Origin: a bacterium
Lineage (GTDB): Bacteria; Sysuimicrobiota; Sysuimicrobiia; Sysuimicrobiales; Segetimicrobiaceae
Length of the DNA: 56,401 nt
Assembly (NCBI GenBank): GCA_035308905.1
Contig: DATGFS010000029.1
Coordinates: 1-56,401 of the forward strand
Direction: 5' to 3'
The notes under the pieces were generated by a model. That model was not told the DNA's origin. It did not search any database and worked only from the letters and a program-made list of their open reading frames with translations. Position numbers and translations under genes: made by a program. Positions 1 through 56,401 of the stretch are shown here, piece after piece; position 1 is the first letter of the stretch, and the number at the start of each line of letters is the position of its first letter.

Positions 1-174
<174 letters not shown>

Positions 175-999
175 AGATCACACTGCGTCCCTCAGGAGTA
201 ATCCTGAGGTGTCTAACCGGCTGATATCGGTGGAACCCTCCCGCAGTTCCGAACGCTGCGGAGGGCAATACCGAGGGAAGAACGGGAGCCGATCAATGAA
301 GGAGACGTTGATCGGGACTGTGTTGGGGGATGGATATCTCGAGCCACACGGCCGAGGCATCCGGCTTCAGGTGAATCACGCGGCCCGCTACAAAGCGTAC
401 GTCGCGTGGAAGCACCGGCAACTCACGGCGCTTCGACCTGGTCCCCTGCACCAGCACGACAACGGTGGGTATCCCTTCTGGCGGTTTGTGACGCGGTGCC
501 ATCCGTACCTGGCTGAACTTCGAGAACTCTTCTATGCGAACGGCAGGAAGATCGTCCCCGAGACGATCGGAACGCTGTTCAGACACCCGGAGTCGCTCGC
601 AGTTTGGTTCATGGACGATGGCACGTGCGATCGACGGCAAGGATCGATGCTCTTCGAGACTCAATGCTTCGGCCCCGAGGATCTTCAACGGCTGCAAGCG
701 GTCCTGCGGGACAACTTCGGCGTGAAGACCGCGGTGCACCGAAGCGGAGTGCGGAGAGGCCGGTGACTGTACGTGACAGTCGCCGAGGCCAGGAAACTGG
801 TAAGTCTCATCGGTCCATATGTGCTGCCGGAAATGCGATACAAGCTCCCGTTCCCTGTAACGACTGATGGCTGCAAAGCCTGAGATGGAGCGCCTGCCGA
901 AAAGGCAATCTGTGGTCTCCATCACACGCCGGCTCCTTCCGACTCCTTGGAAGGATGAAGCTATAGTCTGTGCCTCTGGAGACAGAGGGAAATCACACG
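175..999 (+). other. group I intron at 23S position 2593
   Basis: These 825 bases separate the two halves of the conserved GAACGT/CGTGAGACAG motif, so the insertion is at E. coli position 2593, the site used by the chloroplast intron that encodes I-CreI. The 5' exon ends in T and the intron ends in G, as group I splicing requires. A candidate internal guide at 185-190 (GCGTCC) pairs with the exon end and puts a G opposite T174. A perfect 8-bp hairpin with a GTAA tetraloop lies at 190-209. A P9-like hairpin (973-988, GAGA loop) follows a P7-like segment, CTATAGTC (961-968). The subgroup was not assigned. An endonuclease gene sits inside. Confidence 0.9.
296..766 (+). CDS. LAGLIDADG homing endonuclease (interrupted by in-frame TGA)
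   Basis: Intron-encoded DNA endonuclease expected to cut intronless 23S genes and spread the intron. Two LAGLIDADG-type helices are visible: LIGTVLGDGYL near residue 4 and LAVWFMDDGTC near residue 100, so this is a single-chain two-motif enzyme. The ATG at 296 directly precedes the first motif; a longer frame back to 155 runs into the rRNA exon. The frame stops at TGA 764-766 after 156 residues. The same frame continues without another stop to 881-883 and reads LYVTVAEARKLV...VLPEMRYKL, which is the usual C-terminal ending of this family. The gene is therefore either a nonsense mutant, a read-through product or a sequencing error. Confidence 0.85.
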   Translation: MKETLIGTVLGDGYLEPHGRGIRLQVNHAARYKAYVAWKHRQLTALRPGPLHQHDNGGYPFWRFVTRCHPYLAELRELFYANGRKIVPETIGTLFRHPESLAVWFMDDGTCDRRQGSMLFETQCFGPEDLQRLQAVLRDNFGVKTAVHRSGVRRGR

Positions 1000-1305
<306 letters not shown>

Positions 1306-1462
1306 TACGAATTGTAGGGGCAGCTGTATGGAGCTTGCACCGTGGCTCGGAGTCGCAGGCAAGGGCTTCTGATGCACTAAGAAGCCTGGGATCCGAACGC
1401 ACGAGCCATGGGCGAAATGTGCGGACGCGCGCGCTCGGATGCAACTGCGTCCGCGGCAAGGT

Positions 1463-1580
1463 TCCCGGCGGCGTTGCCGGAGGGGTCACACCCGTTCCCA
1501 TTCCGAACACGGTCGTTAAGCCCTCCAGGGCCGATGGTACTGCGCCGGCACCGGCGTGGGAGAGTAGGTCGCTGCCGGGG
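1463..1580 (+). rRNA. rrf: 5S rRNA
   Basis: Contains the hallmark segments CACACCCGTTCCCATTCCG and GGGAGAGTAGG. The terminal helix is visible: 1464-1473 pairs with 1570-1579 with a single G-T pair. It lies about 160 bases after the 23S end, so the operon order is 23S-5S. No tRNA is seen in the spacer. Confidence 0.95.
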
Positions 1581-1586
1581 TTATGT

Positions 1587-1617
1587 CGGTGGGGGAAGGT
1601 CAATCCTTCCCCCACCG
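1587..1617 (+). terminator. rRNA operon terminator
   Basis: Perfect 13-bp stem (1587-1599 with 1605-1617) and a 5-base loop, seven bases after 5S rRNA. There is no T-tract after it, so it may terminate through stem strength or work with a factor. Confidence 0.7.
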
Positions 1618-1744
1618 CATCCCCTTCGAATCTCGAACGATACGGCGCAGAACCGTGGGCACACGTTAGAGATACGTTAGTCATTCTGTTGCGCACATCG
1701 CTCAACAGCCGATCGGTGCGCGGCATCATCGTGGAGGAATCGGC

Positions 1745-1963
1745 ATGTCGATGATCCGCCCTCCGCTTGAGACGCTCTTGGACAAGGTCGACAACAAATA
1801 CGCGCTCGTCATCGGCGTGGCCAAGCGCGCCCGTCAGCTCAAAGAGGGCCAACTGCCGATGGTCGATATCCCGAGCACGAACCCGGTGACGGTCGCGCTC
1901 GAGGAAATCGCCGCCGGCAAGGTGCGCGCGGAGAAGTCTACGGAGCCGATCAAGGAAGACTAG
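1745..1963 (+). CDS. rpoZ: DNA-directed RNA polymerase omega subunit
   Basis: Omega subunit (72 residues) that helps assemble and stabilise core RNA polymerase by holding beta-prime. The RpoZ core is visible: PPLETLLDKVDNKYALVIGVAKRARQL near residues 6-32, followed by NPVTVALEEIAAGKV. Length is normal for the family. The ATG has a GGAGG at 1733-1737, seven bases upstream. It stands alone between the rRNA operon and ggt, with its own terminator. In many Bacillota rpoZ follows gmk, which is not the case here. Confidence 0.93.
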   Translation: MSMIRPPLETLLDKVDNKYALVIGVAKRARQLKEGQLPMVDIPSTNPVTVALEEIAAGKVRAEKSTEPIKED

Positions 1964-1986
1964 CGGGCGCAGAGAACGCACGGCGG

Positions 1987-2025
1987 CGGGGTCCGGATCT
2001 CAGATCCGGACCCCGTTTCGTTTTT
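1987..2025 (+). terminator. rpoZ intrinsic terminator
   Basis: Strong GC-rich inverted repeat (1987-2000 with 2002-2015) followed by GTTTCGTTTTT, a good rho-independent terminator 23 bases after rpoZ. Confidence 0.85.
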
Positions 2026-2107
2026 CCGGGCCCGCGCGGCCGCCCGCCGGCGGCGGCGGCCGCAGGGGCTCGACTTTTAACTCCCGAAGGCTCATGCAGT
2101 GACAAGC

Positions 2108-2135
2108 CGTCGCCCGGAGCACACGCCGGGCGACG
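2108..2135 (+). promoter_or_regulatory. hairpin in the ggt leader
   Basis: Perfect 10-bp inverted repeat (2108-2117 with 2126-2135, 8-base loop) ending 15 bases before the ggt ribosome-binding site. It could be an attenuator or mRNA-stability hairpin. No known riboswitch class was recognised. Confidence 0.4.
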
Positions 2136-2163
2136 AGTCGTCGGCGCAGCGTGGAGGACAGTC

Positions 2164-3825
2164 GTGGAGAGCGGCTGGCAGTTTCGTAAGGCGCTGGTCA
2201 CGAGTCACCGCGGCGTCGTCGCGGCGAAGCATCCGCTGGCGGCGCGGGCGGGCGTCGACATGCTGAATCGCGGCGGCAACGCGGTCGACGCCGCGGTCGC
2301 CACCGCGTTCGCGATCGGCGTGATCGAGCCGTGGATGAGCGGGTTGGGCGGAGGCGGCTACATGGTGGTCGGCCGTCCTGCCGGCGCCTCGGGCCCCGCG
2401 GACGCGGCCAGTGTCGTCGAATTCGGCATGCGCGCGCCGCTCGCGGCGCACGCCGAGATGTTCGAACTCGAGGACGGCTACGATACGGAGCTGTTCGGGT
2501 GGCGGCGCGTCCGCAACCAGGCCAACATTCACGGCCCGCGCTCGGTCGCGGTGCCCGGCGTGCCGGCGGGCCTGGCGCTCGCGCTCGAGCGCCTCGGGAC
2601 GATGCCGCTGGCGGAGGTGCTGCGGCCGGCGATCGCGCTCGCGCGGAACGGCTTCCCGGCGGACTGGACCACCACGCTGCAGGTCGCGCTCGACGCCGCG
2701 ACGCTCCGGCGGTACGAATCCGCGGCGTCGCTCTTCATGCCGGGCGGGCTGCCGATCGTCCCCGCCGCAACGCCGCAGCCGCATCTCGTCAAGCAGCCGG
2801 ACCTCGCCCGCACGCTCGAGGCGATCGCCGCCGAGGGCCCGGATGCCTTTTACCGCGGGGCGGTCGCCAAGCGGATCATCGAGGATGTTCGGAGCCACGG
2901 CGGCATTCTGGACACGGAGGACTTCGCCCGGTACGAAGCGCGGGTCGCACCGGCGCTCGTCTCGCGCGCGCTCGGCTACGACGTGATGCTGTCCTCGGGT
3001 CCGAGCGGCGGCGCCACGCTTGCGGAGATCGCCGGCCTCACGGCGGGATCGCCGCTGGGGCGGCTCGGCCACAACACCGCGCCGTACCTGCATCTGTTGA
3101 TCGAAGCGACGCACGCCGCGTTCGACGACCGGCTGCGCCTTCTGTCGGACGAGGGCGGGTGGGACGCGCTCACCAGCGATGCGCACATCTCAACCCGGCG
3201 GACGGGGATCGGCGAGCGCGCCTCGGCGCCCGCGGGGGCAGGCGGGCGAACCGGCGCCGACCCCACGAGCACGACGCATCTCTGCGCCGCGGACGCGTCG
3301 GGCACCATGGTCTCGCTGACCCAGACGCTGCTGTCCCGGTTCGGCTCGAGAGTGCTGGTGCCGGGCGCGGGAGTTCTATTGAACAACGGGATGATGTGGT
3401 TCAACCCCGAGCCCGGCCACCGCAACTCCGCCGCGCCGGGCCGGCGCCCGCTCGCCAATATGACGCCGGCGGTGGTGGGCGTGGAAGGCCGTCCGGTGTT
3501 CGCGGTCGGCGCATCCGGCGGGCGCCGCATCATCGACGCCGTGCTGCAGCTCGTGCTCAACCACATGGAGTTCGGGATGGACGCCCAGGCCGCAATCGAC
3601 GCGCCGCGCATGGACGCGAGCGGAGACGAGGTCGTCGTCGACGCGCGCATTCCCGCGGCGGTCCGAGACGATCTCGCGCGGCGCGGCCACCGGATCGTAG
3701 CGGCGGAAGAGACGATGGCTCCGAGGTTCTTTGCGAGTCCCGTCGCGGTGGCGCGGGATCCGTCGACGGGAGCGCTGTCCGGCGGCGCCGACCCGTACCA
3801 TCCAGCGGCGGCCGTGGGAGCGTAG
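2164..3825 (+). CDS. ggt: gamma-glutamyltransferase / glutathione hydrolase-like
   Basis: Ntn-hydrolase that removes or transfers the gamma-glutamyl group of glutathione and related peptides. The 553-residue precursor is expected to self-cleave before Thr370 in the TTHL motif (residues 370-373), giving a large subunit of about 369 and a small subunit of about 184 residues, close to the E. coli enzyme. Upstream motifs include HPLAARAGVDMLNRGGNAVDA and GLGGGGYMVV; the small subunit has NNGMMWFNPEPG and the RPLANMTPAVV segment. The GTG start follows GGAGG by six bases. No signal peptide is evident, so the protein may be cytoplasmic. Members of this family include cephalosporin acylases and other gamma-glutamyl hydrolases, so the substrate is open. 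Confidence 0.9.
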   Translation: MESGWQFRKALVTSHRGVVAAKHPLAARAGVDMLNRGGNAVDAAVATAFAIGVIEPWMSGLGGGGYMVVGRPAGASGPADAASVVEFGMRAPLAAHAEMFELEDGYDTELFGWRRVRNQANIHGPRSVAVPGVPAGLALALERLGTMPLAEVLRPAIALARNGFPADWTTTLQVALDAATLRRYESAASLFMPGGLPIVPAATPQPHLVKQPDLARTLEAIAAEGPDAFYRGAVAKRIIEDVRSHGGILDTEDFARYEARVAPALVSRALGYDVMLSSGPSGGATLAEIAGLTAGSPLGRLGHNTAPYLHLLIEATHAAFDDRLRLLSDEGGWDALTSDAHISTRRTGIGERASAPAGAGGRTGADPTSTTHLCAADASGTMVSLTQTLLSRFGSRVLVPGAGVLLNNGMMWFNPEPGHRNSAAPGRRPLANMTPAVVGVEGRPVFAVGASGGRRIIDAVLQLVLNHMEFGMDAQAAIDAPRMDASGDEVVVDARIPAAVRDDLARRGHRIVAAEETMAPRFFASPVAVARDPSTGALSGGADPYHPAAAVGA

Positions 3826-3864
3826 TCCCGGGGTTCTCGACGGCGGCCCGGCTCGCGCCGCCGG

Positions 3865-4791
3865 CTATCGGGCGCGCCGTCCGCCGCGCATCGCCGCGGC
3901 GAGCGACTGCCGGTGCCGCAGCATATCCTTCCAGGGGTCCGGCTCGTCGAGCCGCCGCGCGTAATTTCCGAGATTGAAGCGGGCGGGATCGAGCTTCGGC
4001 GACACCTCGGACCAATCCAGGGGCATCGAGATCGGCGCCTTCGGGCGGCGCCGCACAGAAAACGGCGCCACCACAGTCTGCGCGAATCCGTTCCGGAACG
4101 GATCGAGATAGACGCGTCCGCGGCGCGCCCGCACGCGGGCGGCGACGGTCAGTTCCTTGGGGTGCGCGTCGGCCAGGATGCGCGCGAAGGCTTCCGCGAA
4201 CGCGAGCACCGCGGCGTTATCCGGGCCCGGCCGGAGGGGGACGAAGATGTGCATGCCGCGGCCGCCGGATGTCTTCGGAAACGACTTGAGACCGAGGGTG
4301 TCGAGTCGTGATTTGATCACCACCGCCGCCCGGGCGGCGTCGGAGAACTCTCCGGAGGTCGGATCGATATCGAAACACAGCCAGTCCGGCTTGTGAGGTG
4401 CGCGCCTCCGGCTCAGCCACGTGTGCACCGGGATGCAGCCGAGGTTGACGAGGGCCAGCTGCGTTTCCAATTTCCCGCCGACGACATACGTCGTGGAGCC
4501 GGTGTGATCGCGTACGTTCTGCGTCGGGGTGCCGGGCGGCAGTCCTTTCGGGGCCTCACGCTGATAGAAGCACTGCCCGCGCATGCCGTCGGGGCACCGT
4601 TCCAGGACGAGCAGCCGGTCTTCGACATACGGCCGGAGGCGCGGGAACACAGCCTGATAGTATTCGGCGAGATTTCCCTTGGTGTAGCCCTCGTCCGGCC
4701 AAAACACTTTGTCGGGGTGGCCGATCGCGACGGCGGAACGGCCGCCGCGCGCCCGGGGCCCGGCGGTGCGGCGCGCAGGGGTGTGGCTCAT
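3865..4791 (-). CDS. ligD: LigD-type DNA polymerase/primase (POL) protein of non-homologous end joining
   Basis: Archaeo-eukaryotic-primase-type polymerase that fills or adds nucleotides at double-strand breaks. It has 308 residues and contains only the POL domain. Visible marks are FWPDEGYTKGNLAEYY near the N-terminus, the metal-binding CFDIDPTSGEF, the nucleotide-binding SGGRGMHIFVPL, and YLDPFRNGFAQTVVAPFSVR with the third acidic residue. The ATG overlaps the stop of the ligase gene by four bases (ATGA), so the three genes are translationally coupled. The gene order (phosphoesterase, ligase, polymerase) is colinear with the single-chain LigD of Pseudomonas. It ends 39 bases from the convergent ggt. 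No Ku gene lies in the window. Confidence 0.92.
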   Translation of the reverse strand: MSHTPARRTAGPRARGGRSAVAIGHPDKVFWPDEGYTKGNLAEYYQAVFPRLRPYVEDRLLVLERCPDGMRGQCFYQREAPKGLPPGTPTQNVRDHTGSTTYVVGGKLETQLALVNLGCIPVHTWLSRRRAPHKPDWLCFDIDPTSGEFSDAARAAVVIKSRLDTLGLKSFPKTSGGRGMHIFVPLRPGPDNAAVLAFAEAFARILADAHPKELTVAARVRARRGRVYLDPFRNGFAQTVVAPFSVRRRPKAPISMPLDWSEVSPKLDPARFNLGNYARRLDEPDPWKDMLRHRQSLAAAMRGGRRAR

Positions 4792-5756
4792 GACGCGGCC
4801 TCCGGCAGAACGACTTCGCGGGCGTTCTTGTCGTCGCGCAATCCCAGAAACGCCGGCTGGCGGAGCTTCCGGTCCGCGGTCAATTCCTCGTAGGCGATCT
4901 GCGCGACGAGGCGCGGCTCGAGGTACGTCGCGTCGCGCTCCCGCGGAGGATTCTCGAACGGGGGCGTCCGGCGCACGAGGGGCCGGAACATCCGGTACAG
5001 GGAGGCCAGCGTGCGCTCGGTGAAGCCCGTCCCGACCTTCCCGACGTATCGAAGCCGGCCGTTCCTGTCGTGTGCGCCCAGCAGCAGCGCGCCGAATTTC
5101 GTCCGCGCGCCCCGCGGCGGCGTGTACCCGCCGATGACGAACTCGTCTTCCTGCCTTACCTTGACCTTCAGCCATTTGTTGGAGCGGCCCTGCACGTAGG
5201 GCGCCGCGGTGTCTTTCGCAATGATCCCTTCGAAGCCGCGCTTCTTTGCCTCGCCGTAGGCGGTCAGGCCGTTCGCGGCCATGCGCCTCGCGCGATGGAC
5301 CGTTCCGCGGATCCCGACGACGGTCTCCAGCGCGGCGCGCCGGACCGGCAGCGGCTCCCGCCGCAGATCCTTTCCATTCCGGTAGAGGCAGTCGAACACC
5401 ACGTAGGAGCGCGGGGCCCGGCCCTGCTGAAGCAGTTGAAAGCGGGACACGCCTCGACGGTCGAACGCGGCGACTTCGCCGTCGAGGAGCAGCGTGCGCG
5501 CGGGAAGATCCTGCACCGCCCGCGCGACGTCGACGAACGCGGCCGTCCGGTCGTTGCCGTTCCGCGACACGAGACGGACGCGGCTTCCTTCTTTATACGC
5601 CAGGATCCGGTAGCCGTCGTATTTCTCTTCGTAGACCCATCCCGGCCGGTGAAACGGATCGCGGACCAACGTCGCGAGCATCGGTTTGACGCGAAAAGGA
5701 ATGCGGCCGGACGCCGCGGAGGCGCCGGACGTCCGGCGCGCGCGCTCCGCGGTCAC
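4788..5756 (-). CDS. ligD: ATP-dependent DNA ligase (LigD LIG module)
   Basis: Seals nicks and double-strand ends using ATP. The adenylation motif EKYDGYR is near residue 43, with the lysine as the attachment site. Further motifs are LLLDGEVAAFD, FEGIIAKDTAAPY and NKWLKVKV, followed by an OB-fold with RYVGKVGTGFT. Its 322 residues are typical of the LIG domain alone. The ATG overlaps the end of the phosphoesterase gene by four bases, and its own stop overlaps the polymerase start, so it is the middle gene of a coupled three-gene unit. Confidence 0.94.
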   Translation of the reverse strand: MTAERARRTSGASAASGRIPFRVKPMLATLVRDPFHRPGWVYEEKYDGYRILAYKEGSRVRLVSRNGNDRTAAFVDVARAVQDLPARTLLLDGEVAAFDRRGVSRFQLLQQGRAPRSYVVFDCLYRNGKDLRREPLPVRRAALETVVGIRGTVHRARRMAANGLTAYGEAKKRGFEGIIAKDTAAPYVQGRSNKWLKVKVRQEDEFVIGGYTPPRGARTKFGALLLGAHDRNGRLRYVGKVGTGFTERTLASLYRMFRPLVRRTPPFENPPRERDATYLEPRLVAQIAYEELTADRKLRQPAFLGLRDDKNAREVVLPEAAS

Positions 5757-6370
5757 GCCGACCCCGACGGCGCGGCCGATCGGCGCTGCCGGCGGCGGGT
5801 ACGCGGCGCGGAAGCCGGCGGCGTGCGCGGAGCCCCGGACTTCGTCGCCGCGGCGGACCCGGCGGTGGACGGCGCGGCGGCTTCACGCCGCTTGATCAGC
5901 AGCCACGCTTGCCGCGACCGGCCGGCGACGCCCAGCCCCGTTCGGACGAGCACCCAGGCGCCTTTGAGCCGCCGTCCGTCCAGCGTAAACCGGAGCTCGC
6001 CGCGGCGCAGCGCCGCATCGACGTTCGGATCGTCCGGGCGCCATATCCCCTCGTCCCAGATGACGACCGTTCCCGCGCCGTACTCGCCTTCAGGGATGCG
6101 GCCTTCGAACTTCGCGTAATCCAATGGGTGATCTTCGACGCGCACGGCGAGCCGCCGCGTGCCGGGATCGCTTGATGGACCCTTCGGCACCGCCCACGAG
6201 AGCAGCACGCCATTCCACTCGAGTCGAAAGTCGTAATGCAGCGTCCGCGCGCGGTGCTTGTGGGTAACATAGCGGAGACGCCTCGTCCCTCCGCGCGGGC
6301 GACGGTGAGCGCCCGACGGCTCGGGCGTCGCGGTAAAGTGCCGCTTGCGCCGGTACTCCTGCAGGCTCAT
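5753..6370 (-). CDS. ligD: 3'-phosphoesterase (LigD PE module)
   Basis: Metal-dependent enzyme that trims 3'-phosphate and 3'-ribonucleotide ends before ligation. The catalytic signature is clear: THKHRARTLHYDFRLEW (His, His, Asp, Arg), SWAVPKGPS, VEDHPLDY (His and Tyr) and GRIPEGEYGAGTV. It has 205 residues. The last 45 residues are basic and rich in Ala, Pro and Arg, like the linker that joins PE to LIG in single-chain LigD. It is the first gene of the operon and its stop overlaps the ligase start by four bases. Confidence 0.93.
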   Translation of the reverse strand: MSLQEYRRKRHFTATPEPSGAHRRPRGGTRRLRYVTHKHRARTLHYDFRLEWNGVLLSWAVPKGPSSDPGTRRLAVRVEDHPLDYAKFEGRIPEGEYGAGTVVIWDEGIWRPDDPNVDAALRRGELRFTLDGRRLKGAWVLVRTGLGVAGRSRQAWLLIKRREAAAPSTAGSAAATKSGAPRTPPASAPRTRRRQRRSAAPSGSA

Positions 6371-6499
6371 GGCAGACGCTCCGGTTCTCCGCCGCCGCGG
6401 AGCGGCAGTCCTTCGTCTCGTCTTTCACCTTTAGCGTACCCGCGAACCCGTGGGATCTCATTCGGGACGTCACACGAGATATCCACGGCTTGTCCACAA

Positions 6500-6511
6500 G
6501 AACGATCGTTC
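6500..6511. promoter_or_regulatory. possible LexA (SOS) operator upstream of the ligD genes
   Basis: The 12-base palindrome GAACGATCGTTC fits the Gram-positive LexA box GAAC-N4-GTTC exactly. It lies 130 bases upstream of the first ligD gene. A match to eight fixed bases is expected about once in 56 kb by chance, so the support comes from its intergenic position before a DNA-repair operon. The rest of 6371-6631 shows no gene and no clear promoter. Confidence 0.4.
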
Positions 6512-6631
6512 CGGATTGTTTGCGCGTGTGTGATGTGCTACATTCTCGCATGCCGGCGAGCGCTGCACGCGGGTGAGAGTGAGGTAGCTCTTCGGAGCCA
6601 ACCCGGCTTAACCCGTGCGGTCTCGCCGGCG

Positions 6632-7990
6632 CTACATTTCCTCGAAGAACCGCATCAGCGCGCGAATGCCCTTGTGGAAGTGCTCGAGATCCAAGCTCTC
6701 GTCGGGGCTGTGGGCGTTCGCATCCGGCAGCGACCATCCGGTGACGACGACCGGGAGCCCCAGCCGTCCCGCGAACTCGGACACGATCGGAACCGACCCG
6801 CCCATGCGCACGAACACCGCCTCGCGGCCGAACGCTTCCGTGAGGGCGCGCTTCGCCGCGGCGATCGGCGGCGCGTTCGATGAGATGACCACCGGCGGCG
6901 CCCCGTGGCCCATCTTGACCTCCGCGCGCACGCTCTTCGGCGCGACCGCCAGCACGTGCGTGGTAAAGGCGCCCGCGATTTCGTCCGGGCGCTGGTCGGC
7001 GACGACACGCATGCTCACCTTCGCCGCGGCCCGCGCGGGGATCACGGTCTTGGACCCGGCGCCCGTAAACCCGCCCGGCATCCCATGGATCTCCAACGTC
7101 GGCCGGGCCCACATGCGCTCGAGCGCGCCGTACCCGGGCTCGCCGATCAACGCCGGCGCGCCGATCTCATTCCGGAGAAACGCCGCTTCGTCGAACGGCA
7201 GCCGCTCCCACCCGGCCTTCTCCTCGGCCAGCGGCGGCGCCACGCGATCGTAGAAACCGGGGATCAGGATGCGCCCGTTCTTGTCCTTGAGCGCGGTCAG
7301 GATTTCGGCGAGGGCCTGGAACGGGTTCGGCGCCACCCCGCCGTAGATGCCGGAGTGAAGATCCCGCGCCGCGCCCGAGACCTCGATCTCCCCCCCGACG
7401 ATCCCGCGTAGTCCGAGCGTGATCGCGGGAACGCCCGGCGCGGCCATGCCCGAGTCGAGCACCAGGCAGGCGTCCGCCCGCAGCCGGTCCGCGTGGTCGC
7501 GGACGTACGCCTCGATGCCGGCCCCGCCCGACTCTTCCTCGCCTTCGATGAGCAGCTTGACGTTGATCGGCAGCCTGCCGCTCGTCTGAAGGTACGCCCT
7601 GATCGCCGCGATGAGCGTGAGGATCTGTCCTTTGTCGTCGGCCGCGCCGCGGGCAAACAGCCGTCCGCCGCGGACGGCAGGTTGAAAGGGCGGCGACGTC
7701 CAGAGATCGACCGGATCGACGGGCTGCACGTCGTAGTGGCCGTACCCGAGGAGGGTGGGGCGGCCGGGGGCGCCGAGCCACTCCGCGTAGACCAGCGGAT
7801 AGCCGGCGGTCTCGATGAGCTCCACCGGCAGGTCCATCGACCGGAGATTCTCGGCGAGCCAGTGGGCGGCGCGGCGGGTATCGTCGCGGTGCTCCGGCAG
7901 CGTGCTGATGCTCGGAATGCGGAGCAGATCGCTGAGCTCGGACTCGAAGCGTGCGCGGTGGGCGTCGGCGAACTCGACCGGGCTGGGCAT
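6632..7990 (-). CDS. M20 family metallopeptidase (dipeptidase-like)
   Basis: Zinc-dependent peptidase or amidohydrolase of the M20 clan, probably acting on dipeptides or small peptides in the cytoplasm (452 residues). Zinc-site and catalytic motifs are in order: GYGHYDVQPVD, ARGAADDKGQ, EGEEESGG, and a dimerisation domain starting at LRGIVGGEIEV. The C-terminal HSPDESLDLEH supplies the last His. The start at 7990 is set by an AGGAGG five bases upstream; the frame extends to 8116 but has no ribosome site there. The exact substrate cannot be read from the sequence. Confidence 0.88.
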   Translation of the reverse strand: MPSPVEFADAHRARFESELSDLLRIPSISTLPEHRDDTRRAAHWLAENLRSMDLPVELIETAGYPLVYAEWLGAPGRPTLLGYGHYDVQPVDPVDLWTSPPFQPAVRGGRLFARGAADDKGQILTLIAAIRAYLQTSGRLPINVKLLIEGEEESGGAGIEAYVRDHADRLRADACLVLDSGMAAPGVPAITLGLRGIVGGEIEVSGAARDLHSGIYGGVAPNPFQALAEILTALKDKNGRILIPGFYDRVAPPLAEEKAGWERLPFDEAAFLRNEIGAPALIGEPGYGALERMWARPTLEIHGMPGGFTGAGSKTVIPARAAAKVSMRVVADQRPDEIAGAFTTHVLAVAPKSVRAEVKMGHGAPPVVISSNAPPIAAAKRALTEAFGREAVFVRMGGSVPIVSEFAGRLGLPVVVTGWSLPDANAHSPDESLDLEHFHKGIRALMRFFEEM

Positions 7991-8033
7991 CACGTCCTCC
8001 TGGCGTCTCGCGGTGATGCGACGGTGCCGACGG

Positions 8034-8069
8034 TTCGGGTTCCGCGCGGACCTGGAGCGCTCCTTTGGC
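8034..8069. repeat. 36-base dispersed element, copy 1
   Basis: Ungapped 31/36 match to 21043-21078. Both copies contain TTCGGGTTCCGC, then a GGAGCGCTCC-like palindrome and CTCCTTTGGC. This copy lies 44 bases upstream of the M20 peptidase start, in the opposite orientation to that gene. The function is unknown. Confidence 0.6.
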
Positions 8070-8128
8070 GACTCCGTGGTGGCCTGGCCGCGCGCGTCCC
8101 GGTGCGGCCAGGCCACCAGCTAAGCGTC

Positions 8129-8677
8129 TTACTCGGCAAAGTCCTCCGTCACCAGTAGTTCGGCGCCGGCGGTGGCGATGCCGATCCCGACGCTGCGGAA
8201 CCGGGGGTCCAGCATGTTCTCCAAATGACCGCGGCTTGCCTCAAACGCGGCCTCCACTTGGGTGATCGTGCCGCCACACGCGACGTTCTCCCCCACAAAC
8301 TCGCCGGGTCGCAGCACCGTGCCCAGGCGCTCGAGGAACGCTCCGGAGGACGGCGATCCGTGCCCGATGAACCCGCCGAGTGCCATCTCGCGTGAGTGGC
8401 TCCGTGCGGTGTTCCGCAAGACGCCGTTCATGACAAGGAGCGGCAGGCCGTGTTGCCTCCGGGTTCGGTTCAAGAGGTGGAAGAGCGCCGTCTCGGCATC
8501 GGGGACGAATTCAGTTTGTGTTGCCGGCATGTTGGTCGGCACCATCACGGCGCCGAGGTCGAGGACGGTCTGGCCCGCCGCGCCCTCCGCCATCACAAGG
8601 CTGAGGGCCGTCGTAACCAGCACAACCACGGGCAATGCCGGGAAGCCGCGAGTGCGGGCAACCGATCGGGTCTTCAT
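8129..8677 (-). CDS. secreted CAP (SCP/PR1) domain protein
   Basis: Extracellular protein of the cysteine-rich secretory/PR-1 superfamily (182 residues). An N-terminal signal peptide is visible (basic start, hydrophobic stretch LPVVVLVTTALSLVMAEGAAG to about residue 35). The CAP core follows: LLNRTRRQHGLPLL, ARSHSREMALGGFIGH with the conserved His, GENVACG, and the CAP2-like LENMLDPRFRSVGIGIA. Bacterial CAP proteins are linked to surface or biofilm functions, but the activity is mostly undefined. The ATG follows a GGAGGAG. A c-di-GMP-I riboswitch sits in the leader, so expression should follow cyclic-di-GMP level. Genes for making and breaking that messenger are immediately upstream. Confidence 0.87.
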   Translation of the reverse strand: MKTRSVARTRGFPALPVVVLVTTALSLVMAEGAAGQTVLDLGAVMVPTNMPATQTEFVPDAETALFHLLNRTRRQHGLPLLVMNGVLRNTARSHSREMALGGFIGHGSPSSGAFLERLGTVLRPGEFVGENVACGGTITQVEAAFEASRGHLENMLDPRFRSVGIGIATAGAELLVTEDFAE

Positions 8678-8691
8678 CTATCGCTCCTCCT

Positions 8692-8765
8692 TCGGCAGCC
8701 CGGCTGACCCTATGCGGGTCCCGTGGCTTTGCGCCCCTGGGTCGCCCCAGGTTTGCCGTTATCGG
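8692..8765 (-). ncRNA. cyclic-di-GMP-I (GEMM) riboswitch
   Basis: Read on the minus strand, the leader of the CAP gene contains the conserved aptamer landmarks in order: GGCAAACC, a P2 hairpin closed by GGGGCGACCC, GGCGCAAAGCCACGGG, a second hairpin, and CAGCCGGGCTGCCGA. The spacing matches the GEMM-I class. It ends about 15 bases before the CAP start codon and next to the Shine-Dalgarno, which suggests control of translation initiation. Whether ligand turns the gene on or off cannot be read by eye. Confidence 0.9.
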
Positions 8766-8835
8766 GAGGAGGGCCGAACCTGCGAAGGCACTCCCCCGGC
8801 CTATAGGCACCGGACACTGCGCCGGTGCGAAGAAC

Positions 8836-9843
8836 CTACCTCGCGAGCATCGCGGGTGCGCGGGCGGTCTTCTCGCTCTTCTTCATGTCATAGAGGCGGG
8901 CGTCGGCCACACCCATCAGGATCTCCAGGGAGTCGCCGTCCGCGGGCCACGATGCGACGCCCCACGAGACGGTGAGCTGCGAACTCCCCGGCGCGTCGCG
9001 CAGCGGCACCGCGATGCGCCCAACGCGCTCCAGCAGTTGGTGCGCCTGCGCCGCGGTCGTGCCGGGGAGGAGCAGCACAAATTCATCGCCGCCCCACCGG
9101 ACCACTCGGTCGTGGGTGCGGGTACACGTTCTGAGCGCCTCGGCGACTCGAATAAGCGCCATATCGCCCGTTGCGTGGCCGAGCGTGTCGTTGACGGCCT
9201 TGAAGCCGTTGATGTCGAGCATGGCCACGGCGAACGGACGGCCGGTCCGGCGGCTGAGGCTGATTTCGGTTTCGGTCTGATCGAGAAACGCCCGCCGATT
9301 CATCAAGCCGGTGAGAGGGTCGGTGGCGGCAAAGGCGCGGCGCTCCTCGGACAGCCGTGCCACCTCACAGGCACCTGCCAGGTACCCGGCCACCGCGGTT
9401 AGAACCTCGAGTTCCGTCGCAGAGAACGCGTCCACCTCGCTGCGGTGGGCGCTCAGGACCCCGATGGCGCGCCCCTGTACGCTCAGTGGGGCATAGATCC
9501 CCGAATGCATGCTATCGCCCAGGGAGAACACCCACGGCTCGGTTCCCGCGTCGGGAACGTACAAGGGCCGGCCGGTTTCCAGCACCGCCCAATGCTGTCC
9601 TTTCTCCCGAGGGATCGTCAATCCACGAAAACGCCGCCACAGCCCTGAGGCTCCGACGAGCGTCAAGATCGAAGGATCGCGCTCGTCACGCAGGCCAATC
9701 GTGCAGGATTCGAAGCCAACCTCCGCGTCGAGCGCCTCGAGGGCGCACTCGGCGAGTTCCGGCAGACTGAGGAGGACGGTAAAGTCGGTCGCCAGGCGGG
9801 CGACAAACGCGGTCGGTTTGTGAGCCTCCGTCGCGGTGATCAT
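8836..9843 (-). CDS. GAF-GGDEF diguanylate cyclase
   Basis: Makes cyclic di-GMP from two GTP. The N-terminal GAF domain spans about residues 10-160, and the GGDEF domain about 170-325 begins at ATDPLTGLMNRRAF. The active-site motif is intact (WGGDEF). An RxxD inhibitory site (RTHD) sits five residues before it, so product feedback is expected. No transmembrane segment is seen, so it is cytoplasmic. Its ATG directly abuts the TAA of the upstream HD-GYP gene, so a synthase and a likely hydrolase are co-translated. The riboswitch-controlled CAP gene is next downstream. Confidence 0.93.
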   Translation of the reverse strand: MITATEAHKPTAFVARLATDFTVLLSLPELAECALEALDAEVGFESCTIGLRDERDPSILTLVGASGLWRRFRGLTIPREKGQHWAVLETGRPLYVPDAGTEPWVFSLGDSMHSGIYAPLSVQGRAIGVLSAHRSEVDAFSATELEVLTAVAGYLAGACEVARLSEERRAFAATDPLTGLMNRRAFLDQTETEISLSRRTGRPFAVAMLDINGFKAVNDTLGHATGDMALIRVAEALRTCTRTHDRVVRWGGDEFVLLLPGTTAAQAHQLLERVGRIAVPLRDAPGSSQLTVSWGVASWPADGDSLEILMGVADARLYDMKKSEKTARAPAMLAR

Positions 9844-12800
9844 TTAGATCGCCACCCGATCGCTGTGCATTCCGCGCAAGGCGTCTGCCGCCGTCGCGGA
9901 AGTCGGCAACAGATCGGCCCTCGGCGCCAGCACCCCATCGCGGATGCCGTTGAGCGACGCCGTGAGCGGGGCCAGCATGCTCACGCGGTGGTCGTCCGCG
10001 CCGCTCACCTCATCCTGCACCAGCATCTTGAGAAAGGCCTCGCCGACCCGGGGGTCAAAGTGGCGGCCCAGTTCGGCGCGAATATACTCGCGGGCGCGAT
10101 CCTCGCTCCACGCCCGGCGATAGGGTCGATCCTGTGTGAGCGCGTCCCACACGTCCACCACCGCGAAGATTCGCGCGGCCAGGGGGATCTGCTCGCCCTG
10201 CAGCCGGCGGGGATAGCCGGTGCCATCCCATTTCTCATGGTGGCAGTACGGAATGTCCAACGCCGGTCGCAGGTAGGGGATCGACATCAGCAGGTCACGG
10301 GCGTATACCGGGTGGCGCTCCATCAGCTCCCGTTCGGTCGAGTTGAGCCGGTCGGGCTTCAGCAGCACCGTGTCGGATATGGCCATCTTCCCGATGTCGT
10401 GGAGCAGCGCTCCGTGCCGGAGGTGAATGAAATCAGAGTCCGCCACGCCGAGTTGACTTGCCAGCCGCAGGGCCAGCTCCGTCACCCGTTGTGCGTGGCC
10501 GGCGGTTTCCTTATCTCGGAGTTCGAGCGCGCGGGCCCAGCCCGCCAGCGTCGTGTCGTAGGCCAGCATGAGGTCGTCGTGGGATCGCTCGAGCGCCCGG
10601 AGCTGCTGGGCATCGCTGATCGCGATCGCCGTCTGCCGGGCGAGCATGTCGAGGAACTCCAACCATTCGTGGTTGGGCGTCAGCGGCCGCCGGTAGAGCA
10701 CGTGCAGCACGCCGAGCAACTGGCCTTTCGCGATCAGCGGGACGGCGTAGGCGGCCCGGAACCGCTCGCGGCGTCGATGCGTGACGCCAATCAACTTCAA
10801 GGCATCCGGGGCCTCGTCGAGGTTCGCCACGCCGACGCACCGCCGTTCGAGCGCGGCCAGTCCGGCCAGACCCTCCCCCAGCTTGATCCGCACGTTACGG
10901 GACCCGTCCGTCAGAAACCCCTGCCCCGCGGCGTACTCCAGCGCCTGCAGGCGAGGATTGAACAGCAGCACGCAGGCCGCATCGGCATCGAGTTGTGCCG
11001 CAGTCTTGGCCAGCACGACGCTGAGGCTCGCCTTCAGGTCCAGGCTGCCGGTGATCACCTGATCGATTTCGTGCAGCGCCTGGAGCTGAGCCAATCGCCG
11101 GGTCGCGTCGTCATACAGGCGCGCGTTCTCCAAGGCCGCCGCCAGCTGGTGAGCGTATGCTTGGAAGAACTCGACGCGGTCCGGCGTAAAGAACGCGGCG
11201 TGATTCGCGTACAGGACCAGCGCCCCGAAGGTACTCGTACGGCTGATCAGCGGAAAGATTCCCGCCGCCCGCACACCCAGGTCGGCCGCGAGCGCCGCAG
11301 GCACCGTCGCGTCGGGGTCCTCCCCGACGTTCTGCACCACGACGGACCTGCGGGCCGCGAGCGGCGCACGAATGGCGTCGCAGGCCGTCGAGCCGGCCCA
11401 GTCCTCAATGAGCGAGCCGAGGCGCGTCTCACTCGGATGGTGGGCCAGGCATTGCAACCGGTCAGCCTCGTCAAACTTCGCGATCCATGCGACCGTCGCG
11501 CCAAACACGTGCACGCAGCGGTCCACAGCTTCGTCCGCAAGGCTCTGGAGATCCAACGTCTCGGCCATGCGCTGCGCACCTTCGTAGAGGCCGCGGACGT
11601 TTGCCAGTTCCTGCGCGACCTGCTGCGTGAGCTGCGTGCGGTCGATCGCATGACTCGAGAGTTCGGCCAAGGCCGTCGCGAGATCCGCGTCGCGTCGCGC
11701 AAACGGTTCGCGTATGCCGCCCCGGCGGCGCGCGATCACCAGAGCGCCGATCACGCGCTCCCCCTCTCGCAGGGGGACGGCGACGCAGGGCCCCATGCTG
11801 CCGCCGGGTACCGCGCCGCCACCCGCCCCAAACGCCGTGGTCAGGTCGGGAATCACGAGCGCACCCGCGCGTTCGACGGCCGCGGCCGCGATGCGCGGCC
11901 CGACCGCGACGGTGGCATCCAGCGCCACCCCTTTGACCGCGCGCACGCACACGGGTTGGAACGTACGACCGTCCGGCTGAAGCAGCACGAGCGCGGCGTG
12001 GTCTCCGCGCAGGAGCGCCATCGTACGCTCGGTAATGAGCGCGTAGATCTCGCCGAGGCTGGTGGTCCGTCGCAGCGCGGCCCCGAGGCTGTGCAGGGCC
12101 TCCATATCTCTCGCATGGGCGCGCACGTCGTCGAGCAGCTGCAGCCGCTCTGCCACCGTCCCGATCTGACGGCCGACGGCTTCGACCAGGCGAAGGTCCG
12201 CCGCGAGCCAGCGCCGCGGGCGCGCCGTCGTGATGAGCAACCCCCCGATTGGCCGGCCGTCTACCAGCAGAGGGCCCATGATCGACGCCCGCACCCCGGC
12301 CCGGCGAATCGCCGGCGCGAGGGCCTCGGGCAGAAGTCCGGCAGCGGCCTCCCAATTCTCCACAGCCTGGACCTGGGTCAGTTCGAGCCCGGCGGCCTCG
12401 GCCGCGGACATGACGGTCTCCATGCGAAAACCGGGGGGCATGTGGCGATTGAGGAAGGTGCCGGTACCCAGCCAGACGCCGCCGTGAGCGCCTTCGAGCG
12501 CCGCCAGCGTCCGGTCGAGCAGCGTGTCCAGGAACGTCTGCAGGTCGGCCGCCGCCGCCGCCGCCGTCACGATCTCGTTGAGCGCCTCGACGTGCGCCTG
12601 CGCCTGCTTGCGCTCGGTGATGTCGACGATCGCTCCTTCGTAGTAGGCGACGCCGGTGGAGGCATCGCGCGTCGCGCCGATGCTGGCCTGGACCCATACG
12701 AGCGAGCCGTCGGAGCGATTCATTTGGCTCTCGAAATCCATTACGCTGGCGTCGCCCTCGAGCTGAGTGCGCCATCGCTCCCAGAGCTCGGGGTCGAGGT

Positions 12801-13800
12801 AGAGATTGGCCGCGTTAACGGGGTCGAGCGCGTCGCGGCTCGGGTAGTCGAGGATGCGCAGAAATGCGGGGTTGACGTCGAGGATCTGCCCGTCTTCGGC
12901 AGCGCGATAGAGCCCGACAGGGACTCCCTCGAACAAGCTCCGATACCGCTTGTACAGCCCTGAGTTTTCGAGTGCGAGCGCCTCGCTCTTCAGCGTGCGG
13001 CCGGTCACAATGAGGAGCAACGAGGTGAGCAGGCCGATGAACGCGAGCCCGGTCGCGAACATCGCCCACAACTGCCAGGACCCCCGCGGGCCCAGGTATC
13101 GGAATCCCGGGGTGGCGTGAACGACCACGGCCAGCGCGAAGGCGGCGACCAGCGGAAGGCCAACGGCGAGCCGCCTGGCGCGCCACACCGCGCGGGGCTG
13201 CCCCACCCAGATAAGAATCAGCGGGGTCACGACCATGACGCCGATTGACCCCCCGACCCACCAAGTCCACCAATTGAACGGATAGTAGAACCACGGGTCG
13301 ATCCCCGCGAGCGCGAGCACGGCAACACTCCACGCCGCGCCGAGAACGCAGGCCACGGGTCCCCCGAGGATCAGGAATTTCGCGACGTCGGCGGCTTCAT
13401 CGAGTGCCGCCGGAAATCCGACGAACCGCCGGATGAGCGCCGCCCCGGTGGATGCCTGGAGCACTACGCCGGCCGCAAGACCCGCCGCGACACCGGCAGA
13501 CCGAAGGACCGCGGCGGCGCCGGCCGGATGGAACGACGGTCCCATTGCGGTGAAAAACGCGCCTATCAGGATGCCGGGCCACACCCGATATCCGAAGAGC
13601 AAGAGCCCGGCGAGGGCGATTCCCGCCGGAGGCCATACGGCCGTCGGGTAGTCCGTGGGGTTGGCCGTCAGCAGGTACAACCGGCCGAGGGCGTAGTAGG
13701 CCAGCGCCAAACCAAGTGCCCAGATCACGCCGCGGTCGAAGGCTGGCTCCAGCCTCGACTGGCCCTCCGTGCGTACCGCCGCCGCGGTCGATTCAATCAT
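9844..13800 (-). CDS. MASE1-PAS-multi-GAF-HD-GYP cyclic-di-GMP phosphodiesterase
   Basis: Very large membrane sensor (1318 residues) predicted to hydrolyse cyclic di-GMP. The N-terminal MASE1 domain has about eight hydrophobic helices over residues 25-265 (AVWPPAGIALAGLLLFGYRVWPG). A PAS/PAC unit follows at about 285-405 (SLFEGVPVGLYRAAEDGQILDVNP...DITERKQ). About four GAF-like units follow up to about residue 1085. The HD-GYP domain has the catalytic HDIGK at 1134-1138 and GTGYP near 1205. Four serial GAF domains between PAS and HD-GYP is unusually long. It overlaps the upstream GAF/coiled-coil gene by eight bases and abuts the GGDEF gene. The GAF count is by eye and could be off by one. Confidence 0.9.
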   Translation of the reverse strand: MIESTAAAVRTEGQSRLEPAFDRGVIWALGLALAYYALGRLYLLTANPTDYPTAVWPPAGIALAGLLLFGYRVWPGILIGAFFTAMGPSFHPAGAAAVLRSAGVAAGLAAGVVLQASTGAALIRRFVGFPAALDEAADVAKFLILGGPVACVLGAAWSVAVLALAGIDPWFYYPFNWWTWWVGGSIGVMVVTPLILIWVGQPRAVWRARRLAVGLPLVAAFALAVVVHATPGFRYLGPRGSWQLWAMFATGLAFIGLLTSLLLIVTGRTLKSEALALENSGLYKRYRSLFEGVPVGLYRAAEDGQILDVNPAFLRILDYPSRDALDPVNAANLYLDPELWERWRTQLEGDASVMDFESQMNRSDGSLVWVQASIGATRDASTGVAYYEGAIVDITERKQAQAHVEALNEIVTAAAAAADLQTFLDTLLDRTLAALEGAHGGVWLGTGTFLNRHMPPGFRMETVMSAAEAAGLELTQVQAVENWEAAAGLLPEALAPAIRRAGVRASIMGPLLVDGRPIGGLLITTARPRRWLAADLRLVEAVGRQIGTVAERLQLLDDVRAHARDMEALHSLGAALRRTTSLGEIYALITERTMALLRGDHAALVLLQPDGRTFQPVCVRAVKGVALDATVAVGPRIAAAAVERAGALVIPDLTTAFGAGGGAVPGGSMGPCVAVPLREGERVIGALVIARRRGGIREPFARRDADLATALAELSSHAIDRTQLTQQVAQELANVRGLYEGAQRMAETLDLQSLADEAVDRCVHVFGATVAWIAKFDEADRLQCLAHHPSETRLGSLIEDWAGSTACDAIRAPLAARRSVVVQNVGEDPDATVPAALAADLGVRAAGIFPLISRTSTFGALVLYANHAAFFTPDRVEFFQAYAHQLAAALENARLYDDATRRLAQLQALHEIDQVITGSLDLKASLSVVLAKTAAQLDADAACVLLFNPRLQALEYAAGQGFLTDGSRNVRIKLGEGLAGLAALERRCVGVANLDEAPDALKLIGVTHRRRERFRAAYAVPLIAKGQLLGVLHVLYRRPLTPNHEWLEFLDMLARQTAIAISDAQQLRALERSHDDLMLAYDTTLAGWARALELRDKETAGHAQRVTELALRLASQLGVADSDFIHLRHGALLHDIGKMAISDTVLLKPDRLNSTERELMERHPVYARDLLMSIPYLRPALDIPYCHHEKWDGTGYPRRLQGEQIPLAARIFAVVDVWDALTQDRPYRRAWSEDRAREYIRAELGRHFDPRVGEAFLKMLVQDEVSGADDHRVSMLAPLTASLNGIRDGVLAPRADLLPTSATAADALRGMHSDRVAI

Positions 13801-14725
13801 CTGACTCGTCGGTGCCGATCAGCCGAAGAGCGTTCACCGGGACCTTGTTGTCACGGTCGCCGGCGCGTGCCGCGTCGATCTCAAGCCGCAGCTCGACTTC
13901 CGCGAGCCATTCGTTCTCAACGGCGAACGCCGCCCGAGTATCGGCCAGCCGGCGGTACTCCGCCTCAAGCGCCGCCCGTTCCGCCGCGAGCCGCGCCTGC
14001 TCAGCCTGCAGGTCTCGCTGCAACGTCGCGAGGCGCTCCCGCTCCTCGCGCAGCTTGGACTGGGTCAACGAAAGCGCCCCAATCGAGCCCTGTTCGAGTC
14101 CCGCGCGTCCCGCTTCCACCGACGGACGCACCTCGCGGAGCGATCCCTGCGGCGCGTCGAGGGTCGCAGGTCCGGCCGGAACCGCGGCAGCCGCCTGCGG
14201 CGCGAACGAGCTCATGGCCTCCTCTTCCTCGGCCGAGCAGACGTGGGGCGCATCGAAGTAGTACACGACCGCGCCGATCACCCGGCCCGCCCGGCTGAGC
14301 GGCCAGGTGCAGACCGACCGCAGGCCGGCCCGTTCGAGCCGCTGCCGCACGGCATTGCGGAACGGCAGCTCGCGAGCGTCGGGCAGGAACCACGGCTTAG
14401 GGCTGTAGGCCCGCCCGCCCTTTGGCATATCCATGCACGTGAACTCAGGACACCGCATCAGGTGAACCCAGGGGTTGATGCCGTCCGGCGTGACCAGTTC
14501 ACCGATGTAGGCGTCCGGCAGGTCATGGGACCACGGACAGGTGACCGTGCCTTTCGACGAGCGGAAGAACACCGCGGCGCGCGGCGCGCCGGTCAACAAG
14601 AGGACAGCGCGCCCGATCGCCTCGGCGGCCGACGCTGCCGAGGTGGCACCCGTGAGCATCTCCTCGGCTGCCGCGAAATTCGCGCGCTGCTCGGCGTGAT
14701 CGATGAGGGGCCAGGCCGCGGCCAT
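13793..14725 (-). CDS. GAF-domain protein with C-terminal coiled coil
   Basis: Cytoplasmic 310-residue protein. A GAF-like sensor region covers about residues 15-190 (SAAEAIGRAVLLLTGAPRAAVFF...RAGLRSVCTWPLSRAGRVIGAVVYYFD). It carries several Cys and His residues (TCPWSH, RCPEFTCMDM) that might bind metal or a cofactor. Residues about 235-300 form a heptad-rich coiled coil (KLREERERLATLQRDLQAE). The start at 14725 has GGGAGGG upstream; a longer frame has no ribosome site. It lies one base after the PilB/GspE stop and overlaps the HD-GYP gene by eight bases, so it is probably a signalling or scaffold partner in the same operon. No enzyme activity is evident. Confidence 0.75.
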   Translation of the reverse strand: MAAAWPLIDHAEQRANFAAAEEMLTGATSAASAAEAIGRAVLLLTGAPRAAVFFRSSKGTVTCPWSHDLPDAYIGELVTPDGINPWVHLMRCPEFTCMDMPKGGRAYSPKPWFLPDARELPFRNAVRQRLERAGLRSVCTWPLSRAGRVIGAVVYYFDAPHVCSAEEEEAMSSFAPQAAAAVPAGPATLDAPQGSLREVRPSVEAGRAGLEQGSIGALSLTQSKLREERERLATLQRDLQAEQARLAAERAALEAEYRRLADTRAAFAVENEWLAEVELRLEIDAARAGDRDNKVPVNALRLIGTDESDD

Positions 14726-14726
14726 G

Positions 14727-16550
14727 TTACGCTCCCTCCCCGGACACGAAGATGACGCGCAGCAGTTCCTCGACCGTCGTAACCCCCTCGAGGACCTTCT
14801 CCACCCCGTCCTGACGCATGAGCCGCATCCCATCCTCTCGCGCCGAGGCCCGCAGCTGATCCGCCGAGCCGCCGCCCAGCACGATCGCGCGCAGCCGGTC
14901 CGTCATGACCATGAGCTCGAACACCCCGATCCGCCCACGGTATCCCGTGCCCCGACAGAAATCGCAGCCCCGGCCCCGGTATAGCCGCAAGGCATGGGGA
15001 CGGTCGGAATCAAGCCCCAGCCGGCGAAGGGCATCCGGGGGAGGTGTGTACGCCTCCTTGCACTGCGGACAGATGACCCGCACCAGCCGCTGCGCCAGCA
15101 CCCCGGTCAGGGACGCGGTGACCAGAAACGACTCGACTCCCATGTCCGCCAGCCGAGTCGCCGCCCCCGGCGCGTCGTTGGTGTGCAGCGTGGTCAGCAC
15201 CAGATGTCCCGTCATCGACGCCTGCACCGCGATCTGGGCGGTCTCCCGGTCACGGATCTCACCGATCAGCACGACGTCGGGGTCCTGCCGTAGAATGCTC
15301 CGCAGGCCGCTCGCAAACGTCAACCCTGTCCGCGCATTGACCTGCACCTGATTGACCCGCGGGATCTGGTACTCGACCGGGTCCTCAACGCTCACGATGT
15401 TGCGGTCCGGCGTGTTGATCCGCTCCAGCGCGGTGTACAGGGTCGTCGTCTTGCCGCTGCCGGTAGGCCCTGTGACGACGACCATCCCGTGCGGCCTCGT
15501 GACCAGGCCTTCCCACGCCGCCAAGAGCTCGTTGGGCATCCCGATCCGGTTCAGCGCCACCCTCGTGCTCGACTGATCCAGCACCCGGATCACGATCTTC
15601 TCCCCCAGCACCGTTGGCAGCGTGCTGACGCGCAGGTCATACTCCTTGCCCTCGAGGCGCAGATGGATATGCCCATCCTGCGGCAGGCGGCGTTCCGCGA
15701 TGTCGAGATTTGCGAGGATCTTCACACGCGAGATCAGCGCCGCCTGGATCTGCTTTGGTGGCGCCATGACATCTTGCAGTTGCCCGTCGACGCGGAACCG
15801 CACCTTAACCTCGCGCCGGTGCGGCTCGAGGTGGATGTCGCTCGCCGCCGCGCGCACCGCTTGGTGAATGATCTGGTTGACCACCCGGACGATCGGCGCT
15901 TCTTCCACCATCGTCCGCAGGCGCTCCACGGCGACCTCGTCGGTCCCCGCCGGTTCGTCTATCACCTCAGACTCGGGGGCCGGCGCTCCTTTGAGCAGGG
16001 CTTCCATTTCCGCATCGATCCCCTGCAGGCGGTTCTGCGCCCGCGCGATGTCGTCGGCGCTGGCGATGATGATGTCGACCTCCAGGCCCGTCAGCAGCCG
16101 GACATCATCGATCGCCACGACATTGGCCGGGTCGGCCATTGCGACGACCACACGATCCGCCGTCCGGTCGATGGCGACGACGCCGTGGCGCTGCGCGAGG
16201 GCCGGCGGGATCAATCGCGCCACCTCGGGGTGGCCGTCGTCCGAGAGTTCCGCAAAGGGGAGACCCCACTGCTGGGCCACCGCCCGGGCTAGCTCCCGCG
16301 CGCTGACGGCGCCCATCTCGACGAGAATGCGGCCGAGCTGGCCGCGGCTTTCGCGCTGGATCTCGACTGCCTGTCTTAACTGGTCCTCGGTGACCGCCCG
16401 TCGGGCGAGCAAGACGGTCCCGATCGAGTCGTTGCGCGACGGGAACGACTTGCCGTTTCGTTTGGTGGAGGGCGCCGGCGACGGCATGACCGCCATGAGT
16501 GCGGTCCCATCACCGGTTGACGGTACCTGCGTGGCGAGCACTTCGTGCAT
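14727..16550 (-). CDS. type II secretion / type IV pilus assembly ATPase (GspE/PilB family)
   Basis: Cytoplasmic motor ATPase that powers pilus extension or type II secretion. The 607 residues include an N-terminal MshEN-like domain (GTVLLARRAVTEDQLRQAVEIQ, about residues 43-150). MshEN domains bind cyclic di-GMP in some family members. The ATPase core has Walker A GPTGSGKTTTLY near 365, ASDIHLEP, the Asp box, Walker B-like DPDVVLIGEIRD, the His box LTTLHTNDA and the Cys4 zinc site CPQC...CDFC. No pilin, PilC or PilT is in the window. It is the first gene of the minus-strand c-di-GMP operon. Confidence 0.93.
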   Translation of the reverse strand: MHEVLATQVPSTGDGTALMAVMPSPAPSTKRNGKSFPSRNDSIGTVLLARRAVTEDQLRQAVEIQRESRGQLGRILVEMGAVSARELARAVAQQWGLPFAELSDDGHPEVARLIPPALAQRHGVVAIDRTADRVVVAMADPANVVAIDDVRLLTGLEVDIIIASADDIARAQNRLQGIDAEMEALLKGAPAPESEVIDEPAGTDEVAVERLRTMVEEAPIVRVVNQIIHQAVRAAASDIHLEPHRREVKVRFRVDGQLQDVMAPPKQIQAALISRVKILANLDIAERRLPQDGHIHLRLEGKEYDLRVSTLPTVLGEKIVIRVLDQSSTRVALNRIGMPNELLAAWEGLVTRPHGMVVVTGPTGSGKTTTLYTALERINTPDRNIVSVEDPVEYQIPRVNQVQVNARTGLTFASGLRSILRQDPDVVLIGEIRDRETAQIAVQASMTGHLVLTTLHTNDAPGAATRLADMGVESFLVTASLTGVLAQRLVRVICPQCKEAYTPPPDALRRLGLDSDRPHALRLYRGRGCDFCRGTGYRGRIGVFELMVMTDRLRAIVLGGGSADQLRASAREDGMRLMRQDGVEKVLEGVTTVEELLRVIFVSGEGA

Positions 16551-16938
16551 TGCGGTTTCCCCCCGGATCCTTATCGGTCGCTATCGAGTGGGTTTAGGGT
16601 ACTCGAGCCTGTATCGTCAAGCGAGAGGAAGCCCACCCCTTTCATATGGGTGCCAGCATCTTTTGTGACCGAACTTTCACCTAACTGCTAGCGAGCTCAA
16701 TGGAATATCCTGGACAGCTTGGCAGGGCCGGCCTGGGTGTTTTAGTTAAGATTTCGAGATGTCATATAGCTTGGACGAACTTTGAATAGGCCATAAGTTG
16801 ATTTTGCCGATCAGCCGCAATTCAGCGAAATAATATCAACGAGTTTGCCTGAAATCATCTGGGAAGGGGCATCAAAGTTAACCGCGCCGGGACTTTCGAA
16901 ATCCTGTCGTGGCTCACAGTGGCAGCAGGGGGGAGATC
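16551..16938. other. divergent intergenic region, pilB-like gene / secreted-protein locus
   Basis: 388 bases without a gene, clearly more AT-rich than the coding flanks. It must hold promoters for both directions. On the minus strand a TTGACG near 16618 could be a -35, with TAAACC 18 bases on as a weak -10. On the plus strand I see no convincing -35/-10 pair and no recognised riboswitch. Confidence 0.5.
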
Positions 16939-17577
16939 ATGACCACCGACACGCGCGAGGACGAGGACTGTTCATGTTCTAAGGCGCTCCGTCTTTCCAA
17001 CGGAAATCTGGCGAGGGCCTGCACTCTGACTGTTGTTCTTCTTGCAATGGCGATCCGTATCGCCTTGCCGGTCCCTGCGCATGCCGCCACGAGCGGCAGC
17101 GGCAACGTGGTTATCACGGTGACCCCCGGCCAGTCCGTTGCGGTCACCGTCACCCCGGCAACGCTTAGCCTGTCCGAGGACGTTACGAGTCCGGGGACCG
17201 GATGGATGTTTGACGCCACGAACGCCGCCTGGATGCCAAACGCCTGGACCCACGGCACTTACTTCTACGGGGTCAGCGGGAGCGGCAATTGTCTCGCGAT
17301 CACCATCAGCACATCGCTGTCGAACTGGGGGTTAACCGCCTATTACGGGGTTAGCGGCGGTCTGACGTCGGGCAATACCAGCCTGGCGCTCGCGCCATCG
17401 ACCGCCGCCTGCGGCACTCCCACCAGCAGCCAGGTATTGAGCGCCAACAGCGGCGCTCAAACAACCCTCCAGACGAGTCAGAACGGTTCGCAGACGTTTT
17501 ACTACTACGTCGCGGTGCAGCCAACGATCGCAACCGCCGCGAACGCGACGATCACCATTACCTTCACGGCGCAGTAG
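16939..17577 (+). CDS. secreted surface protein with one two-cysteine repeat domain
   Basis: 212 residues. After about 30 polar residues comes a hydrophobic signal segment (LTVVLLAMAIRIALPVPAHAA), then one domain of about 150 residues rich in Ser, Thr, Gly, Ala and aromatic residues. Domain landmarks are SEDVTSPGTGW, a first Cys in GNCLAI, a second Cys in AACGTP, YYYVAVQP and the terminal TFTAQ. The same domain occurs twice in the next gene. The alternating hydrophobic pattern suggests a beta-sandwich. ATG 16939 is chosen because GGGGGAG lies five bases upstream; GTG 16909 is possible. No known family was recognised. The context suggests a surface fibre or S-layer-like subunit. Confidence 0.75.
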   Translation: MTTDTREDEDCSCSKALRLSNGNLARACTLTVVLLAMAIRIALPVPAHAATSGSGNVVITVTPGQSVAVTVTPATLSLSEDVTSPGTGWMFDATNAAWMPNAWTHGTYFYGVSGSGNCLAITISTSLSNWGLTAYYGVSGGLTSGNTSLALAPSTAACGTPTSSQVLSANSGAQTTLQTSQNGSQTFYYYVAVQPTIATAANATITITFTAQ

Positions 17578-17591
17578 CTGCCCGCAAGCTG

Positions 17592-18572
17592 ATGCGCCTT
17601 CCCCGGTTCTTCGCCGCGACGCTGCTGATCGCCGCGCTTGCGGTTCCGCTCGAACAGGGCGAGGCCGCCAATCCCACGATGGCGGTTTCGCCGGCGGCCA
17701 CGAGTTTCGCGGAGGACGTCAACAGTCCCGGCTCGGGCTGGACGTTTGGCACCGGCGCCGCGTGGTTCCCCGCCGTCTGGAGCGACAACGCCGCCTATAC
17801 GTACACGAGCTGTGTGCGGGTATCGGCGGCAAACGCCAACGGCAACTCCTCGTGGAGCGCCGAGTATACGACGAGCCCCTCCACCTCCCTACACGTGGGC
17901 CTCGCCGTCGCCGGTACGGCGTCCTGCGGCACGCCGGCAGCGGCCGGCACGGATATCGGCAACTCCAGTTTCACGACGCTGAATCAAACGGGCAACGCCA
18001 CTGCCTATTACTATGTCGTCGTGCAGCCCACAGTGGCGGTCTCCTCCACTGTGACCATTAGCCTCACGTTCAAAGTCCAAAGCACCGCCGCCACGTTGGC
18101 CATTACGATGAGCCCCGGCAACGCGATCGCCGTCACGATCACACCGTCGTCTGCAGGCCTCCTTGAGGACGTTACACTTTCGGCCGGCAACAACAGCGGC
18201 TGGGCGTTCGCCGCCGGCAAACCATGGATCCCAGGCACGACCTGGAACGACAACAGCGCGTATACCTACGGCACCGGCGCGGCCGGCTGTTTCACCGTCT
18301 CCGTCCGCACGTCGGTGCAAAACTGGAATCTATCGGCTTTCTACACCACGAGCCCGACGCCGTCCAAGCCGATCAACGTCGCGCTCGCTCAGGCAGGCAC
18401 GGGCAGCACCTGCAACGCTCCCGCCGCGGCAGGCACGGTCATCGGTTCGAGCCCCGCGACCGTGCTTGCGAATCAAGGCGGCACGCAGACCGTCGACTAC
18501 TACGTTGTCGTGCAGCCTGCACTGGCGGTCACCTCGAACGTGGCCGTCACGATGACGTTCACGGCCCAGTAA
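17592..18572 (+). CDS. secreted surface protein with two two-cysteine repeat domains
   Basis: 326 residues with a clear signal peptide (MRLPRFFAATLLIAALAVPLEQGEA). Two tandem copies of the domain seen in the preceding gene follow, at about residues 26-165 and 170-326. Each copy has an EDV...GW.F start, W.P..W with Y-T-Y, two Cys spaced about 50 residues apart, the block CGTPAAAGT.IG or CNAPAAAGTVIG, and a YYVVVQP strand, ending TFKVQ or TFTAQ. The conserved Cys pair probably forms a disulphide after export. It lies 14 bases after the first subunit gene and ten before the third gene. Function is inferred from context only. Confidence 0.78.
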   Translation: MRLPRFFAATLLIAALAVPLEQGEAANPTMAVSPAATSFAEDVNSPGSGWTFGTGAAWFPAVWSDNAAYTYTSCVRVSAANANGNSSWSAEYTTSPSTSLHVGLAVAGTASCGTPAAAGTDIGNSSFTTLNQTGNATAYYYVVVQPTVAVSSTVTISLTFKVQSTAATLAITMSPGNAIAVTITPSSAGLLEDVTLSAGNNSGWAFAAGKPWIPGTTWNDNSAYTYGTGAAGCFTVSVRTSVQNWNLSAFYTTSPTPSKPINVALAQAGTGSTCNAPAAAGTVIGSSPATVLANQGGTQTVDYYVVVQPALAVTSNVAVTMTFTAQ

Positions 18573-18582
18573 GACGGAGGCA

Positions 18583-19332
18583 ATGAAGATGAGCATGCCG
18601 CATCGTCTCATAGGGATAGCCGTCGTGATGGCCGCCCTCGCGGCGGCGCCGGGGCCGGTCCACGCGGCCGCCACGGTCCCGATTGCCAGCTTCGCCGCCA
18701 GTCCCCGGTTCCAAGCCGCCTCCGCCGCCAGCGGCGAGCCGGCCACCTTCCTGATCGACGTCCGAAACTTCAACGAACGTGCCCCGCTGCCGGTGAGTTT
18801 CGAGCTCGCCGACCTCGACGAACGGGGCTGGATTACGGCCCCGCATACGACGCCGTACAGTCTCGTCGGCTTGGCGACCCTGCCCGAACCCATGACCTTC
18901 GGTCCGGGTGAAACAAAGCGCGTGGCGGTTGTTGTCAAAAGCGATGGACGCACGCACTACGGCTCGGTGGTCGTCGTGGCGGGTCCCCCCGGCGCTCCGT
19001 TCGCGCGGATCGCGCTCAAGATCGTGATCACCGCTCCGGACGCCGCCGCGGAGCCGGACATCCAGGTCACCCCGGCGTCCTCCGGCACGATCAAGTTGGA
19101 TCTTCGCAACACCGGTGACGGGCTCTTGAGTCTGCGCGGCGTGATCTTCTTATTGTCGCCGGACAACCGCTTCCTGGGGCGCCTGGATGTTCCCCTGGTG
19201 GCGATACTGCCGCATGGGAGCGCGTCGATCACGCTCCAGTGGCCGGAGAAGTTGCCTTCGGGCACGATCGCCCGCACAGTACTTACGCAGGAAGGGAGAA
19301 AGCCATTCGTCGTAAACGCCACCGTACCATAG
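18583..19332 (+). CDS. exported chaperone-like or adaptor protein of the surface locus
   Basis: 249 residues with a signal peptide (LIGIAVVMAALAAAPGPVHA). The mature part looks like two immunoglobulin-like beta domains: GEPATFLIDVRNFNERAPLPVSFELAD...PGETKRVAVVV in the first, and GTIKLDLRNTGDGLLSLRG...LPHGSASITLQW in the second. This pattern recalls periplasmic pilus chaperones and the DUF916/WxL-associated proteins, but the match is only by eye. GGAGG ends two bases before ATG 18583 and eight before ATG 18589, so 18589 may be the true start. It follows the two subunit genes, which suits a subunit-handling role. Confidence 0.65.
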   Translation: MKMSMPHRLIGIAVVMAALAAAPGPVHAAATVPIASFAASPRFQAASAASGEPATFLIDVRNFNERAPLPVSFELADLDERGWITAPHTTPYSLVGLATLPEPMTFGPGETKRVAVVVKSDGRTHYGSVVVVAGPPGAPFARIALKIVITAPDAAAEPDIQVTPASSGTIKLDLRNTGDGLLSLRGVIFLLSPDNRFLGRLDVPLVAILPHGSASITLQWPEKLPSGTIARTVLTQEGRKPFVVNATVP

Positions 19333-20906
19333 CCGCGGTCATCGCGGTCCTCGGCGCGCTCCTGAGTCTTGTCCCCGCTCCCGCGGCCGCCCAGGACCAC
19401 GGCCCGTCGTCCCCGGGAGCTCTGCGGGTGCGGGTCGGAGAGCAGCTCGTCCTGCGCGCACCGGCGGGCATGATTCATGCCGAAGCCGCAGATCCGTCGA
19501 TCGCCGAGGTCACGATGCCGTCCTCCGACACCGTTCTCGTGCGGGGGATTCGCCCGGCCGATACGGTCTTGCTGCTTGTGAACAGCACGACCGCCGTCGC
19601 GCAGCCCCTCCGCGTCGCTCCGGCGTTGGCGATGTCCGGCACCGCGGCGGATGCGGCATCGCCGGTGGGATTCGTCGACCTCACCTACATTCCCGACGCA
19701 CATGCGTTCTGGGCGGACGTCCACCGCCCGGGTCTTGATGCGACGATCAGTGCAGGCGGCTGGCAGGTCCATCTCCTCAGCGGCGGGCTCACGGTCGTCG
19801 GGGCGAGCGCGCTGCAGACCCCGCTTCAGAATTTCGGCGTGGCGCCGGGCGCAGGCGCGAGCATTCGCACGCCCGACGGATGGGAGCTTATCGCGAGTAC
19901 AATGCAATCGCAGATCGTCCATCACTGGCCGCTCGGCGGGACTAATGAGGTGGCCCTCGCCGCCACGATGGCCGGACCACTCGCCACGCTGCACGTCGAG
20001 CGCGGCGGGGTGGCCGTGGACCTCGGGACCCTGTACGAGAACGGGGCGGCGCAGAGTGCGGGCGCGCTGACCGCGGCGATCGGGGCTGTTCTGGTGGCGT
20101 ACACGTTCGGGCCGCAGGGAACCAGCCTGTCTGCCGAGATCCCCTTGGGCGGGTGGACGATCAGCGCGGCTACCGGTTCACAGGGTTTACAGATCGGTTT
20201 TGGCGGATCGCTTGGTACCGGCAACCGCGCGACTGTTTGGACCGGCTCTGGAAGCTACGGGTTCGGCATGACCGTGCCGATAGGCGCCGGAGGTACGATG
20301 ACCATCGCCGCGAACCCAGGCGGCGTCTCCGCATTCGCCAGCACGGCGGAGAGTCCCGCCGCCGGGGTGACGACCACGACGGGGTTCGGCGCCGGCGCAC
20401 TCACGTTGACGAGTCCGCCTCATGACGTTCCGGTCTTGGCCTCCGCCGCGGCGTTTGGGGCCTCTCCGGCGACGCAGGCCGAAGCGCGCGCGCCGTCCCT
20501 TCTTGTTCCCTATCTGGCGCGGGCGAGGATTGAAATTCCAGCGGAGCCCGTCGCCGCGCTCGCCAGAGCACCTCGATCGCCCAACGGCTTCGCAGGGGAG
20601 CCCGTGTCGATTCCGTCCGGTTCAGCCGCGCTCATTCTCCATGTGTGTCTCCATAGTGCGAGCCCGAAGACCATCTGCGATCCGGCCGATCCTACGGTAA
20701 GCCTTCGTCTTTATGTGGATGATCGGCCAATCGAACCCTCCGGGGTCGCGCTGCCGATCGTCCCGGGACCGCATGCCGTTGCGATCCGTCCGGAGGACCT
20801 CCCGCAATTTCTGGTCCCGCTCGGCGCGTTGACCTGTCCCATCAACGCAACGGCGGGCGGCATCGTTGTGTGCGACTTTGCCTTCCGGCGCGCCGGGGCG
20901 CAATGA
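19239..20906 (+). CDS. exported protein with CpaC/RcpA-like N-terminal domain
   Basis: About 530-555 residues. A signal peptide (HRTIAAVIAVLGALLSLVPAPAAA) precedes a domain resembling the pilus-formation N-terminal domain of CpaC/RcpA secretins: VRVGEQLVLRAPAGMIHAEAADPSIAEVTM...VRGIRPADTVLLLV. The middle (about 170-410) is Gly- and Thr-rich with regular alternating strands and could be a beta-barrel or beta-helix. A C-terminal domain with three Cys ends the protein. No secretin domain is seen. GTG 19239 lacks a ribosome site, while an ATT at 19305 has AGGAAGG nine bases upstream and directly precedes the basic start of the signal peptide, so the true start may be the non-standard ATT. It overlaps the preceding gene. 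Confidence 0.68.
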   Translation: MAGEVAFGHDRPHSTYAGREKAIRRKRHRTIAAVIAVLGALLSLVPAPAAAQDHGPSSPGALRVRVGEQLVLRAPAGMIHAEAADPSIAEVTMPSSDTVLVRGIRPADTVLLLVNSTTAVAQPLRVAPALAMSGTAADAASPVGFVDLTYIPDAHAFWADVHRPGLDATISAGGWQVHLLSGGLTVVGASALQTPLQNFGVAPGAGASIRTPDGWELIASTMQSQIVHHWPLGGTNEVALAATMAGPLATLHVERGGVAVDLGTLYENGAAQSAGALTAAIGAVLVAYTFGPQGTSLSAEIPLGGWTISAATGSQGLQIGFGGSLGTGNRATVWTGSGSYGFGMTVPIGAGGTMTIAANPGGVSAFASTAESPAAGVTTTTGFGAGALTLTSPPHDVPVLASAAAFGASPATQAEARAPSLLVPYLARARIEIPAEPVAALARAPRSPNGFAGEPVSIPSGSAALILHVCLHSASPKTICDPADPTVSLRLYVDDRPIEPSGVALPIVPGPHAVAIRPEDLPQFLVPLGALTCPINATAGGIVVCDFAFRRAGAQ

Positions 20907-21041
20907 CACACCGCATCACGACGGTGGCAGCGACACTTCGAGGTCGATCGTTGGCGACACAACGAACTGTGCCGCTCGCGAGAGCGGTTAACCTCGTGCT
21001 CGTGGCGGGTACCGTATCAGACATCGGCGGCGGCGCCGGTG
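20903..21041 (+). pseudogene. truncated copy of the 5' end of the adaptor-LytM gene
   Basis: Bases 20924-21035 align without gaps to 22732-22843 at roughly four-fifths identity, in the same codon phase. It encodes LRGRSLATQRTVPLARAV and LVAGTVSDIGG against LRGRSPVTQRIAPLARAV and LVAGTLSGVGG of the complete gene. The ATG overlaps the preceding stop by four bases. Similarity ends before a tRNA gene and no body of the adaptor follows, so this is a broken duplicate that retains only the signal-peptide region. Confidence 0.7.
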
Positions 21042-21042
21042 A

Positions 21043-21078
21043 TTCGGGTTCCGCACGAACGGAGAGCGCTCCTTTGGC
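21043..21078. repeat. 36-base dispersed element, copy 2
   Basis: Matches 8034-8069 at 31 of 36 positions without gaps. It lies immediately upstream of the -10 of tRNA-Met, and its CTCCTTTGG segment occupies the spacer region of that promoter. Confidence 0.6.
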
Positions 21079-21081
21079 CTA

Positions 21082-21090
21082 TGCTATAAT
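21082..21090 (+). promoter_or_regulatory. extended -10 promoter of tRNA-Met
   Basis: TGCTATAAT is a perfect TGn-extended -10 element, placed 11 bases before the mature tRNA. No good -35 hexamer is seen 16-18 bases upstream. Confidence 0.75.
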
Positions 21091-21101
21091 GAGCGGTGCG
21101 C

Positions 21102-21178
21102 GGCGGCGTAGCTCAGGTGGTCAGAGCACGCGGTTCATACCCGCGGAGTCGGGGGTTCGAAGCCCTCCGCCGCCACCA
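21102..21178 (+). tRNA. tRNA-Met (CAT), elongator type
   Basis: Complete cloverleaf: acceptor 21102-21108 with 21168-21174, anticodon stem 21129-21133 with 21141-21145, anticodon CAT at 21136-21138, T-loop TTCGAAG and an encoded CCA at 21176-21178. The first pair is G-C and the anticodon stem lacks the GGG/CCC of initiator tRNA, so it is elongator Met. A lysidine-modified Ile(CAT) tRNA cannot be excluded by eye. Confidence 0.93.
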
Positions 21179-21208
21179 CCAGTCTCCCTGTCGTGCACCG
21201 TCGCGCTG

Positions 21209-22192
21209 TCACAGTTCGACCGGCCTCGCCGTCCGCATGGAGGTGAGCAGCGCCGTGATGACGCGCAGCGTGCCCACGGCGTCGTCGGGAGAATAGGGCA
21301 CGCCGGTGTCTTGAAGGACGGCGTCGGCGAATCGCTCTGCCATAACCTGATACTGGTTGACGCCCGGCACGGTGAGCACCGTGCGCTCCGCTCCTCGTAT
21401 GAGGTGGATCTCCGCATCGCCGGTCCCGGGGAGAAAGGCCTTCGGGACGGCGAGCCGTCCCTCCGTGCCGATGATGTCATACTCCTCACGCCGGGGCATC
21501 GTGAGGCCGCAGTCCAGCAGCGCCAGGCGGCCGGAGCCGAACGCCAGCACCGCGCCGACGAGTTCGTCGACCCCGGTCTCCCCGACGTACCCTTGAGCGA
21601 ATACCTGCTCAGGTTCTCCCAGGAGCATCCGGGTCACGTTTACGGCGTAACACCCGACATCGTAGAGCGAGCCGCCGCCCAACGCCGGGTTGAACCGAAT
21701 GTTCCGGCTTGGGTCCCGGGCCGGAAACGTGAACGATGCGCGCAGGAGTTTGAGGTCGCCCACCACGCCGCGGGCGACCATCTCGACGACCCGTTCTGTT
21801 CGCGGGTGGAACCGGTACATGAAGGCTTCCATGAGTTTCACGCCGGCCCGCGCGCACGCCGCGACCATCTCCCGGGCGTGCTCCGGCGACGTGGTCAGGG
21901 GCTTCTCGCACAAGACGTGCTTCCCGGCCGCCGCGCACCGCAGCACCCAATCGTGATGCAGCGCATTCGGCAATGGGACATACACGGCCTGGACCTCGTG
22001 ATCGTCCAGCAACGCCGCGTACGAGCCGTAGGCCCGCGCGATGCCGAGACGTTGTGCGGCCTCGTCCGCTCTGGCCGCGTCCCGGCTTGCAATCGCAACG
22101 ATGCGTCCGTTGCGAGACTGCTGGATCGCCGGGAGCACGACGCGCATGCCGATGTTGGCCACACCGAGGACTCCCCAACGGACGCGGTCCAT
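21209..22192 (-). CDS. Gfo/Idh/MocA family oxidoreductase
   Basis: NAD(P)-dependent dehydrogenase of 327 residues, probably acting on a sugar or cyclitol. The N-terminal Rossmann fold starts WGVLGVANIGMRVVLPAIQQ (residues 6-25), with the nucleotide-specific SRDAARADEAA. The catalytic-domain signature CEKPLTT has the conserved Lys near residue 96, and GGSLYDVGCYAVN contains the Asp-x3-Tyr active-site segment. It is convergent with tRNA-Met and stands alone in the stretch bounded by the two copies of the adaptor 5' end. Substrate is not determinable. Confidence 0.9.
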   Translation of the reverse strand: MDRVRWGVLGVANIGMRVVLPAIQQSRNGRIVAIASRDAARADEAAQRLGIARAYGSYAALLDDHEVQAVYVPLPNALHHDWVLRCAAAGKHVLCEKPLTTSPEHAREMVAACARAGVKLMEAFMYRFHPRTERVVEMVARGVVGDLKLLRASFTFPARDPSRNIRFNPALGGGSLYDVGCYAVNVTRMLLGEPEQVFAQGYVGETGVDELVGAVLAFGSGRLALLDCGLTMPRREEYDIIGTEGRLAVPKAFLPGTGDAEIHLIRGAERTVLTVPGVNQYQVMAERFADAVLQDTGVPYSPDDAVGTLRVITALLTSMRTARPVEL

Positions 22193-22238
22193 TCGTGCGC
22201 TTCAACCTCTCCCGCGCTCCCGGAGGGGCGCCCGCCGC

Positions 22239-22466
22239 TTACGCTGTGAACAGCGCGTAATACCCGATTCCGAGCACCACGACCACCGAGACCAGCACCA
22301 GGACGACGACCGTCGTCGGGTCCATCACCGGAAGCGGCAGGCGCGCGTGGATCAGTTGCTGCAACGGCATCGTCACCGCGCCGGCCGCGCGCGACAGAGC
22401 GTCCCCCAGTCCCTGGACCGAACTGGTCAGCGAACCGGCGTTGACGGAGTTCAGGACATATTCCAT
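22239..22466 (-). CDS. small single-pass membrane protein
   Basis: 75 residues, unrecognised. Residues 1-45 are amphipathic (GSLTSSVQGLGDALSRAAGAVTMPLQQLI) and residues about 50-72 form one long hydrophobic helix (TTVVVLVLVSVVVVLGIGYYALF) at the C-terminus, as in tail-anchored proteins. The ATG at 22466 has GGAGG six bases upstream. It is transcribed towards the oxidoreductase gene, 46 bases away. Confidence 0.7.
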   Translation of the reverse strand: MEYVLNSVNAGSLTSSVQGLGDALSRAAGAVTMPLQQLIHARLPLPVMDPTTVVVLVLVSVVVVLGIGYYALFTA

Positions 22467-22570
22467 GGCGGACCTCCGTTCAGCATGCCTTCGGGGGTTT
22501 CCTCTGGAGCAGGTGGAACCGGGCGCGGCGCCGCGCATGTCGTCGATCACCCAGTTCCGACCGTCGGGAA

Positions 22571-22599
22571 TTGCGCGTGAGGCCGGCAGGGGCTACACT
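22571..22599 (+). promoter_or_regulatory. candidate sigma-70-type promoter for the adaptor-LytM gene
   Basis: TTGCGC (22571-22576), a 17-base spacer and TACACT (22594-22599). A small hairpin (22659-22664 with 22773-equivalent arm 22673-22678) lies in the leader, about 50 bases before the start. Confidence 0.5.
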
Positions 22600-22725
22600 G
22601 AAGCCACGACGGCTTTGGACACTCGCAGGGATGGGAGAGGCCGCTACCACGACTTTTCGATCTCTTCATCATGAGATCTCATTCACACGGGAAGAATATG
22701 GGAACAGCCGCGTGACCCGCCCACG

Positions 22726-24693
22726 TTGTACGCGGTAGCGTCATTACGAGGTCGATCGCCGGTGACACAACGGATTGCGCCGCTCGCGAGAGCGGTCATT
22801 GTCGCACTCGTGGCGGGCACCTTGTCCGGCGTCGGAGGAAGCGCGCCCGGCGCGGTCATGCTGCCTGCCGCGGGGACACCCGCCGCGCCGGCGGTCCCCG
22901 GCCAACCCTGGCAGACACCCACAGTCCTCGTTCCGATTGGAGCCCAGGTCGCCGGCTCCGTGCTCAAGGTCGATGTCGACGACCGCCGCTACGTCACCGC
23001 CGGCACGGTGCTGATCGAATTGGACCCGAGCCGCTACCGGACCGCGCTCGCACAGGCGCGCGCCCGCGCGGCGGCGCTGACGGCGCAGGTCAACGCCGCC
23101 CAGGCCAGGCTTGCCGCGGGGCGGCATCAGGCCGCCGCCGGCGTCACCGCCGCGGTCGGCAGCGCGTCCACGATGCCGCCGCTGCCTTCTCTGCCGCCAA
23201 TCGCCGTCCCGAAGGTCGACGCGGCGACCAAGGCGCAGCTCGCACAGGTCCAGCAGCAGATCGTGGCCGCCCGGACCGAGGTGTTGAGCGACGCGCAGTC
23301 CGAGGCGGCGTCCGCGCGCCAGACCGTTGATCGCGACCAGGCGCTGCTTGCGCAGGGCCTGATCGCCGCGCAGCAGCTCAATGCCGATACGGCCGCGTAC
23401 ACCGCGGCGCAGGGACAGGTCTCCGCCGCACGCACCGAGCTTCGGAGCGCGCAGGCGGGTGCGCTGCGGGCGGCCGAAACCGTCGCGCAGGCTCAGGCCG
23501 CGATCGCGGCGGCGCAGCGCCGCGTAAGCGCCGCGCAGGACGATGCCGCGGCCGCGACGACCGCGGTCGATCGCGACAAGGCGCTGGTGGCGCAGGGAGC
23601 GGTGGCCGTGCGGCAGATCACCGCCGATACCGTGACGCAGGACGCGGCGCAGGCGCGCCTCCAGGCGGCGACCGCCGAGCTCCACCGCGCGCAGGCCGAA
23701 CTGACGGCGGCGCAGGCCGAGGCCGTCGCCGCGGCCGCCGTCCGCCGGCAGGCGCAGATCCTCCAACAGGCCGGGGCGGTACGCGCGCGGCATGCCGCGC
23801 AGACGCGGGTGTTGGCGCAGCAGGCCGCCTCCACGATCGTGACCGCCGCGGAGGGCGCGCGCGCTCTCGCGGCGCTTCAGACGGACGCCGTCAACGCGCA
23901 GACCGCCGCCCGGCGCGCCGAGGCGAATCTCGCCGAAACGGTCGTGCGCGCCCCGGCCGGCGGATGGGTGGTGCCGCCGGTCGTGCGGCCGGGCGACTCC
24001 GTCCGGCAGGGGCAATCGGTGGCGATGCTGGCCGTCGACGCGCAGCGTCAGACCGGTACGGCCGCCGCCGCGCCCGCGGGGGCCACGCCCGGCGCGTCGC
24101 AGCCTCGTGCCGGTCCGGCTCAACTCGCCCAGATCGCCGCGGGCGAACGGCAGGTCCTCGCGGAGCTCAACGCGGAAGCGGCGCGCATCTCGTCGATCAG
24201 CGCGACCGCCATCCCCGAGATCCCGCCCCGCCCGGGCGTCGTCCTGTACGGGCTACCGAACGGAGGAGCCGAACCGTTCAATCAGGCGAACGGCACCGTG
24301 CCGACGCTGCTCAACGGCGGAATGCCGTGGCCGATTCTCGGTCCCATCACGTCCGGCTTCGGATGGCGGGTTCATCCGATCTTCGATACGCCGGAGTTTC
24401 ACACGGGCGTGGATATCGCGGCCTCGATGGGCGCGGTGATCGACGCGCCGGCCGCCGGCACCGTGATCTTCGCTGGCTCGCTGCCGGCCAACGGGACGCT
24501 CGTGATCCTGGACCACGGCAACGGAGTCACGACTACGTACTCGCACCTGTCGGTGTATCGCGTGTACGTCGGCGAACACGTGCAGCGCGGCCAGGTCATT
24601 GCCCAGGTCGGCAGCACGGGATGGAGCACCGGTCCGCACCTGTTCTTCGAGATCCGCAAGAACGGGCACCCGATCAATCCCCTGAGCTTGTAG
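22726..24693 (+). CDS. membrane-fusion-type coiled-coil adaptor fused to a degenerate LytM (M23) domain
   Basis: 655 residues. After a signal-like segment (PLARAVIVALVAGTLSG) comes a HlyD/biotinyl-lipoyl-like half motif (VPIGAQVAGSVLKVDVDDRRYVTAG). A long Ala/Gln-rich coiled coil follows (about 110-400), then the second half motif (RAPAGGWVVPPVVRPGDSV). The C-terminus (about 535-655) is an M23 LytM fold: GFGWRVHP, H559 and D563 of HxxxD, and H607 in SHLS. The last motif reads HLFFE instead of HLHFE, so one zinc ligand (residue 640) is Phe and the domain is probably inactive. EnvC and NlpD are known degenerate LytM amidase activators. TTG 22726 keeps the frame conserved with the truncated copy; GTG 22762 is an alternative. 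Confidence 0.8.
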   Translation: MYAVASLRGRSPVTQRIAPLARAVIVALVAGTLSGVGGSAPGAVMLPAAGTPAAPAVPGQPWQTPTVLVPIGAQVAGSVLKVDVDDRRYVTAGTVLIELDPSRYRTALAQARARAAALTAQVNAAQARLAAGRHQAAAGVTAAVGSASTMPPLPSLPPIAVPKVDAATKAQLAQVQQQIVAARTEVLSDAQSEAASARQTVDRDQALLAQGLIAAQQLNADTAAYTAAQGQVSAARTELRSAQAGALRAAETVAQAQAAIAAAQRRVSAAQDDAAAATTAVDRDKALVAQGAVAVRQITADTVTQDAAQARLQAATAELHRAQAELTAAQAEAVAAAAVRRQAQILQQAGAVRARHAAQTRVLAQQAASTIVTAAEGARALAALQTDAVNAQTAARRAEANLAETVVRAPAGGWVVPPVVRPGDSVRQGQSVAMLAVDAQRQTGTAAAAPAGATPGASQPRAGPAQLAQIAAGERQVLAELNAEAARISSISATAIPEIPPRPGVVLYGLPNGGAEPFNQANGTVPTLLNGGMPWPILGPITSGFGWRVHPIFDTPEFHTGVDIAASMGAVIDAPAAGTVIFAGSLPANGTLVILDHGNGVTTTYSHLSVYRVYVGEHVQRGQVIAQVGSTGWSTGPHLFFEIRKNGHPINPLSL

Positions 24694-24746
24694 CCGCGGC
24701 CTGCTATCCACGGGGCGCGGCCAACCGAACGCGGGCGAGGTGGGAC

Positions 24747-25139
24747 ATGGGCCGTGAGTGGTTCCATAACCTCCGCGAGGGGGGCATTCCGCGCACGCTG
24801 GCCGCCGGCATCCGCGCGCGGGTGTTTCCGGGCACGCACGTGATGCTCTCCGTCGTCGAGATCGAGCCGTGGTCCGAGTCGCCCGTGCACGCGCATCCCA
24901 ACGAGCAGTGGGGGCTGTGCCTGGAGGGGGAATGGATTCGGATCCAGGACGGCGTCGAGTATCCGGTCCGGGCGGGCGATTTTTGGGAGACGCCGCCGAA
25001 TGTGCCCCACGGGGGACGCGCGCTTGCCGGCCGCTGCGTCGTGCTCGACGTCTTCGCGCCGCCGCGGGACGATTATCGCCGCGCGGGCGCGGGCTACGGC
25101 GACGCTGAAGTGCGGGGGAAGGCGCGGGACGGCGCCTAG
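24747..25139 (+). CDS. cupin-domain protein
   Basis: 130-residue single-domain cupin. Metal-site motifs are present: PVHAHPNEQWGLCLEGE (two His and a Glu) and PPNVPHGGRAL with the final His. The enzyme or binding role is not determined. The ATG follows GAGGTGGG. It ends four bases before tilS and is probably co-transcribed with it. Confidence 0.8.
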   Translation: MGREWFHNLREGGIPRTLAAGIRARVFPGTHVMLSVVEIEPWSESPVHAHPNEQWGLCLEGEWIRIQDGVEYPVRAGDFWETPPNVPHGGRALAGRCVVLDVFAPPRDDYRRAGAGYGDAEVRGKARDGA

Positions 25140-25143
25140 CGGG

Positions 25144-26142
25144 ATGGCACGCGATCCGCTCGCGGCGCAGGTTCGCGAGACCATCCGAACGCACGCGATG
25201 CTCGCCGGCGGCGAGCGCGTCGTCGCGGCGGTGTCGGGCGGACCGGATTCGACCGTGCTGCTGTCGGTGCTGGCCGCGCTGCGGGAGGACCTCCGCCTCG
25301 ATCTGCACGCCGCCCATCTCAACCACGGCCTCCGGCCCGAGGCGTCGCTCGATGCCGCCGCGGCGGCCGGGATGGCCGCCTCCCTCGGCTGTCCTTACCA
25401 TGAAGCGACCGAGGACGTCGCGGCGGCGGCCGCGCGCGAGCGGCGCTCGATCGAGGACGCCGGCCGCGAGGCGCGGTACCGGTTCCTCGCCGGCGTCGCC
25501 GCGCGGATCCAGGCGGCGGTCATCGCGACGGGGCATACTCGGGACGATCAGGCGGAGACGGTGCTGATGCGCCTCCTTCGGGGGAGTGGACCGCGGGGAC
25601 TGGCGGGCATCCCGCCGGTGCGGCCCCACGGCGGCCTGCGCGTGATCCGTCCGCTGATCGAAACGCCGCGCGCCGAGATCACCCGTTATCTCGCGCGGCA
25701 CGCGCTCGACGCGCGCGAGGACGCGTCCAACCGCGATCTCAGCGTGCTCCGCAACCGCGTCCGCCTTGTCCTTCTGCCGATTCTTGAAGGGTATAATCCC
25801 GATGTGCGGCGGGCGCTCGCAAGGCTTGCCGGCGTGATGCGAGACGAAGCGGATGCGCTCGACGCGCTGAGCGCGCGTGATGTGGACGCGGTGCTTCGCG
25901 GCACCCGCGCCTCGGTGCGGATCGCTCCGGACGCGTTTGAGCGGCTCCCGGTCGCCCTGCAGCGTCGCGCGCTGCGGGAGGCGATCCGGCGGGTGCGCGG
26001 GAACGGCGACCAGATTGCGTTCGTTCATATAGAAGAGGCCCGTTTAGGGGTCCTCGGCGGCCGGTCCGGCGCGGTGTGGGAGGCGCCGGGCGGGGTGCGG
26101 ATCTTTCGGCGGCCGGATGTGATCGAAGTGACGGCGATGTAG
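25144..26142 (+). CDS. tilS: tRNA(Ile)-lysidine synthase
   Basis: ATP-dependent ligase that converts C34 of tRNA-Ile(CAU) to lysidine, changing its reading to AUA. The PP-loop SGGPDS is at residues 31-36, with AHLNHGLRPEAS and the LRGSGPRGLAGI segment. It has 332 residues, with the TilS substrate-binding domain (LPVALQRRALREAIR) but no full-length C-terminal domain, so it is the short form. It starts five bases after the cupin stop. tilS next to ftsH is classic in Bacillota, though hpt between them is missing here. Confidence 0.92.
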   Translation: MARDPLAAQVRETIRTHAMLAGGERVVAAVSGGPDSTVLLSVLAALREDLRLDLHAAHLNHGLRPEASLDAAAAAGMAASLGCPYHEATEDVAAAAARERRSIEDAGREARYRFLAGVAARIQAAVIATGHTRDDQAETVLMRLLRGSGPRGLAGIPPVRPHGGLRVIRPLIETPRAEITRYLARHALDAREDASNRDLSVLRNRVRLVLLPILEGYNPDVRRALARLAGVMRDEADALDALSARDVDAVLRGTRASVRIAPDAFERLPVALQRRALREAIRRVRGNGDQIAFVHIEEARLGVLGGRSGAVWEAPGGVRIFRRPDVIEVTAM

Positions 26143-26188
26143 GCCCGGCCGTGTAGTAGGGATTACGTATTTCGAGGGTAACGGCGTG

Positions 26189-26197
26189 TGCTATAAT
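26189..26197 (+). promoter_or_regulatory. extended -10 promoter of ftsH
   Basis: TGCTATAAT, a perfect TGn-extended -10, about 77 bases before the ftsH start. No clear -35. Confidence 0.7.
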
Positions 26198-26273
26198 TTA
26201 TCGAAGTCGCGGCACGCTCAGGCTTCCGGACGGGTGACACCGGCGGGCCGGCTTCCGCGCGGAGGTCCCCGCG

Positions 26274-28190
26274 GTGTTCAATAAGTACGTGCGGAATTTG
26301 TTGGTCTGGGCCCTCATTCTGGTGGTCGTATTGTACCTCGTGCTGCCGCTGTACCACCAGCGCGCCCCCCGGGAAGAGATCTCCTACAGTGAGTTCATCG
26401 ACAAGGCCCGCAGCGGTCAGGTCGCGCAGGTGACCGTCAGCGACGAGAGCGTCTCCGGGCAACTGAAGGACGGGCGGTCGTTCCGCGCCTACATTCCGTC
26501 GGGCGACGCGTCGTACATCGACCTGCTGCAGTCCAAGGGCGTCACGATCACGGTCGAGCCGCGGTCGCGCTCGTCGATGTGGCCCAACCTGCTGACGACG
26601 ATGCTCCCGTTCATCGTGCTCGTGGGCCTGTGGATGCTGATGCTCCGTCAGGCGCAGTCCGGATCGAACCAGGCGATGTCGTTCGGCAAGAGCCGCGCCC
26701 GTCTGCACACCGAGGCGAAGACGCGGGTGACGTTTGAGGACGTCGCCGGGGTGGACGAGGCGAAGGAAGAGCTGGAGGAGATCATCGAGTTCCTCCGCCA
26801 TCCGAAGAAGTTCCAGGCCCTCGGGGCGAAGATCCCCCGCGGCGTGCTGCTGGTGGGCCCGCCCGGGAGCGGCAAGACGCTGCTCGCGAAGGCGATCGCG
26901 GGCGAGGCGGGGGTGCCGTTCTTCTCCATCTCCGGCAGCGAGTTCGTGGAGATGTTCGTCGGGGTGGGCGCGAGCCGGGTGCGCGACCTGTTCGAGCAGG
27001 CGAAGAAGTCGGCGCCGTGCCTCGTGTTCATCGACGAGATCGACGCGGTGGGCCGGCAGCGCGGGGCGGGGTTGGGCGGCGGGCACGACGAGCGCGAGCA
27101 GACCCTCAACCAATTGCTGGTCGAGATGGACGGCTTCGATCCCAATGCCGGGATCATCGTGATCGCGGCGACGAACCGGCCGGACATTCTGGACCCGGCC
27201 TTGCTGCGCCCGGGGCGGTTCGACCGGCGGATCGTGGTGGACAACCCGGACGCGAAGGGCCGCCGGGCGATCCTGGACGTGCACGTGCGGGGGAAGCCGG
27301 TGAGCGAAGACGTGGCCCTCGACGTGCTGGCGCGCCGGACCCCGGGGTTCAGCGGGGCGGACTTGGCCAACATGGTGAACGAGGCGGCGCTCTTGGCGGC
27401 GCGGCGGGGGAAGAAGCGGATCGGCCGGTCGGAGATGGACGAGGCGATCGAGCGCGTGATCGCCGGCCCCCAGCGCAAGAGCCGCATCCTCTCGCCGAAG
27501 GAGCGGGAGCTCACGGCCTATCACGAGGCGGGGCACGCCCTCTTGGGCAAGCTCCTGCCGCAGGCCAACCCGCCGCACAAGGTGACGATCCTCCCGCGCG
27601 GGATGGCGCTCGGCTATACGCTGCCGCTGCCGCAGGAGGAGAAGTACACCCTCACGCGCGGGGAGATCCTCGCCAACATCACGGCGATCCTGGGCGGCCG
27701 GGTGGCCGAGGAGATCGTGTTCGGCGAGATCACGACCGGGGCGGCGAACGACTTCGAGAAGGCGACCGACCTCGCGCGCAAGATGGTGACGGAGTTCGGG
27801 ATGTCGGACAAGCTCGGTCCGCTCACGCTCGGGGCCAAGCACGGGCCGGTGTTCCTCGGGCGCGACCTCGTGGAGAGCCGCAACTACTCGGAAGAGATCG
27901 CCTACGAGATCGACAAAGAGATCCGGCACATCATCGACGAGTGCTACAGCCGGGCCCGCCAGGTGCTGACCGAGCACAAGCCCGTGCTGGAGCGGATCTC
28001 CCGGGCGCTCCTCGAGCGGGAGTCGCTCGAGAGCGACGAGCTCGACCTGCTGATTGCCGGCCAGCCGCTGCCGCCGGACATGCCGGAAACACCGCCGCCG
28101 CTGCCGGGCGTGACGCAGGAGGTCAAGTCGTTCCCGCGGTCCGAGAACAAACCGGTCACGCCGTCGCTGAAGCCCGAGGCAACCGGGTAG
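26274..28190 (+). CDS. ftsH: ATP-dependent zinc metalloprotease FtsH
   Basis: Membrane-anchored AAA+ protease that degrades misfolded membrane and regulatory proteins. 638 residues. There are two N-terminal transmembrane helices (about 6-25 and 104-123) around a small extracytoplasmic domain. The AAA module has Walker A at 195-202 (GPPGSGKT), Walker [11 protein letters not shown] and the second region of homology. The zinc protease site is HEAGH at 417-421, with a later Asp ligand in [10 protein letters not shown]. The GTG start has GGAGG eight bases upstream. The Pro-rich C-terminal tail after about 595 is variable in the family. Confidence 0.97.
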
Positions 28191-28220
28191 TACCCGACCG
28201 AACCTACCGAAGCAATCCGG

Positions 28221-28248
28221 GAAGGAGGAGCCGCGCGGCTCCTCCTTC
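28221..28248 (+). terminator. terminator after ftsH
   Basis: Perfect 28-base palindrome (arms GAAGGAGGAGCCGC and its complement) 30 bases after ftsH, followed by TTCGTG. The effective loop is small and the T-tract is weak. Confidence 0.65.
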
Positions 28249-28282
28249 TTCGTGTAGAATGGACCGGTGAGGTTGGCGTAGG

Positions 28283-28759
28283 ATGGCGAAGATCGGGCAG
28301 CTGCGGGGACGCCGCGGACATCGCACCAACTGGGTGCCGGTGGCGGTCTACGTGCTCCTCGTGCTGCTGGTCGGCGGAGGACTCTTCGCCTGGGACCAAG
28401 CCTACGAGGCGCGGCAGCGCGCGTTGTTCGCGCCGGCCTCTCCGCCGGTGATCGTCCGCAACATGATCGAGAGCATCGTCGGCGCCGGGGCCGTGTCGAA
28501 CGTCAAGATCGACGACAAGGCGGGCACCCTCGACGTCACGGTCAAGGACGTGCTCGTCAAGCCCGGCCAGCCGCTCGACGAAAAGAAGAAAAACCTCTCC
28601 ACCGAAGGCGCCCTCGCGATTCAGTTCGTGCAGAGCCGGCTTCGCTACAAGACCATGACCGTGCATCTCGTCCAGGCCAAGGACGGCAAGCCGCTGGCCA
28701 CGGTCACGGCGGGCGGCCAGGCCGCCCCGAAGACCGAGTACGCGCCGGACTTGAAGTAA
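28283..28759 (+). CDS. membrane-anchored protein of unknown function
   Basis: 158 residues. One N-terminal transmembrane helix (VPVAVYVLLVLLVGGGLFAW, about 17-36) is preceded by a basic cytoplasmic tail. The soluble extracytoplasmic part has short beta-alpha elements (NVKIDDKAGTLDVTVKDVLVK and MTVHLVQAKDGKPLATVTAGG). No family recognised. A TAGAAT at 28255-28260 with an upstream TG could be its -10, just past the ftsH terminator. It is convergent with the SIMPL gene, three bases between stops. Confidence 0.7.
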   Translation: MAKIGQLRGRRGHRTNWVPVAVYVLLVLLVGGGLFAWDQAYEARQRALFAPASPPVIVRNMIESIVGAGAVSNVKIDDKAGTLDVTVKDVLVKPGQPLDEKKKNLSTEGALAIQFVQSRLRYKTMTVHLVQAKDGKPLATVTAGGQAAPKTEYAPDLK

Positions 28760-28761
28760 GG

Positions 28762-29499
28762 TTAGAAGGCGAAGACCGCGCGGACCTCGGCGGTCACCGG
28801 CATCGTGCCCGGCAGCACCGGCGTCGCCGGCGCCGCCTGCATCACCGCGAATCCCGGCCGCGGCCCCGTGACCACGCCCACCTGCTCGATTCTGATGAGG
28901 CGCAGGCCGCCGACGCCGGCCGCGCCCGCGATCGCGTTGGCGGTGGCCTGCGCGTTCTGCACCGCGAGCCGGACCGCCTGCGCCCGGTACGCCGTCGCAT
29001 CGCGCAGGGTCCAATTCACGCTGTCCACGCCGTTCGCGCCGGCGCCCACGCCCGCATCGATGACCGCGCCGACGCGGCTGATATCGTCGACGGTGACGAG
29101 CACGCGGTTCATCGATTGGTATCCGATGATCGGTCCCGTCCCGCCCGAGTCCGGACGGTGCTGCGGGTACAGGGACACCGTCGTCGTCCGGCTAGCGGTT
29201 TGGGGAATCCCCGCGGCCACGATCGCGCGGACCACCTGCGCCATGGTGGCGGCGCTCTGCTGCTGCGCCTCCTGCGCGGTGGGGCGCTGCACGATCACGG
29301 AGAGCGCCACGGTCGCGCGGTCGGGCGTGGCATCCACCGAGCCGTCGCCGGTGACGACGATGGTGCGCTCGCGGGCGGCGGGCGGGCCTTCCGGCGCGGG
29401 CCTCGGCGTCGGGGCGGTCTGGCTGTAGGCGACGCCGGCGCACCCCACGGCGACGAGCAGCACGGTCGGGACAAGCCAGCGGAACGGCGACATTGTCAT
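28762..29499 (-). CDS. exported SIMPL (DUF541) domain protein
   Basis: 245 residues with a signal peptide (WLVPTVLLVAVGCAGVAYS). The GCAG could be read as a lipobox-like site, but AYSQ fits a normal cleavage. The SIMPL fold is recognisable by RTIVVTGDGSVDATPDRATVALSVIVQRPTAQEAQQQ, the periodic IVAAGIPQTASRTTTVSLYP, and DAVNWTL-like and LAVQNAQATANAIA segments. The family is periplasmic or surface-located with little known biochemistry. The ATG at 29499 has AGGAGG four bases upstream; ATG 29493 is also possible. Confidence 0.85.
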   Translation of the reverse strand: MTMSPFRWLVPTVLLVAVGCAGVAYSQTAPTPRPAPEGPPAARERTIVVTGDGSVDATPDRATVALSVIVQRPTAQEAQQQSAATMAQVVRAIVAAGIPQTASRTTTVSLYPQHRPDSGGTGPIIGYQSMNRVLVTVDDISRVGAVIDAGVGAGANGVDSVNWTLRDATAYRAQAVRLAVQNAQATANAIAGAAGVGGLRLIRIEQVGVVTGPRPGFAVMQAAPATPVLPGTMPVTAEVRAVFAF

Positions 29500-29615
29500 C
29501 ACACCTCCTGATGGTAGCGCACGACTGCTAAAACGCCGCGGAGACGCGCGCGGTTCCTGCGGGGAAGGAACCCCCGCGGTTGGGCAGAACAAAAGGGAGT
29601 TCTCGCGCCCCGTGC

Positions 29616-29705
29616 CGGCGGACCGGCTGCTGTCGGCGGACCGGCTAACGCCGGACTCACCGACCACCATGAAATTACAGCCGGACCCGTCGGCCACCAT
29701 GAAAT
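29616..29705. repeat. tandem repeats resembling an IS21-family end
   Basis: Two 26-base direct repeats with a 30-base period (29650-29675 and 29680-29705, ending in CCACCATGAAAT) follow two 13-base repeats CGGCGGACCGGCT with an 18-base period (29616-29628 and 29634-29646). Arrays of this kind with CCACCATGAAAT-like units are found at IS21-family termini. No transposase is present, so this would be an orphan end. Identification is from memory of the motif only. Confidence 0.4.
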
Positions 29706-29734
29706 GAAAGCACACGGCTCCGACGGAGGGTTGC

Positions 29735-30094
29735 ATGTTCGCATTGAACTTTTATTCGCCGCTGCTGGCCGCCGCGCTCCGCGATGGGACGAAGACGCTG
29801 ACGGTGCGGCTGGGGGACAAGCGTCCCAAGTATCAGGAAGGTCAAATTGTCTGGGTGACCGTCGGCCAAAAGCACGGCACGCGGCAGAAGGTCTTCACCG
29901 CGGTGATCGACCGCGTCGAGGCCAAGCTGCTCCGCGACGTGACGCCGCGCGAGATCATCAAGGACAATCCCGCCGCGCGGGAGCACGGCGATCTGCTCGA
30001 GTTTCTCTCGACGATCTACAGCCGGCGCGTCGGCCTCGAGGACACCGTCACCGTCATCCACTTTTCCCGCATCGCCAACGCCAGGGAGGAATGA
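29735..30094 (+). CDS. ASCH-domain (PUA-like) protein
   Basis: 119 residues covering one ASCH domain: N-terminal ALNFYSPLLAAALRDGTKTLTVRLGDK, a beta core around GQIVWVTVGQ, and the C-terminal LLEFLSTIYSRRVGLEDTVTVIHF. ASCH domains are predicted or shown to bind RNA or act on modified nucleosides; the role here is not known. The ATG follows GGAGGGTT. Its stop overlaps the possible ATG of the next gene, suggesting an operon. Confidence 0.82.
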   Translation: MFALNFYSPLLAAALRDGTKTLTVRLGDKRPKYQEGQIVWVTVGQKHGTRQKVFTAVIDRVEAKLLRDVTPREIIKDNPAAREHGDLLEFLSTIYSRRVGLEDTVTVIHFSRIANAREE

Positions 30095-30128
30095 CGCGCC
30101 CACTCCGCTGATCGAATGCGTTCCCAAC

Positions 30129-31031
30129 GTGAGCGAGGGCCGGCGGGCCGGCGTGATCGCGCGCATCGCCGGCGCGGCCGGTGCCGGGCCGGGAGCGCGC
30201 CTGCTCGACGTCTCTTCGGACGCCGATCACAACCGTACCGTGCTGACCGTGGCGGGCGCGCCGGACGCCGTGTGCGAGGCGGCGCGCCGGGTGGCCGCCG
30301 CGGCGGTCGCGGAGATCGATCTCAACGGACATGAGGGCGTGCATCCGCGAATCGGCGCCGTCGACGTCGTGCCGTTCGTTCCGCTCTACCGGGCGTCCAT
30401 GGCGGAGTGCGCGGCGCTGGCGTACCGGTTCGCGGCGTACGCCGCCGAGTGTCTGCATCTCCCGGTCTACCTCTACGCGGAGGCGGCGCGCCGGCCGGAG
30501 TTCCGCAGCCTCGCGGCGATCCGCCGCGGCGGCTTCGAAGGCCTGCGGACCGCGATCGGGACCGCCGGGCGCGGGCCGGACCTGGGGCCGGCGCAGGTGC
30601 ACCCGACGGCCGGCGCCGTGGCCGTCGGCGCCCGCGGGGTGCTGATCGCGATGAACGTCGACCTGACCGGCGCGGACGTGGCGGTCGCGCGCGCGATTGC
30701 CCGCGCGGTCCGGGAGTCGTCGGGCGGTCTGCCCGCGGTCCAGGCCATGGGCGTGTGGCTCCCCCGCCGCGGCGCGGCGCAGGTCTCGATGAACCTGCTC
30801 GACTACCGCCGCACGCCGCCGCTGGCCGCGTTCGAACGGGTGCGCGACGAGGCGCAGCGCCGGGGCGCCGGCGTCGCCGCCGGGGAACTGATCGGCTGCG
30901 CCCCGCGTGACGCGCTGCCCGCCGATCCTGTGACCGCGCTGCGCCTGCGGGCGTTTCACCCGGGTCAGATCCTGGATCCGGAGCGTCTCGCGGGCGAGCT
31001 CGACACCGCCCGCGCGGACGGGCGCCCCTGA
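30129..31031 (+). CDS. glutamate formimidoyltransferase (formiminotransferase domain)
   Basis: Transfers the formimino group between formiminoglutamate and tetrahydrofolate; it fits the folate genes downstream. Visible blocks are SSDADHNRTVLTVAG, DLNGHEGVHPRIGAVDVVPFVP with the catalytic-region His, FEGLRTAIG and GPAQVHPTAGAVAVGAR. At 300 residues it is the formiminotransferase part only, without the cyclodeaminase. The start is problematic. The family N-terminus PLIECVPNVSEGR is encoded in frame from 30105, but no ATG, GTG or TTG precedes it. The ATG at 30091, which would overlap the ASCH stop, is in another frame. The coordinates given use GTG 30129. Confidence 0.8.
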   Translation: MSEGRRAGVIARIAGAAGAGPGARLLDVSSDADHNRTVLTVAGAPDAVCEAARRVAAAAVAEIDLNGHEGVHPRIGAVDVVPFVPLYRASMAECAALAYRFAAYAAECLHLPVYLYAEAARRPEFRSLAAIRRGGFEGLRTAIGTAGRGPDLGPAQVHPTAGAVAVGARGVLIAMNVDLTGADVAVARAIARAVRESSGGLPAVQAMGVWLPRRGAAQVSMNLLDYRRTPPLAAFERVRDEAQRRGAGVAAGELIGCAPRDALPADPVTALRLRAFHPGQILDPERLAGELDTARADGRP

Positions 31032-31045
31032 TCGGGGAGTCCCGG

Positions 31046-31885
31046 GTGCCGGAGCCGCCCGCCCGGCCCGCCCCGCTGCGGTGCGGGCAGACCGTGTTCG
31101 AGTTCGGGCGGCGCACCTTTCTCGTCGGCATCGTCAACATGACGCCCGACTCTTTTGCCGGCGACGGCCTGAACGGCGACGCCGGCGCCGCCGAGGCGAT
31201 GGGGCAGCGGTGGAAAGAGCAGGGCGCCGACGTGATCGACGTCGGCGGGCAGTCCACGCGCCCGAGCGCGGTGCGGGTGCCGGTCGACGAGGAACTGCGG
31301 CGAACGATTCCCGCCGTGCGCCGGCTCGTGTCGGTCGGACTGCCGGTGAGCGTCGATACGTCGTCCGCGCGCGTCGCCGCCGCGGCGCTCGACGCCGGAG
31401 CGGCCCTGATCAACGACGTGACCGCGCTCACCGGAGATCCCGCGATGGCCGGTGTCGTCGCGCGCGCCGGCGTGCCCGTCGTGTTGATGGACGGGCGCAA
31501 CCGCCGCGGCGCCGCGGACATCATGGCGGAGACGCACGCCTACCTCGCCGGCCGCCTGCGCGCGGCGGGCGCGGCCGGCATCGAGCCCGTCCGGGTCGTC
31601 GTCGATCCGGGGTACGGATTCGGCGTTTCGCTCGCGCAGAACATGGAGATGCTGCGGCGTCTCAGGGAACTCACCGCGCTCGGCCGTCCGATTCTAATCG
31701 GCACGTCGCGCAAAGGGAGCATCGGCAGGGTGTTGAACCTCCCCGTCTATCAGTTGATGGAGGGCACGGCCGCCACGATTGTGATCGCCATCGCCAACGG
31801 CGCCGACTTCGTGCGCGTGCACGACGTCCGGGCGATGGTCCGCGTCGCGCGGATGACGGACGCGATCGTGCGCGGTCTTCCGTGA
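31046..31885 (+). CDS. folP: dihydropteroate synthase
   Basis: Condenses pterin pyrophosphate with p-aminobenzoate in folate synthesis. TIM-barrel signatures are VGIVNMTPDSFAGDG (residues about 27-41), VIDVGGQSTRP (usually GESTRPG, so Glu is Gln here), INDVTAL, the VVVDPGYGFG segment and GTSRKGSIGRV. 279 residues, normal. The GTG start is near the end of the formimidoyltransferase gene, and its stop overlaps folB by four bases. It forms a folP-folB-folK run. Confidence 0.93.
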   Translation: MPEPPARPAPLRCGQTVFEFGRRTFLVGIVNMTPDSFAGDGLNGDAGAAEAMGQRWKEQGADVIDVGGQSTRPSAVRVPVDEELRRTIPAVRRLVSVGLPVSVDTSSARVAAAALDAGAALINDVTALTGDPAMAGVVARAGVPVVLMDGRNRRGAADIMAETHAYLAGRLRAAGAAGIEPVRVVVDPGYGFGVSLAQNMEMLRRLRELTALGRPILIGTSRKGSIGRVLNLPVYQLMEGTAATIVIAIANGADFVRVHDVRAMVRVARMTDAIVRGLP

Positions 31886-32250
31886 GCGACCGCATCGTGC
31901 TGACCGGGCTCGCCTTCTACGCCCACCACGGCGTGGGCGGGGAGGAACAGGAGCGCGGGCAGGTGTTCACCGTGGACGTCGCGGTCGAGGCCGATCTGCA
32001 CCGCGCCGGACACACCGACGAGCTCGCGGACACGCTCGACTACCGCGACCTCTACGCGCGGATCAGGGATGCGATGACCGGGACGCGCTATCATCTGCTG
32101 GAAGCCGCCGCGGAAGCGGTCGCGCACGCGGTGCTCGGCGTCGACCGCGTGCGCGCGGTGACGGTGTGCGTGCGCAAGCCGCACGTGCGGCTCGGCGGCC
32201 CGCTCGAGAGCGCCGCCGTCGAAGTGACCCGCCGCCGGGGACCGGTGTGA
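31882..32250 (+). CDS. folB: dihydroneopterin aldolase
   Basis: Cleaves 7,8-dihydroneopterin in folate synthesis. 122 residues, with FYAHHGVGGEEQERGQVFTVDVAVE, the catalytic Glu region, and a C-terminal VTVCVRKPHVRLGGPLESAAVEV with the conserved Lys. The GTG start overlaps the folP stop, and its own stop overlaps the folK::birA start by four bases. Confidence 0.93.
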   Translation: MSDRIVLTGLAFYAHHGVGGEEQERGQVFTVDVAVEADLHRAGHTDELADTLDYRDLYARIRDAMTGTRYHLLEAAAEAVAHAVLGVDRVRAVTVCVRKPHVRLGGPLESAAVEVTRRRGPV

Positions 32251-33494
32251 GCCGCGCGTTTCTCGGTCTCGGCTCGAACGTCGGCGACCGCGCGGGATAC
32301 CTGCGTGACGCCGTCCGCGGGCTCGATGCCCCGGATCTCCGCGTGACGGGACGATCCGGCGTGTACGAGACCGTCCCCTGGGGGCTGACCGGCCAGGCCA
32401 CGTACCTGAATCAGGTGGTCGCCGTGGAGACCACGCTCTCGCCGCGCGCGCTGCTCGGCCGGTGCCGCGCCGTCGAGGCGGCGCTGGGGCGCGTGCGGGG
32501 TGAGCGGTGGGGTCCCCGCACCGTCGATGTGGATATTTTATTGTACGGAGACGCGACCATCCGTGAGCCCGGCCTGGCGGTGCCCCACGTGGATCTGGCC
32601 CGCCGCGCGTTCGTGCTCGTGCCGCTCGCCGAGGTGGCGCCGGGGTTGCGGCTCCCGGACGGGACGGCCGTCGACTCGCTGCTCGCGGCCAGCCCCGACC
32701 GCGAGTCGGTCTGGCGCTGGGACGACGCCGACGCCGGCACGATCGGCCGCGAGGTTCGCTGGTACGACACGCTGCCCTCGACCAACGAGCTTGCCCGCCG
32801 CGAGGCCGAGGCCGGCGCGGCGGAGGGGCTGGTCGTCGTCGCCGAACAGCAGACCGCCGGGCGGGGACGGCTCGGCCGCGTCTGGGTATCCCCTCCGGGT
32901 GGACTCTGGTTTTCGATCATCTTGAGGCCGTCTCTCGGGGTGGCGCAGATCCCGCTCGTCGGGCTGGCCGCGGCCATCGCGACGGCCGCAGCGATCGAGG
33001 AGACGACGGGCCTGCACCCGCGCCTGAAGTGGCCGAACGACGTGCTCGTCGGCGGCCGCAAGGTCGCCGGGCTGCTGCTCGAGGCCGGACCCGTCCGCCG
33101 CGACTCGCCGGCATGGCTCGTCGCCGGCATCGGCATCAACGTGAACGTGGCGCCGGAGGCCCTGCCGTCGCGCCCGCGGTATCCCGCGACCTCGCTTGCC
33201 GCGGCGACGGGCGGCTCCGCCGATCGCGGGCGGCTGCTGCGGGCGCTGCTCCGCCGGCTGAACCGGGACTACGATGAACTCCGGACGCGCGGCGGGGAGG
33301 ACATCCTGGCGCAGTGGCGGGCGCGATCGGAGACGCTCGGTCGGGTCGTGCACGTGTCCACCGCGTCGGAGACGATCGAGGGCTTGGCCCGCGACGTCGA
33401 CGAGACCGGGGCGCTGCTGGTTCGAACGCGCGGCGCCGACCGGCGGATCGTCGCGGGCGACGTCACCGGCGAGGCGGAGGCGGGGGCACAATGA
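32247..33494 (+). CDS. fusion of HPPK (FolK) and biotin--protein ligase (BirA)
   Basis: 415 residues with two complete enzyme modules. Residues 1-160 are 6-hydroxymethyl-dihydropterin pyrophosphokinase: FLGLGSNVGDRAGYL, YETVPWG, and GPRTVDVDILLYGD with the metal-binding Asp pair. Residues about 169-415 are biotin-acetyl-CoA-carboxylase ligase: LPSTNELARREA, GRGRLGR at 205-211, WPNDVLVGGRKVAGLLLE, and a small C-terminal beta domain. No N-terminal DNA-binding domain precedes the ligase, so this is a group I BirA without repressor function. The frame is open throughout with no internal restart needed. Linking folate and biotin enzymes in one chain is unusual. Confidence 0.9.
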   Translation: MSRAFLGLGSNVGDRAGYLRDAVRGLDAPDLRVTGRSGVYETVPWGLTGQATYLNQVVAVETTLSPRALLGRCRAVEAALGRVRGERWGPRTVDVDILLYGDATIREPGLAVPHVDLARRAFVLVPLAEVAPGLRLPDGTAVDSLLAASPDRESVWRWDDADAGTIGREVRWYDTLPSTNELARREAEAGAAEGLVVVAEQQTAGRGRLGRVWVSPPGGLWFSIILRPSLGVAQIPLVGLAAAIATAAAIEETTGLHPRLKWPNDVLVGGRKVAGLLLEAGPVRRDSPAWLVAGIGINVNVAPEALPSRPRYPATSLAAATGGSADRGRLLRALLRRLNRDYDELRTRGGEDILAQWRARSETLGRVVHVSTASETIEGLARDVDETGALLVRTRGADRRIVAGDVTGEAEAGAQ

Positions 33495-33513
33495 CCGGGC
33501 CGGGGAGCCGGCG

Positions 33514-34470
33514 GTGACGCACCGCGCCATCACCGACGTGCCCGGCGTGGCGGTCGGGCATGCCACGGATGGCGGGCATCTCACCGGATGCACCGTCGTC
33601 GTGTGTGAGGCCGGCGCGATCGCGGGGGTGGCCGTGCTGGGCGGCGCGCCCGGCACGCGCGAGACGGATCTCCTGCGTCCCGAGGCGCTCGTCGATCGCG
33701 TGCACGCGATCGTCCTGGCCGGCGGCAGCGCGTTCGGCTTGGCCGCGGCGGACGGCGTGATGCGCGTCCTCGAGGCCCGCGGCATCGGATTCCAGACCGG
33801 TGCAGGGCCGGTGCCGATCGTCCCCGCGGCGGTCCTCTTCGATCTTGCGATCGGCAGCGCCGCGGTGCGTCCGGACGCGGCGATGGGTGAGGCGGCGTGC
33901 CGCGCGGCCCGGCCGGGACCGGTCGAGGAGGGGAACGTCGGCGCCGGCACGGGCGCCACCGTCGGCAAGCTGCGGGGCGCGGAGAGCCGGATGAAGGCAG
34001 GCGTGGGCACGTGGAGCGTGCGCCTGCCCGGCGGCGCAACGGTGGGCGCCCTCGTGGCGACCAACGCGTTCGGCGACGTGCTCGATCCCCACACCGGCCG
34101 GATTCTTGCCGGCGCCCGAGATCCCAAGACCGGCGCGTTTCTCGACACCGCCTCGCGGCTCATCGAGGACGACGCGCCGCTCCGCCGTCCGTTCCAGAAC
34201 ACGAGCATCGGGGTGGTCGCGACCGACGCGGTCCTCACCAAGGCCCACGCCGCGCGGCTGGCCATCGCGGCGCACGCCGGCCTCGCGCGCGTCGTCTCGC
34301 CTTCGCACACGTCGGCCGACGGCGACACGTTCTTTGTTCTCGGCACCGGGACGACGGCGGCCGGCCGGCTGGCGCTCGAAGCCGCGGTCGCCGGCGCAGT
34401 CATGGAGGCCGTCGCGCGATCGGTGCGGCTCGCGAAGAGCGCCGGCGGCGCGCCGGGGCTCGCCGGGTAA
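33514..34470 (+). CDS. P1 family (DmpA/L-aminopeptidase D-esterase-like) peptidase
   Basis: Self-processing N-terminal-nucleophile-type hydrolase family, 318 residues. Signatures are ITDVPGVAVGHATDGGHLTGCTVVVCEAG, GVAVLGGAPGTRETDLL, the HAIVLAGGSAFGLAAADGV loop, GNVGAGTGATVGKLRG, and RPFQNTSIGVVATDA at the position of the autocleavage region. The GTG start has GGGGAG six bases upstream; the ATG at 33491 is in another frame. It follows folK::birA by 19 bases. Whether it acts on D-amino-acid or beta-peptide substrates cannot be told. Confidence 0.85.
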   Translation: MTHRAITDVPGVAVGHATDGGHLTGCTVVVCEAGAIAGVAVLGGAPGTRETDLLRPEALVDRVHAIVLAGGSAFGLAAADGVMRVLEARGIGFQTGAGPVPIVPAAVLFDLAIGSAAVRPDAAMGEAACRAARPGPVEEGNVGAGTGATVGKLRGAESRMKAGVGTWSVRLPGGATVGALVATNAFGDVLDPHTGRILAGARDPKTGAFLDTASRLIEDDAPLRRPFQNTSIGVVATDAVLTKAHAARLAIAAHAGLARVVSPSHTSADGDTFFVLGTGTTAAGRLALEAAVAGAVMEAVARSVRLAKSAGGAPGLAG

Positions 34471-34535
34471 CGCCCGGACTCCTTTGCGCGTTTAGACAGG
34501 AGAGCCGCTCGGGTGGGTCAAACGGACGGGGGCAG

Positions 34536-35465
34536 ATGAAGCGCGTCGTGAGCGTCAGCCTCGGCAGCAGCAAGCGGGACCATCGCGTGGAGACCGAGAT
34601 CCTCGGCGAGCCGTTCGTCATCGAGCGGATCGGCACCGACGGCGACATGGGGCGCTTCGAGGCGCTGGTGCGCGAGCTCGACGGACGCGTGGATGCGATC
34701 GGCATGGGCGGGATCGACCTGGACCTCCGCGCGGGGCGGCGGCGCTACCGGATTCGGGACGCGGCCCGCCTCATCCGCGGCGTCCGCCGCACCCCGGTCG
34801 TCGACGGCAGCGGGATCAAGGCGTCGTGGGAAAAGCACCTCATCCTCGAGTACCTTCCGCGGACTTCGGGGATCTCGTTCGCCGGGCGGCGCGTGCTGCT
34901 GGTCAGCAGCGTCGACCGGTACGGCATGGCGGAGGCGTTCGCGGAAGCCGGCGCCGTCACGCTCTTCGGCGATTTCTACTTCGCGCTCGGTATTCCGATC
35001 CCGATGCGCCGGCTCGTGACCGTGCGCATCCTGGCGGCGTGCCTGCTGCCGGTGATCACGCGGCTGCCGTTCCAGTGGCTCTATCCCACGGGGGAGAAAC
35101 AGGAGCGGGTCACCCCCAAGTACCCGCGGCTGTTCGAGTGGGCGGAGGTCGTCGCGGGCGATTTTCACTTCATCCGCCGCTACATGCCCGACGATCTCGC
35201 GGGCAAGACGATTCTGACCCAGACGATCACCGCCGACGACACCGAGGCGCTCCGACGCCGGGGCGTGCGCCGGCTCATCACCGCGGCCCCCGAGATGGAA
35301 GGACGGTCGTTCGCCACCAACGTGCTGGAGGGGATCGTCGTCGCGCTCTCCGGCCGGCGCACGGACACGATGGCGCCGTCCGAGATCATCGGCTGGCTGG
35401 AGCGGGCCGGCGTGCGGCCGCGCGTGGAGACCCTCACACCCGACCGCGACGGGACGGCGTCGTGA
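34536..35465 (+). CDS. conserved protein paired with an acyl-ACP-reductase-like gene
   Basis: 309 residues, cytoplasmic. The N-terminus SVSLGSSKRDHRVETEILGEPFVIERIGTDGDMGRFE is followed by VDAIGMGGIDLDL, a Rossmann-like GRRVLLVSSVDRYGMAEAF, and hydrophobic stretches near 150-190 (FYFALGIPIPMRRLVTVRILAACLLPVI). I recall homologues labelled quinate 5-dehydrogenase in Bacillota, but the activity is not evident from motifs. Its stop overlaps the GTG of the next gene by four bases, so the two proteins are probably made together and may form one pathway or complex. Confidence 0.7.
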   Translation: MKRVVSVSLGSSKRDHRVETEILGEPFVIERIGTDGDMGRFEALVRELDGRVDAIGMGGIDLDLRAGRRRYRIRDAARLIRGVRRTPVVDGSGIKASWEKHLILEYLPRTSGISFAGRRVLLVSSVDRYGMAEAFAEAGAVTLFGDFYFALGIPIPMRRLVTVRILAACLLPVITRLPFQWLYPTGEKQERVTPKYPRLFEWAEVVAGDFHFIRRYMPDDLAGKTILTQTITADDTEALRRRGVRRLITAAPEMEGRSFATNVLEGIVVALSGRRTDTMAPSEIIGWLERAGVRPRVETLTPDRDGTAS

Positions 35466-36649
35466 GCGCGCCCGCGTCCGCCGGGCAAGGTATCGTGGGC
35501 ACGCCCGCATCCGCCGGGCCCGGCCGCTTCGCCTTCGTCATCCATCCTCTGTACGTCCAGCAGTACGCGCAGAAGTTTCCGATTACGCGCTACCTGCCCG
35601 GCCGCCTGGTCGAGCGGGTGTTCCGGGCGGTGCCGCCGTTCGAGGCCTCCCACATCACCGGCATCGTCTCGCCGCTCGGTGCGCGCGCGGAAGGCTGGTT
35701 CATCGCGCTGCCGTGGACGCCGCGGGTGCTGCTCGAGGCGCCGGTCGAGCTCGTATACCGGCGGCTCGTCCAGGCGGGGCGGATCGCCGAGCGGCTCGGC
35801 GCCGGCATCCTCGGCCTCGGCGCCTTCACCAAGATCGTCGGGGACCGCGGCGTGACCGTGGCGCGCGAGCTCGCGATCGGCGTGACGACCGGGAACAGCC
35901 TCACCGCGGCGACGGCGGTGGAGGGGGCGCTGGCGGCGGCGGCGCGGATGGACATCGACCCGGCGCGCGCCCGCGTCGCGGTGCTGGGCGCGACCGGCTC
36001 GATCGGCGCGGTCTGCTGCCGGCTGCTGGCCCCGCAGGTCGCGGGGCTCGTGCTGGCGGCCCGAAACCTCGAGCGGCTGGAGTCGCTCGCATCGCGGCTC
36101 CGCGCGGAGGGACCTGCCGACGTCGCGGTCACCTCCGATGTGCGGGAGGCCGTGGGGGCGGCCGAGATCGTCCTCACCGTGACCTCGGCCACCGACGTCC
36201 TGGTCGAGCCGGAGGACCTGCGTCCGGGCGCGGTTGTCTGCGACGTCGCGCGCCCCCGGAACGTCTCGCGGCTTGTGTACGAGCGGCGGCGCGACGTCCT
36301 GGTGATCGACGGCGGCGTGCTGGAGGTGCCGGGCCCGGTCGACTTCGGCCTCGACTTCGGTTTCCCGCCCGGAACCTGCGAGGCGTGCATGGCCGAGACG
36401 ATGCTGCTCGCGCTCGAACACCGCTATGAGGATTACACGCTCGGCGGCGACCTCGATCTCGACCGCGTGCGGGAGATCCACGCGTTGATGCACCGCCACG
36501 GGTTCCGGCTGTCGGGGCTGCGGCGGTTCGAGCGCCGTATCGCCGACGAGGAGGTCGACGCGATCCGCCGCGCAGCGCGGAGCGCGGCGCCGCGATCCCC
36601 GGCGCGGGTCGCCGACGCGCCGGCGGACTCGGCCGTCCGGCGGGCGTGA
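35462..36649 (+). CDS. long-chain acyl-ACP reductase-like dehydrogenase
   Basis: 395 residues. The central NAD(P)-binding fold VAVLGATGSIGAVCCRLLAPQ (about residue 170) and LAARNLERLESLASRL match cyanobacterial acyl-ACP reductase (AAR), as do LGLGAFTKIVGDRG, TTGNSLTAATAVEG, GGVLEVPGPVDFGLDFGF and CEACMAETMLLALEH. Cys309 aligns with the AAR catalytic Cys. AAR reduces fatty acyl-ACP to aldehyde. The N-terminus is longer than in cyanobacteria and starts with an Ala/Gly-rich stretch. The GTG overlaps the upstream stop. The alternative label is a shikimate/quinate-type dehydrogenase, but the Cys context favours an AAR relative. Confidence 0.75.
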   Translation: MSAPASAGQGIVGTPASAGPGRFAFVIHPLYVQQYAQKFPITRYLPGRLVERVFRAVPPFEASHITGIVSPLGARAEGWFIALPWTPRVLLEAPVELVYRRLVQAGRIAERLGAGILGLGAFTKIVGDRGVTVARELAIGVTTGNSLTAATAVEGALAAAARMDIDPARARVAVLGATGSIGAVCCRLLAPQVAGLVLAARNLERLESLASRLRAEGPADVAVTSDVREAVGAAEIVLTVTSATDVLVEPEDLRPGAVVCDVARPRNVSRLVYERRRDVLVIDGGVLEVPGPVDFGLDFGFPPGTCEACMAETMLLALEHRYEDYTLGGDLDLDRVREIHALMHRHGFRLSGLRRFERRIADEEVDAIRRAARSAAPRSPARVADAPADSAVRRA

Positions 36650-36675
36650 TGCCCGCGCCGCCGCAGCGGGCGCCT

Positions 36676-36704
36676 TTGACATTGCAAATCGCCTTGGGTA
36701 TACT
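36676..36704 (+). promoter_or_regulatory. near-consensus sigma-70/SigA promoter of greA
   Basis: TTGACA (36676-36681), a 17-base spacer and TATACT (36699-36704). The transcript should start near 36711, giving a leader of about 85 bases. It is the best promoter in the window. Confidence 0.9.
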
Positions 36705-36794
36705 CAGGGCCGAGGTCGAGACTGAGGGAACGTCCCTCGGTCTCGTCCCCTGTTATTGTCGAAAAAGTTGGAATGGACCGGTGAGCTGAGCCGC

Positions 36795-37268
36795 ATGGAC
36801 GAAAAAGAAACGATCCTGACCCCCGAAGGCCTGCGCAAGCTGGAAGAGGAACTTGAGTTTCTCAAGTCCGTCAAGCGAAAGGAAGTCGCGGAGCGGATCA
36901 AGCAGGCGAAAGAGTTCGGGGACCTCTCGGAAAACTCCGAGTACGAGGACGCCAAGAACGAACAGGCCTTCACGGAGGGGCGGATCCTCACCGTCGAGGG
37001 CATGCTCCGCAACGCCAAGGTCATCAACAACCACGACGTGCGCTCGGACGTGGTGTCCATCGGCAGCACCTTGAAGCTCTTGGACGAGTCCGGCGAGGAA
37101 CTGACGTTCACGATCGTGGGCTCGCCCGAGGCCGATCCCGCGCACGACAAGATCAGCAACGAGTCCCCGGTGGGGCGCGCGGTGCTCGGCAAGCGGAAGG
37201 GCGACACCGTGACCGTCCAGGCGCCCGCGGGTACACTTAAGTACACGATCAAGGGGATCAAGCGGTAA
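36795..37268 (+). CDS. greA: transcription elongation factor GreA
   Basis: Rescues backtracked RNA polymerase by stimulating cleavage of the nascent RNA. 157 residues. The N-terminal antiparallel coiled coil starts [22 protein letters not shown], with [17 protein letters not shown] at the acidic tip that reaches the active site. The C-terminal globular domain contains [25 protein letters not shown] 36795 gives the standard family N-terminus; an in-frame TTG at 36756 would add 13 unlikely residues. Monocistronic, from the strong promoter upstream. Confidence 0.95.
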
Positions 37269-37874
37269 TTTCCGCGTCCGCGGGCCGTCCGGTCCTCCGC
37301 GTTGCCCTGGGGTAGCCCCCCGAATCAGTCCCGTCACCCGTTCCCGTCCACCCGCGTCCCCGTCCGCCTCGGCGTGCCGCCGTGCCGTCCGCGCGCCGCC
37401 CGGTTCTGTGAAGGCCGTGTAACGGCGGCCGGAGGCGACGAGGCCGGCGCACGGCGGCCCGGAGGTCCGATGTCCGGCCGGTGGTCGGACCATGAGGGTC
37501 TGCACCTCGACGCAGCGGGGAAAAACAGTAGTGCACGAACGGTGTCGCAGAACCTCGCGCGCCGTGAACCACGCAGACGGCAGGAGTCGGAAGACAGGCG
37601 AAGAAAGAGGACGCAGCGGCGGAGCCCCGGATCTGGATCGAATCATCATTTCGAGGAATCGTCGGTGAAGCCGCGGCGTATCATTCTGATAGGGAACGTG
37701 GGAGGGGGGAGAGCCTTCCCAGACTCTGCCGGGCCTGCCGGGGTTCAGCGATCCACCCGAGCCCTTGGTGCGAACATAGAGAATGCATGGATCGTAGAAG
37801 CGAGAGAACAACGATGCTGACGACGCAGCAGACGGCGCACTTGAGGCTCAGGCAGAGAGGGGGTCGACCGCAGG
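37269..37874. other. long intergenic region greA-clpC
   Basis: 606 bases without a supportable gene. A 172-residue frame exists at 37302-37820 but has random composition and no ribosome site. No CtsR, HrcA/CIRCE or HspR (HAIR) operator for clpC was found, and no tRNA. The last 200 bases presumably hold the clpC promoter and a long leader. Confidence 0.6.
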
Positions 37875-40334
37875 ATGTTTGAACGGTTCACCGAGCGTGC
37901 ACGCCGCGTCATCATCCTGGCGCAGGAAGAGGCCAAGCGGCTCAACCACAGCGCAGTCGGCACCGAGCACATCCTCCTGGGCATCATCCGGGAGGGTGAA
38001 GGCGTTGCCAGCAAGGTTCTCGAGTCGCTCAACATCAACCCTGAGCGCGTCCGCGCCGAGATCGAGAGCGCCATCGGCCGCGGCGAGCGCACGCCGTACG
38101 AAGAAGTCGCATTCACCCCGCGGGCCAAGAAGGTCCTCGAACTCGCGCTGGACGAGGCCCGCCGGCTGGGTCACAACTACATCGGGACGGAGCACCTGCT
38201 CCTCGGATTGATCCGGGAGGGCGAGGGAGTCGCCGCCCGCGTGCTCGAGGCGATGGGTGCCGATCTCGAGCGCGTCCGTTCCCAGGTGGTCTACCTGCTC
38301 GGCGAAGAGGGCACCGCCTCCTACACCAAGCAGGCCAGCAAGACGCCCACCCTCGACGAGTTCGGCCGCGACCTCACGAAGCTTGCGCGCGAGAACAAGC
38401 TCGACCCGGTGATCGGCCGGGAGCGCGAGATCGAGCGCGTGATTCAGGTGCTGTCCCGGCGGACCAAGAACAACCCGGCGCTCATCGGCGAGCCGGGCGT
38501 CGGCAAGACCGCGATCACCGAGGGCCTCGCCCAGCGCATCGTGCGCGGCGACGTGCCCGAGGTGCTGCGCAGCAAGCGCGTGGTGCAGCTCGACCTGGCC
38601 GCGCTCGTCGCGGGCACCAAGTACCGCGGCGAGTTCGAAGAGCGGATGAAGAAAGTGATGGAAGAGATCCGCAAGGCGCAGGGCGAGGTCATCCTGTTCG
38701 TGGACGAGCTGCACACGCTCGTCGGCGCCGGGGCGGCGGAAGGCGCGATCGACGCGAGCAACATCCTCAAGCCGTCGCTGTCGCGCGGCGAGCTGCAGTG
38801 CATCGGCGCGACGACCCTCGACGAGTACCGCAAGTACGTCGAGCGCGACGCCGCGCTCGAGCGGCGCTTCGCGCCGATCCTCGTCGCGGAGCCCAACGTG
38901 GATCAGGCCGTCGAGATTCTGCGCGGGCTGCGGGAGCGGTACGAGGCGCACCACGGCGTCAAGATCGGCGACGACGCGCTGGTGGCCGCGGCGCAGCTCG
39001 CGGACAAGTACATCTCCGACCGGTTCCTGCCGGACAAGGCCATCGATCTGATGGACGAGGCGGCGAGCAAGATCCGGCTGCAGGCCAGCTTCCTGCCGCA
39101 AGAGGTGCGGCAGGCCATGGAAAAGGCCGACCGGGCGCGCCGCGAAAAGGAAGACGCGATCAAGAACCAGGACTTCGAGAAAGCCGCGGGCCTGCGCGAC
39201 AAGGAAAAGGTGCTCCGGCAAAAACTCGAGGAGCTGGAGAGTTCCTGGAAGACCGACAAGGGCCGGGACATCACGACCGTCTGCGCCGACGACATCGCGG
39301 ACATCGTCTCGAGCTGGACCGGCATCCCCGTGACCCGCCTCGTCGAAGAGGAGACCGAAAAGCTCCTCAAGATGGAGGACCAGATCCACAAGCGGATCGT
39401 GGGCCAGGAAGAAGCGGTCACGGCGGTCGCCCGGGCCGTTCGGCGGGCGCGGGCCGGGCTCAAGGACGCGCGGCGCCCGATCGGCTCGTTCATCTTCCTC
39501 GGGCCGACCGGCGTCGGCAAGACCGAGCTGACGCTGGCGCTCGCGGAGTTCCTCTTCGGGGACGAGAACGCGGTCGTGCGGATCGACATGTCCGAGTACA
39601 CCGAGCGGCACACCGTATCCCGCCTCGTCGGCGCGCCTCCGGGCTACGTCGGCTACGAGGAAGGCGGCCAGCTCACGGAGCAGGTTCGCCGCCGGCCGTA
39701 TTCGGTCGTGCTGCTCGACGAGATCGAGAAGGCGCACCCGGAGATCTTCAACGTGCTCCTCCAGATCCTGGAGGACGGACGCCTGACCGACGCGCAAGGG
39801 CGCGCGGTCGACTTCAAGAACTGCGTCGTGATCATGACGAGCAACGTCGGCGCGCCGCAGATCCAGCGCGAGGGCCAGGGGCTCGGCTTCCGCGGCGTGG
39901 CGGACGTGGAGCTCGACGCGCAGCGGCAGTACGACAAGATGAAGTCGCACGTGATGGACGAGCTGCGGCGGGCGTTCCGGCCGGAGTTCCTGAACCGCGT
40001 GGACGAGATCATCGTCTTCCGCCCGCTGAACCGCGACCAGATCACGGCGATCGTCGACATCTTGATGGACCGCGTGCGACGCGAGATCCGCGGCCAGGGC
40101 ATGGGTCTCGCGGTTACGGAGGCGGCGCGCGAGGTACTCGCCAAGGAGGGCTTCGATCCCCAGTACGGGGCGCGGCCGCTGCGGCGGGCGATTCAACGGC
40201 TCGTGGAAGACCCGCTGTCGGACGCAATGCTGCGCGGCCGGTTCAGCGCCGGCGACGAGATCATCATCGACGCGCACGACAACGAGCTCGTCTTTGAGAA
40301 GAAGCGCGAGCCGGTGACGGTGGACAAGGGGTAG
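37875..40334 (+). CDS. clpC: ATP-dependent Clp protease ATP-binding subunit ClpC
   Basis: Hsp100 unfoldase that feeds proteins to ClpP. 819 residues. There are two N-terminal Clp repeats ([20 protein letters not shown], and again from about residue 77). The first AAA+ domain has Walker A at 205-212. A UVR-type middle domain spans about 420-455 ([23 protein letters not shown]), and the second AAA+ domain has Walker A at 543-550. Middle domain and overall architecture identify ClpC rather than ClpA or ClpB. The ctsR-mcsA-mcsB genes that precede clpC in many Bacillota are absent. The radA gene follows. Confidence 0.96.
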
Positions 40335-40370
40335 ATTCAAGTCCGCCCAGGCGGACGACACGCTGCGGTA

Positions 40371-40401
40371 CGACGGCCCGGGCTCTGAGCCCGGGCCGTC
40401 G
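40371..40401 (+). terminator. terminator hairpin between clpC and radA
   Basis: Perfect 14-bp stem (40371-40384 with 40388-40401), 3-base loop, no T-tract. A second small hairpin (40341-40347 with 40350-40356) precedes it. It may attenuate transcription into radA. Confidence 0.6.
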
Positions 40402-40421
40402 CATAGTCCGGGGGGCGAGCA

Positions 40422-41876
40422 ATGCCGAAAGCCACGCGTTCAGGCGGCGCGGAGCCGCGGACCGTTTTCGTCTGCCAGGAGTGCGGGTACGAGTCGAGCA
40501 AATGGCTCGGCCGCTGTCCCGGGTGTTCCGCGTGGAACAGCCTCGTCGAGGAGCGCCTGGCGGCGCCCGCGGCGGGACGGCGGCCCGGACCGCGGCGTGA
40601 CCCGGCGCTGACCGCCGCCGCCGACCAGGCCGGCGGGCCGGGTCCGGCGGGGGCCGTGCCGATCGCCGAGGTCGTCCTCGACGACGCCGTGCGCCGCCGG
40701 ACCGGGCTCACCGAGGTCGACCGGGTGCTCGGCGGCGGCGTCGTGCCGGGATCGCTCATCCTCGTCGGCGGCGACCCCGGCGTCGGCAAGTCTACGCTCG
40801 CGCTCGCCGTCGCCCACCACATGGCCACCTCCGGCGGCGCGGTCCGCGACACCCACCCGGTGCTCTACGTCTCCGGCGAGGAGTCGGTCCGCCAGACCAA
40901 GATGCGGGCCGCGCGTCTCGGCGTCGATGCGCCGAACCTGCTCGTGCTGGCGGAGACCGATCTCGACCAGATCATCGCCCAGATCGACCGGCTCCGGCCG
41001 TCGCTCGTCGTCGTCGATTCGATCCAAACCGTATACCGCGCCGACATCACCGCGGCGCCGGGCAGCGTCGCCCAGATCCGGGAGTGCACCGGCGATCTCC
41101 TCCGCGTCGCGAAGACCGACGGCGGGCCGGCGGTGCTGGTGATCGGCCACGTCACCAAAGAGGGCGCGATCGCCGGGCCGCGCGTGCTCGAGCACATGGT
41201 CGACACGGTGCTGTACTTCGAGGGCGAGCGCCACCACGCGTACCGCGTCCTGCGCGCGACGAAGAACCGGTTCGGCTCGACCAACGAGATCGGGGTGTTC
41301 GCGATGAGCGGGCGGGGCCTCGCGGAGGTCGCGGATCCGTCGGCGCTGTTTCTCGCCGAGCGGCCGGAAGGGGCGTCCGGGTCCGCGGTCGTGTGCGCCA
41401 TCGAAGGGACGCGGCCGCTGCTTCTCGAGGTGCAGGCGCTCGTGACGCGGACGCCGTTCGGCATGCCGCGGCGCACGGCCGCCGGGATCGACTACAACCG
41501 CCTGCTGCTCCTGCTCGCCGTCCTCGAAAAACGCGCCGGGCTTCACCTCTCGGCGCACGACGTGTACGTCAGCGTGGCCGGCGGCGTGCGGGTGGACGAA
41601 CCCGCCGCGGATCTCGGCGTTGCACTGGCCGTGGCGAGCAGCCATCGGGACCGGCCGGTGGACGCCGGCGCGGTCGCCGTCGGCGAGGTCGGGCTGGGCG
41701 GCGAGGTGCGCGCGGTGAGCCAGATCGACCGCCGCATCGCCGAGGCCGCGAAGCTCGGGTTCCGGCGTGTGGTCGCGCCGCGGGCGAACTTGGGGGGGCT
41801 CGACGAGATACCCGCGGGCGTCGAGATCACCGGCGTGGACAACGTCGCCGAGGCGCTGGACCGCTTCGTGACGTAG
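40422..41876 (+). CDS. radA: DNA repair protein RadA (Sms)
   Basis: RecA-like helicase that promotes branch migration during recombination. 484 residues. The N-terminal zinc finger uses C18, C21, C32 and C35 (VFVCQECGYESSKWLGRCPGC). The ATPase Walker A is GGDPGVGKST, the RadA-specific KNRFGSTNEIGVF is present, and the C-terminal Lon-protease-like domain carries ADLGVALAVASS. A spacer of about 35 residues after the zinc finger is low-complexity. clpC-radA is conserved in Bacillota, but the usual next gene disA is missing. Confidence 0.96.
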   Translation: MPKATRSGGAEPRTVFVCQECGYESSKWLGRCPGCSAWNSLVEERLAAPAAGRRPGPRRDPALTAAADQAGGPGPAGAVPIAEVVLDDAVRRRTGLTEVDRVLGGGVVPGSLILVGGDPGVGKSTLALAVAHHMATSGGAVRDTHPVLYVSGEESVRQTKMRAARLGVDAPNLLVLAETDLDQIIAQIDRLRPSLVVVDSIQTVYRADITAAPGSVAQIRECTGDLLRVAKTDGGPAVLVIGHVTKEGAIAGPRVLEHMVDTVLYFEGERHHAYRVLRATKNRFGSTNEIGVFAMSGRGLAEVADPSALFLAERPEGASGSAVVCAIEGTRPLLLEVQALVTRTPFGMPRRTAAGIDYNRLLLLLAVLEKRAGLHLSAHDVYVSVAGGVRVDEPAADLGVALAVASSHRDRPVDAGAVAVGEVGLGGEVRAVSQIDRRIAEAAKLGFRRVVAPRANLGGLDEIPAGVEITGVDNVAEALDRFVT

Positions 41877-41885
41877 CCGGAAGAC

Positions 41886-41915
41886 GGCGACCCCCCGCCT
41901 GCGCGGGGGGTCGCC
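41886..41915. terminator. bidirectional terminator
   Basis: Perfect 13-bp GC-rich stem (41886-41898 with 41903-41915) between the convergent radA and the 130-residue gene. Confidence 0.7.
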
Positions 41916-41935
41916 GATGCCCGTCTCTTCGCCGT

Positions 41936-42328
41936 TTATTTCAGATTGAAGATGCCGAGCGTCTTGATGCGGCTGTGCTCCTTCTTGCGGATCGCCTCGA
42001 GGTCGAGGTCGAGCAGATTGCACAGCGCGGCGATGTAGAAGAGCTCCGACCCGATCTCGCTCTCTACCGCCTCCGTGCAGCGCTCGCACAGCTTCCCGTC
42101 GAGATGCGTCTGCACGTACTGCCGGATGTCCGAGAGGCCGACGTCGTTCGGGAACTGCTGCTTGGTCGCCGTGACGGAGATGCACCCGCAGTTGGTGACG
42201 GCCTTCGCGATCGCGCGGTTGACCCGGGCCGTCGCCTCCTGGAGCTTCGTCAGCACATCGAGCACGCTGCGGTGCCGCACCAGGTATTCGTCGACCTGCG
42301 CCTGAAACGACGGACTCGTCTCTTTCAT
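41936..42328 (-). CDS. conserved helical protein with Cys pairs, unknown function
   Basis: 130 residues, mostly helical: PSFQAQVDEYLVRHRSVLDVLTKLQEATARVNRAIAKAVTNCGCI, then DGKLCERCTEAVESEIGSELFYIAALCNLLDLDLEAIRKKEHSRIKTLGIFNL. The CGC and CERC motifs suggest zinc binding. The C-terminal half resembles MazG-like nucleotide pyrophosphatase helices, but the acidic metal site is not obvious. I recall similar proteins next to clpC/radA-type genes in Bacillota. The start at 42328 is taken because it matches the compact protein, with GGGGG about nine bases upstream. Confidence 0.72.
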   Translation of the reverse strand: MKETSPSFQAQVDEYLVRHRSVLDVLTKLQEATARVNRAIAKAVTNCGCISVTATKQQFPNDVGLSDIRQYVQTHLDGKLCERCTEAVESEIGSELFYIAALCNLLDLDLEAIRKKEHSRIKTLGIFNLK

Positions 42329-42460
42329 GAACAGCGCACCCCCCAAGGGCTGGAACGCGCTGTCATTATAGGCGCGGCGTCGCAACAGTGTCAAGAAATC
42401 GGCGCGTCGCACTCCTCCGGCGCACTCCGTCCCGCGCGCGGAGCCGCCGTCTCGCGGACG

Positions 42461-42469
42461 TGTTATGAT
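42461..42469 (+). promoter_or_regulatory. extended -10 promoter before the PIN/TRAM gene
   Basis: TGTTATGAT, a TGn-extended -10, lies directly at the first possible start codons. With initiation about seven bases downstream, the mRNA would have almost no leader, so ATG 42480 is the likely start. Confidence 0.5.
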
Positions 42470-42479
42470 GGTGGGCGAG

Positions 42480-43691
42480 ATGCGCCGGCTCATTCGTGGC
42501 GTCGGTCTCGTGCTCGGCGCCGTCATCGGGTATCAGATCGCCGACGCCGTCCGTTTCGAGATCGCCCGGAGCGGCGGCGAACCGGCGCGCCTAGGGACCT
42601 TGGCGGCCGGCATCGTGCTGGGCGCGCTCGTCGGCGCCGCGGCGTCGCACCGGATCGCGGTGTGGTTCGTGTCGTCGATGGGATGGGCGCTGCGCCGGCT
42701 CGCGGAGGTGCCGCTGCGAGACGTCGTGTCCGGCGCGGTGGGCCTCCTCGTCGGCCTCTCCGTCGCGTTCCTCGTCAGCATTCCCCTCCAGCGCGTGCCG
42801 ATCATCGGCGCGTACATCATTCCGATCGCCGCGGTGCTGGGGTTCGGCTACCTCGGCCTGCACCTCGGCATTCAGCGGCGCGAAGACGCGCTGGCGGCGT
42901 CCGCCCGGCTTGTGGAGTGGATCGGCCGCGAGCGTCAAGGCCTGCGGCTGCCGTCCCACGGCGGCCCGCGGGGGGGCGCTTCGATTTCATGGTCGCCGGC
43001 GGCTGAGTCCGCCGGCAGGCAGGAGGCCGGCGCGCGACCCGTCTTCGCGGGGCGGTACGGCCGGCAGGGCGCCGGTCTGCCCAAGATCCTCGACACGAGC
43101 GCGATCATCGACGGGCGGATCGCCGACATCTGCCGTACGGGATTCCTCGAAGGCCCGCTGCTGGTGCCGCGCGGCGTACTCACCGAGCTGCAGCACATCG
43201 CGGACTCCGGCGACGCGCTCCGCCGCAACCGCGGCCGGCGCGGCCTCGACGTGCTCGACACCATGCAGCGCGAGCTGCGCAGCGTCCAGGTCTATGATGA
43301 CGGCCCCGCCGTCCCCGGCGAGCCGGTGGACGCACAGCTGGTGCGCCTCGCGGCGTCCCTCGGCGCCGTGATCGTGACGACCGACTACAACCTCAACAAA
43401 GTCGCCGGCCTCCAGGACATCCCAGTGCTGAACGTCAACGAGCTCGCGAACGCCATCAAGCCGGTGATGCTGCCCGGCGAGGATCTGATCGTCCACTTGA
43501 TCAAGGACGGCAAAGAGGCCGGGCAGGGGATCGGCTATCTGGAAGACGGTACGATGATCGTCGTCGAGGGGGGCAAGAAGCACATCGGGGAGACCCTGCC
43601 GACGGTCGTGACCAGCGTGCTGCAGACCGCGGCCGGCCGTATGATCTTCGCACGGCCGAAGGCGCTCGAACGGGACGGCGCGCCGCGGTGA
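42480..43691 (+). CDS. PIN/TRAM domain membrane nuclease (YacL-type)
   Basis: 403 residues. Four hydrophobic helices fill residues about 1-125 (IRGVGLVLGAVIGYQIAD ... VGLLVGLSVAFLV ... IIPIAAVLGFGYLGLHLG). A PIN nuclease domain follows from about 190, with KILDTSAIIDGRIADI, the conserved Glu in VLTELQHIADSGD, and VIVTTDYNLNKVA for the acidic site. A C-terminal TRAM RNA-binding domain is about 330-390 (GEDLIVHLIKDGKEAGQGIGYLEDGTMIVVEGG). ATG 42480 is chosen from the promoter position and GGGCGAG; ATG 42465 would lie inside the -10. Its stop overlaps ispDF. Confidence 0.88.
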   Translation: MRRLIRGVGLVLGAVIGYQIADAVRFEIARSGGEPARLGTLAAGIVLGALVGAAASHRIAVWFVSSMGWALRRLAEVPLRDVVSGAVGLLVGLSVAFLVSIPLQRVPIIGAYIIPIAAVLGFGYLGLHLGIQRREDALAASARLVEWIGRERQGLRLPSHGGPRGGASISWSPAAESAGRQEAGARPVFAGRYGRQGAGLPKILDTSAIIDGRIADICRTGFLEGPLLVPRGVLTELQHIADSGDALRRNRGRRGLDVLDTMQRELRSVQVYDDGPAVPGEPVDAQLVRLAASLGAVIVTTDYNLNKVAGLQDIPVLNVNELANAIKPVMLPGEDLIVHLIKDGKEAGQGIGYLEDGTMIVVEGGKKHIGETLPTVVTSVLQTAAGRMIFARPKALERDGAPR

Positions 43692-44887
43692 ACCGCTCGT
43701 TCCGGGTTGCCGCGGTGGTCCCGGCGGCCGGCAGAGGCGAGCGATTTGGCGCCGGCGGACCAAAGGCGCTCCTCCCGCTGCGGGGACGTCCGCTTGTCGA
43801 ATACGCGCTCGCCGCGCTCAGCGCCGCGCCGGCGGTCGAGGCCATCATCGTCGCGGCGCCGGCGGACGCCGTCGAATCGGTCACGCGCGCGGCCCGCCGC
43901 GCCGCCGGCTCGAAGCTCGCGGCGGTGGTGCCCGGCGGGCCGGACCGCCAGGCCTCGGTGGCCCGGGGGTTGGCGGCGCTGCCGGCCGGTCCGGGAATCG
44001 TGCTCGTACACGACGGCGCCCGTCCGTTCGTTCCGGTCTCGCTGATCGACGCGGTCGCGGCGGCCGCCGCCGAGGACGGCGCGGCCACGGCCGCGGTCCC
44101 GGTGGAGGAGACGGTAAAGCGCGGCGCCGAGGGATGGGTCCGGGAGACGGTCGACCGCGCCGGATTGTTCCGCGTGCAGACCCCGCAGGCGTTCCGGCGC
44201 GCGCTGCTCGAAGACGCGCACCGCGAGGCCGAGCGCGCCGGGTTCCGCGGAACGGACGACGCCGCGCTCGTCGAACGGCTCGGACGCCCCGTCCGGCTCG
44301 TCCCGGGCGCCCCGCATAACCTGAAGGTCACGGTCCCGGCGGACATGATGCTGGCCGAGGCGCTGCTGCGCCGCGACGCGCCGGCGCCGCCTGCGCCCCG
44401 TGTCGGCATCGGGTTCGACGCGCATCGGCTGGTGCCCGGCCGGCCGCTCGTGCTCGGCGGCGTGACCATCCCGTTTCCGCGGGGGCTCGACGGCCACTCG
44501 GACGCCGATGTGGTCGCCCACGCCGTGATAGACGCGCTGCTCGGCGCGGCGGGCCGGGGCGACATCGGCGCGCTCTTTCCCCCCGGCGATCCCGCCTACC
44601 GCGGCGCCGACAGCATGCGGCTGCTCGGCAGCGTGCGCGCCCTGCTCGCGGAGCACGGCTGGCGCGCGGCGCACATCGACGTGGTCGTGATGGCCGAAGC
44701 GCCGCGCCTCGCCCCCCACGCGGAGGCGATGCGCGCGGCGATGGCACGGGCCCTCGACACCGAGCCCGGCCGAATCAGCATCAAGGCGACGACCCTCGAG
44801 GGGATGGGCGCCATCGGCCGCGAGGAGGGCATCGCCGCCCAGGCCGTTGCGAGCCTGGAGCCTGTGCCGGCGGAGGCCGGGCGGTGA
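43688..44887 (+). CDS. ispDF: bifunctional IspD/IspF enzyme of the MEP isoprenoid pathway
   Basis: 399 residues. Residues 1-230 are MEP cytidylyltransferase (VVPAAGRGERFGAGGPKALLPLRG, VLVHDGARPFVP, ETVKRG, QTPQAFRRALL). Residues 238-399 are MECDP synthase (VGIGFDAHRLVPGRPLVLGGV with the zinc ligands, GHSDADVVAHAVIDALLGAAGRGDIG, KATTLEGMGAIGREEGI). The single chain performs the third and fifth steps towards isopentenyl diphosphate. The GTG overlaps the PIN/TRAM stop by four bases. Bacillota normally have separate genes in the same place, whereas the fusion is common in proteobacteria. Confidence 0.95.
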   Translation: MNRSFRVAAVVPAAGRGERFGAGGPKALLPLRGRPLVEYALAALSAAPAVEAIIVAAPADAVESVTRAARRAAGSKLAAVVPGGPDRQASVARGLAALPAGPGIVLVHDGARPFVPVSLIDAVAAAAAEDGAATAAVPVEETVKRGAEGWVRETVDRAGLFRVQTPQAFRRALLEDAHREAERAGFRGTDDAALVERLGRPVRLVPGAPHNLKVTVPADMMLAEALLRRDAPAPPAPRVGIGFDAHRLVPGRPLVLGGVTIPFPRGLDGHSDADVVAHAVIDALLGAAGRGDIGALFPPGDPAYRGADSMRLLGSVRALLAEHGWRAAHIDVVVMAEAPRLAPHAEAMRAAMARALDTEPGRISIKATTLEGMGAIGREEGIAAQAVASLEPVPAEAGR

Positions 44888-45324
44888 AACACGGCGTGCG
44901 CCGCAGGCCCGCGCTCGCCAAGGGGCGTGACGTCCCCGGCCGTTGGATCGCCGGCCGCTTCGTGCGGCCGCAGCGCAACCTGCTGCCGATCCTGATCGAG
45001 GAGGCGGTCACCGACGAGCCCGTGACCGTCGAACCCATGCCGGGCAAGCCCGCCTCGAGACCGGCCGGGATCTGGCGCGGGTCGGAGTTTCATCACGTCG
45101 TGAGGCTCTTCGGCCGCCGCTTCGAGCGCGACGCGATGTACGTGCGGCTGCTGAGCGAGCGCGGCCAAGTCTTCGAGCTGCGCCGCACCCTCGAGATGGA
45201 CCCCTGGACGTGGCGCAGCCGGTGGCGGTGGGACCTCGTCGCGATCATTCGGCTCGTGTCGGTCAGGCGGCTGCCGTCGGATCCGCAGCAGTGGATCTGG
45301 CCGACGGGGGCCGGCGTCCGGTGA
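44884..45324 (+). CDS. uncharacterised protein between ispDF and cysS
   Basis: 146 residues, basic, no signal peptide or membrane segment. The N-terminal 45 residues are basic and probably disordered. The core RPAGIWRGSEFHHVVRLFGRRFERDAMYVRLLSERGQVFELRRTLEMDPWTWRSRWRWDLVAI reads as a small beta-barrel-like domain rich in Trp. It loosely recalls short DUF6504-type proteins, but that is uncertain. Both ends overlap neighbours by four bases, so it is translated as part of the operon. Confidence 0.65.
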   Translation: MKHGVRRRPALAKGRDVPGRWIAGRFVRPQRNLLPILIEEAVTDEPVTVEPMPGKPASRPAGIWRGSEFHHVVRLFGRRFERDAMYVRLLSERGQVFELRRTLEMDPWTWRSRWRWDLVAIIRLVSVRRLPSDPQQWIWPTGAGVR

Positions 45325-46877
45325 CGCTCAGAGTCTACAGCAGCCTGGCACGGCGCAAGGAGCAGTTCGAGACCGTGCATCCCGGCGAGGCGCGCATGTA
45401 CGTGTGCGGGCCGAACGTGTACGGTCCCTCGCACGTCGGGCACGCTATGTCGTACGTGGTGTTCGACGTCGTCCGCCGCTATCTCACCTACCGCGGCTAC
45501 CGCGTCCGCTTCATCCAGAACTTCACGGACATCGAGGACCGGATCATCGAGACCGCGGCGGCCGAAGGCACGACCATCGAGGCGCTCGCGGAGCGGTATA
45601 TCGCGCGGTTCCTGGCGGAGATGGACGGCCTCGGCGTGCGGCACGCAGAGGCGTATCCGCGCGCGACCCAGGCGATCCCAAAGATGATCGAGGTCATCCG
45701 GGTGCTCGAGTCCCGGGGCCTGGCCTACGCCGCGGGGGGCGACGTCTTCTTCCGGGTGACCGCGTTCCCGGGGTACGGCCGTCTCTCCGGCCGATCGCTC
45801 GACGAAATGATGGCCGGCGCGCGCATCGACGTGGACGCGCGCAAGGAACACCCGATGGACTTCGTGCTGTGGAAGGCGGCGAAGCCCGGCGAGCCGGCGT
45901 GGGATAGTCCTTGGGGACGCGGCCGGCCGGGTTGGCACATCGAATGCACGGCGATGTCGATCGAGCACCTCGGCCCGCAGTTGGATATCCACGGCGGGGG
46001 ACAGGACGTCGTGTTTCCCCATCACGAGAACGAGATCGCGCAGTCGGAGGGCTACACCGGCAAGCCGTTCGTCCGCTACTGGATGCACAACGGCCTGCTG
46101 CGCCTCACGGGCGGCCCGGAGAAGATGACGCGCCATCTGGGCGGCATCATCACGATCCGCGAGGCGCTCGACCGCTACCACCCCGACACGCTGCGCGTCT
46201 TCTTCCTCTCGTCGCACTACCGCAACCCGCTCACGTGGACGGACGAGGCGCTGGCCGCCGCGGCCGGCGGGGCGGAGCGCCTCCGCACGGCGCGGGAGAA
46301 CGCGGAGGATCTGCTCGCCCTGACCGCGGCCCCCGCCTCGGATGCGCCGGAGGTCGCGGGCGCGCTCGGTGCGCTCGCGGAGGCCGCCGTGTCTGCCCGG
46401 ACCGTGTTCGAAGCGTCGATGGACGACGACTTCGGGACGCCCGGGGCGCTCGCGGGGCTCTTCGACCTCGCGGCGTCGCTGAACCGCGTCACCGATGCGG
46501 CGGTCCGCCGCCGCACCGCGCTGTCGGGTGCCGGCGCGCAGACCGTTCGCACCGCGCTCGACACGCTGCGTGAACTGTCCGGCGTGCTCGGCCTGCGCCT
46601 CGTCACCGCGCTCACGCCGGCGCAGGCGGCCGCGTTGGCGGAGCTTGCGCGCCGCCTCTCGGAGGAGCGGCCGGATCTCTTCAAGCCTGAGGAACGGCCG
46701 GACGGCGTCGGGCCGGCGGAGGCCGGGCCGGCCTTCGTCGCCTACATTGCCCGCGGCCGGGTGGAGGCGCGCCGGCGCAAGGACTGGGCGATCGGCGATC
46801 GCGTACGGGCCGATCTCTCCGGACTCGGCATCCTGCTCGAGGACACCCCGGCCGGTTTCAAGTGGCGCGTAAGATAG
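45321..46877 (+). CDS. cysS: cysteinyl-tRNA synthetase
   Basis: Class I synthetase charging tRNA-Cys. 518 residues. The zinc site is intact: the Cys in YVCGPNVYG, the Cys in GWHIECTAMS, and His and Glu in VVFPHHENEIAQSE. The HIGH motif reads HVGH (PSHVGHA). The KMSKS loop, however, reads KMTRHLGG at residues 268-275 instead of KMSKSLGN, so the second Lys is Arg. The anticodon-binding helical domain is present and the length is slightly above the E. coli enzyme. The GTG start overlaps the preceding stop by four bases. It lies upstream of rlmB, as in Bacillota. Confidence 0.94.
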   Translation: MTLRVYSSLARRKEQFETVHPGEARMYVCGPNVYGPSHVGHAMSYVVFDVVRRYLTYRGYRVRFIQNFTDIEDRIIETAAAEGTTIEALAERYIARFLAEMDGLGVRHAEAYPRATQAIPKMIEVIRVLESRGLAYAAGGDVFFRVTAFPGYGRLSGRSLDEMMAGARIDVDARKEHPMDFVLWKAAKPGEPAWDSPWGRGRPGWHIECTAMSIEHLGPQLDIHGGGQDVVFPHHENEIAQSEGYTGKPFVRYWMHNGLLRLTGGPEKMTRHLGGIITIREALDRYHPDTLRVFFLSSHYRNPLTWTDEALAAAAGGAERLRTARENAEDLLALTAAPASDAPEVAGALGALAEAAVSARTVFEASMDDDFGTPGALAGLFDLAASLNRVTDAAVRRRTALSGAGAQTVRTALDTLRELSGVLGLRLVTALTPAQAAALAELARRLSEERPDLFKPEERPDGVGPAEAGPAFVAYIARGRVEARRRKDWAIGDRVRADLSGLGILLEDTPAGFKWRVR

Positions 46878-47695
46878 GCAGCCCCCGCGCGAATCCGTGG
46901 AGTGGTTCTCGTCCCGACGACGCGCCCGAAACCGCGCTCGTCGGCCGGCACGCGGTTCTCGAGGCGCTGCGCGCGGGGCAGCCGGTCTCGCGCGTGCTCG
47001 TCTCGCGCACCGCGCGCGGGGCGGGGCCGCTGCGGGACATCGTCGAGACCGCCCGCCGCCGCGGCGTGCCGGTTCAGCCGGTCGACGCCAGGCGCCTCGA
47101 CGGCCTCGCGCAGGGCCTGCCCCATCAGGGGGTGGCGGCGCTCACCGCCGTCCAAGCGCTCGTCGGCCTCGATGACGTGCTCGAGGTCGCGCGGGGGCGC
47201 GGCGAGCCGCCGTTTCTCATCGTCCTCGACGGTGTGGAGGATCCGCACAACCTCGGCGCGGTGATCCGCACCGCGGAGGCCGCGGGCGCGCACGGCGTGG
47301 TTATTCCCCGCCGCCGGGCCGCCGGGCTCACCCCGGCCGTGGCGCGCGCCGCCGCGGGCGCGACGGCGCATCTCGCGGTCGCGGGCGTCGGCAATCTCGT
47401 CGCCGCCCTCGAGGAACTGAAGCAGGCGGGGGTGTGGGTGATCGGCGCCGATCCCGAGGCCGCGGAGCCGTACGACGCCGGCGCGCTCGAGCCGCCGGTG
47501 GCGCTCGTGGTCGGCGCGGAAGGACGCGGGCTGCACCGTCTCGTGCGGGAGCGATGCGACCGTCTCGTGCGGATTCCGCTGCGCGGACAGGTGCGGTCCC
47601 TCAACGTCTCGGTCGCCGCGGCGCTCCTGCTGTACGAGGTGGCGAGGTGCGCCGGCCGCGTCTCGGCCGGAGGCGACACAACCACCGCGCGATGA
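46862..47695 (+). CDS. rlmB: 23S rRNA 2'-O-methyltransferase of the TrmH/RlmB family
   Basis: SPOUT methyltransferase, probably Gm2251 in 23S rRNA. 277 residues. There is a substrate-binding domain (VGRHAVLEALRAGQPVSRVLVSR), then the knotted catalytic core: LDGVEDPHNLGAVIRTAEAAGAHGVV (motif 1), VALVVGAEGRGLHRLVRERCD (motif 2) and IPLRGQVRSLNVSVAAALLLYE (motif 3). GTG 46862 lies inside the cysS end, a 16-base overlap. The mrnC and yacP genes often found beside it in Bacillota are missing. Confidence 0.92.
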   Translation: MARKIGSPRANPWSGSRPDDAPETALVGRHAVLEALRAGQPVSRVLVSRTARGAGPLRDIVETARRRGVPVQPVDARRLDGLAQGLPHQGVAALTAVQALVGLDDVLEVARGRGEPPFLIVLDGVEDPHNLGAVIRTAEAAGAHGVVIPRRRAAGLTPAVARAAAGATAHLAVAGVGNLVAALEELKQAGVWVIGADPEAAEPYDAGALEPPVALVVGAEGRGLHRLVRERCDRLVRIPLRGQVRSLNVSVAAALLLYEVARCAGRVSAGGDTTTAR

Positions 47696-47838
47696 GAATC
47701 GTTTCTCGCCGCGCCCCGTCTGACGCAGGACCTCCGGCCGCCTTCTGGGCCTACGGCGTGAGCCAAAGCGCGCCTCCTGCCGCGCGCAGTCGATGGCGCC
47801 GCGGGCGCATGAATACCGCGTCCGGAGCGATTCGCTTA

Positions 47839-47866
47839 TTGACTCCGCAACCTCCGGTTGTATAAT
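47839..47866 (+). promoter_or_regulatory. sigH promoter
   Basis: TTGACT (47839-47844), a 16-base spacer and TATAAT (47861-47866). Transcription should start near 47873, leaving a leader of about 160 bases. No gene or known regulatory RNA is recognised in 47696-48033. Confidence 0.85.
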
Positions 47867-48033
47867 GTGTGTAACTTGCGGCAACAGCCAGAAGCGGTGC
47901 CCAGGGGGGAGCAGGCCGGCCGGCCGACACAATCGGACAGCCGGCACCTCGGCCATCCACGTGACGGTCAGCCAGCGCAGACGGTGGTATCCCATATCAC
48001 AGCGGGAAGACACTCTGGGCGGAGGCGAGACTT

Positions 48034-48681
48034 GTGGTAGTTGCGCGCAAGGTGGCGGCAGTTGTACCAAGCTACCAGGATATGGGCGATGAACAGCTCG
48101 TCGATTGCGCGAAGGGCGGCGATGAATTCGCCGCTGAGTACCTGATCAACAAATACCGCAACTTCGTCCGCGTCAAAGCCAAGGCGTACTTCCTCATCGG
48201 AGCCGATCGGGAAGACATCATCCAGGAAGGGATGATCGGGCTCTACAAGGCGATACGGGATTTCCGGCGCGAGAAGCTGTCGTCGTTCCGCGCGTTCGCC
48301 GAGCTCTGCATCACCCGCCAGATCATCACCGCGATCAAGACCGCCACCAGACAGAAGCACATTCCGCTTAACTCGTACATCTCGCTCAACAAGCCGATCT
48401 ACGACGAAGACTCCGACCGGACGCTGCTCGACGTGATCAGCAGCATCAAGGTGTCCGATCCCGAGGAGCTCGTCATCAACCAGGAAGCCTCCCAGACGAT
48501 GCGGGAGCGCATCCGCAAGAACCTGAGCGACCTCGAGTGCCGCGTGCTGACCGCCTACCTGGAGGGCAAGTCCTACCAGGAGATGGCGACGGAGCTCCAC
48601 CGCCACGTCAAGTCGATCGACAACGCGCTGCAGCGCGTGAAGCGGAAGCTCGAGCGGAATCTCGAGGGCGAGGAAGACTAG
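48034..48681 (+). CDS. sigH: RNA polymerase sigma factor SigH (Spo0H type)
   Basis: Sigma-70 family factor, 215 residues. The match to Bacillus SigH is strong through region 2 (YFLIGADREDIIQEGMIGLYKAIRDF, SSFRAFAELCITRQIITAIKTATRQKHIPLNSYISL) and region 4 (LSDLECRVLTAYLEGKSYQEMATELHRHVKSIDNALQRVKRKL). In Bacillus SigH directs post-exponential and sporulation genes; here only the family is certain. The GTG has GGAGG eight bases upstream. It follows rlmB after its own promoter, keeping the Bacillota order. Confidence 0.94.
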   Translation: MVVARKVAAVVPSYQDMGDEQLVDCAKGGDEFAAEYLINKYRNFVRVKAKAYFLIGADREDIIQEGMIGLYKAIRDFRREKLSSFRAFAELCITRQIITAIKTATRQKHIPLNSYISLNKPIYDEDSDRTLLDVISSIKVSDPEELVINQEASQTMRERIRKNLSDLECRVLTAYLEGKSYQEMATELHRHVKSIDNALQRVKRKLERNLEGEED

Positions 48682-48708
48682 GCGCCCGGCGAGGCAGGCA
48701 CGAAGCCA

Positions 48709-48748
48709 ACGAGGCGGGTCCGTGATGGACCCGCCTCGGCGTTTCTTC
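48709..48748. terminator. bidirectional terminator sigH/moaA
   Basis: Perfect 12-bp stem (48710-48721 with 48727-48738) and a 5-base loop, followed by GTTTCTTC on the plus strand, between the convergent genes. Confidence 0.8.
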
Positions 48749-48769
48749 GGCCAGACCGGGCCGGAGCGC

Positions 48770-49744
48770 TCAGCCGCCGATCTGCGACATGATCCGCTGC
48801 TTGGGGATGACGTTGCGCGCGAGGCCGTGGCCCCAGGGCTTCCGGAAGGCCGCCGCGGCAAAGCGCTCGCGGACCTCTTCAAAGGACGCCCCCGCCCGGA
48901 TCGGCGTCCGCAGATCCACCTCGTCGTCGCGCAGCAGGCACAGGCGCAGCCGGCCCTCGGCCGTGAGCCTGAGGCGCCCGCACTGCGCGCAGAACGGCTG
49001 GCTGACCGAGCTGATGAAGCCGAGCGTGCCGCGCGCGCCGTCGAGCCGGTAGGTCCGCGCCGGATCGTAGCCGCTCGTGTCGATCGGCCGCAGCGGGCCC
49101 AGCGCCGCTTCGATCCGCGCCATCGTCTCCGCGGTCGGCACGTACGCGCTGGTCTGGAACCCCGCGACGGTGCCGAACGGCATCATCTCGATGAACCGGA
49201 CGTCCCACCCGCGTTCGAGCGTGAGCCGCGCCAGGTCGGGCGCGGCGCCGTCGTTGAAGCCGCGGACGACGACCGCGTTCACTTTGACCGGCGAGAGACC
49301 CGCGCGCTCGGCCGCGTCGAGGCCGCCGAGCACGTCGTCCAGGCGGCCCCACCGGGTGATCCGGTGGAACTGCTCGGGGTCGAGCGTATCGAGGCTGACG
49401 TTGACGCGCTTGAGGCCGGCCTCCGCGAGCGGCTGCGCCAGCCGGCCGAGCATGACGCCGTTCGTGGTCATCGCGACGTCGTGAATCCCGTCGATCGCCG
49501 CGATCCGCCGGACGAGCTCCACGAGGCCGTGACGAACCGTCGGCTCGCCGCCGGTCAACCGCACCTTGCGCACGCCGAGATCGGCGGCCGCGCGCAGCAC
49601 CAGCAGGATCTCATCGTCGTTCAGCAGCTCATCCGTGGGCTTGAACTGCATCATTTCGGGCATGCAGTAGACGCACCGGAGGTTGCACCGGTCGGTGAGC
49701 GAGATGCGGAGGTCCCGGATCTCTCGTCCGTACTGATCCTTCAT
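48770..49744 (-). CDS. moaA: GTP 3',8-cyclase
   Basis: Radical SAM enzyme for the first step of molybdenum cofactor synthesis. 324 residues. The SAM cluster site is C20-x3-C24-x2-C27 in DRCNLRCVYC, then KVRLTGGEPTVR. The second cluster site is FCAQCGRLRLTAEGRLRLCL, and the C-terminus ends in the conserved Gly-Gly (MSQIGG), which takes part in catalysis. The ATG at 49744 lies eight bases after a TATAAT, with no ribosome-binding site, so the message is probably leaderless. A TTG one codon upstream is possible. No other moa gene is in the window. Confidence 0.95.
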   Translation of the reverse strand: MKDQYGREIRDLRISLTDRCNLRCVYCMPEMMQFKPTDELLNDDEILLVLRAAADLGVRKVRLTGGEPTVRHGLVELVRRIAAIDGIHDVAMTTNGVMLGRLAQPLAEAGLKRVNVSLDTLDPEQFHRITRWGRLDDVLGGLDAAERAGLSPVKVNAVVVRGFNDGAAPDLARLTLERGWDVRFIEMMPFGTVAGFQTSAYVPTAETMARIEAALGPLRPIDTSGYDPARTYRLDGARGTLGFISSVSQPFCAQCGRLRLTAEGRLRLCLLRDDEVDLRTPIRAGASFEEVRERFAAAAFRKPWGHGLARNVIPKQRIMSQIGG

Positions 49745-49752
49745 CAATGTGC

Positions 49753-49761
49753 ATTATACCA
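49753..49761 (-). promoter_or_regulatory. extended -10 promoter of moaA
   Basis: Reads TGGTATAAT on the minus strand, eight bases before the moaA ATG. A start seven bases downstream puts the first transcribed base at or next to the start codon. Confidence 0.7.
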
Positions 49762-49841
49762 GGAAGAGCCCGGCGGAACGGCGCGTCTCAGGCGGGCAGC
49801 GGCGGAGCCGCCGGCGAACAAGCTAGACTCACGAGGTCCTA

Positions 49842-50273
49842 ATGGGCACCGACGAGGAGCGACATGGAATCGAGGTCGGTCAGCGCGCGTCGCTGACCCG
49901 TGCGATTTCTGACGAAGACATCGAAGCCTACGCCAGGCTCACCGGGGACTACAATCCGCTCCACGTCGACGAAGCGTTTGCCGTCCGCGGCCGCTTCGGC
50001 CGGCGGGTTGCGCACGGTCTGTTGAGCGCCGGCCTCATCTCCGCGGTCCTCGGAACGCGGCTTCCCGGGCCCGGCGCGATCTATCTTCAGCAGACGTTCC
50101 GGTTCGCGCGGCCGGTCTATCCCGGCGACACGATCACGGCGACGGTCGAGGTCACCGCGTACCGCGAGGACCGGCGGATCGCCACGCTCACCACGACATG
50201 CACCGATCAGCGCGGCGAGGTCGTCCTCGACGGCGAAGCGGTCGTGCTGCTGGACCCTCCGGGGGGGCTCTGA
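49842..50273 (+). CDS. MaoC-like (R)-specific enoyl-CoA hydratase
   Basis: Single hot-dog domain, 143 residues. The hydratase 2 motif is YARLTGDYNPLHVDEAFA, containing the catalytic Asp and His, followed by RVAHGLLSAGLISAVLGTRLPG and FARPVYPGDTITATVEV. Such proteins hydrate enoyl-CoA in polyhydroxyalkanoate or fatty-acid routes. The short CGAGG upstream is a modest ribosome site. It is divergent from moaA and ends 21 bases before tRNA-Thr. Confidence 0.87.
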   Translation: MGTDEERHGIEVGQRASLTRAISDEDIEAYARLTGDYNPLHVDEAFAVRGRFGRRVAHGLLSAGLISAVLGTRLPGPGAIYLQQTFRFARPVYPGDTITATVEVTAYREDRRIATLTTTCTDQRGEVVLDGEAVVLLDPPGGL

Positions 50274-50294
50274 TACACTGGCGGTGACGTATCG

Positions 50295-50371
50295 GCCCCC
50301 GTAGCTCAACTCGGCAGAGCACCTCACTTGTAATGAGGGGGTTACCAGTTCGAATCTGGTCGGGGGCTCCA
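50295..50371 (+). tRNA. tRNA-Thr (TGT)
   Basis: Complete cloverleaf with acceptor 50295-50301 and 50361-50367, anticodon stem 50322-50326 with 50334-50338, anticodon TGT at 50329-50331, T-loop TTCGAAT and an encoded CCA at 50369-50371. Confidence 0.94.
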
Positions 50372-50706
50372 GGTTTACCACGGCTTTGCTCGTGGTTCAC
50401 CGCTCGCGGCGAGTCCTTACTGTAGCCAAACTGTAGCCAATCTCGCCCTTCGCACGTTAGATCGGCGGCGGTTAACAGTTCTCACGGTGCCGAACGGGTT
50501 CAGGCCCCGGAGAGAAGCCGCTTGAACTCCCGGATGGCCCTTCCCACTGCTGATTCTCCGCTTTGATGAGGACCCGCTTGTACGACCCCCTGCACCCCGC
50601 GCTCGTGATGCGGGAATCCTACATCGAGCAGGTCGTCGATCAACGGTACTAACCCGCCCGCGCTCATCGTACTGCCTCACGGGCAGGTCCCACCGGCGCG
50701 CTTGGA
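50372..50706. other. gene-poor stretch 3' of tRNA-Thr
   Basis: No supportable gene. It holds a hairpin just after the tRNA (near 50376-50396, ACCACG with CGTGGT) and a tandem repeat CTGTAGCCAA (50420-50429 and 50431-50440). A closed frame from about 50575 reads TRLYDPLHPALVMRESYIEQ and stops near 50651, with no start or ribosome site. The 3' side of a tRNA is a favoured integration site, so this may be a decayed element end. Confidence 0.45.
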
Positions 50707-50835
50707 TTACCTGCTCCGGGTAAGAGCCACCTTTAATTCCTCGCCGTCGGGGAGCGATCGGGTCACGGTAACCTTCTGACCGTTCATGAGGTCTGCGACT
50801 TGGTCCGGTCGGATCGTGATCTTCAGCGTCCCCAC
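50707..50835 (-). CDS. small protein of 42 residues
   Basis: Reads VGTLKITIRPDQVADLMNGQ followed by KVTVTRSLPDGEELKVALTR and Ser-Arg. It is a compact, well-formed beta-strand-rich sequence with good charge balance. The GTG start overlaps the end of the SHOCT gene by 13 bases, consistent with a coupled operon. ATG at codon 17 is an alternative but would remove the first strands. No family recognised. Confidence 0.5.
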   Translation of the reverse strand: MGTLKITIRPDQVADLMNGQKVTVTRSLPDGEELKVALTRSR

Positions 50836-51195
50836 ATGTGAGGCATCCAGGCGGGCCAGTCACCGGGCCGGCCCGGATAGCCCGAGGCGGACCATCCCCC
50901 GTGCATCCCGAAGCCGCCGACGAACGTCACGAGGACCAAGACCGCGAGGATCAGCACCAGGATGAGACTGAAATGCGCCCCGCGTCCCTGGGGCTCGGGC
51001 GCAAGCTCCTCGTGCATCTGCCGGTACTGTTCCGGGGGTCAGTTCCCCGCGTGCATATCGGTTATCCAGGATATCGCGGGCAGGGGATCGCAGTGCAGCG
51101 GGAGCGGCCGGGAAGAGCCAAGCGGCCAGCCCGAAGGCCAGCATGATCACGAGGACCCAGAACACGAGCATCCACGCCATCATGCCGGGCCACAT
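50823..51195 (-). pseudogene. SHOCT-type small membrane protein with a one-base frameshift
   Basis: The first frame starts MWPGMMAWMLVFWVLVIMLAFGLAAWLF (one transmembrane helix), then ARDILDNRYARGELTP. A one-base shift back restores EQYRQMHEELAPEPQGRG, which completes a SHOCT motif, then a second transmembrane helix (FSLILVLILAVLVLVTFVGGFGM) and a Gly/Trp-rich tail to 50823. The extra base lies in the run of five G at about 51034-51038 (plus strand). A sequencing or assembly error is as likely as a real mutation. An intact paralogue lies at 54273. Confidence 0.7.
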
Positions 51196-51297
51196 GGCGC
51201 ATCGCTCCTCCCGTCTCCGAACGGGTTCACCTCACCGGCTCGCACGATCGAGCCGGTGAGGCGAACCGCCGTGTCCCGCAAGCCGTGCCTGCGGGGC

Positions 51298-52080
51298 TCA
51301 GTTGAGCTCCTTCTCCTGGACAAAGGTCCCGTGCCAGCGATGATACCAGACTTGGCCGGTGTAGGCGTTTACGCTCAGCATCCCGACGACCTTGCCGTCG
51401 CGGGTCACATCAAGCGTGTAGTACCCGGGGAAGGTGTCGACGTTGCGCACCTTTGTCCCGGGCAGTTGAGCGGTGAGGAACGACTGCGCGATCGTCTTGG
51501 CTCGCGTCGCCGTGATCTGGGGCTGCGCCGTTGTCGCGGACCCGGGGCCCACGCCCGGTCCCCGCTGGCCGCCGGGGCCATAGCCATAGCTACCCATCAT
51601 CCCGCCGCCTGTCGTGCCACCGGGACCGTAGCCAGAGCCGCCGCCCATCATCCCGCCAGGGCCGTACCCGGAACTGCCGCCCATCATGCCCGGGCCGCCC
51701 CGGCCTGCCATGTGCCCAAACTGGGTGTTCCACATCATCGTCTGCGGCTCAGGATGCACGAACCCCGTGGACCGGTCAATCAGGAACTCAAACGCGCCCT
51801 GACCGCTGGTCTTGTACTTCACCGCCACGTAGAAATTGTTGGAGAACTCCTGGATCTCGTCCAGCGTCAGGCCGCTATAGCCGCCTCGCGCCAGGACTTG
51901 GCGGGCGATCTTCTCCGCCTGTTCGATCGAGACCGGTTGCCAGGTCGCTGCTTGGCTCTGCCCCATGTGGCCCGGCCCCGGCATCCCGTACGGCGGTGCG
52001 TACGACTGTGCCAGCACCGGAAGCGCGAGCATGCTCACGACGCCGAGCACTCCCAGGACGATCCACATCCGCGTGTTCAT
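51298..52080 (-). CDS. exported PepSY-like protein with a Gly/Met-rich repeat linker
   Basis: 260 residues with a signal peptide (MWIVLGVLGVVSMLALPVLA). Two PepSY-like halves, VSIEQAEKIARQVLARGGYSGLTLDEIQEFSNNFYVAV with FEFLIDRSTGFVHPEP, and ITATRAKTIAQSFLTAQLPGTKVRNV with YYTLDVTRDGKVVGMLSVNAYTGQVWYH, flank a linker of four MMGG/GYGPGG-type repeats (about residues 130-185). Met- and Gly-rich linkers are seen in periplasmic copper-handling proteins, but this is a suggestion only. The ATG follows GGGGAG. It lies downstream of the two-component genes on the same strand. Confidence 0.7.
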   Translation of the reverse strand: MNTRMWIVLGVLGVVSMLALPVLAQSYAPPYGMPGPGHMGQSQAATWQPVSIEQAEKIARQVLARGGYSGLTLDEIQEFSNNFYVAVKYKTSGQGAFEFLIDRSTGFVHPEPQTMMWNTQFGHMAGRGGPGMMGGSSGYGPGGMMGGGSGYGPGGTTGGGMMGSYGYGPGGQRGPGVGPGSATTAQPQITATRAKTIAQSFLTAQLPGTKVRNVDTFPGYYTLDVTRDGKVVGMLSVNAYTGQVWYHRWHGTFVQEKELN

Positions 52081-52278
52081 CTCCCCAGGCCTCCTCGCCG
52101 TGGTGAGTTGGTACTTCCCGGACGTGTCCACGGCTGCAATTCTGCACCCTTAAGGTACCCGGCCTCCGGGGAGCCCGTATGCGGCTTGTGTGATGATTCT
52201 GTGAAGCCGCGGACGCCATCTTCGAGGATCCCGCAGGCCACTGGGGTGGGCGAGGGGCGTGCTGGGTTGGGTGGTCGC

Positions 52279-53394
52279 CTATGTCACCTGCGGGAGGACA
52301 ATCGTGAACGTGCTCCCGCGGCCCGGCCCGGGGCTCTCCGCCCGGATCGTGCCGCCGTGCGCCTCGACGAGGTGCCGGGCGATCGTGAGTCCGATCCCGC
52401 TTCCGCCGCTGGACCGCGCCCGGGACCGATCTACCCGGTAGAACCGGTCGAAGACATGTGGCAGGTGTTCGGCGGGGATTCCGATTCCGGTATCGGACAC
52501 GACGATCGCCACCCCGTCGGGATCGCGCCGCACGTAGACGCGCACATGCCCGCCCGCTGGCGTGTACTGCAGAGCGTTGCCAAGGAGATTCGTAAGCACC
52601 TGGCCGATGCGGTCGGGGTCCACCGGCACCGCCGGTAGTCCATCGCGAGCCCCGACCTCCAGTGTGACCCCCTTGTCATCGAACTGCGGGCGTAGCCTGG
52701 CTGCGGCGGCGTCGATGAGCGCCCGGACATCAACGCGGCGGAGGTGGAGCGGCGCCTGGCCCGCCTCCGCCCGCGAGAGCGCCTGCAGATCGTCCACCAG
52801 CCGCTGCAAACGCTCGGTCTCGCGGTGGACACGGTGAAACGTCTCCGGCTCCGGAACGATTACACCGTCCAGCATGCCTTCCATGTTGCCGGCGATGCTG
52901 GCGAGCGGCGTCCGGAGCTCATGGGCCACATCCGCAATCAGGTCCCGGCGCCGCGCCTCGACGTGCTGCAGGGTCTCGGCCATGCGGTTGAAGTGCATAG
53001 CCAGCTCGCCGAGCTCGTCCTCCGAGGGGACCGGCACCCGGTCGCCGTACCGGCCGTCGGCGACACGCATGCTGGCCCGCGTCATCGCGAGAATCGGTGT
53101 GACAATGCGCCGGGTGACAAACACGCTGACCGCAAGCGCGGTCAGGATCGCAGCAACCGTCGCGGCGGCGAGCGCGGTGGTCATGGCCCCGAAGATGCTG
53201 TTGAAGAGCGTCGCCACCAGGTCGGGATGCCCACTCAGCAGGCGCGTCATGAGTGCGATATGTGGTGAGAGCGCCGCCGGCGCAAGCGCCTGGACCGTGG
53301 TCCACAGCACGACGGCACCGACCATAACCACGAGGAGGTAAGAGGCAAAGAGCTTCCAACCGAGACGGCGCCGCAGCGTCCGAATGCCCCTCAT
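52279..53394 (-). CDS. membrane sensor histidine kinase
   Basis: 371 residues, BaeS-like. Two transmembrane helices (about 13-35 and 72-96) flank a short extracytoplasmic loop. A HAMP domain is about 95-150, and the HisKA phospho-acceptor His is in DVAHELRTPLASI. The ATPase has the N box LLGNALQYT, the G1 box SDTGIGIP, the F box VFDRFYR and the G2 box GGSGIGL. The ATG overlaps the regulator stop by four bases, so the pair is co-translated. The signal is unknown; the small sensor loop fits envelope or metal stress. Confidence 0.93.
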   Translation of the reverse strand: MRGIRTLRRRLGWKLFASYLLVVMVGAVVLWTTVQALAPAALSPHIALMTRLLSGHPDLVATLFNSIFGAMTTALAAATVAAILTALAVSVFVTRRIVTPILAMTRASMRVADGRYGDRVPVPSEDELGELAMHFNRMAETLQHVEARRRDLIADVAHELRTPLASIAGNMEGMLDGVIVPEPETFHRVHRETERLQRLVDDLQALSRAEAGQAPLHLRRVDVRALIDAAAARLRPQFDDKGVTLEVGARDGLPAVPVDPDRIGQVLTNLLGNALQYTPAGGHVRVYVRRDPDGVAIVVSDTGIGIPAEHLPHVFDRFYRVDRSRARSSGGSGIGLTIARHLVEAHGGTIRAESPGPGRGSTFTIVLPQVT

Positions 53395-54080
53395 GCCGGG
53401 GCATCCCGGAACTTGTACCCGATCCCGCGCACCGTCTCGATTAGACGTGGACGGCCGCGATCGTCGGCGAGCTTGCGGCGGAGGTCCTTGATGTGCGCGT
53501 CCACAACGCGGTCATCGCCGAAGTAGTCGGCGCCCCACACGCGTGCGATGAGCTGCTCGCGGCTCAGCACGTGCCCGGGATACGAGGCCAGCGCGTAGAG
53601 CAGATCGAACTCCCGGGTGGTCAATTCGAGCCGGACCTCGTCCTTCCAGACTTCGCGCCGCGCGGGATCGATGCGCAGCGTCCGAAACGCCAGCACGCGC
53701 GACTGCTCGGGGCCGCGCTCTCGCCTCAGGATGGCGCGGATACGGGCGGTCAACTCGCGCGGACTGAACGGCTTCGTGACGTAGTCGTCCGCGCCGAGGG
53801 ACAGCCCCACGACCTTGTCCGTCTCCTCCGCTTTGGCCGTAAGCATCACGACGTAGGCGGACGATTCGGTGCGCAGGCGGCGGAGGACTTCCAGGCCGTC
53901 GAGGCCGGGGAGTCCGATGTCGAGGACGACCACGTCCGGCTGGAACTGGCGCGCTCTGGCCAGCCCCGCGGCCCCGTCTCTCGCCACCTCGACCTGCAAG
54001 CCTTCCCGTGTGAGGTAGGCGCTCAGCAGATCCACGATGCTCTGGTCGTCGTCGATCACGAGCACCTTTACCCCCGCCAT
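53391..54080 (-). CDS. OmpR-family response regulator
   Basis: 229 residues. The receiver domain has the acidic pair in VIDDDQS, the phospho-acceptor Asp in VVLDIGLPGLDG, and Thr and Lys in LTAKAEE and DDYVTKPFSPRE. A winged-helix DNA-binding domain covers about 130-225 (LTTREFDLLYALASYPGHVLSREQLIARVWG...DRVVDAHIKDLRRKL). ATG 54080 begins the canonical receiver sequence; an in-frame ATG at 54143 would add 21 residues. It is divergent from the SHOCT gene, so a shared control region is likely. Confidence 0.93.
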   Translation of the reverse strand: MAGVKVLVIDDDQSIVDLLSAYLTREGLQVEVARDGAAGLARARQFQPDVVVLDIGLPGLDGLEVLRRLRTESSAYVVMLTAKAEETDKVVGLSLGADDYVTKPFSPRELTARIRAILRRERGPEQSRVLAFRTLRIDPARREVWKDEVRLELTTREFDLLYALASYPGHVLSREQLIARVWGADYFGDDRVVDAHIKDLRRKLADDRGRPRLIETVRGIGYKFRDAPA

Positions 54081-54272
54081 GAGCGTGGTGGTTCGAGGCG
54101 CGGACACAGAGCCCCCGCTCGCCCTCTTCCGGGCCGGCGACAAGCGCTTGAGGGGAGCCTCTCCGGCGCAGACCTGAAGACCGAATGCGACCTGGAACCG
54201 ATGCCGTTACGTCACCCGGTCGCTACGATAGCCTTGGGTTTTCTTGCGTTCTACAACGATGAGGTGAGCACG

Positions 54273-54515
54273 ATGATGTGGCCATATGGATACGGTCCGG
54301 GGTGGGGCTGGATGATCGGGGGGTGGGTTATGATGCTCGTGTTTTGGGCGCTGGTGATCATCGGTATCGTCGCGTTGGTTCGCTACTTGAGCGATCGGGG
54401 CGGCGCGACGCGGTTAAAGGAGCCAGAGGCGCCTCTCGATATCCTTCGCCGCCGATATGCGGCCGGGGACATCACTAAGGAACAGTTTGAGGAGATGAAG
54501 CGGAACGTGGCGTGA
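54273..54515 (+). CDS. SHOCT-domain small membrane protein
   Basis: 80 residues. A Trp/Gly-rich N-terminus (MMWPYGYGPGWGWMIGGW) is followed by one transmembrane helix (VMMLVFWALVIIGIVALVRYL). The C-terminal SHOCT motif reads PLDILRRRYAAGDITKEQFEEMKRNV. GAGGTGAG lies seven bases upstream. It is an intact paralogue of the frameshifted gene at 50823-51195 and diverges from the response regulator. Confidence 0.87.
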   Translation: MMWPYGYGPGWGWMIGGWVMMLVFWALVIIGIVALVRYLSDRGGATRLKEPEAPLDILRRRYAAGDITKEQFEEMKRNVA

Positions 54516-54576
54516 GAGGCGACGGTCGGCACGAAATCTCCGGCCATGATGCGATCGCATGCCGTGGAGGTGGAAG

Positions 54577-55026
54577 ATGCTGCCAGCCGGTGCCTTGATT
54601 AAGACGCTCCGCCGGATCATCGCCGCTGTCGTGCTTGTTCCGGCGGCGCTTCAAGTGATCCCGGTTGCGTCCATCGGTTCGGTTCCCCGATCAGTAGTCG
54701 TGATCGATGCGCAAGATCCGCACCCCCTCTCCTCGGTCGTGCAATCGCGACGATGCACTACCTCGCCTCGATGCGACAACGGCAAGGACGGCATCGATAT
54801 TGTCGAGTTGCTCACGGGCACACTACCCGCACTCCCGATGCTCGCTACGGTGCTGACGGACACGGACTGCGCTCCCGACCGCTACGGTATTTCGCATTGC
54901 CTCAACGCCCTGCGGCTCCGGAACGGAGACCGATTGGTGGTCCGCCACAATCACAATATGACCGCGTATCCTTGCCTCACGCCGGGTGACACCGTCCGCG
55001 TGACGAAGGCTAGCCAGACGAGGTGA
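54577..55026 (+). CDS. exported cysteine-containing protein, unknown
   Basis: 149 residues with an N-terminal signal peptide or anchor (TLRRIIAAVVLVPAALQVIPVASIG). The mature part has five Cys (RRCTTSPRCDNG, TDCAP, SHCLN, YPCLTPGD) and a His/Met cluster HNHNM, compatible with disulphides or metal binding. The ATG at 54577 is preceded by GGAGGTGG; ATG 54559 is less likely. No family recognised. Base composition here is lower in GC than in the housekeeping blocks. Confidence 0.6.
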   Translation: MLPAGALIKTLRRIIAAVVLVPAALQVIPVASIGSVPRSVVVIDAQDPHPLSSVVQSRRCTTSPRCDNGKDGIDIVELLTGTLPALPMLATVLTDTDCAPDRYGISHCLNALRLRNGDRLVVRHNHNMTAYPCLTPGDTVRVTKASQTR

Positions 55027-55421
55027 CCGAGACCACGTACAACAGACCCTCAAAGAGAAACTCGGCTCGACATTCCGGCGGCCATGCATGATTCGTCGGC
55101 TCGACTGGTTCTCGTCGTTGAGCCATGGTTCCCGTCACTGCGCGCCTATGGAGCGTGAAGCATGCGCTACCGTTTCTCTGGATATGTGAGCCCTGTTCTC
55201 CTCGTGGTCGCGCCGTTCTGCCGCGAAGCGGGCCAGCATGATCAAGTGCCTGCCTTGGCCGACAGAACCACGACGGTAGCGCGGCGACCACGACCACGTC
55301 GCTCACCCGAGCGGAATCGGCCAGATGACAGAGATCTTACGTTCATTAACCCCTTGGCAAGTGTGCCTCACAGAACCCGTGGGCGGGTTGCACTGAGCCT
55401 TTCCAACGCTCAAGAAAAGAG
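55027..55421. other. 395-base stretch without a supported gene
   Basis: Contains an 87-codon frame (55162-55425) that begins with a short hydrophobic segment but degenerates into an Arg/Pro-rich sequence, so I do not call it. A small hairpin (55374-55379 with 55384-55389) lies just upstream of the sigma-factor gene. No clear promoter. Confidence 0.5.
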
Positions 55422-55430
55422 GTGAGCGTC

Positions 55431-56123
55431 GTGGCACACGCGGGGGCTCGTTCTGATCAACGTGGGCGACATGTTCACGCTGCAATGCCGGGGGAGCCCC
55501 GTGCCGACGGCGTGACGGACTTCGAGCAACTCCATCGTGCGCTTCGTCCAGGGATACATCGCTATCTTGCGGGTCTCGTCGGTGAGGATGAGGCGGAAGA
55601 CCTGACCCAAGAGGTCTTCGTCAAGGTAAGCGACAGCCTCGGTGGGTTTCGAGGAGAGTCCAGTGTCTCCACTTGGGTTTATCGAATCGCGAAGAACGTT
55701 GCGATCGACCGGCTGCGAAGCGTAGCGTCCTCATCACATCTCGCGACGGAGTTGTCGAACAAGATCGCTGCGGAACAAGCGCCACCTCCTGTCGAGCAAC
55801 AACACGTGCGGAAGGAAATGAATGACTGCATCCGACAATTCGTTGCGAACCTTCCACCGGACTATCGGTCGGTCATGATTCTCAGCGAGTTGAAGGGGCT
55901 TAGTAACCGCCAGATTGCGGACGCCCTGGGGCTCACGCTCGACACGGTCAAAATCAGGCTGCATCGGGCGCGAGCGCGGCTCAAGGCGGACTTGGCCGCT
56001 GGCTGCAGCTTTTACCGGGACGATCGAAATGAACTGGCATGCGAGCCGAAGTTCGAGCCTGTATCCTTTTCCCCTCGACCTCCGTCTATAGGGCTGAATG
56101 ACGGCGGTGGACGCCGTCAATAG
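55431..56123 (+). CDS. ECF-type RNA polymerase sigma factor
   Basis: 230 residues. Region 2: DFEQLHRALRPGIHRYLAGLVGEDEAEDLTQEVFVKVSDSLGGFRGESSVSTWVYRIAKNVAIDRLR. Region 4: FVANLPPDYRSVMILSELKGLSNRQIADALGLTLDTVKIRLHRARARLK. The C-terminal extension carries CSFYRDDRNELAC, a two-Cys tail found in an ECF subgroup of delta-proteobacteria-type genomes, perhaps binding metal. GTG 55431 is favoured by the AGAGGTGAG upstream; GTG 55422 is also in frame. A small membrane gene and a further gene follow at once and may include its regulator. Confidence 0.9.
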   Translation: MAHAGARSDQRGRHVHAAMPGEPRADGVTDFEQLHRALRPGIHRYLAGLVGEDEAEDLTQEVFVKVSDSLGGFRGESSVSTWVYRIAKNVAIDRLRSVASSSHLATELSNKIAAEQAPPPVEQQHVRKEMNDCIRQFVANLPPDYRSVMILSELKGLSNRQIADALGLTLDTVKIRLHRARARLKADLAAGCSFYRDDRNELACEPKFEPVSFSPRPPSIGLNDGGGRRQ

Positions 56124-56142
56124 GCGAGAGGAGGAATCGACG

Positions 56143-56322
56143 ATGTGGGTACCGTGGGGGGCGTGGGGAATCTTTCCGCTGGTGTGCCTGTTCATGATGC
56201 TGGTTTGTGGCGTCATCATGCTTCTTGCTATGAGCCGAGGAGGCGGGTTCACGGGTATAGCGCGGCATTGCTGCGCGGGCCGGCACGGCGCGTCGGAAGG
56301 GCCGAAGCGCGACGCGGCGTAG
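56143..56322 (+). CDS. small membrane protein after the ECF sigma gene
   Basis: 59 residues. A Trp-rich start (MWVPWGAWGIFP) leads into one transmembrane helix (LVCLFMMLVCGVIMLLAM). The short tail contains HCC and ends in charged residues. GAGAGGAGG lies eight bases upstream, a strong ribosome site. It is 19 bases after the sigma gene, in the same operon. It resembles the N-termini of the SHOCT proteins but lacks the SHOCT motif. Confidence 0.72.
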   Translation: MWVPWGAWGIFPLVCLFMMLVCGVIMLLAMSRGGGFTGIARHCCAGRHGASEGPKRDAA

Positions 56323-56335
56323 GCGGGAGACTACG

Positions 56336-56401
56336 ATGAAACACCATACGCCTGATTATTCTGTCGGTGTTGCCGGAGTGGAGGGCTTCTGCCCCACGGG
56401 C
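56336..56401 (+). CDS. start of a further gene, cut by the window end
   Basis: ATG at 56336 after GGGAGA; 22 codons visible (MKHHTPDYSVGVAGVEGFCP and Thr-Gly). Too short to identify. Its position 13 bases after the small membrane gene makes it part of the ECF sigma operon. Confidence 0.5.
   Translation, partial: MKHHTPDYSVGVAGVEGFCPTG

Follow-up and report, generated by a model that had tools for sequence, protein, structure and literature searches.

A cluster of four genes, here called P1 to P4, was found in the window, that is, the whole stretch of 56,401 nucleotides that was analyzed (Table 1). The four reading frames are intact and compactly spaced in the manner of an operon, and the P4 frame overlaps the end of P3. 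A signal sequence of secretion type can be read by eye at the start of each of the four proteins (4/4).

Table 1. Features of the P1-P4 locus and its surroundings (positions in the window)
Feature	Positions	Strand	Description
Block absent in sibling species	16551..22725	.	about 6.2 kb, present here; from sibling comparison
P1	16939..17577	+	secreted subunit of 212 aa with one domain (R1); ATG start behind GGGGGGAG
R1 (in P1)	17104..17574	+	157 aa; Cys118/Cys158
P2	17592..18572	+	secreted subunit of 326 aa with two domains, R2 before R3
R2 (in P2)	17673..18086	+	Cys74/Cys112; end TFKVQ
R3 (in P2)	18096..18569	+	Cys233/Cys274; end TFTAQ
P3	18583..19332	+	chaperone-type, 249 aa; signal peptide and two Ig-like beta-sandwich domains
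P4	19239..20906	+	exported, 555 aa from GTG 19239 (first start of frame)
pil_N (in P4)	19416..19607	+	T2SS-T3SS_pil_N (PF13629), as in CpaC secretins; E 2.7e-6 (above cut-off) and 4.6e-7

P1 and P2 contain three copies of one secreted, Cys-paired domain, as the first-pass annotation had proposed. The copies are 37-48 % identical in pairs, detect one another in BLASTP with E values of 2.6e-23 to 7.8e-31, and are more similar than shuffled copies by 22-28 SD. Alignment of the repeats also confirmed the EDV..GW start, the Cys pair and the YYYV.VQP strand, which appears as DYYVVVQP in R3. The TFTAQ end that had been assigned to the repeats is present in R1 and R3, where it lies on a beta strand and forms the C-terminus of both P1 and P2, and is replaced in R2. 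An extra N-terminal strand of alternating pattern is found in R1 (NVVITVTPG, at the start of P1) and in R3 (ATLAITMSPG, directly behind R2), and is missing from R2. R1 and R3 each contain one W-x-L (SNWGLT and QNWNLS) in the same strand, and R2 contains none. Structure modeling of the repeat gave a low-confidence beta-sandwich (pLDDT 60) for which Foldseek found no match below 1e-3, and this search was set aside on both grounds. Pfam and NCBIfam scans of P1 and P2 showed nothing significant, neither a WxL model nor a known pilin, and a PDB sequence search with P2 yielded nothing useful. No relatives of P1 or P2 were found in the other genomes searched, and within the phylum this genome is the sole carrier.

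P3 contains no Cys and no C-terminal membrane helix. Its AlphaFold (AF2) model (pLDDT 90.4) shows two beta-sandwich domains, and the best PDB match of this model in Foldseek is WxLIP bound to WxL (9i25_C, E 2.7e-10), followed by the pilus chaperones CfaA, EcpB, PapD and CsuC (E 7e-8 to 7e-7) and further by YadV, SafB and Caf1M. The pilus-chaperone matches span both domains, with TM up to 0.58. At the sequence level, nothing significant was found in Pfam and NCBIfam scans of P3, including PapD-type chaperone and WxLIP models, and nothing useful in a PDB sequence search. The matches of the predicted structure to WxLIP and pilus chaperones support the earlier reading of P3 as an Ig-like, chaperone-type protein.

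P4 consists of a signal peptide, the pil_N domain, a Gly-rich, low-charge, beta-strand-like middle and a C-terminal domain with four Cys. The Pfam scan detected no secretin domain (PF00263), and P4 was therefore rejected as a secretin; its first description, a CpaC-type N-domain without a secretin domain, holds. Comparison with six E. coli ushers gave no match (Z between -0.7 and 1.8). No homology to the usher-like protein of the same phylum was found by sequence (hhalign 0.5 %), nor to usher-like proteins by profile comparison. In a home-made amphipathic-strand test, which was not discriminating, the middle of P4 was no more barrel-like than soluble P2. None of the other pores that follow P3-like genes in relatives shows homology to P4, which has only pil_N in common with secretins; we thus infer its role from its position. 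A single homologue (31 % identity) was detected in another genome of the same family (G033), with no adjoining subunit genes on the sequenced side.

The complete locus was found in one genome only, one of the three in the genus, and the remaining genomes of the family lack it. In a sibling species (L135), the PilB and LytM genes stand side by side with about 230 bp between them and without P1-P4. These genes are thus old neighbors of each other that lie outside the locus, and the proposed tie of the divergent PilB-like gene and the LytM gene to the locus was wrong. The locus lies within the 6.2-kb block, next to a tRNA and a duplicated piece of the LytM gene. Two secretin genes (PF00263) are located elsewhere in the genome, one in a Tad-type locus and one in a PilMNOPQ-type locus; judged from these sequences, the host very likely has an outer membrane.

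Among the four proteins, only P3 belongs to a wide family. The small phylum contains 8 other genomes with homologues of P3 (hhalign 94.9 %, E 4.2e-8), and in all 8 one or more small, secreted, Cys-paired subunits are followed by the P3-like gene and then by a barrel-like protein of about 800 aa with the architecture Cu_amine_oxidN1 - barrel-like - 2x SdrD_B. The full-length form of this protein is restricted to those 8 P3-family genomes (Fisher p 8.5e-9); elsewhere in the genome of the window, only Cu_amine_oxidN1 domains were found and no full-length protein of this type. One further match in the phylum (L004) was rejected as a P3-family locus and judged to be due to chance, since it is surrounded by unrelated housekeeping genes; a real member of the family is present on another contig of that genome.

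Similar arrangements can be observed outside the phylum. In Aerophobota (L093), two subunits and a P3-like gene precede a 1000-aa protein with the same architecture as the usher-like protein of the phylum. This protein aligns to the E. coli usher YraJ over 328 columns that include the usher plug region (BLASTP 2e-4; SW 13 SD over shuffles). In Spirochaetales (L047) and a second Aerophobota genome (L036), the P3-like gene is directly followed by true secretins (PF00263; 1e-23, 5e-42, 4e-30). Many other relatives of P3 occur in monoderm CPR and Actinomycetota, adjoin secreted subunits and end in a C-terminal membrane helix, and WxLIP_PGBD is matched by 7 of 26 P3 relatives. The subunits of some relatives are linked by profile (same phylum to Actinomycetota, 96.5 %); between the repeats of the window and the subunits beside P3 relatives, profile comparison detected no homology. 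Profile alignment to EcpB reached 31.7 % for soluble P3 relatives and 1.5 % for E. coli FimC-type chaperones, neither value being significant. PDB sequence searches with the outer proteins of the relatives gave nothing useful, plasmid tblastn with P2, P3 and P4 gave no match, and viral contigs scanned with P3 and with the repeats contained none either.

Co-conservation of all four genes does not hold, P1 and P2 being confined to this genome within the phylum and P4 having its one 31 % homologue. The proposed order of subunit, subunit, chaperone and outer component is supported, because other genomes show it again around homologues of P3, with a homologue of a classical usher as the outer component in one and secretins in others. 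This recurrence implies that the order is a real, recurring design of which the window contains a divergent member. P1-P4 are best taken as a variant of chaperone-usher/WxL-type assembly, and the first reading is partly supported.

P1-P4 probably form a diverged system by which a diderm bacterium assembles a surface fibre or coat with the help of a chaperone. In such a system, P1 and P2 would be exported across the inner membrane as subunits whose beta-sandwich is incomplete. P3, soluble in the periplasm, would be a chaperone with two Ig domains, of WxLIP or alternative pilus-chaperone type, and would lend a strand that completes P1 and P2 and keeps them soluble; the candidate is its G1 strand, ARIALKIVIT (about residues 141-150), with aliphatic side chains on one face. 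P4 may take over the complexes at the outer membrane via pil_N and deliver P1 and P2 to the surface or anchor them there. At the surface, the strand that P3 had lent to one subunit would be displaced by the N-terminal strand of another, as found in R1 and R3. P2 may form the tip, with P1 as the unit that repeats; since R2 has no extra N-terminal strand, P2 is a possible initiator. A common TFTAQ end, as P1 and P2 have it, would be expected of subunits whose C-terminus is recognized by a partner. We infer strand exchange, the place of P4 in the outer membrane, the tip and shaft roles and fibre formation itself.

Another reading of the locus, which we consider unlikely, is a diderm WxL-like coat rather than a fibre. 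P1 and P2 would then be surface or periplasmic coat proteins, P3 would stabilize and anchor them in the way that WxLIP does with WxL, and P4 would only be an envelope anchor, without usher-like translocation. The best structural match of P3, the membrane-anchored monoderm relatives beside secreted subunits, the WxLIP_PGBD matches in the family and the W-x-L shared by one strand of R1 and R3 are in its favor; P3 itself, however, has no membrane helix, P1 and P2 match no WxL model, and the usher-like or secretin third gene of several diderm relatives implies export across the outer membrane. Slightly less improbable, though still doubtful, is that P4 is not the export platform and that P1-P3 use another outer-membrane protein encoded elsewhere or one of the two secretins of the genome (Tad CpaC or PilQ type). 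P4 is homologous to no known pore, secretins adjoin P3-like genes in Aerophobota and Spirochaetales, and two are encoded here; the overlap of P4 with P3, its third slot, its secretin-type pil_N and the lack of a full-length usher-like protein of the phylum's type elsewhere in the genome argue for P4 instead.

Least of all is a decaying or orphan accessory cluster to be expected, recently acquired and functionless in this species. The narrow distribution of the locus in genus and family would fit, as would its place in a block that is absent in the sibling, beside a duplicated piece of the LytM gene and a tRNA, but four intact frames in compact spacing, and three repeats that have diverged while conserving their motifs, speak against it.

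If the assembly system is as proposed, it bears on the origin of chaperone-usher pili and offers new surface-fibre candidates in uncultured phyla that the scanned Pfam and NCBIfam models missed. Through the P3 family, the chaperone-usher and WxL/WxLIP systems appear to be linked: members of this family are membrane-anchored in monoderms (CPR, Actinomycetota) and soluble and periplasmic in diderms (this phylum, Aerophobota, Spirochaetes), where they lie beside usher-like proteins or secretins and, in the window, beside a protein of a third kind. More tentatively, a pilus-like route may exist that combines a WxLIP-type chaperone with a non-usher outer-membrane platform, which would be a pil_N protein other than a secretin here and a true secretin in Aerophobota and Spirochaetales. 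One old chaperone-subunit module would then have become joined to several outer-membrane pores of unrelated kinds.

WxL/WxLIP was described in Gram-positives, and in the published model the WxL sandwich has a gap that is filled by a WxLIP strand (PMC10599100). The locus resembles such clusters (DUF916-DUF3324) in the fold of P3 (best PDB matches 9i25/9i1y) and in combining two small secreted proteins with one two-domain Ig partner per operon. It differs in that P3 has neither the C-terminal membrane helix nor a WxLIP_PGBD match, P1 and P2 have a Cys pair and no dual WxL motif, a fourth, envelope-type gene is present, and the host is diderm. Gram-negative bacteria make sticky surface fibres by means of chaperone-and-pore machines. 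A 2015 paper assigns classical and alternate chaperone-usher systems to proteobacteria; for the archaic class it names proteobacteria, Cyanobacteria and Deinococcus-Thermus (PMC4654587). The P1-P4 order corresponds to that of fimA-fimI-fimC-fimD, P3 matches CfaA, EcpB and CsuC of the alternative and archaic systems (EcpABC, CfaABC, CsuABCD) over both domains, and the homologous Aerophobota locus carries a usher homologue; unlike in chaperone-usher pili, no PapD Pfam match was found for P3, no PF00577-type usher match for P4 and no known pilin match for P1 and P2. P4 shares its N-terminal pil_N with CpaC and T2SS-T3SS secretins, and differs from them in its middle and C-terminal regions and in having no secretin domain; its slot is occupied by true secretins in Aerophobota and Spirochaetales. 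With the usher-like protein of its phylum, P4 shares the slot after a P3 homologue, an N-terminal periplasmic-type domain, a strand-rich middle and C-terminal domains.

The key to reading the locus is P3, the chaperone-type protein encoded by its third gene. P3 has 249 residues, a signal peptide and no Cys, and a profile search located members of its family in eight further genomes of the phylum (hhalign of P3 against this family with P3 removed: probability 94.9 %, E 4.2e-8, 192 columns). An AlphaFold2 model, built from an alignment of 26 family members, predicts two beta-sandwich domains (mean pLDDT 90.4). Its top Foldseek match in the PDB is the WxL-bound WxL-interacting protein (WxLIP) of Enterococcus faecium (9i25_C, E 2.7e-10). 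Next, alongside further Ig-like proteins, come the pilus chaperones CfaA, EcpB, PapD, CsuC, YadV, SafB and Caf1M, which span both domains with TM-scores (target) up to 0.58. Pfam WxLIP_PGBD is matched by 7 of the 26 members (best 1.3e-7) and not by P3 itself. In profile alignments to EcpB, soluble diderm members of the family gave 31.7 % and E. coli FimC-type chaperones 1.5 %, neither being significant alone.

One scan of a named genome collection yielded 25 P3-family loci. Seven of them hold close relatives and belong mostly to ANGP1/'Armatimonadetes' MAGs; the other 18 hold more distant ones, from CPR bacteria, Actinomycetota, Aerophobetes, Spirochaetales and unnamed bacteria. Members from CPR and Actinomycetota carry a C-terminal membrane helix and tail, which are absent from the diderm members seen, P3 among them. 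Operons in which secreted subunits surround a membrane-anchored WxLIP-like protein recur mostly in CPR (L035, L038-L052), including Nomurabacteria, Saccharibacteria and Doudnabacteria.

The two subunits, P1 (212 residues) and P2 (326 residues), are secreted and share three copies of one Cys-paired domain, as the first-pass annotation had proposed: one in P1 (R1) and two in P2 (R2, R3). The copies have 143-157 residues and are 37-48 % identical (pairwise BLASTP E 2.6e-23 to 7.8e-31; scores 22-28 standard deviations over shuffled sequences), and the Cys in each are spaced by 38-41 residues. The proposed repeat end, TFTAQ, holds for the beta-strand-like C-terminal tail common to P1 and P2 but not for R2, which ends in TFKVQ inside P2. 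A first strand is present in R1 (NVVITVTPG) and R3 (ATLAITMSPG) and absent from R2. P1, P2 and P3 gave no significant match to family models. P1 and P2 are absent from every other genome of the phylum, which is represented by one order and 43 genomes, and are not detectably related to the subunits of relatives. The repeat model is poor, and at this low confidence (pLDDT 60.3) Foldseek gave no match below 1e-3.

P4, in the position of the outer component, has 555 residues and a signal peptide, and its start overlaps the end of P3. The CpaC-like N-terminus described earlier was recovered as a T2SS-T3SS_pil_N domain (E 2.7e-6, above the cut-off), and, as also described, no secretin domain was found in P4. 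The middle region is Gly-rich, low in charge and not separated from soluble beta proteins by a simple strand-amphipathicity test; the C-terminal part has four Cys. The sole homologue among the 43 genomes (31 %, same family, genome G033) lies at a contig end, where it is the first gene on its strand, and has no adjoining subunit genes. It stops after the strand-rich region (L009 57-1214), the Cys-bearing C-terminal domain being missing, and a glucan-biosynthesis (mdoG/mdoH-like) gene pair lies divergently next to it. The source genome encodes a second pil_N protein without a secretin domain (contig C1, L059 3154-4380), whose C-terminal part is unlike that of P4. P4 showed no relationship to the other third parts of relatives.

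The order subunit-subunit-chaperone-outer component, already read from the window, recurs around P3 homologues. In the same phylum, one or two secreted, Cys-paired subunits of ~150-165 residues precede the P3 homologue, and an exported protein of ~800 residues follows, with a Cu_amine_oxidN1 domain, a long strand-rich region and two SdrD_B domains; in one genome (G022) this last gene spans two reading frames. The large protein occurs in 8 of 42 genomes, exactly the eight with a P3 homologue (Fisher p 8.5e-9, overstated as the genomes are related), and in the others only the Cu_amine_oxidN1 N-terminal domain or short pieces match. Two genomes of the phylum have a type IV pilin gene beside a subunit gene of the usher-like operon (L023 5423-5875, L025 9335-9784).

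In an Aerophobota locus (L093), two subunits and a P3-like protein precede a 1000-residue protein (5487-8489) of the same three-part architecture, with Cu_amine_oxidN1 at the N-terminus and two SdrD_B domains at the C-terminus. Its alignment to YraJ, an usher of E. coli, spans 328 columns (BLASTP E 2e-4; Smith-Waterman 13 SD over shuffles) and takes in the region running from the GDS..FRG.QL strand across the usher plug to the VP..L.R.G..R.S...G stretch. From a FimD-type profile, hhalign gave 1.8 % for this protein and 3.7 % for the accepted alternative usher EcpC; since EcpC is itself barely found, the low value is no argument against homology here. Recognised by no Pfam usher model, the protein represents an usher lineage beyond the phyla given in the 2015 paper (PMC4654587). 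A Spirochaetales locus (L047) has two subunits, the second with DUF4114, then a P3-like protein and a secretin (PF00263, 1.3e-23). In Aerophobetes (L036) two secretins come directly after a P3-like gene (5.4e-42, 4e-30), and the second secretin has a C-terminal extension with barrel-like strands. Other Spirochaetes have small secreted proteins, a P3-like gene, then FlgD/type-IX-tail proteins, in some cases accompanied by small barrel-like proteins. Thus, subunit-subunit-Ig chaperone-outer component is a recurrent design with an exchangeable third part.

The source genome (4.0 Mb, 97 % complete) has a sibling species in the same genus, in which the divergent PilB and LytM genes lie ~230 bp apart (L135), whereas 6.2 kb separate them in the window. 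This segment holds P1-P4, a copy of the LytM 5' end, a tRNA-Met, an oxidoreductase gene and a small gene. PilB and LytM, which had been noted beside the locus, are therefore older neighbours and were rejected as members, and P1-P4 were either gained in this genome or lost in the sibling. The LytM copy, directly behind P4 and ahead of the tRNA, is possibly the scar of the rearrangement that brought in P1-P4.

Coordinates of the locus and associated features
Feature	Position	Strand	Remark
P1-P4 locus	16939-20906	+	four genes
Partial copy of adaptor-LytM gene 5' end	20926-21036		LytM 5' end at 22734-22844; 111 bp, 77 % identical
tRNA-Met	21102-21178		
WxLIP-like chaperone gene directly before true secretins	L036 1395-4907		Aerophobetes
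WxLIP-like chaperone gene directly before true secretin	L047 5662-8113		Spirochaetales

Most likely, P1-P4 work like a chaperone-usher system, with a chaperone related to both the chaperone-usher and the WxL types. According to the published model of WxL/WxLIP, the WxL sandwich has a gap that a WxLIP strand fills, running parallel to a strand of WxL (PMC10599100); chaperone-usher pili use this same principle in donor-strand complementation (PMC4654587). The last strand of P3 domain 1, ARIALKIVIT (141-150), displays Ile, Leu, Ile and Ile on a single face, a pattern expected of a donor strand, and may be donated to the subunits. In the finished polymer, the obvious candidates for taking its place are the additional strands at the N-termini of R1 and R3, and that of R3 could complete R2 inside P2. 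In a fibre with tip and shaft, R2, without such a strand, would be placed at the tip. From its secretin-type periplasmic domain and its position, P4 would be the outer-membrane docking part. The two secretins of the genome, which lie in Tad- and PilQ-type loci, could in principle serve in its place, and a coat-like, WxL-style role with no fibre is possible.

P1-P4 were assigned to none of three known kinds: the usher of a chaperone-usher system was not found in the cluster, the WxL domains and anchored WxLIP of a WxL cluster are absent, and filing as a secretin system was likewise rejected. Should P4 turn out to be a pore, the chaperone-usher-like assembly might be something newer than a variant of a known one; its gene order is the same as that of E. 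coli fimA-fimI-fimC-fimD.
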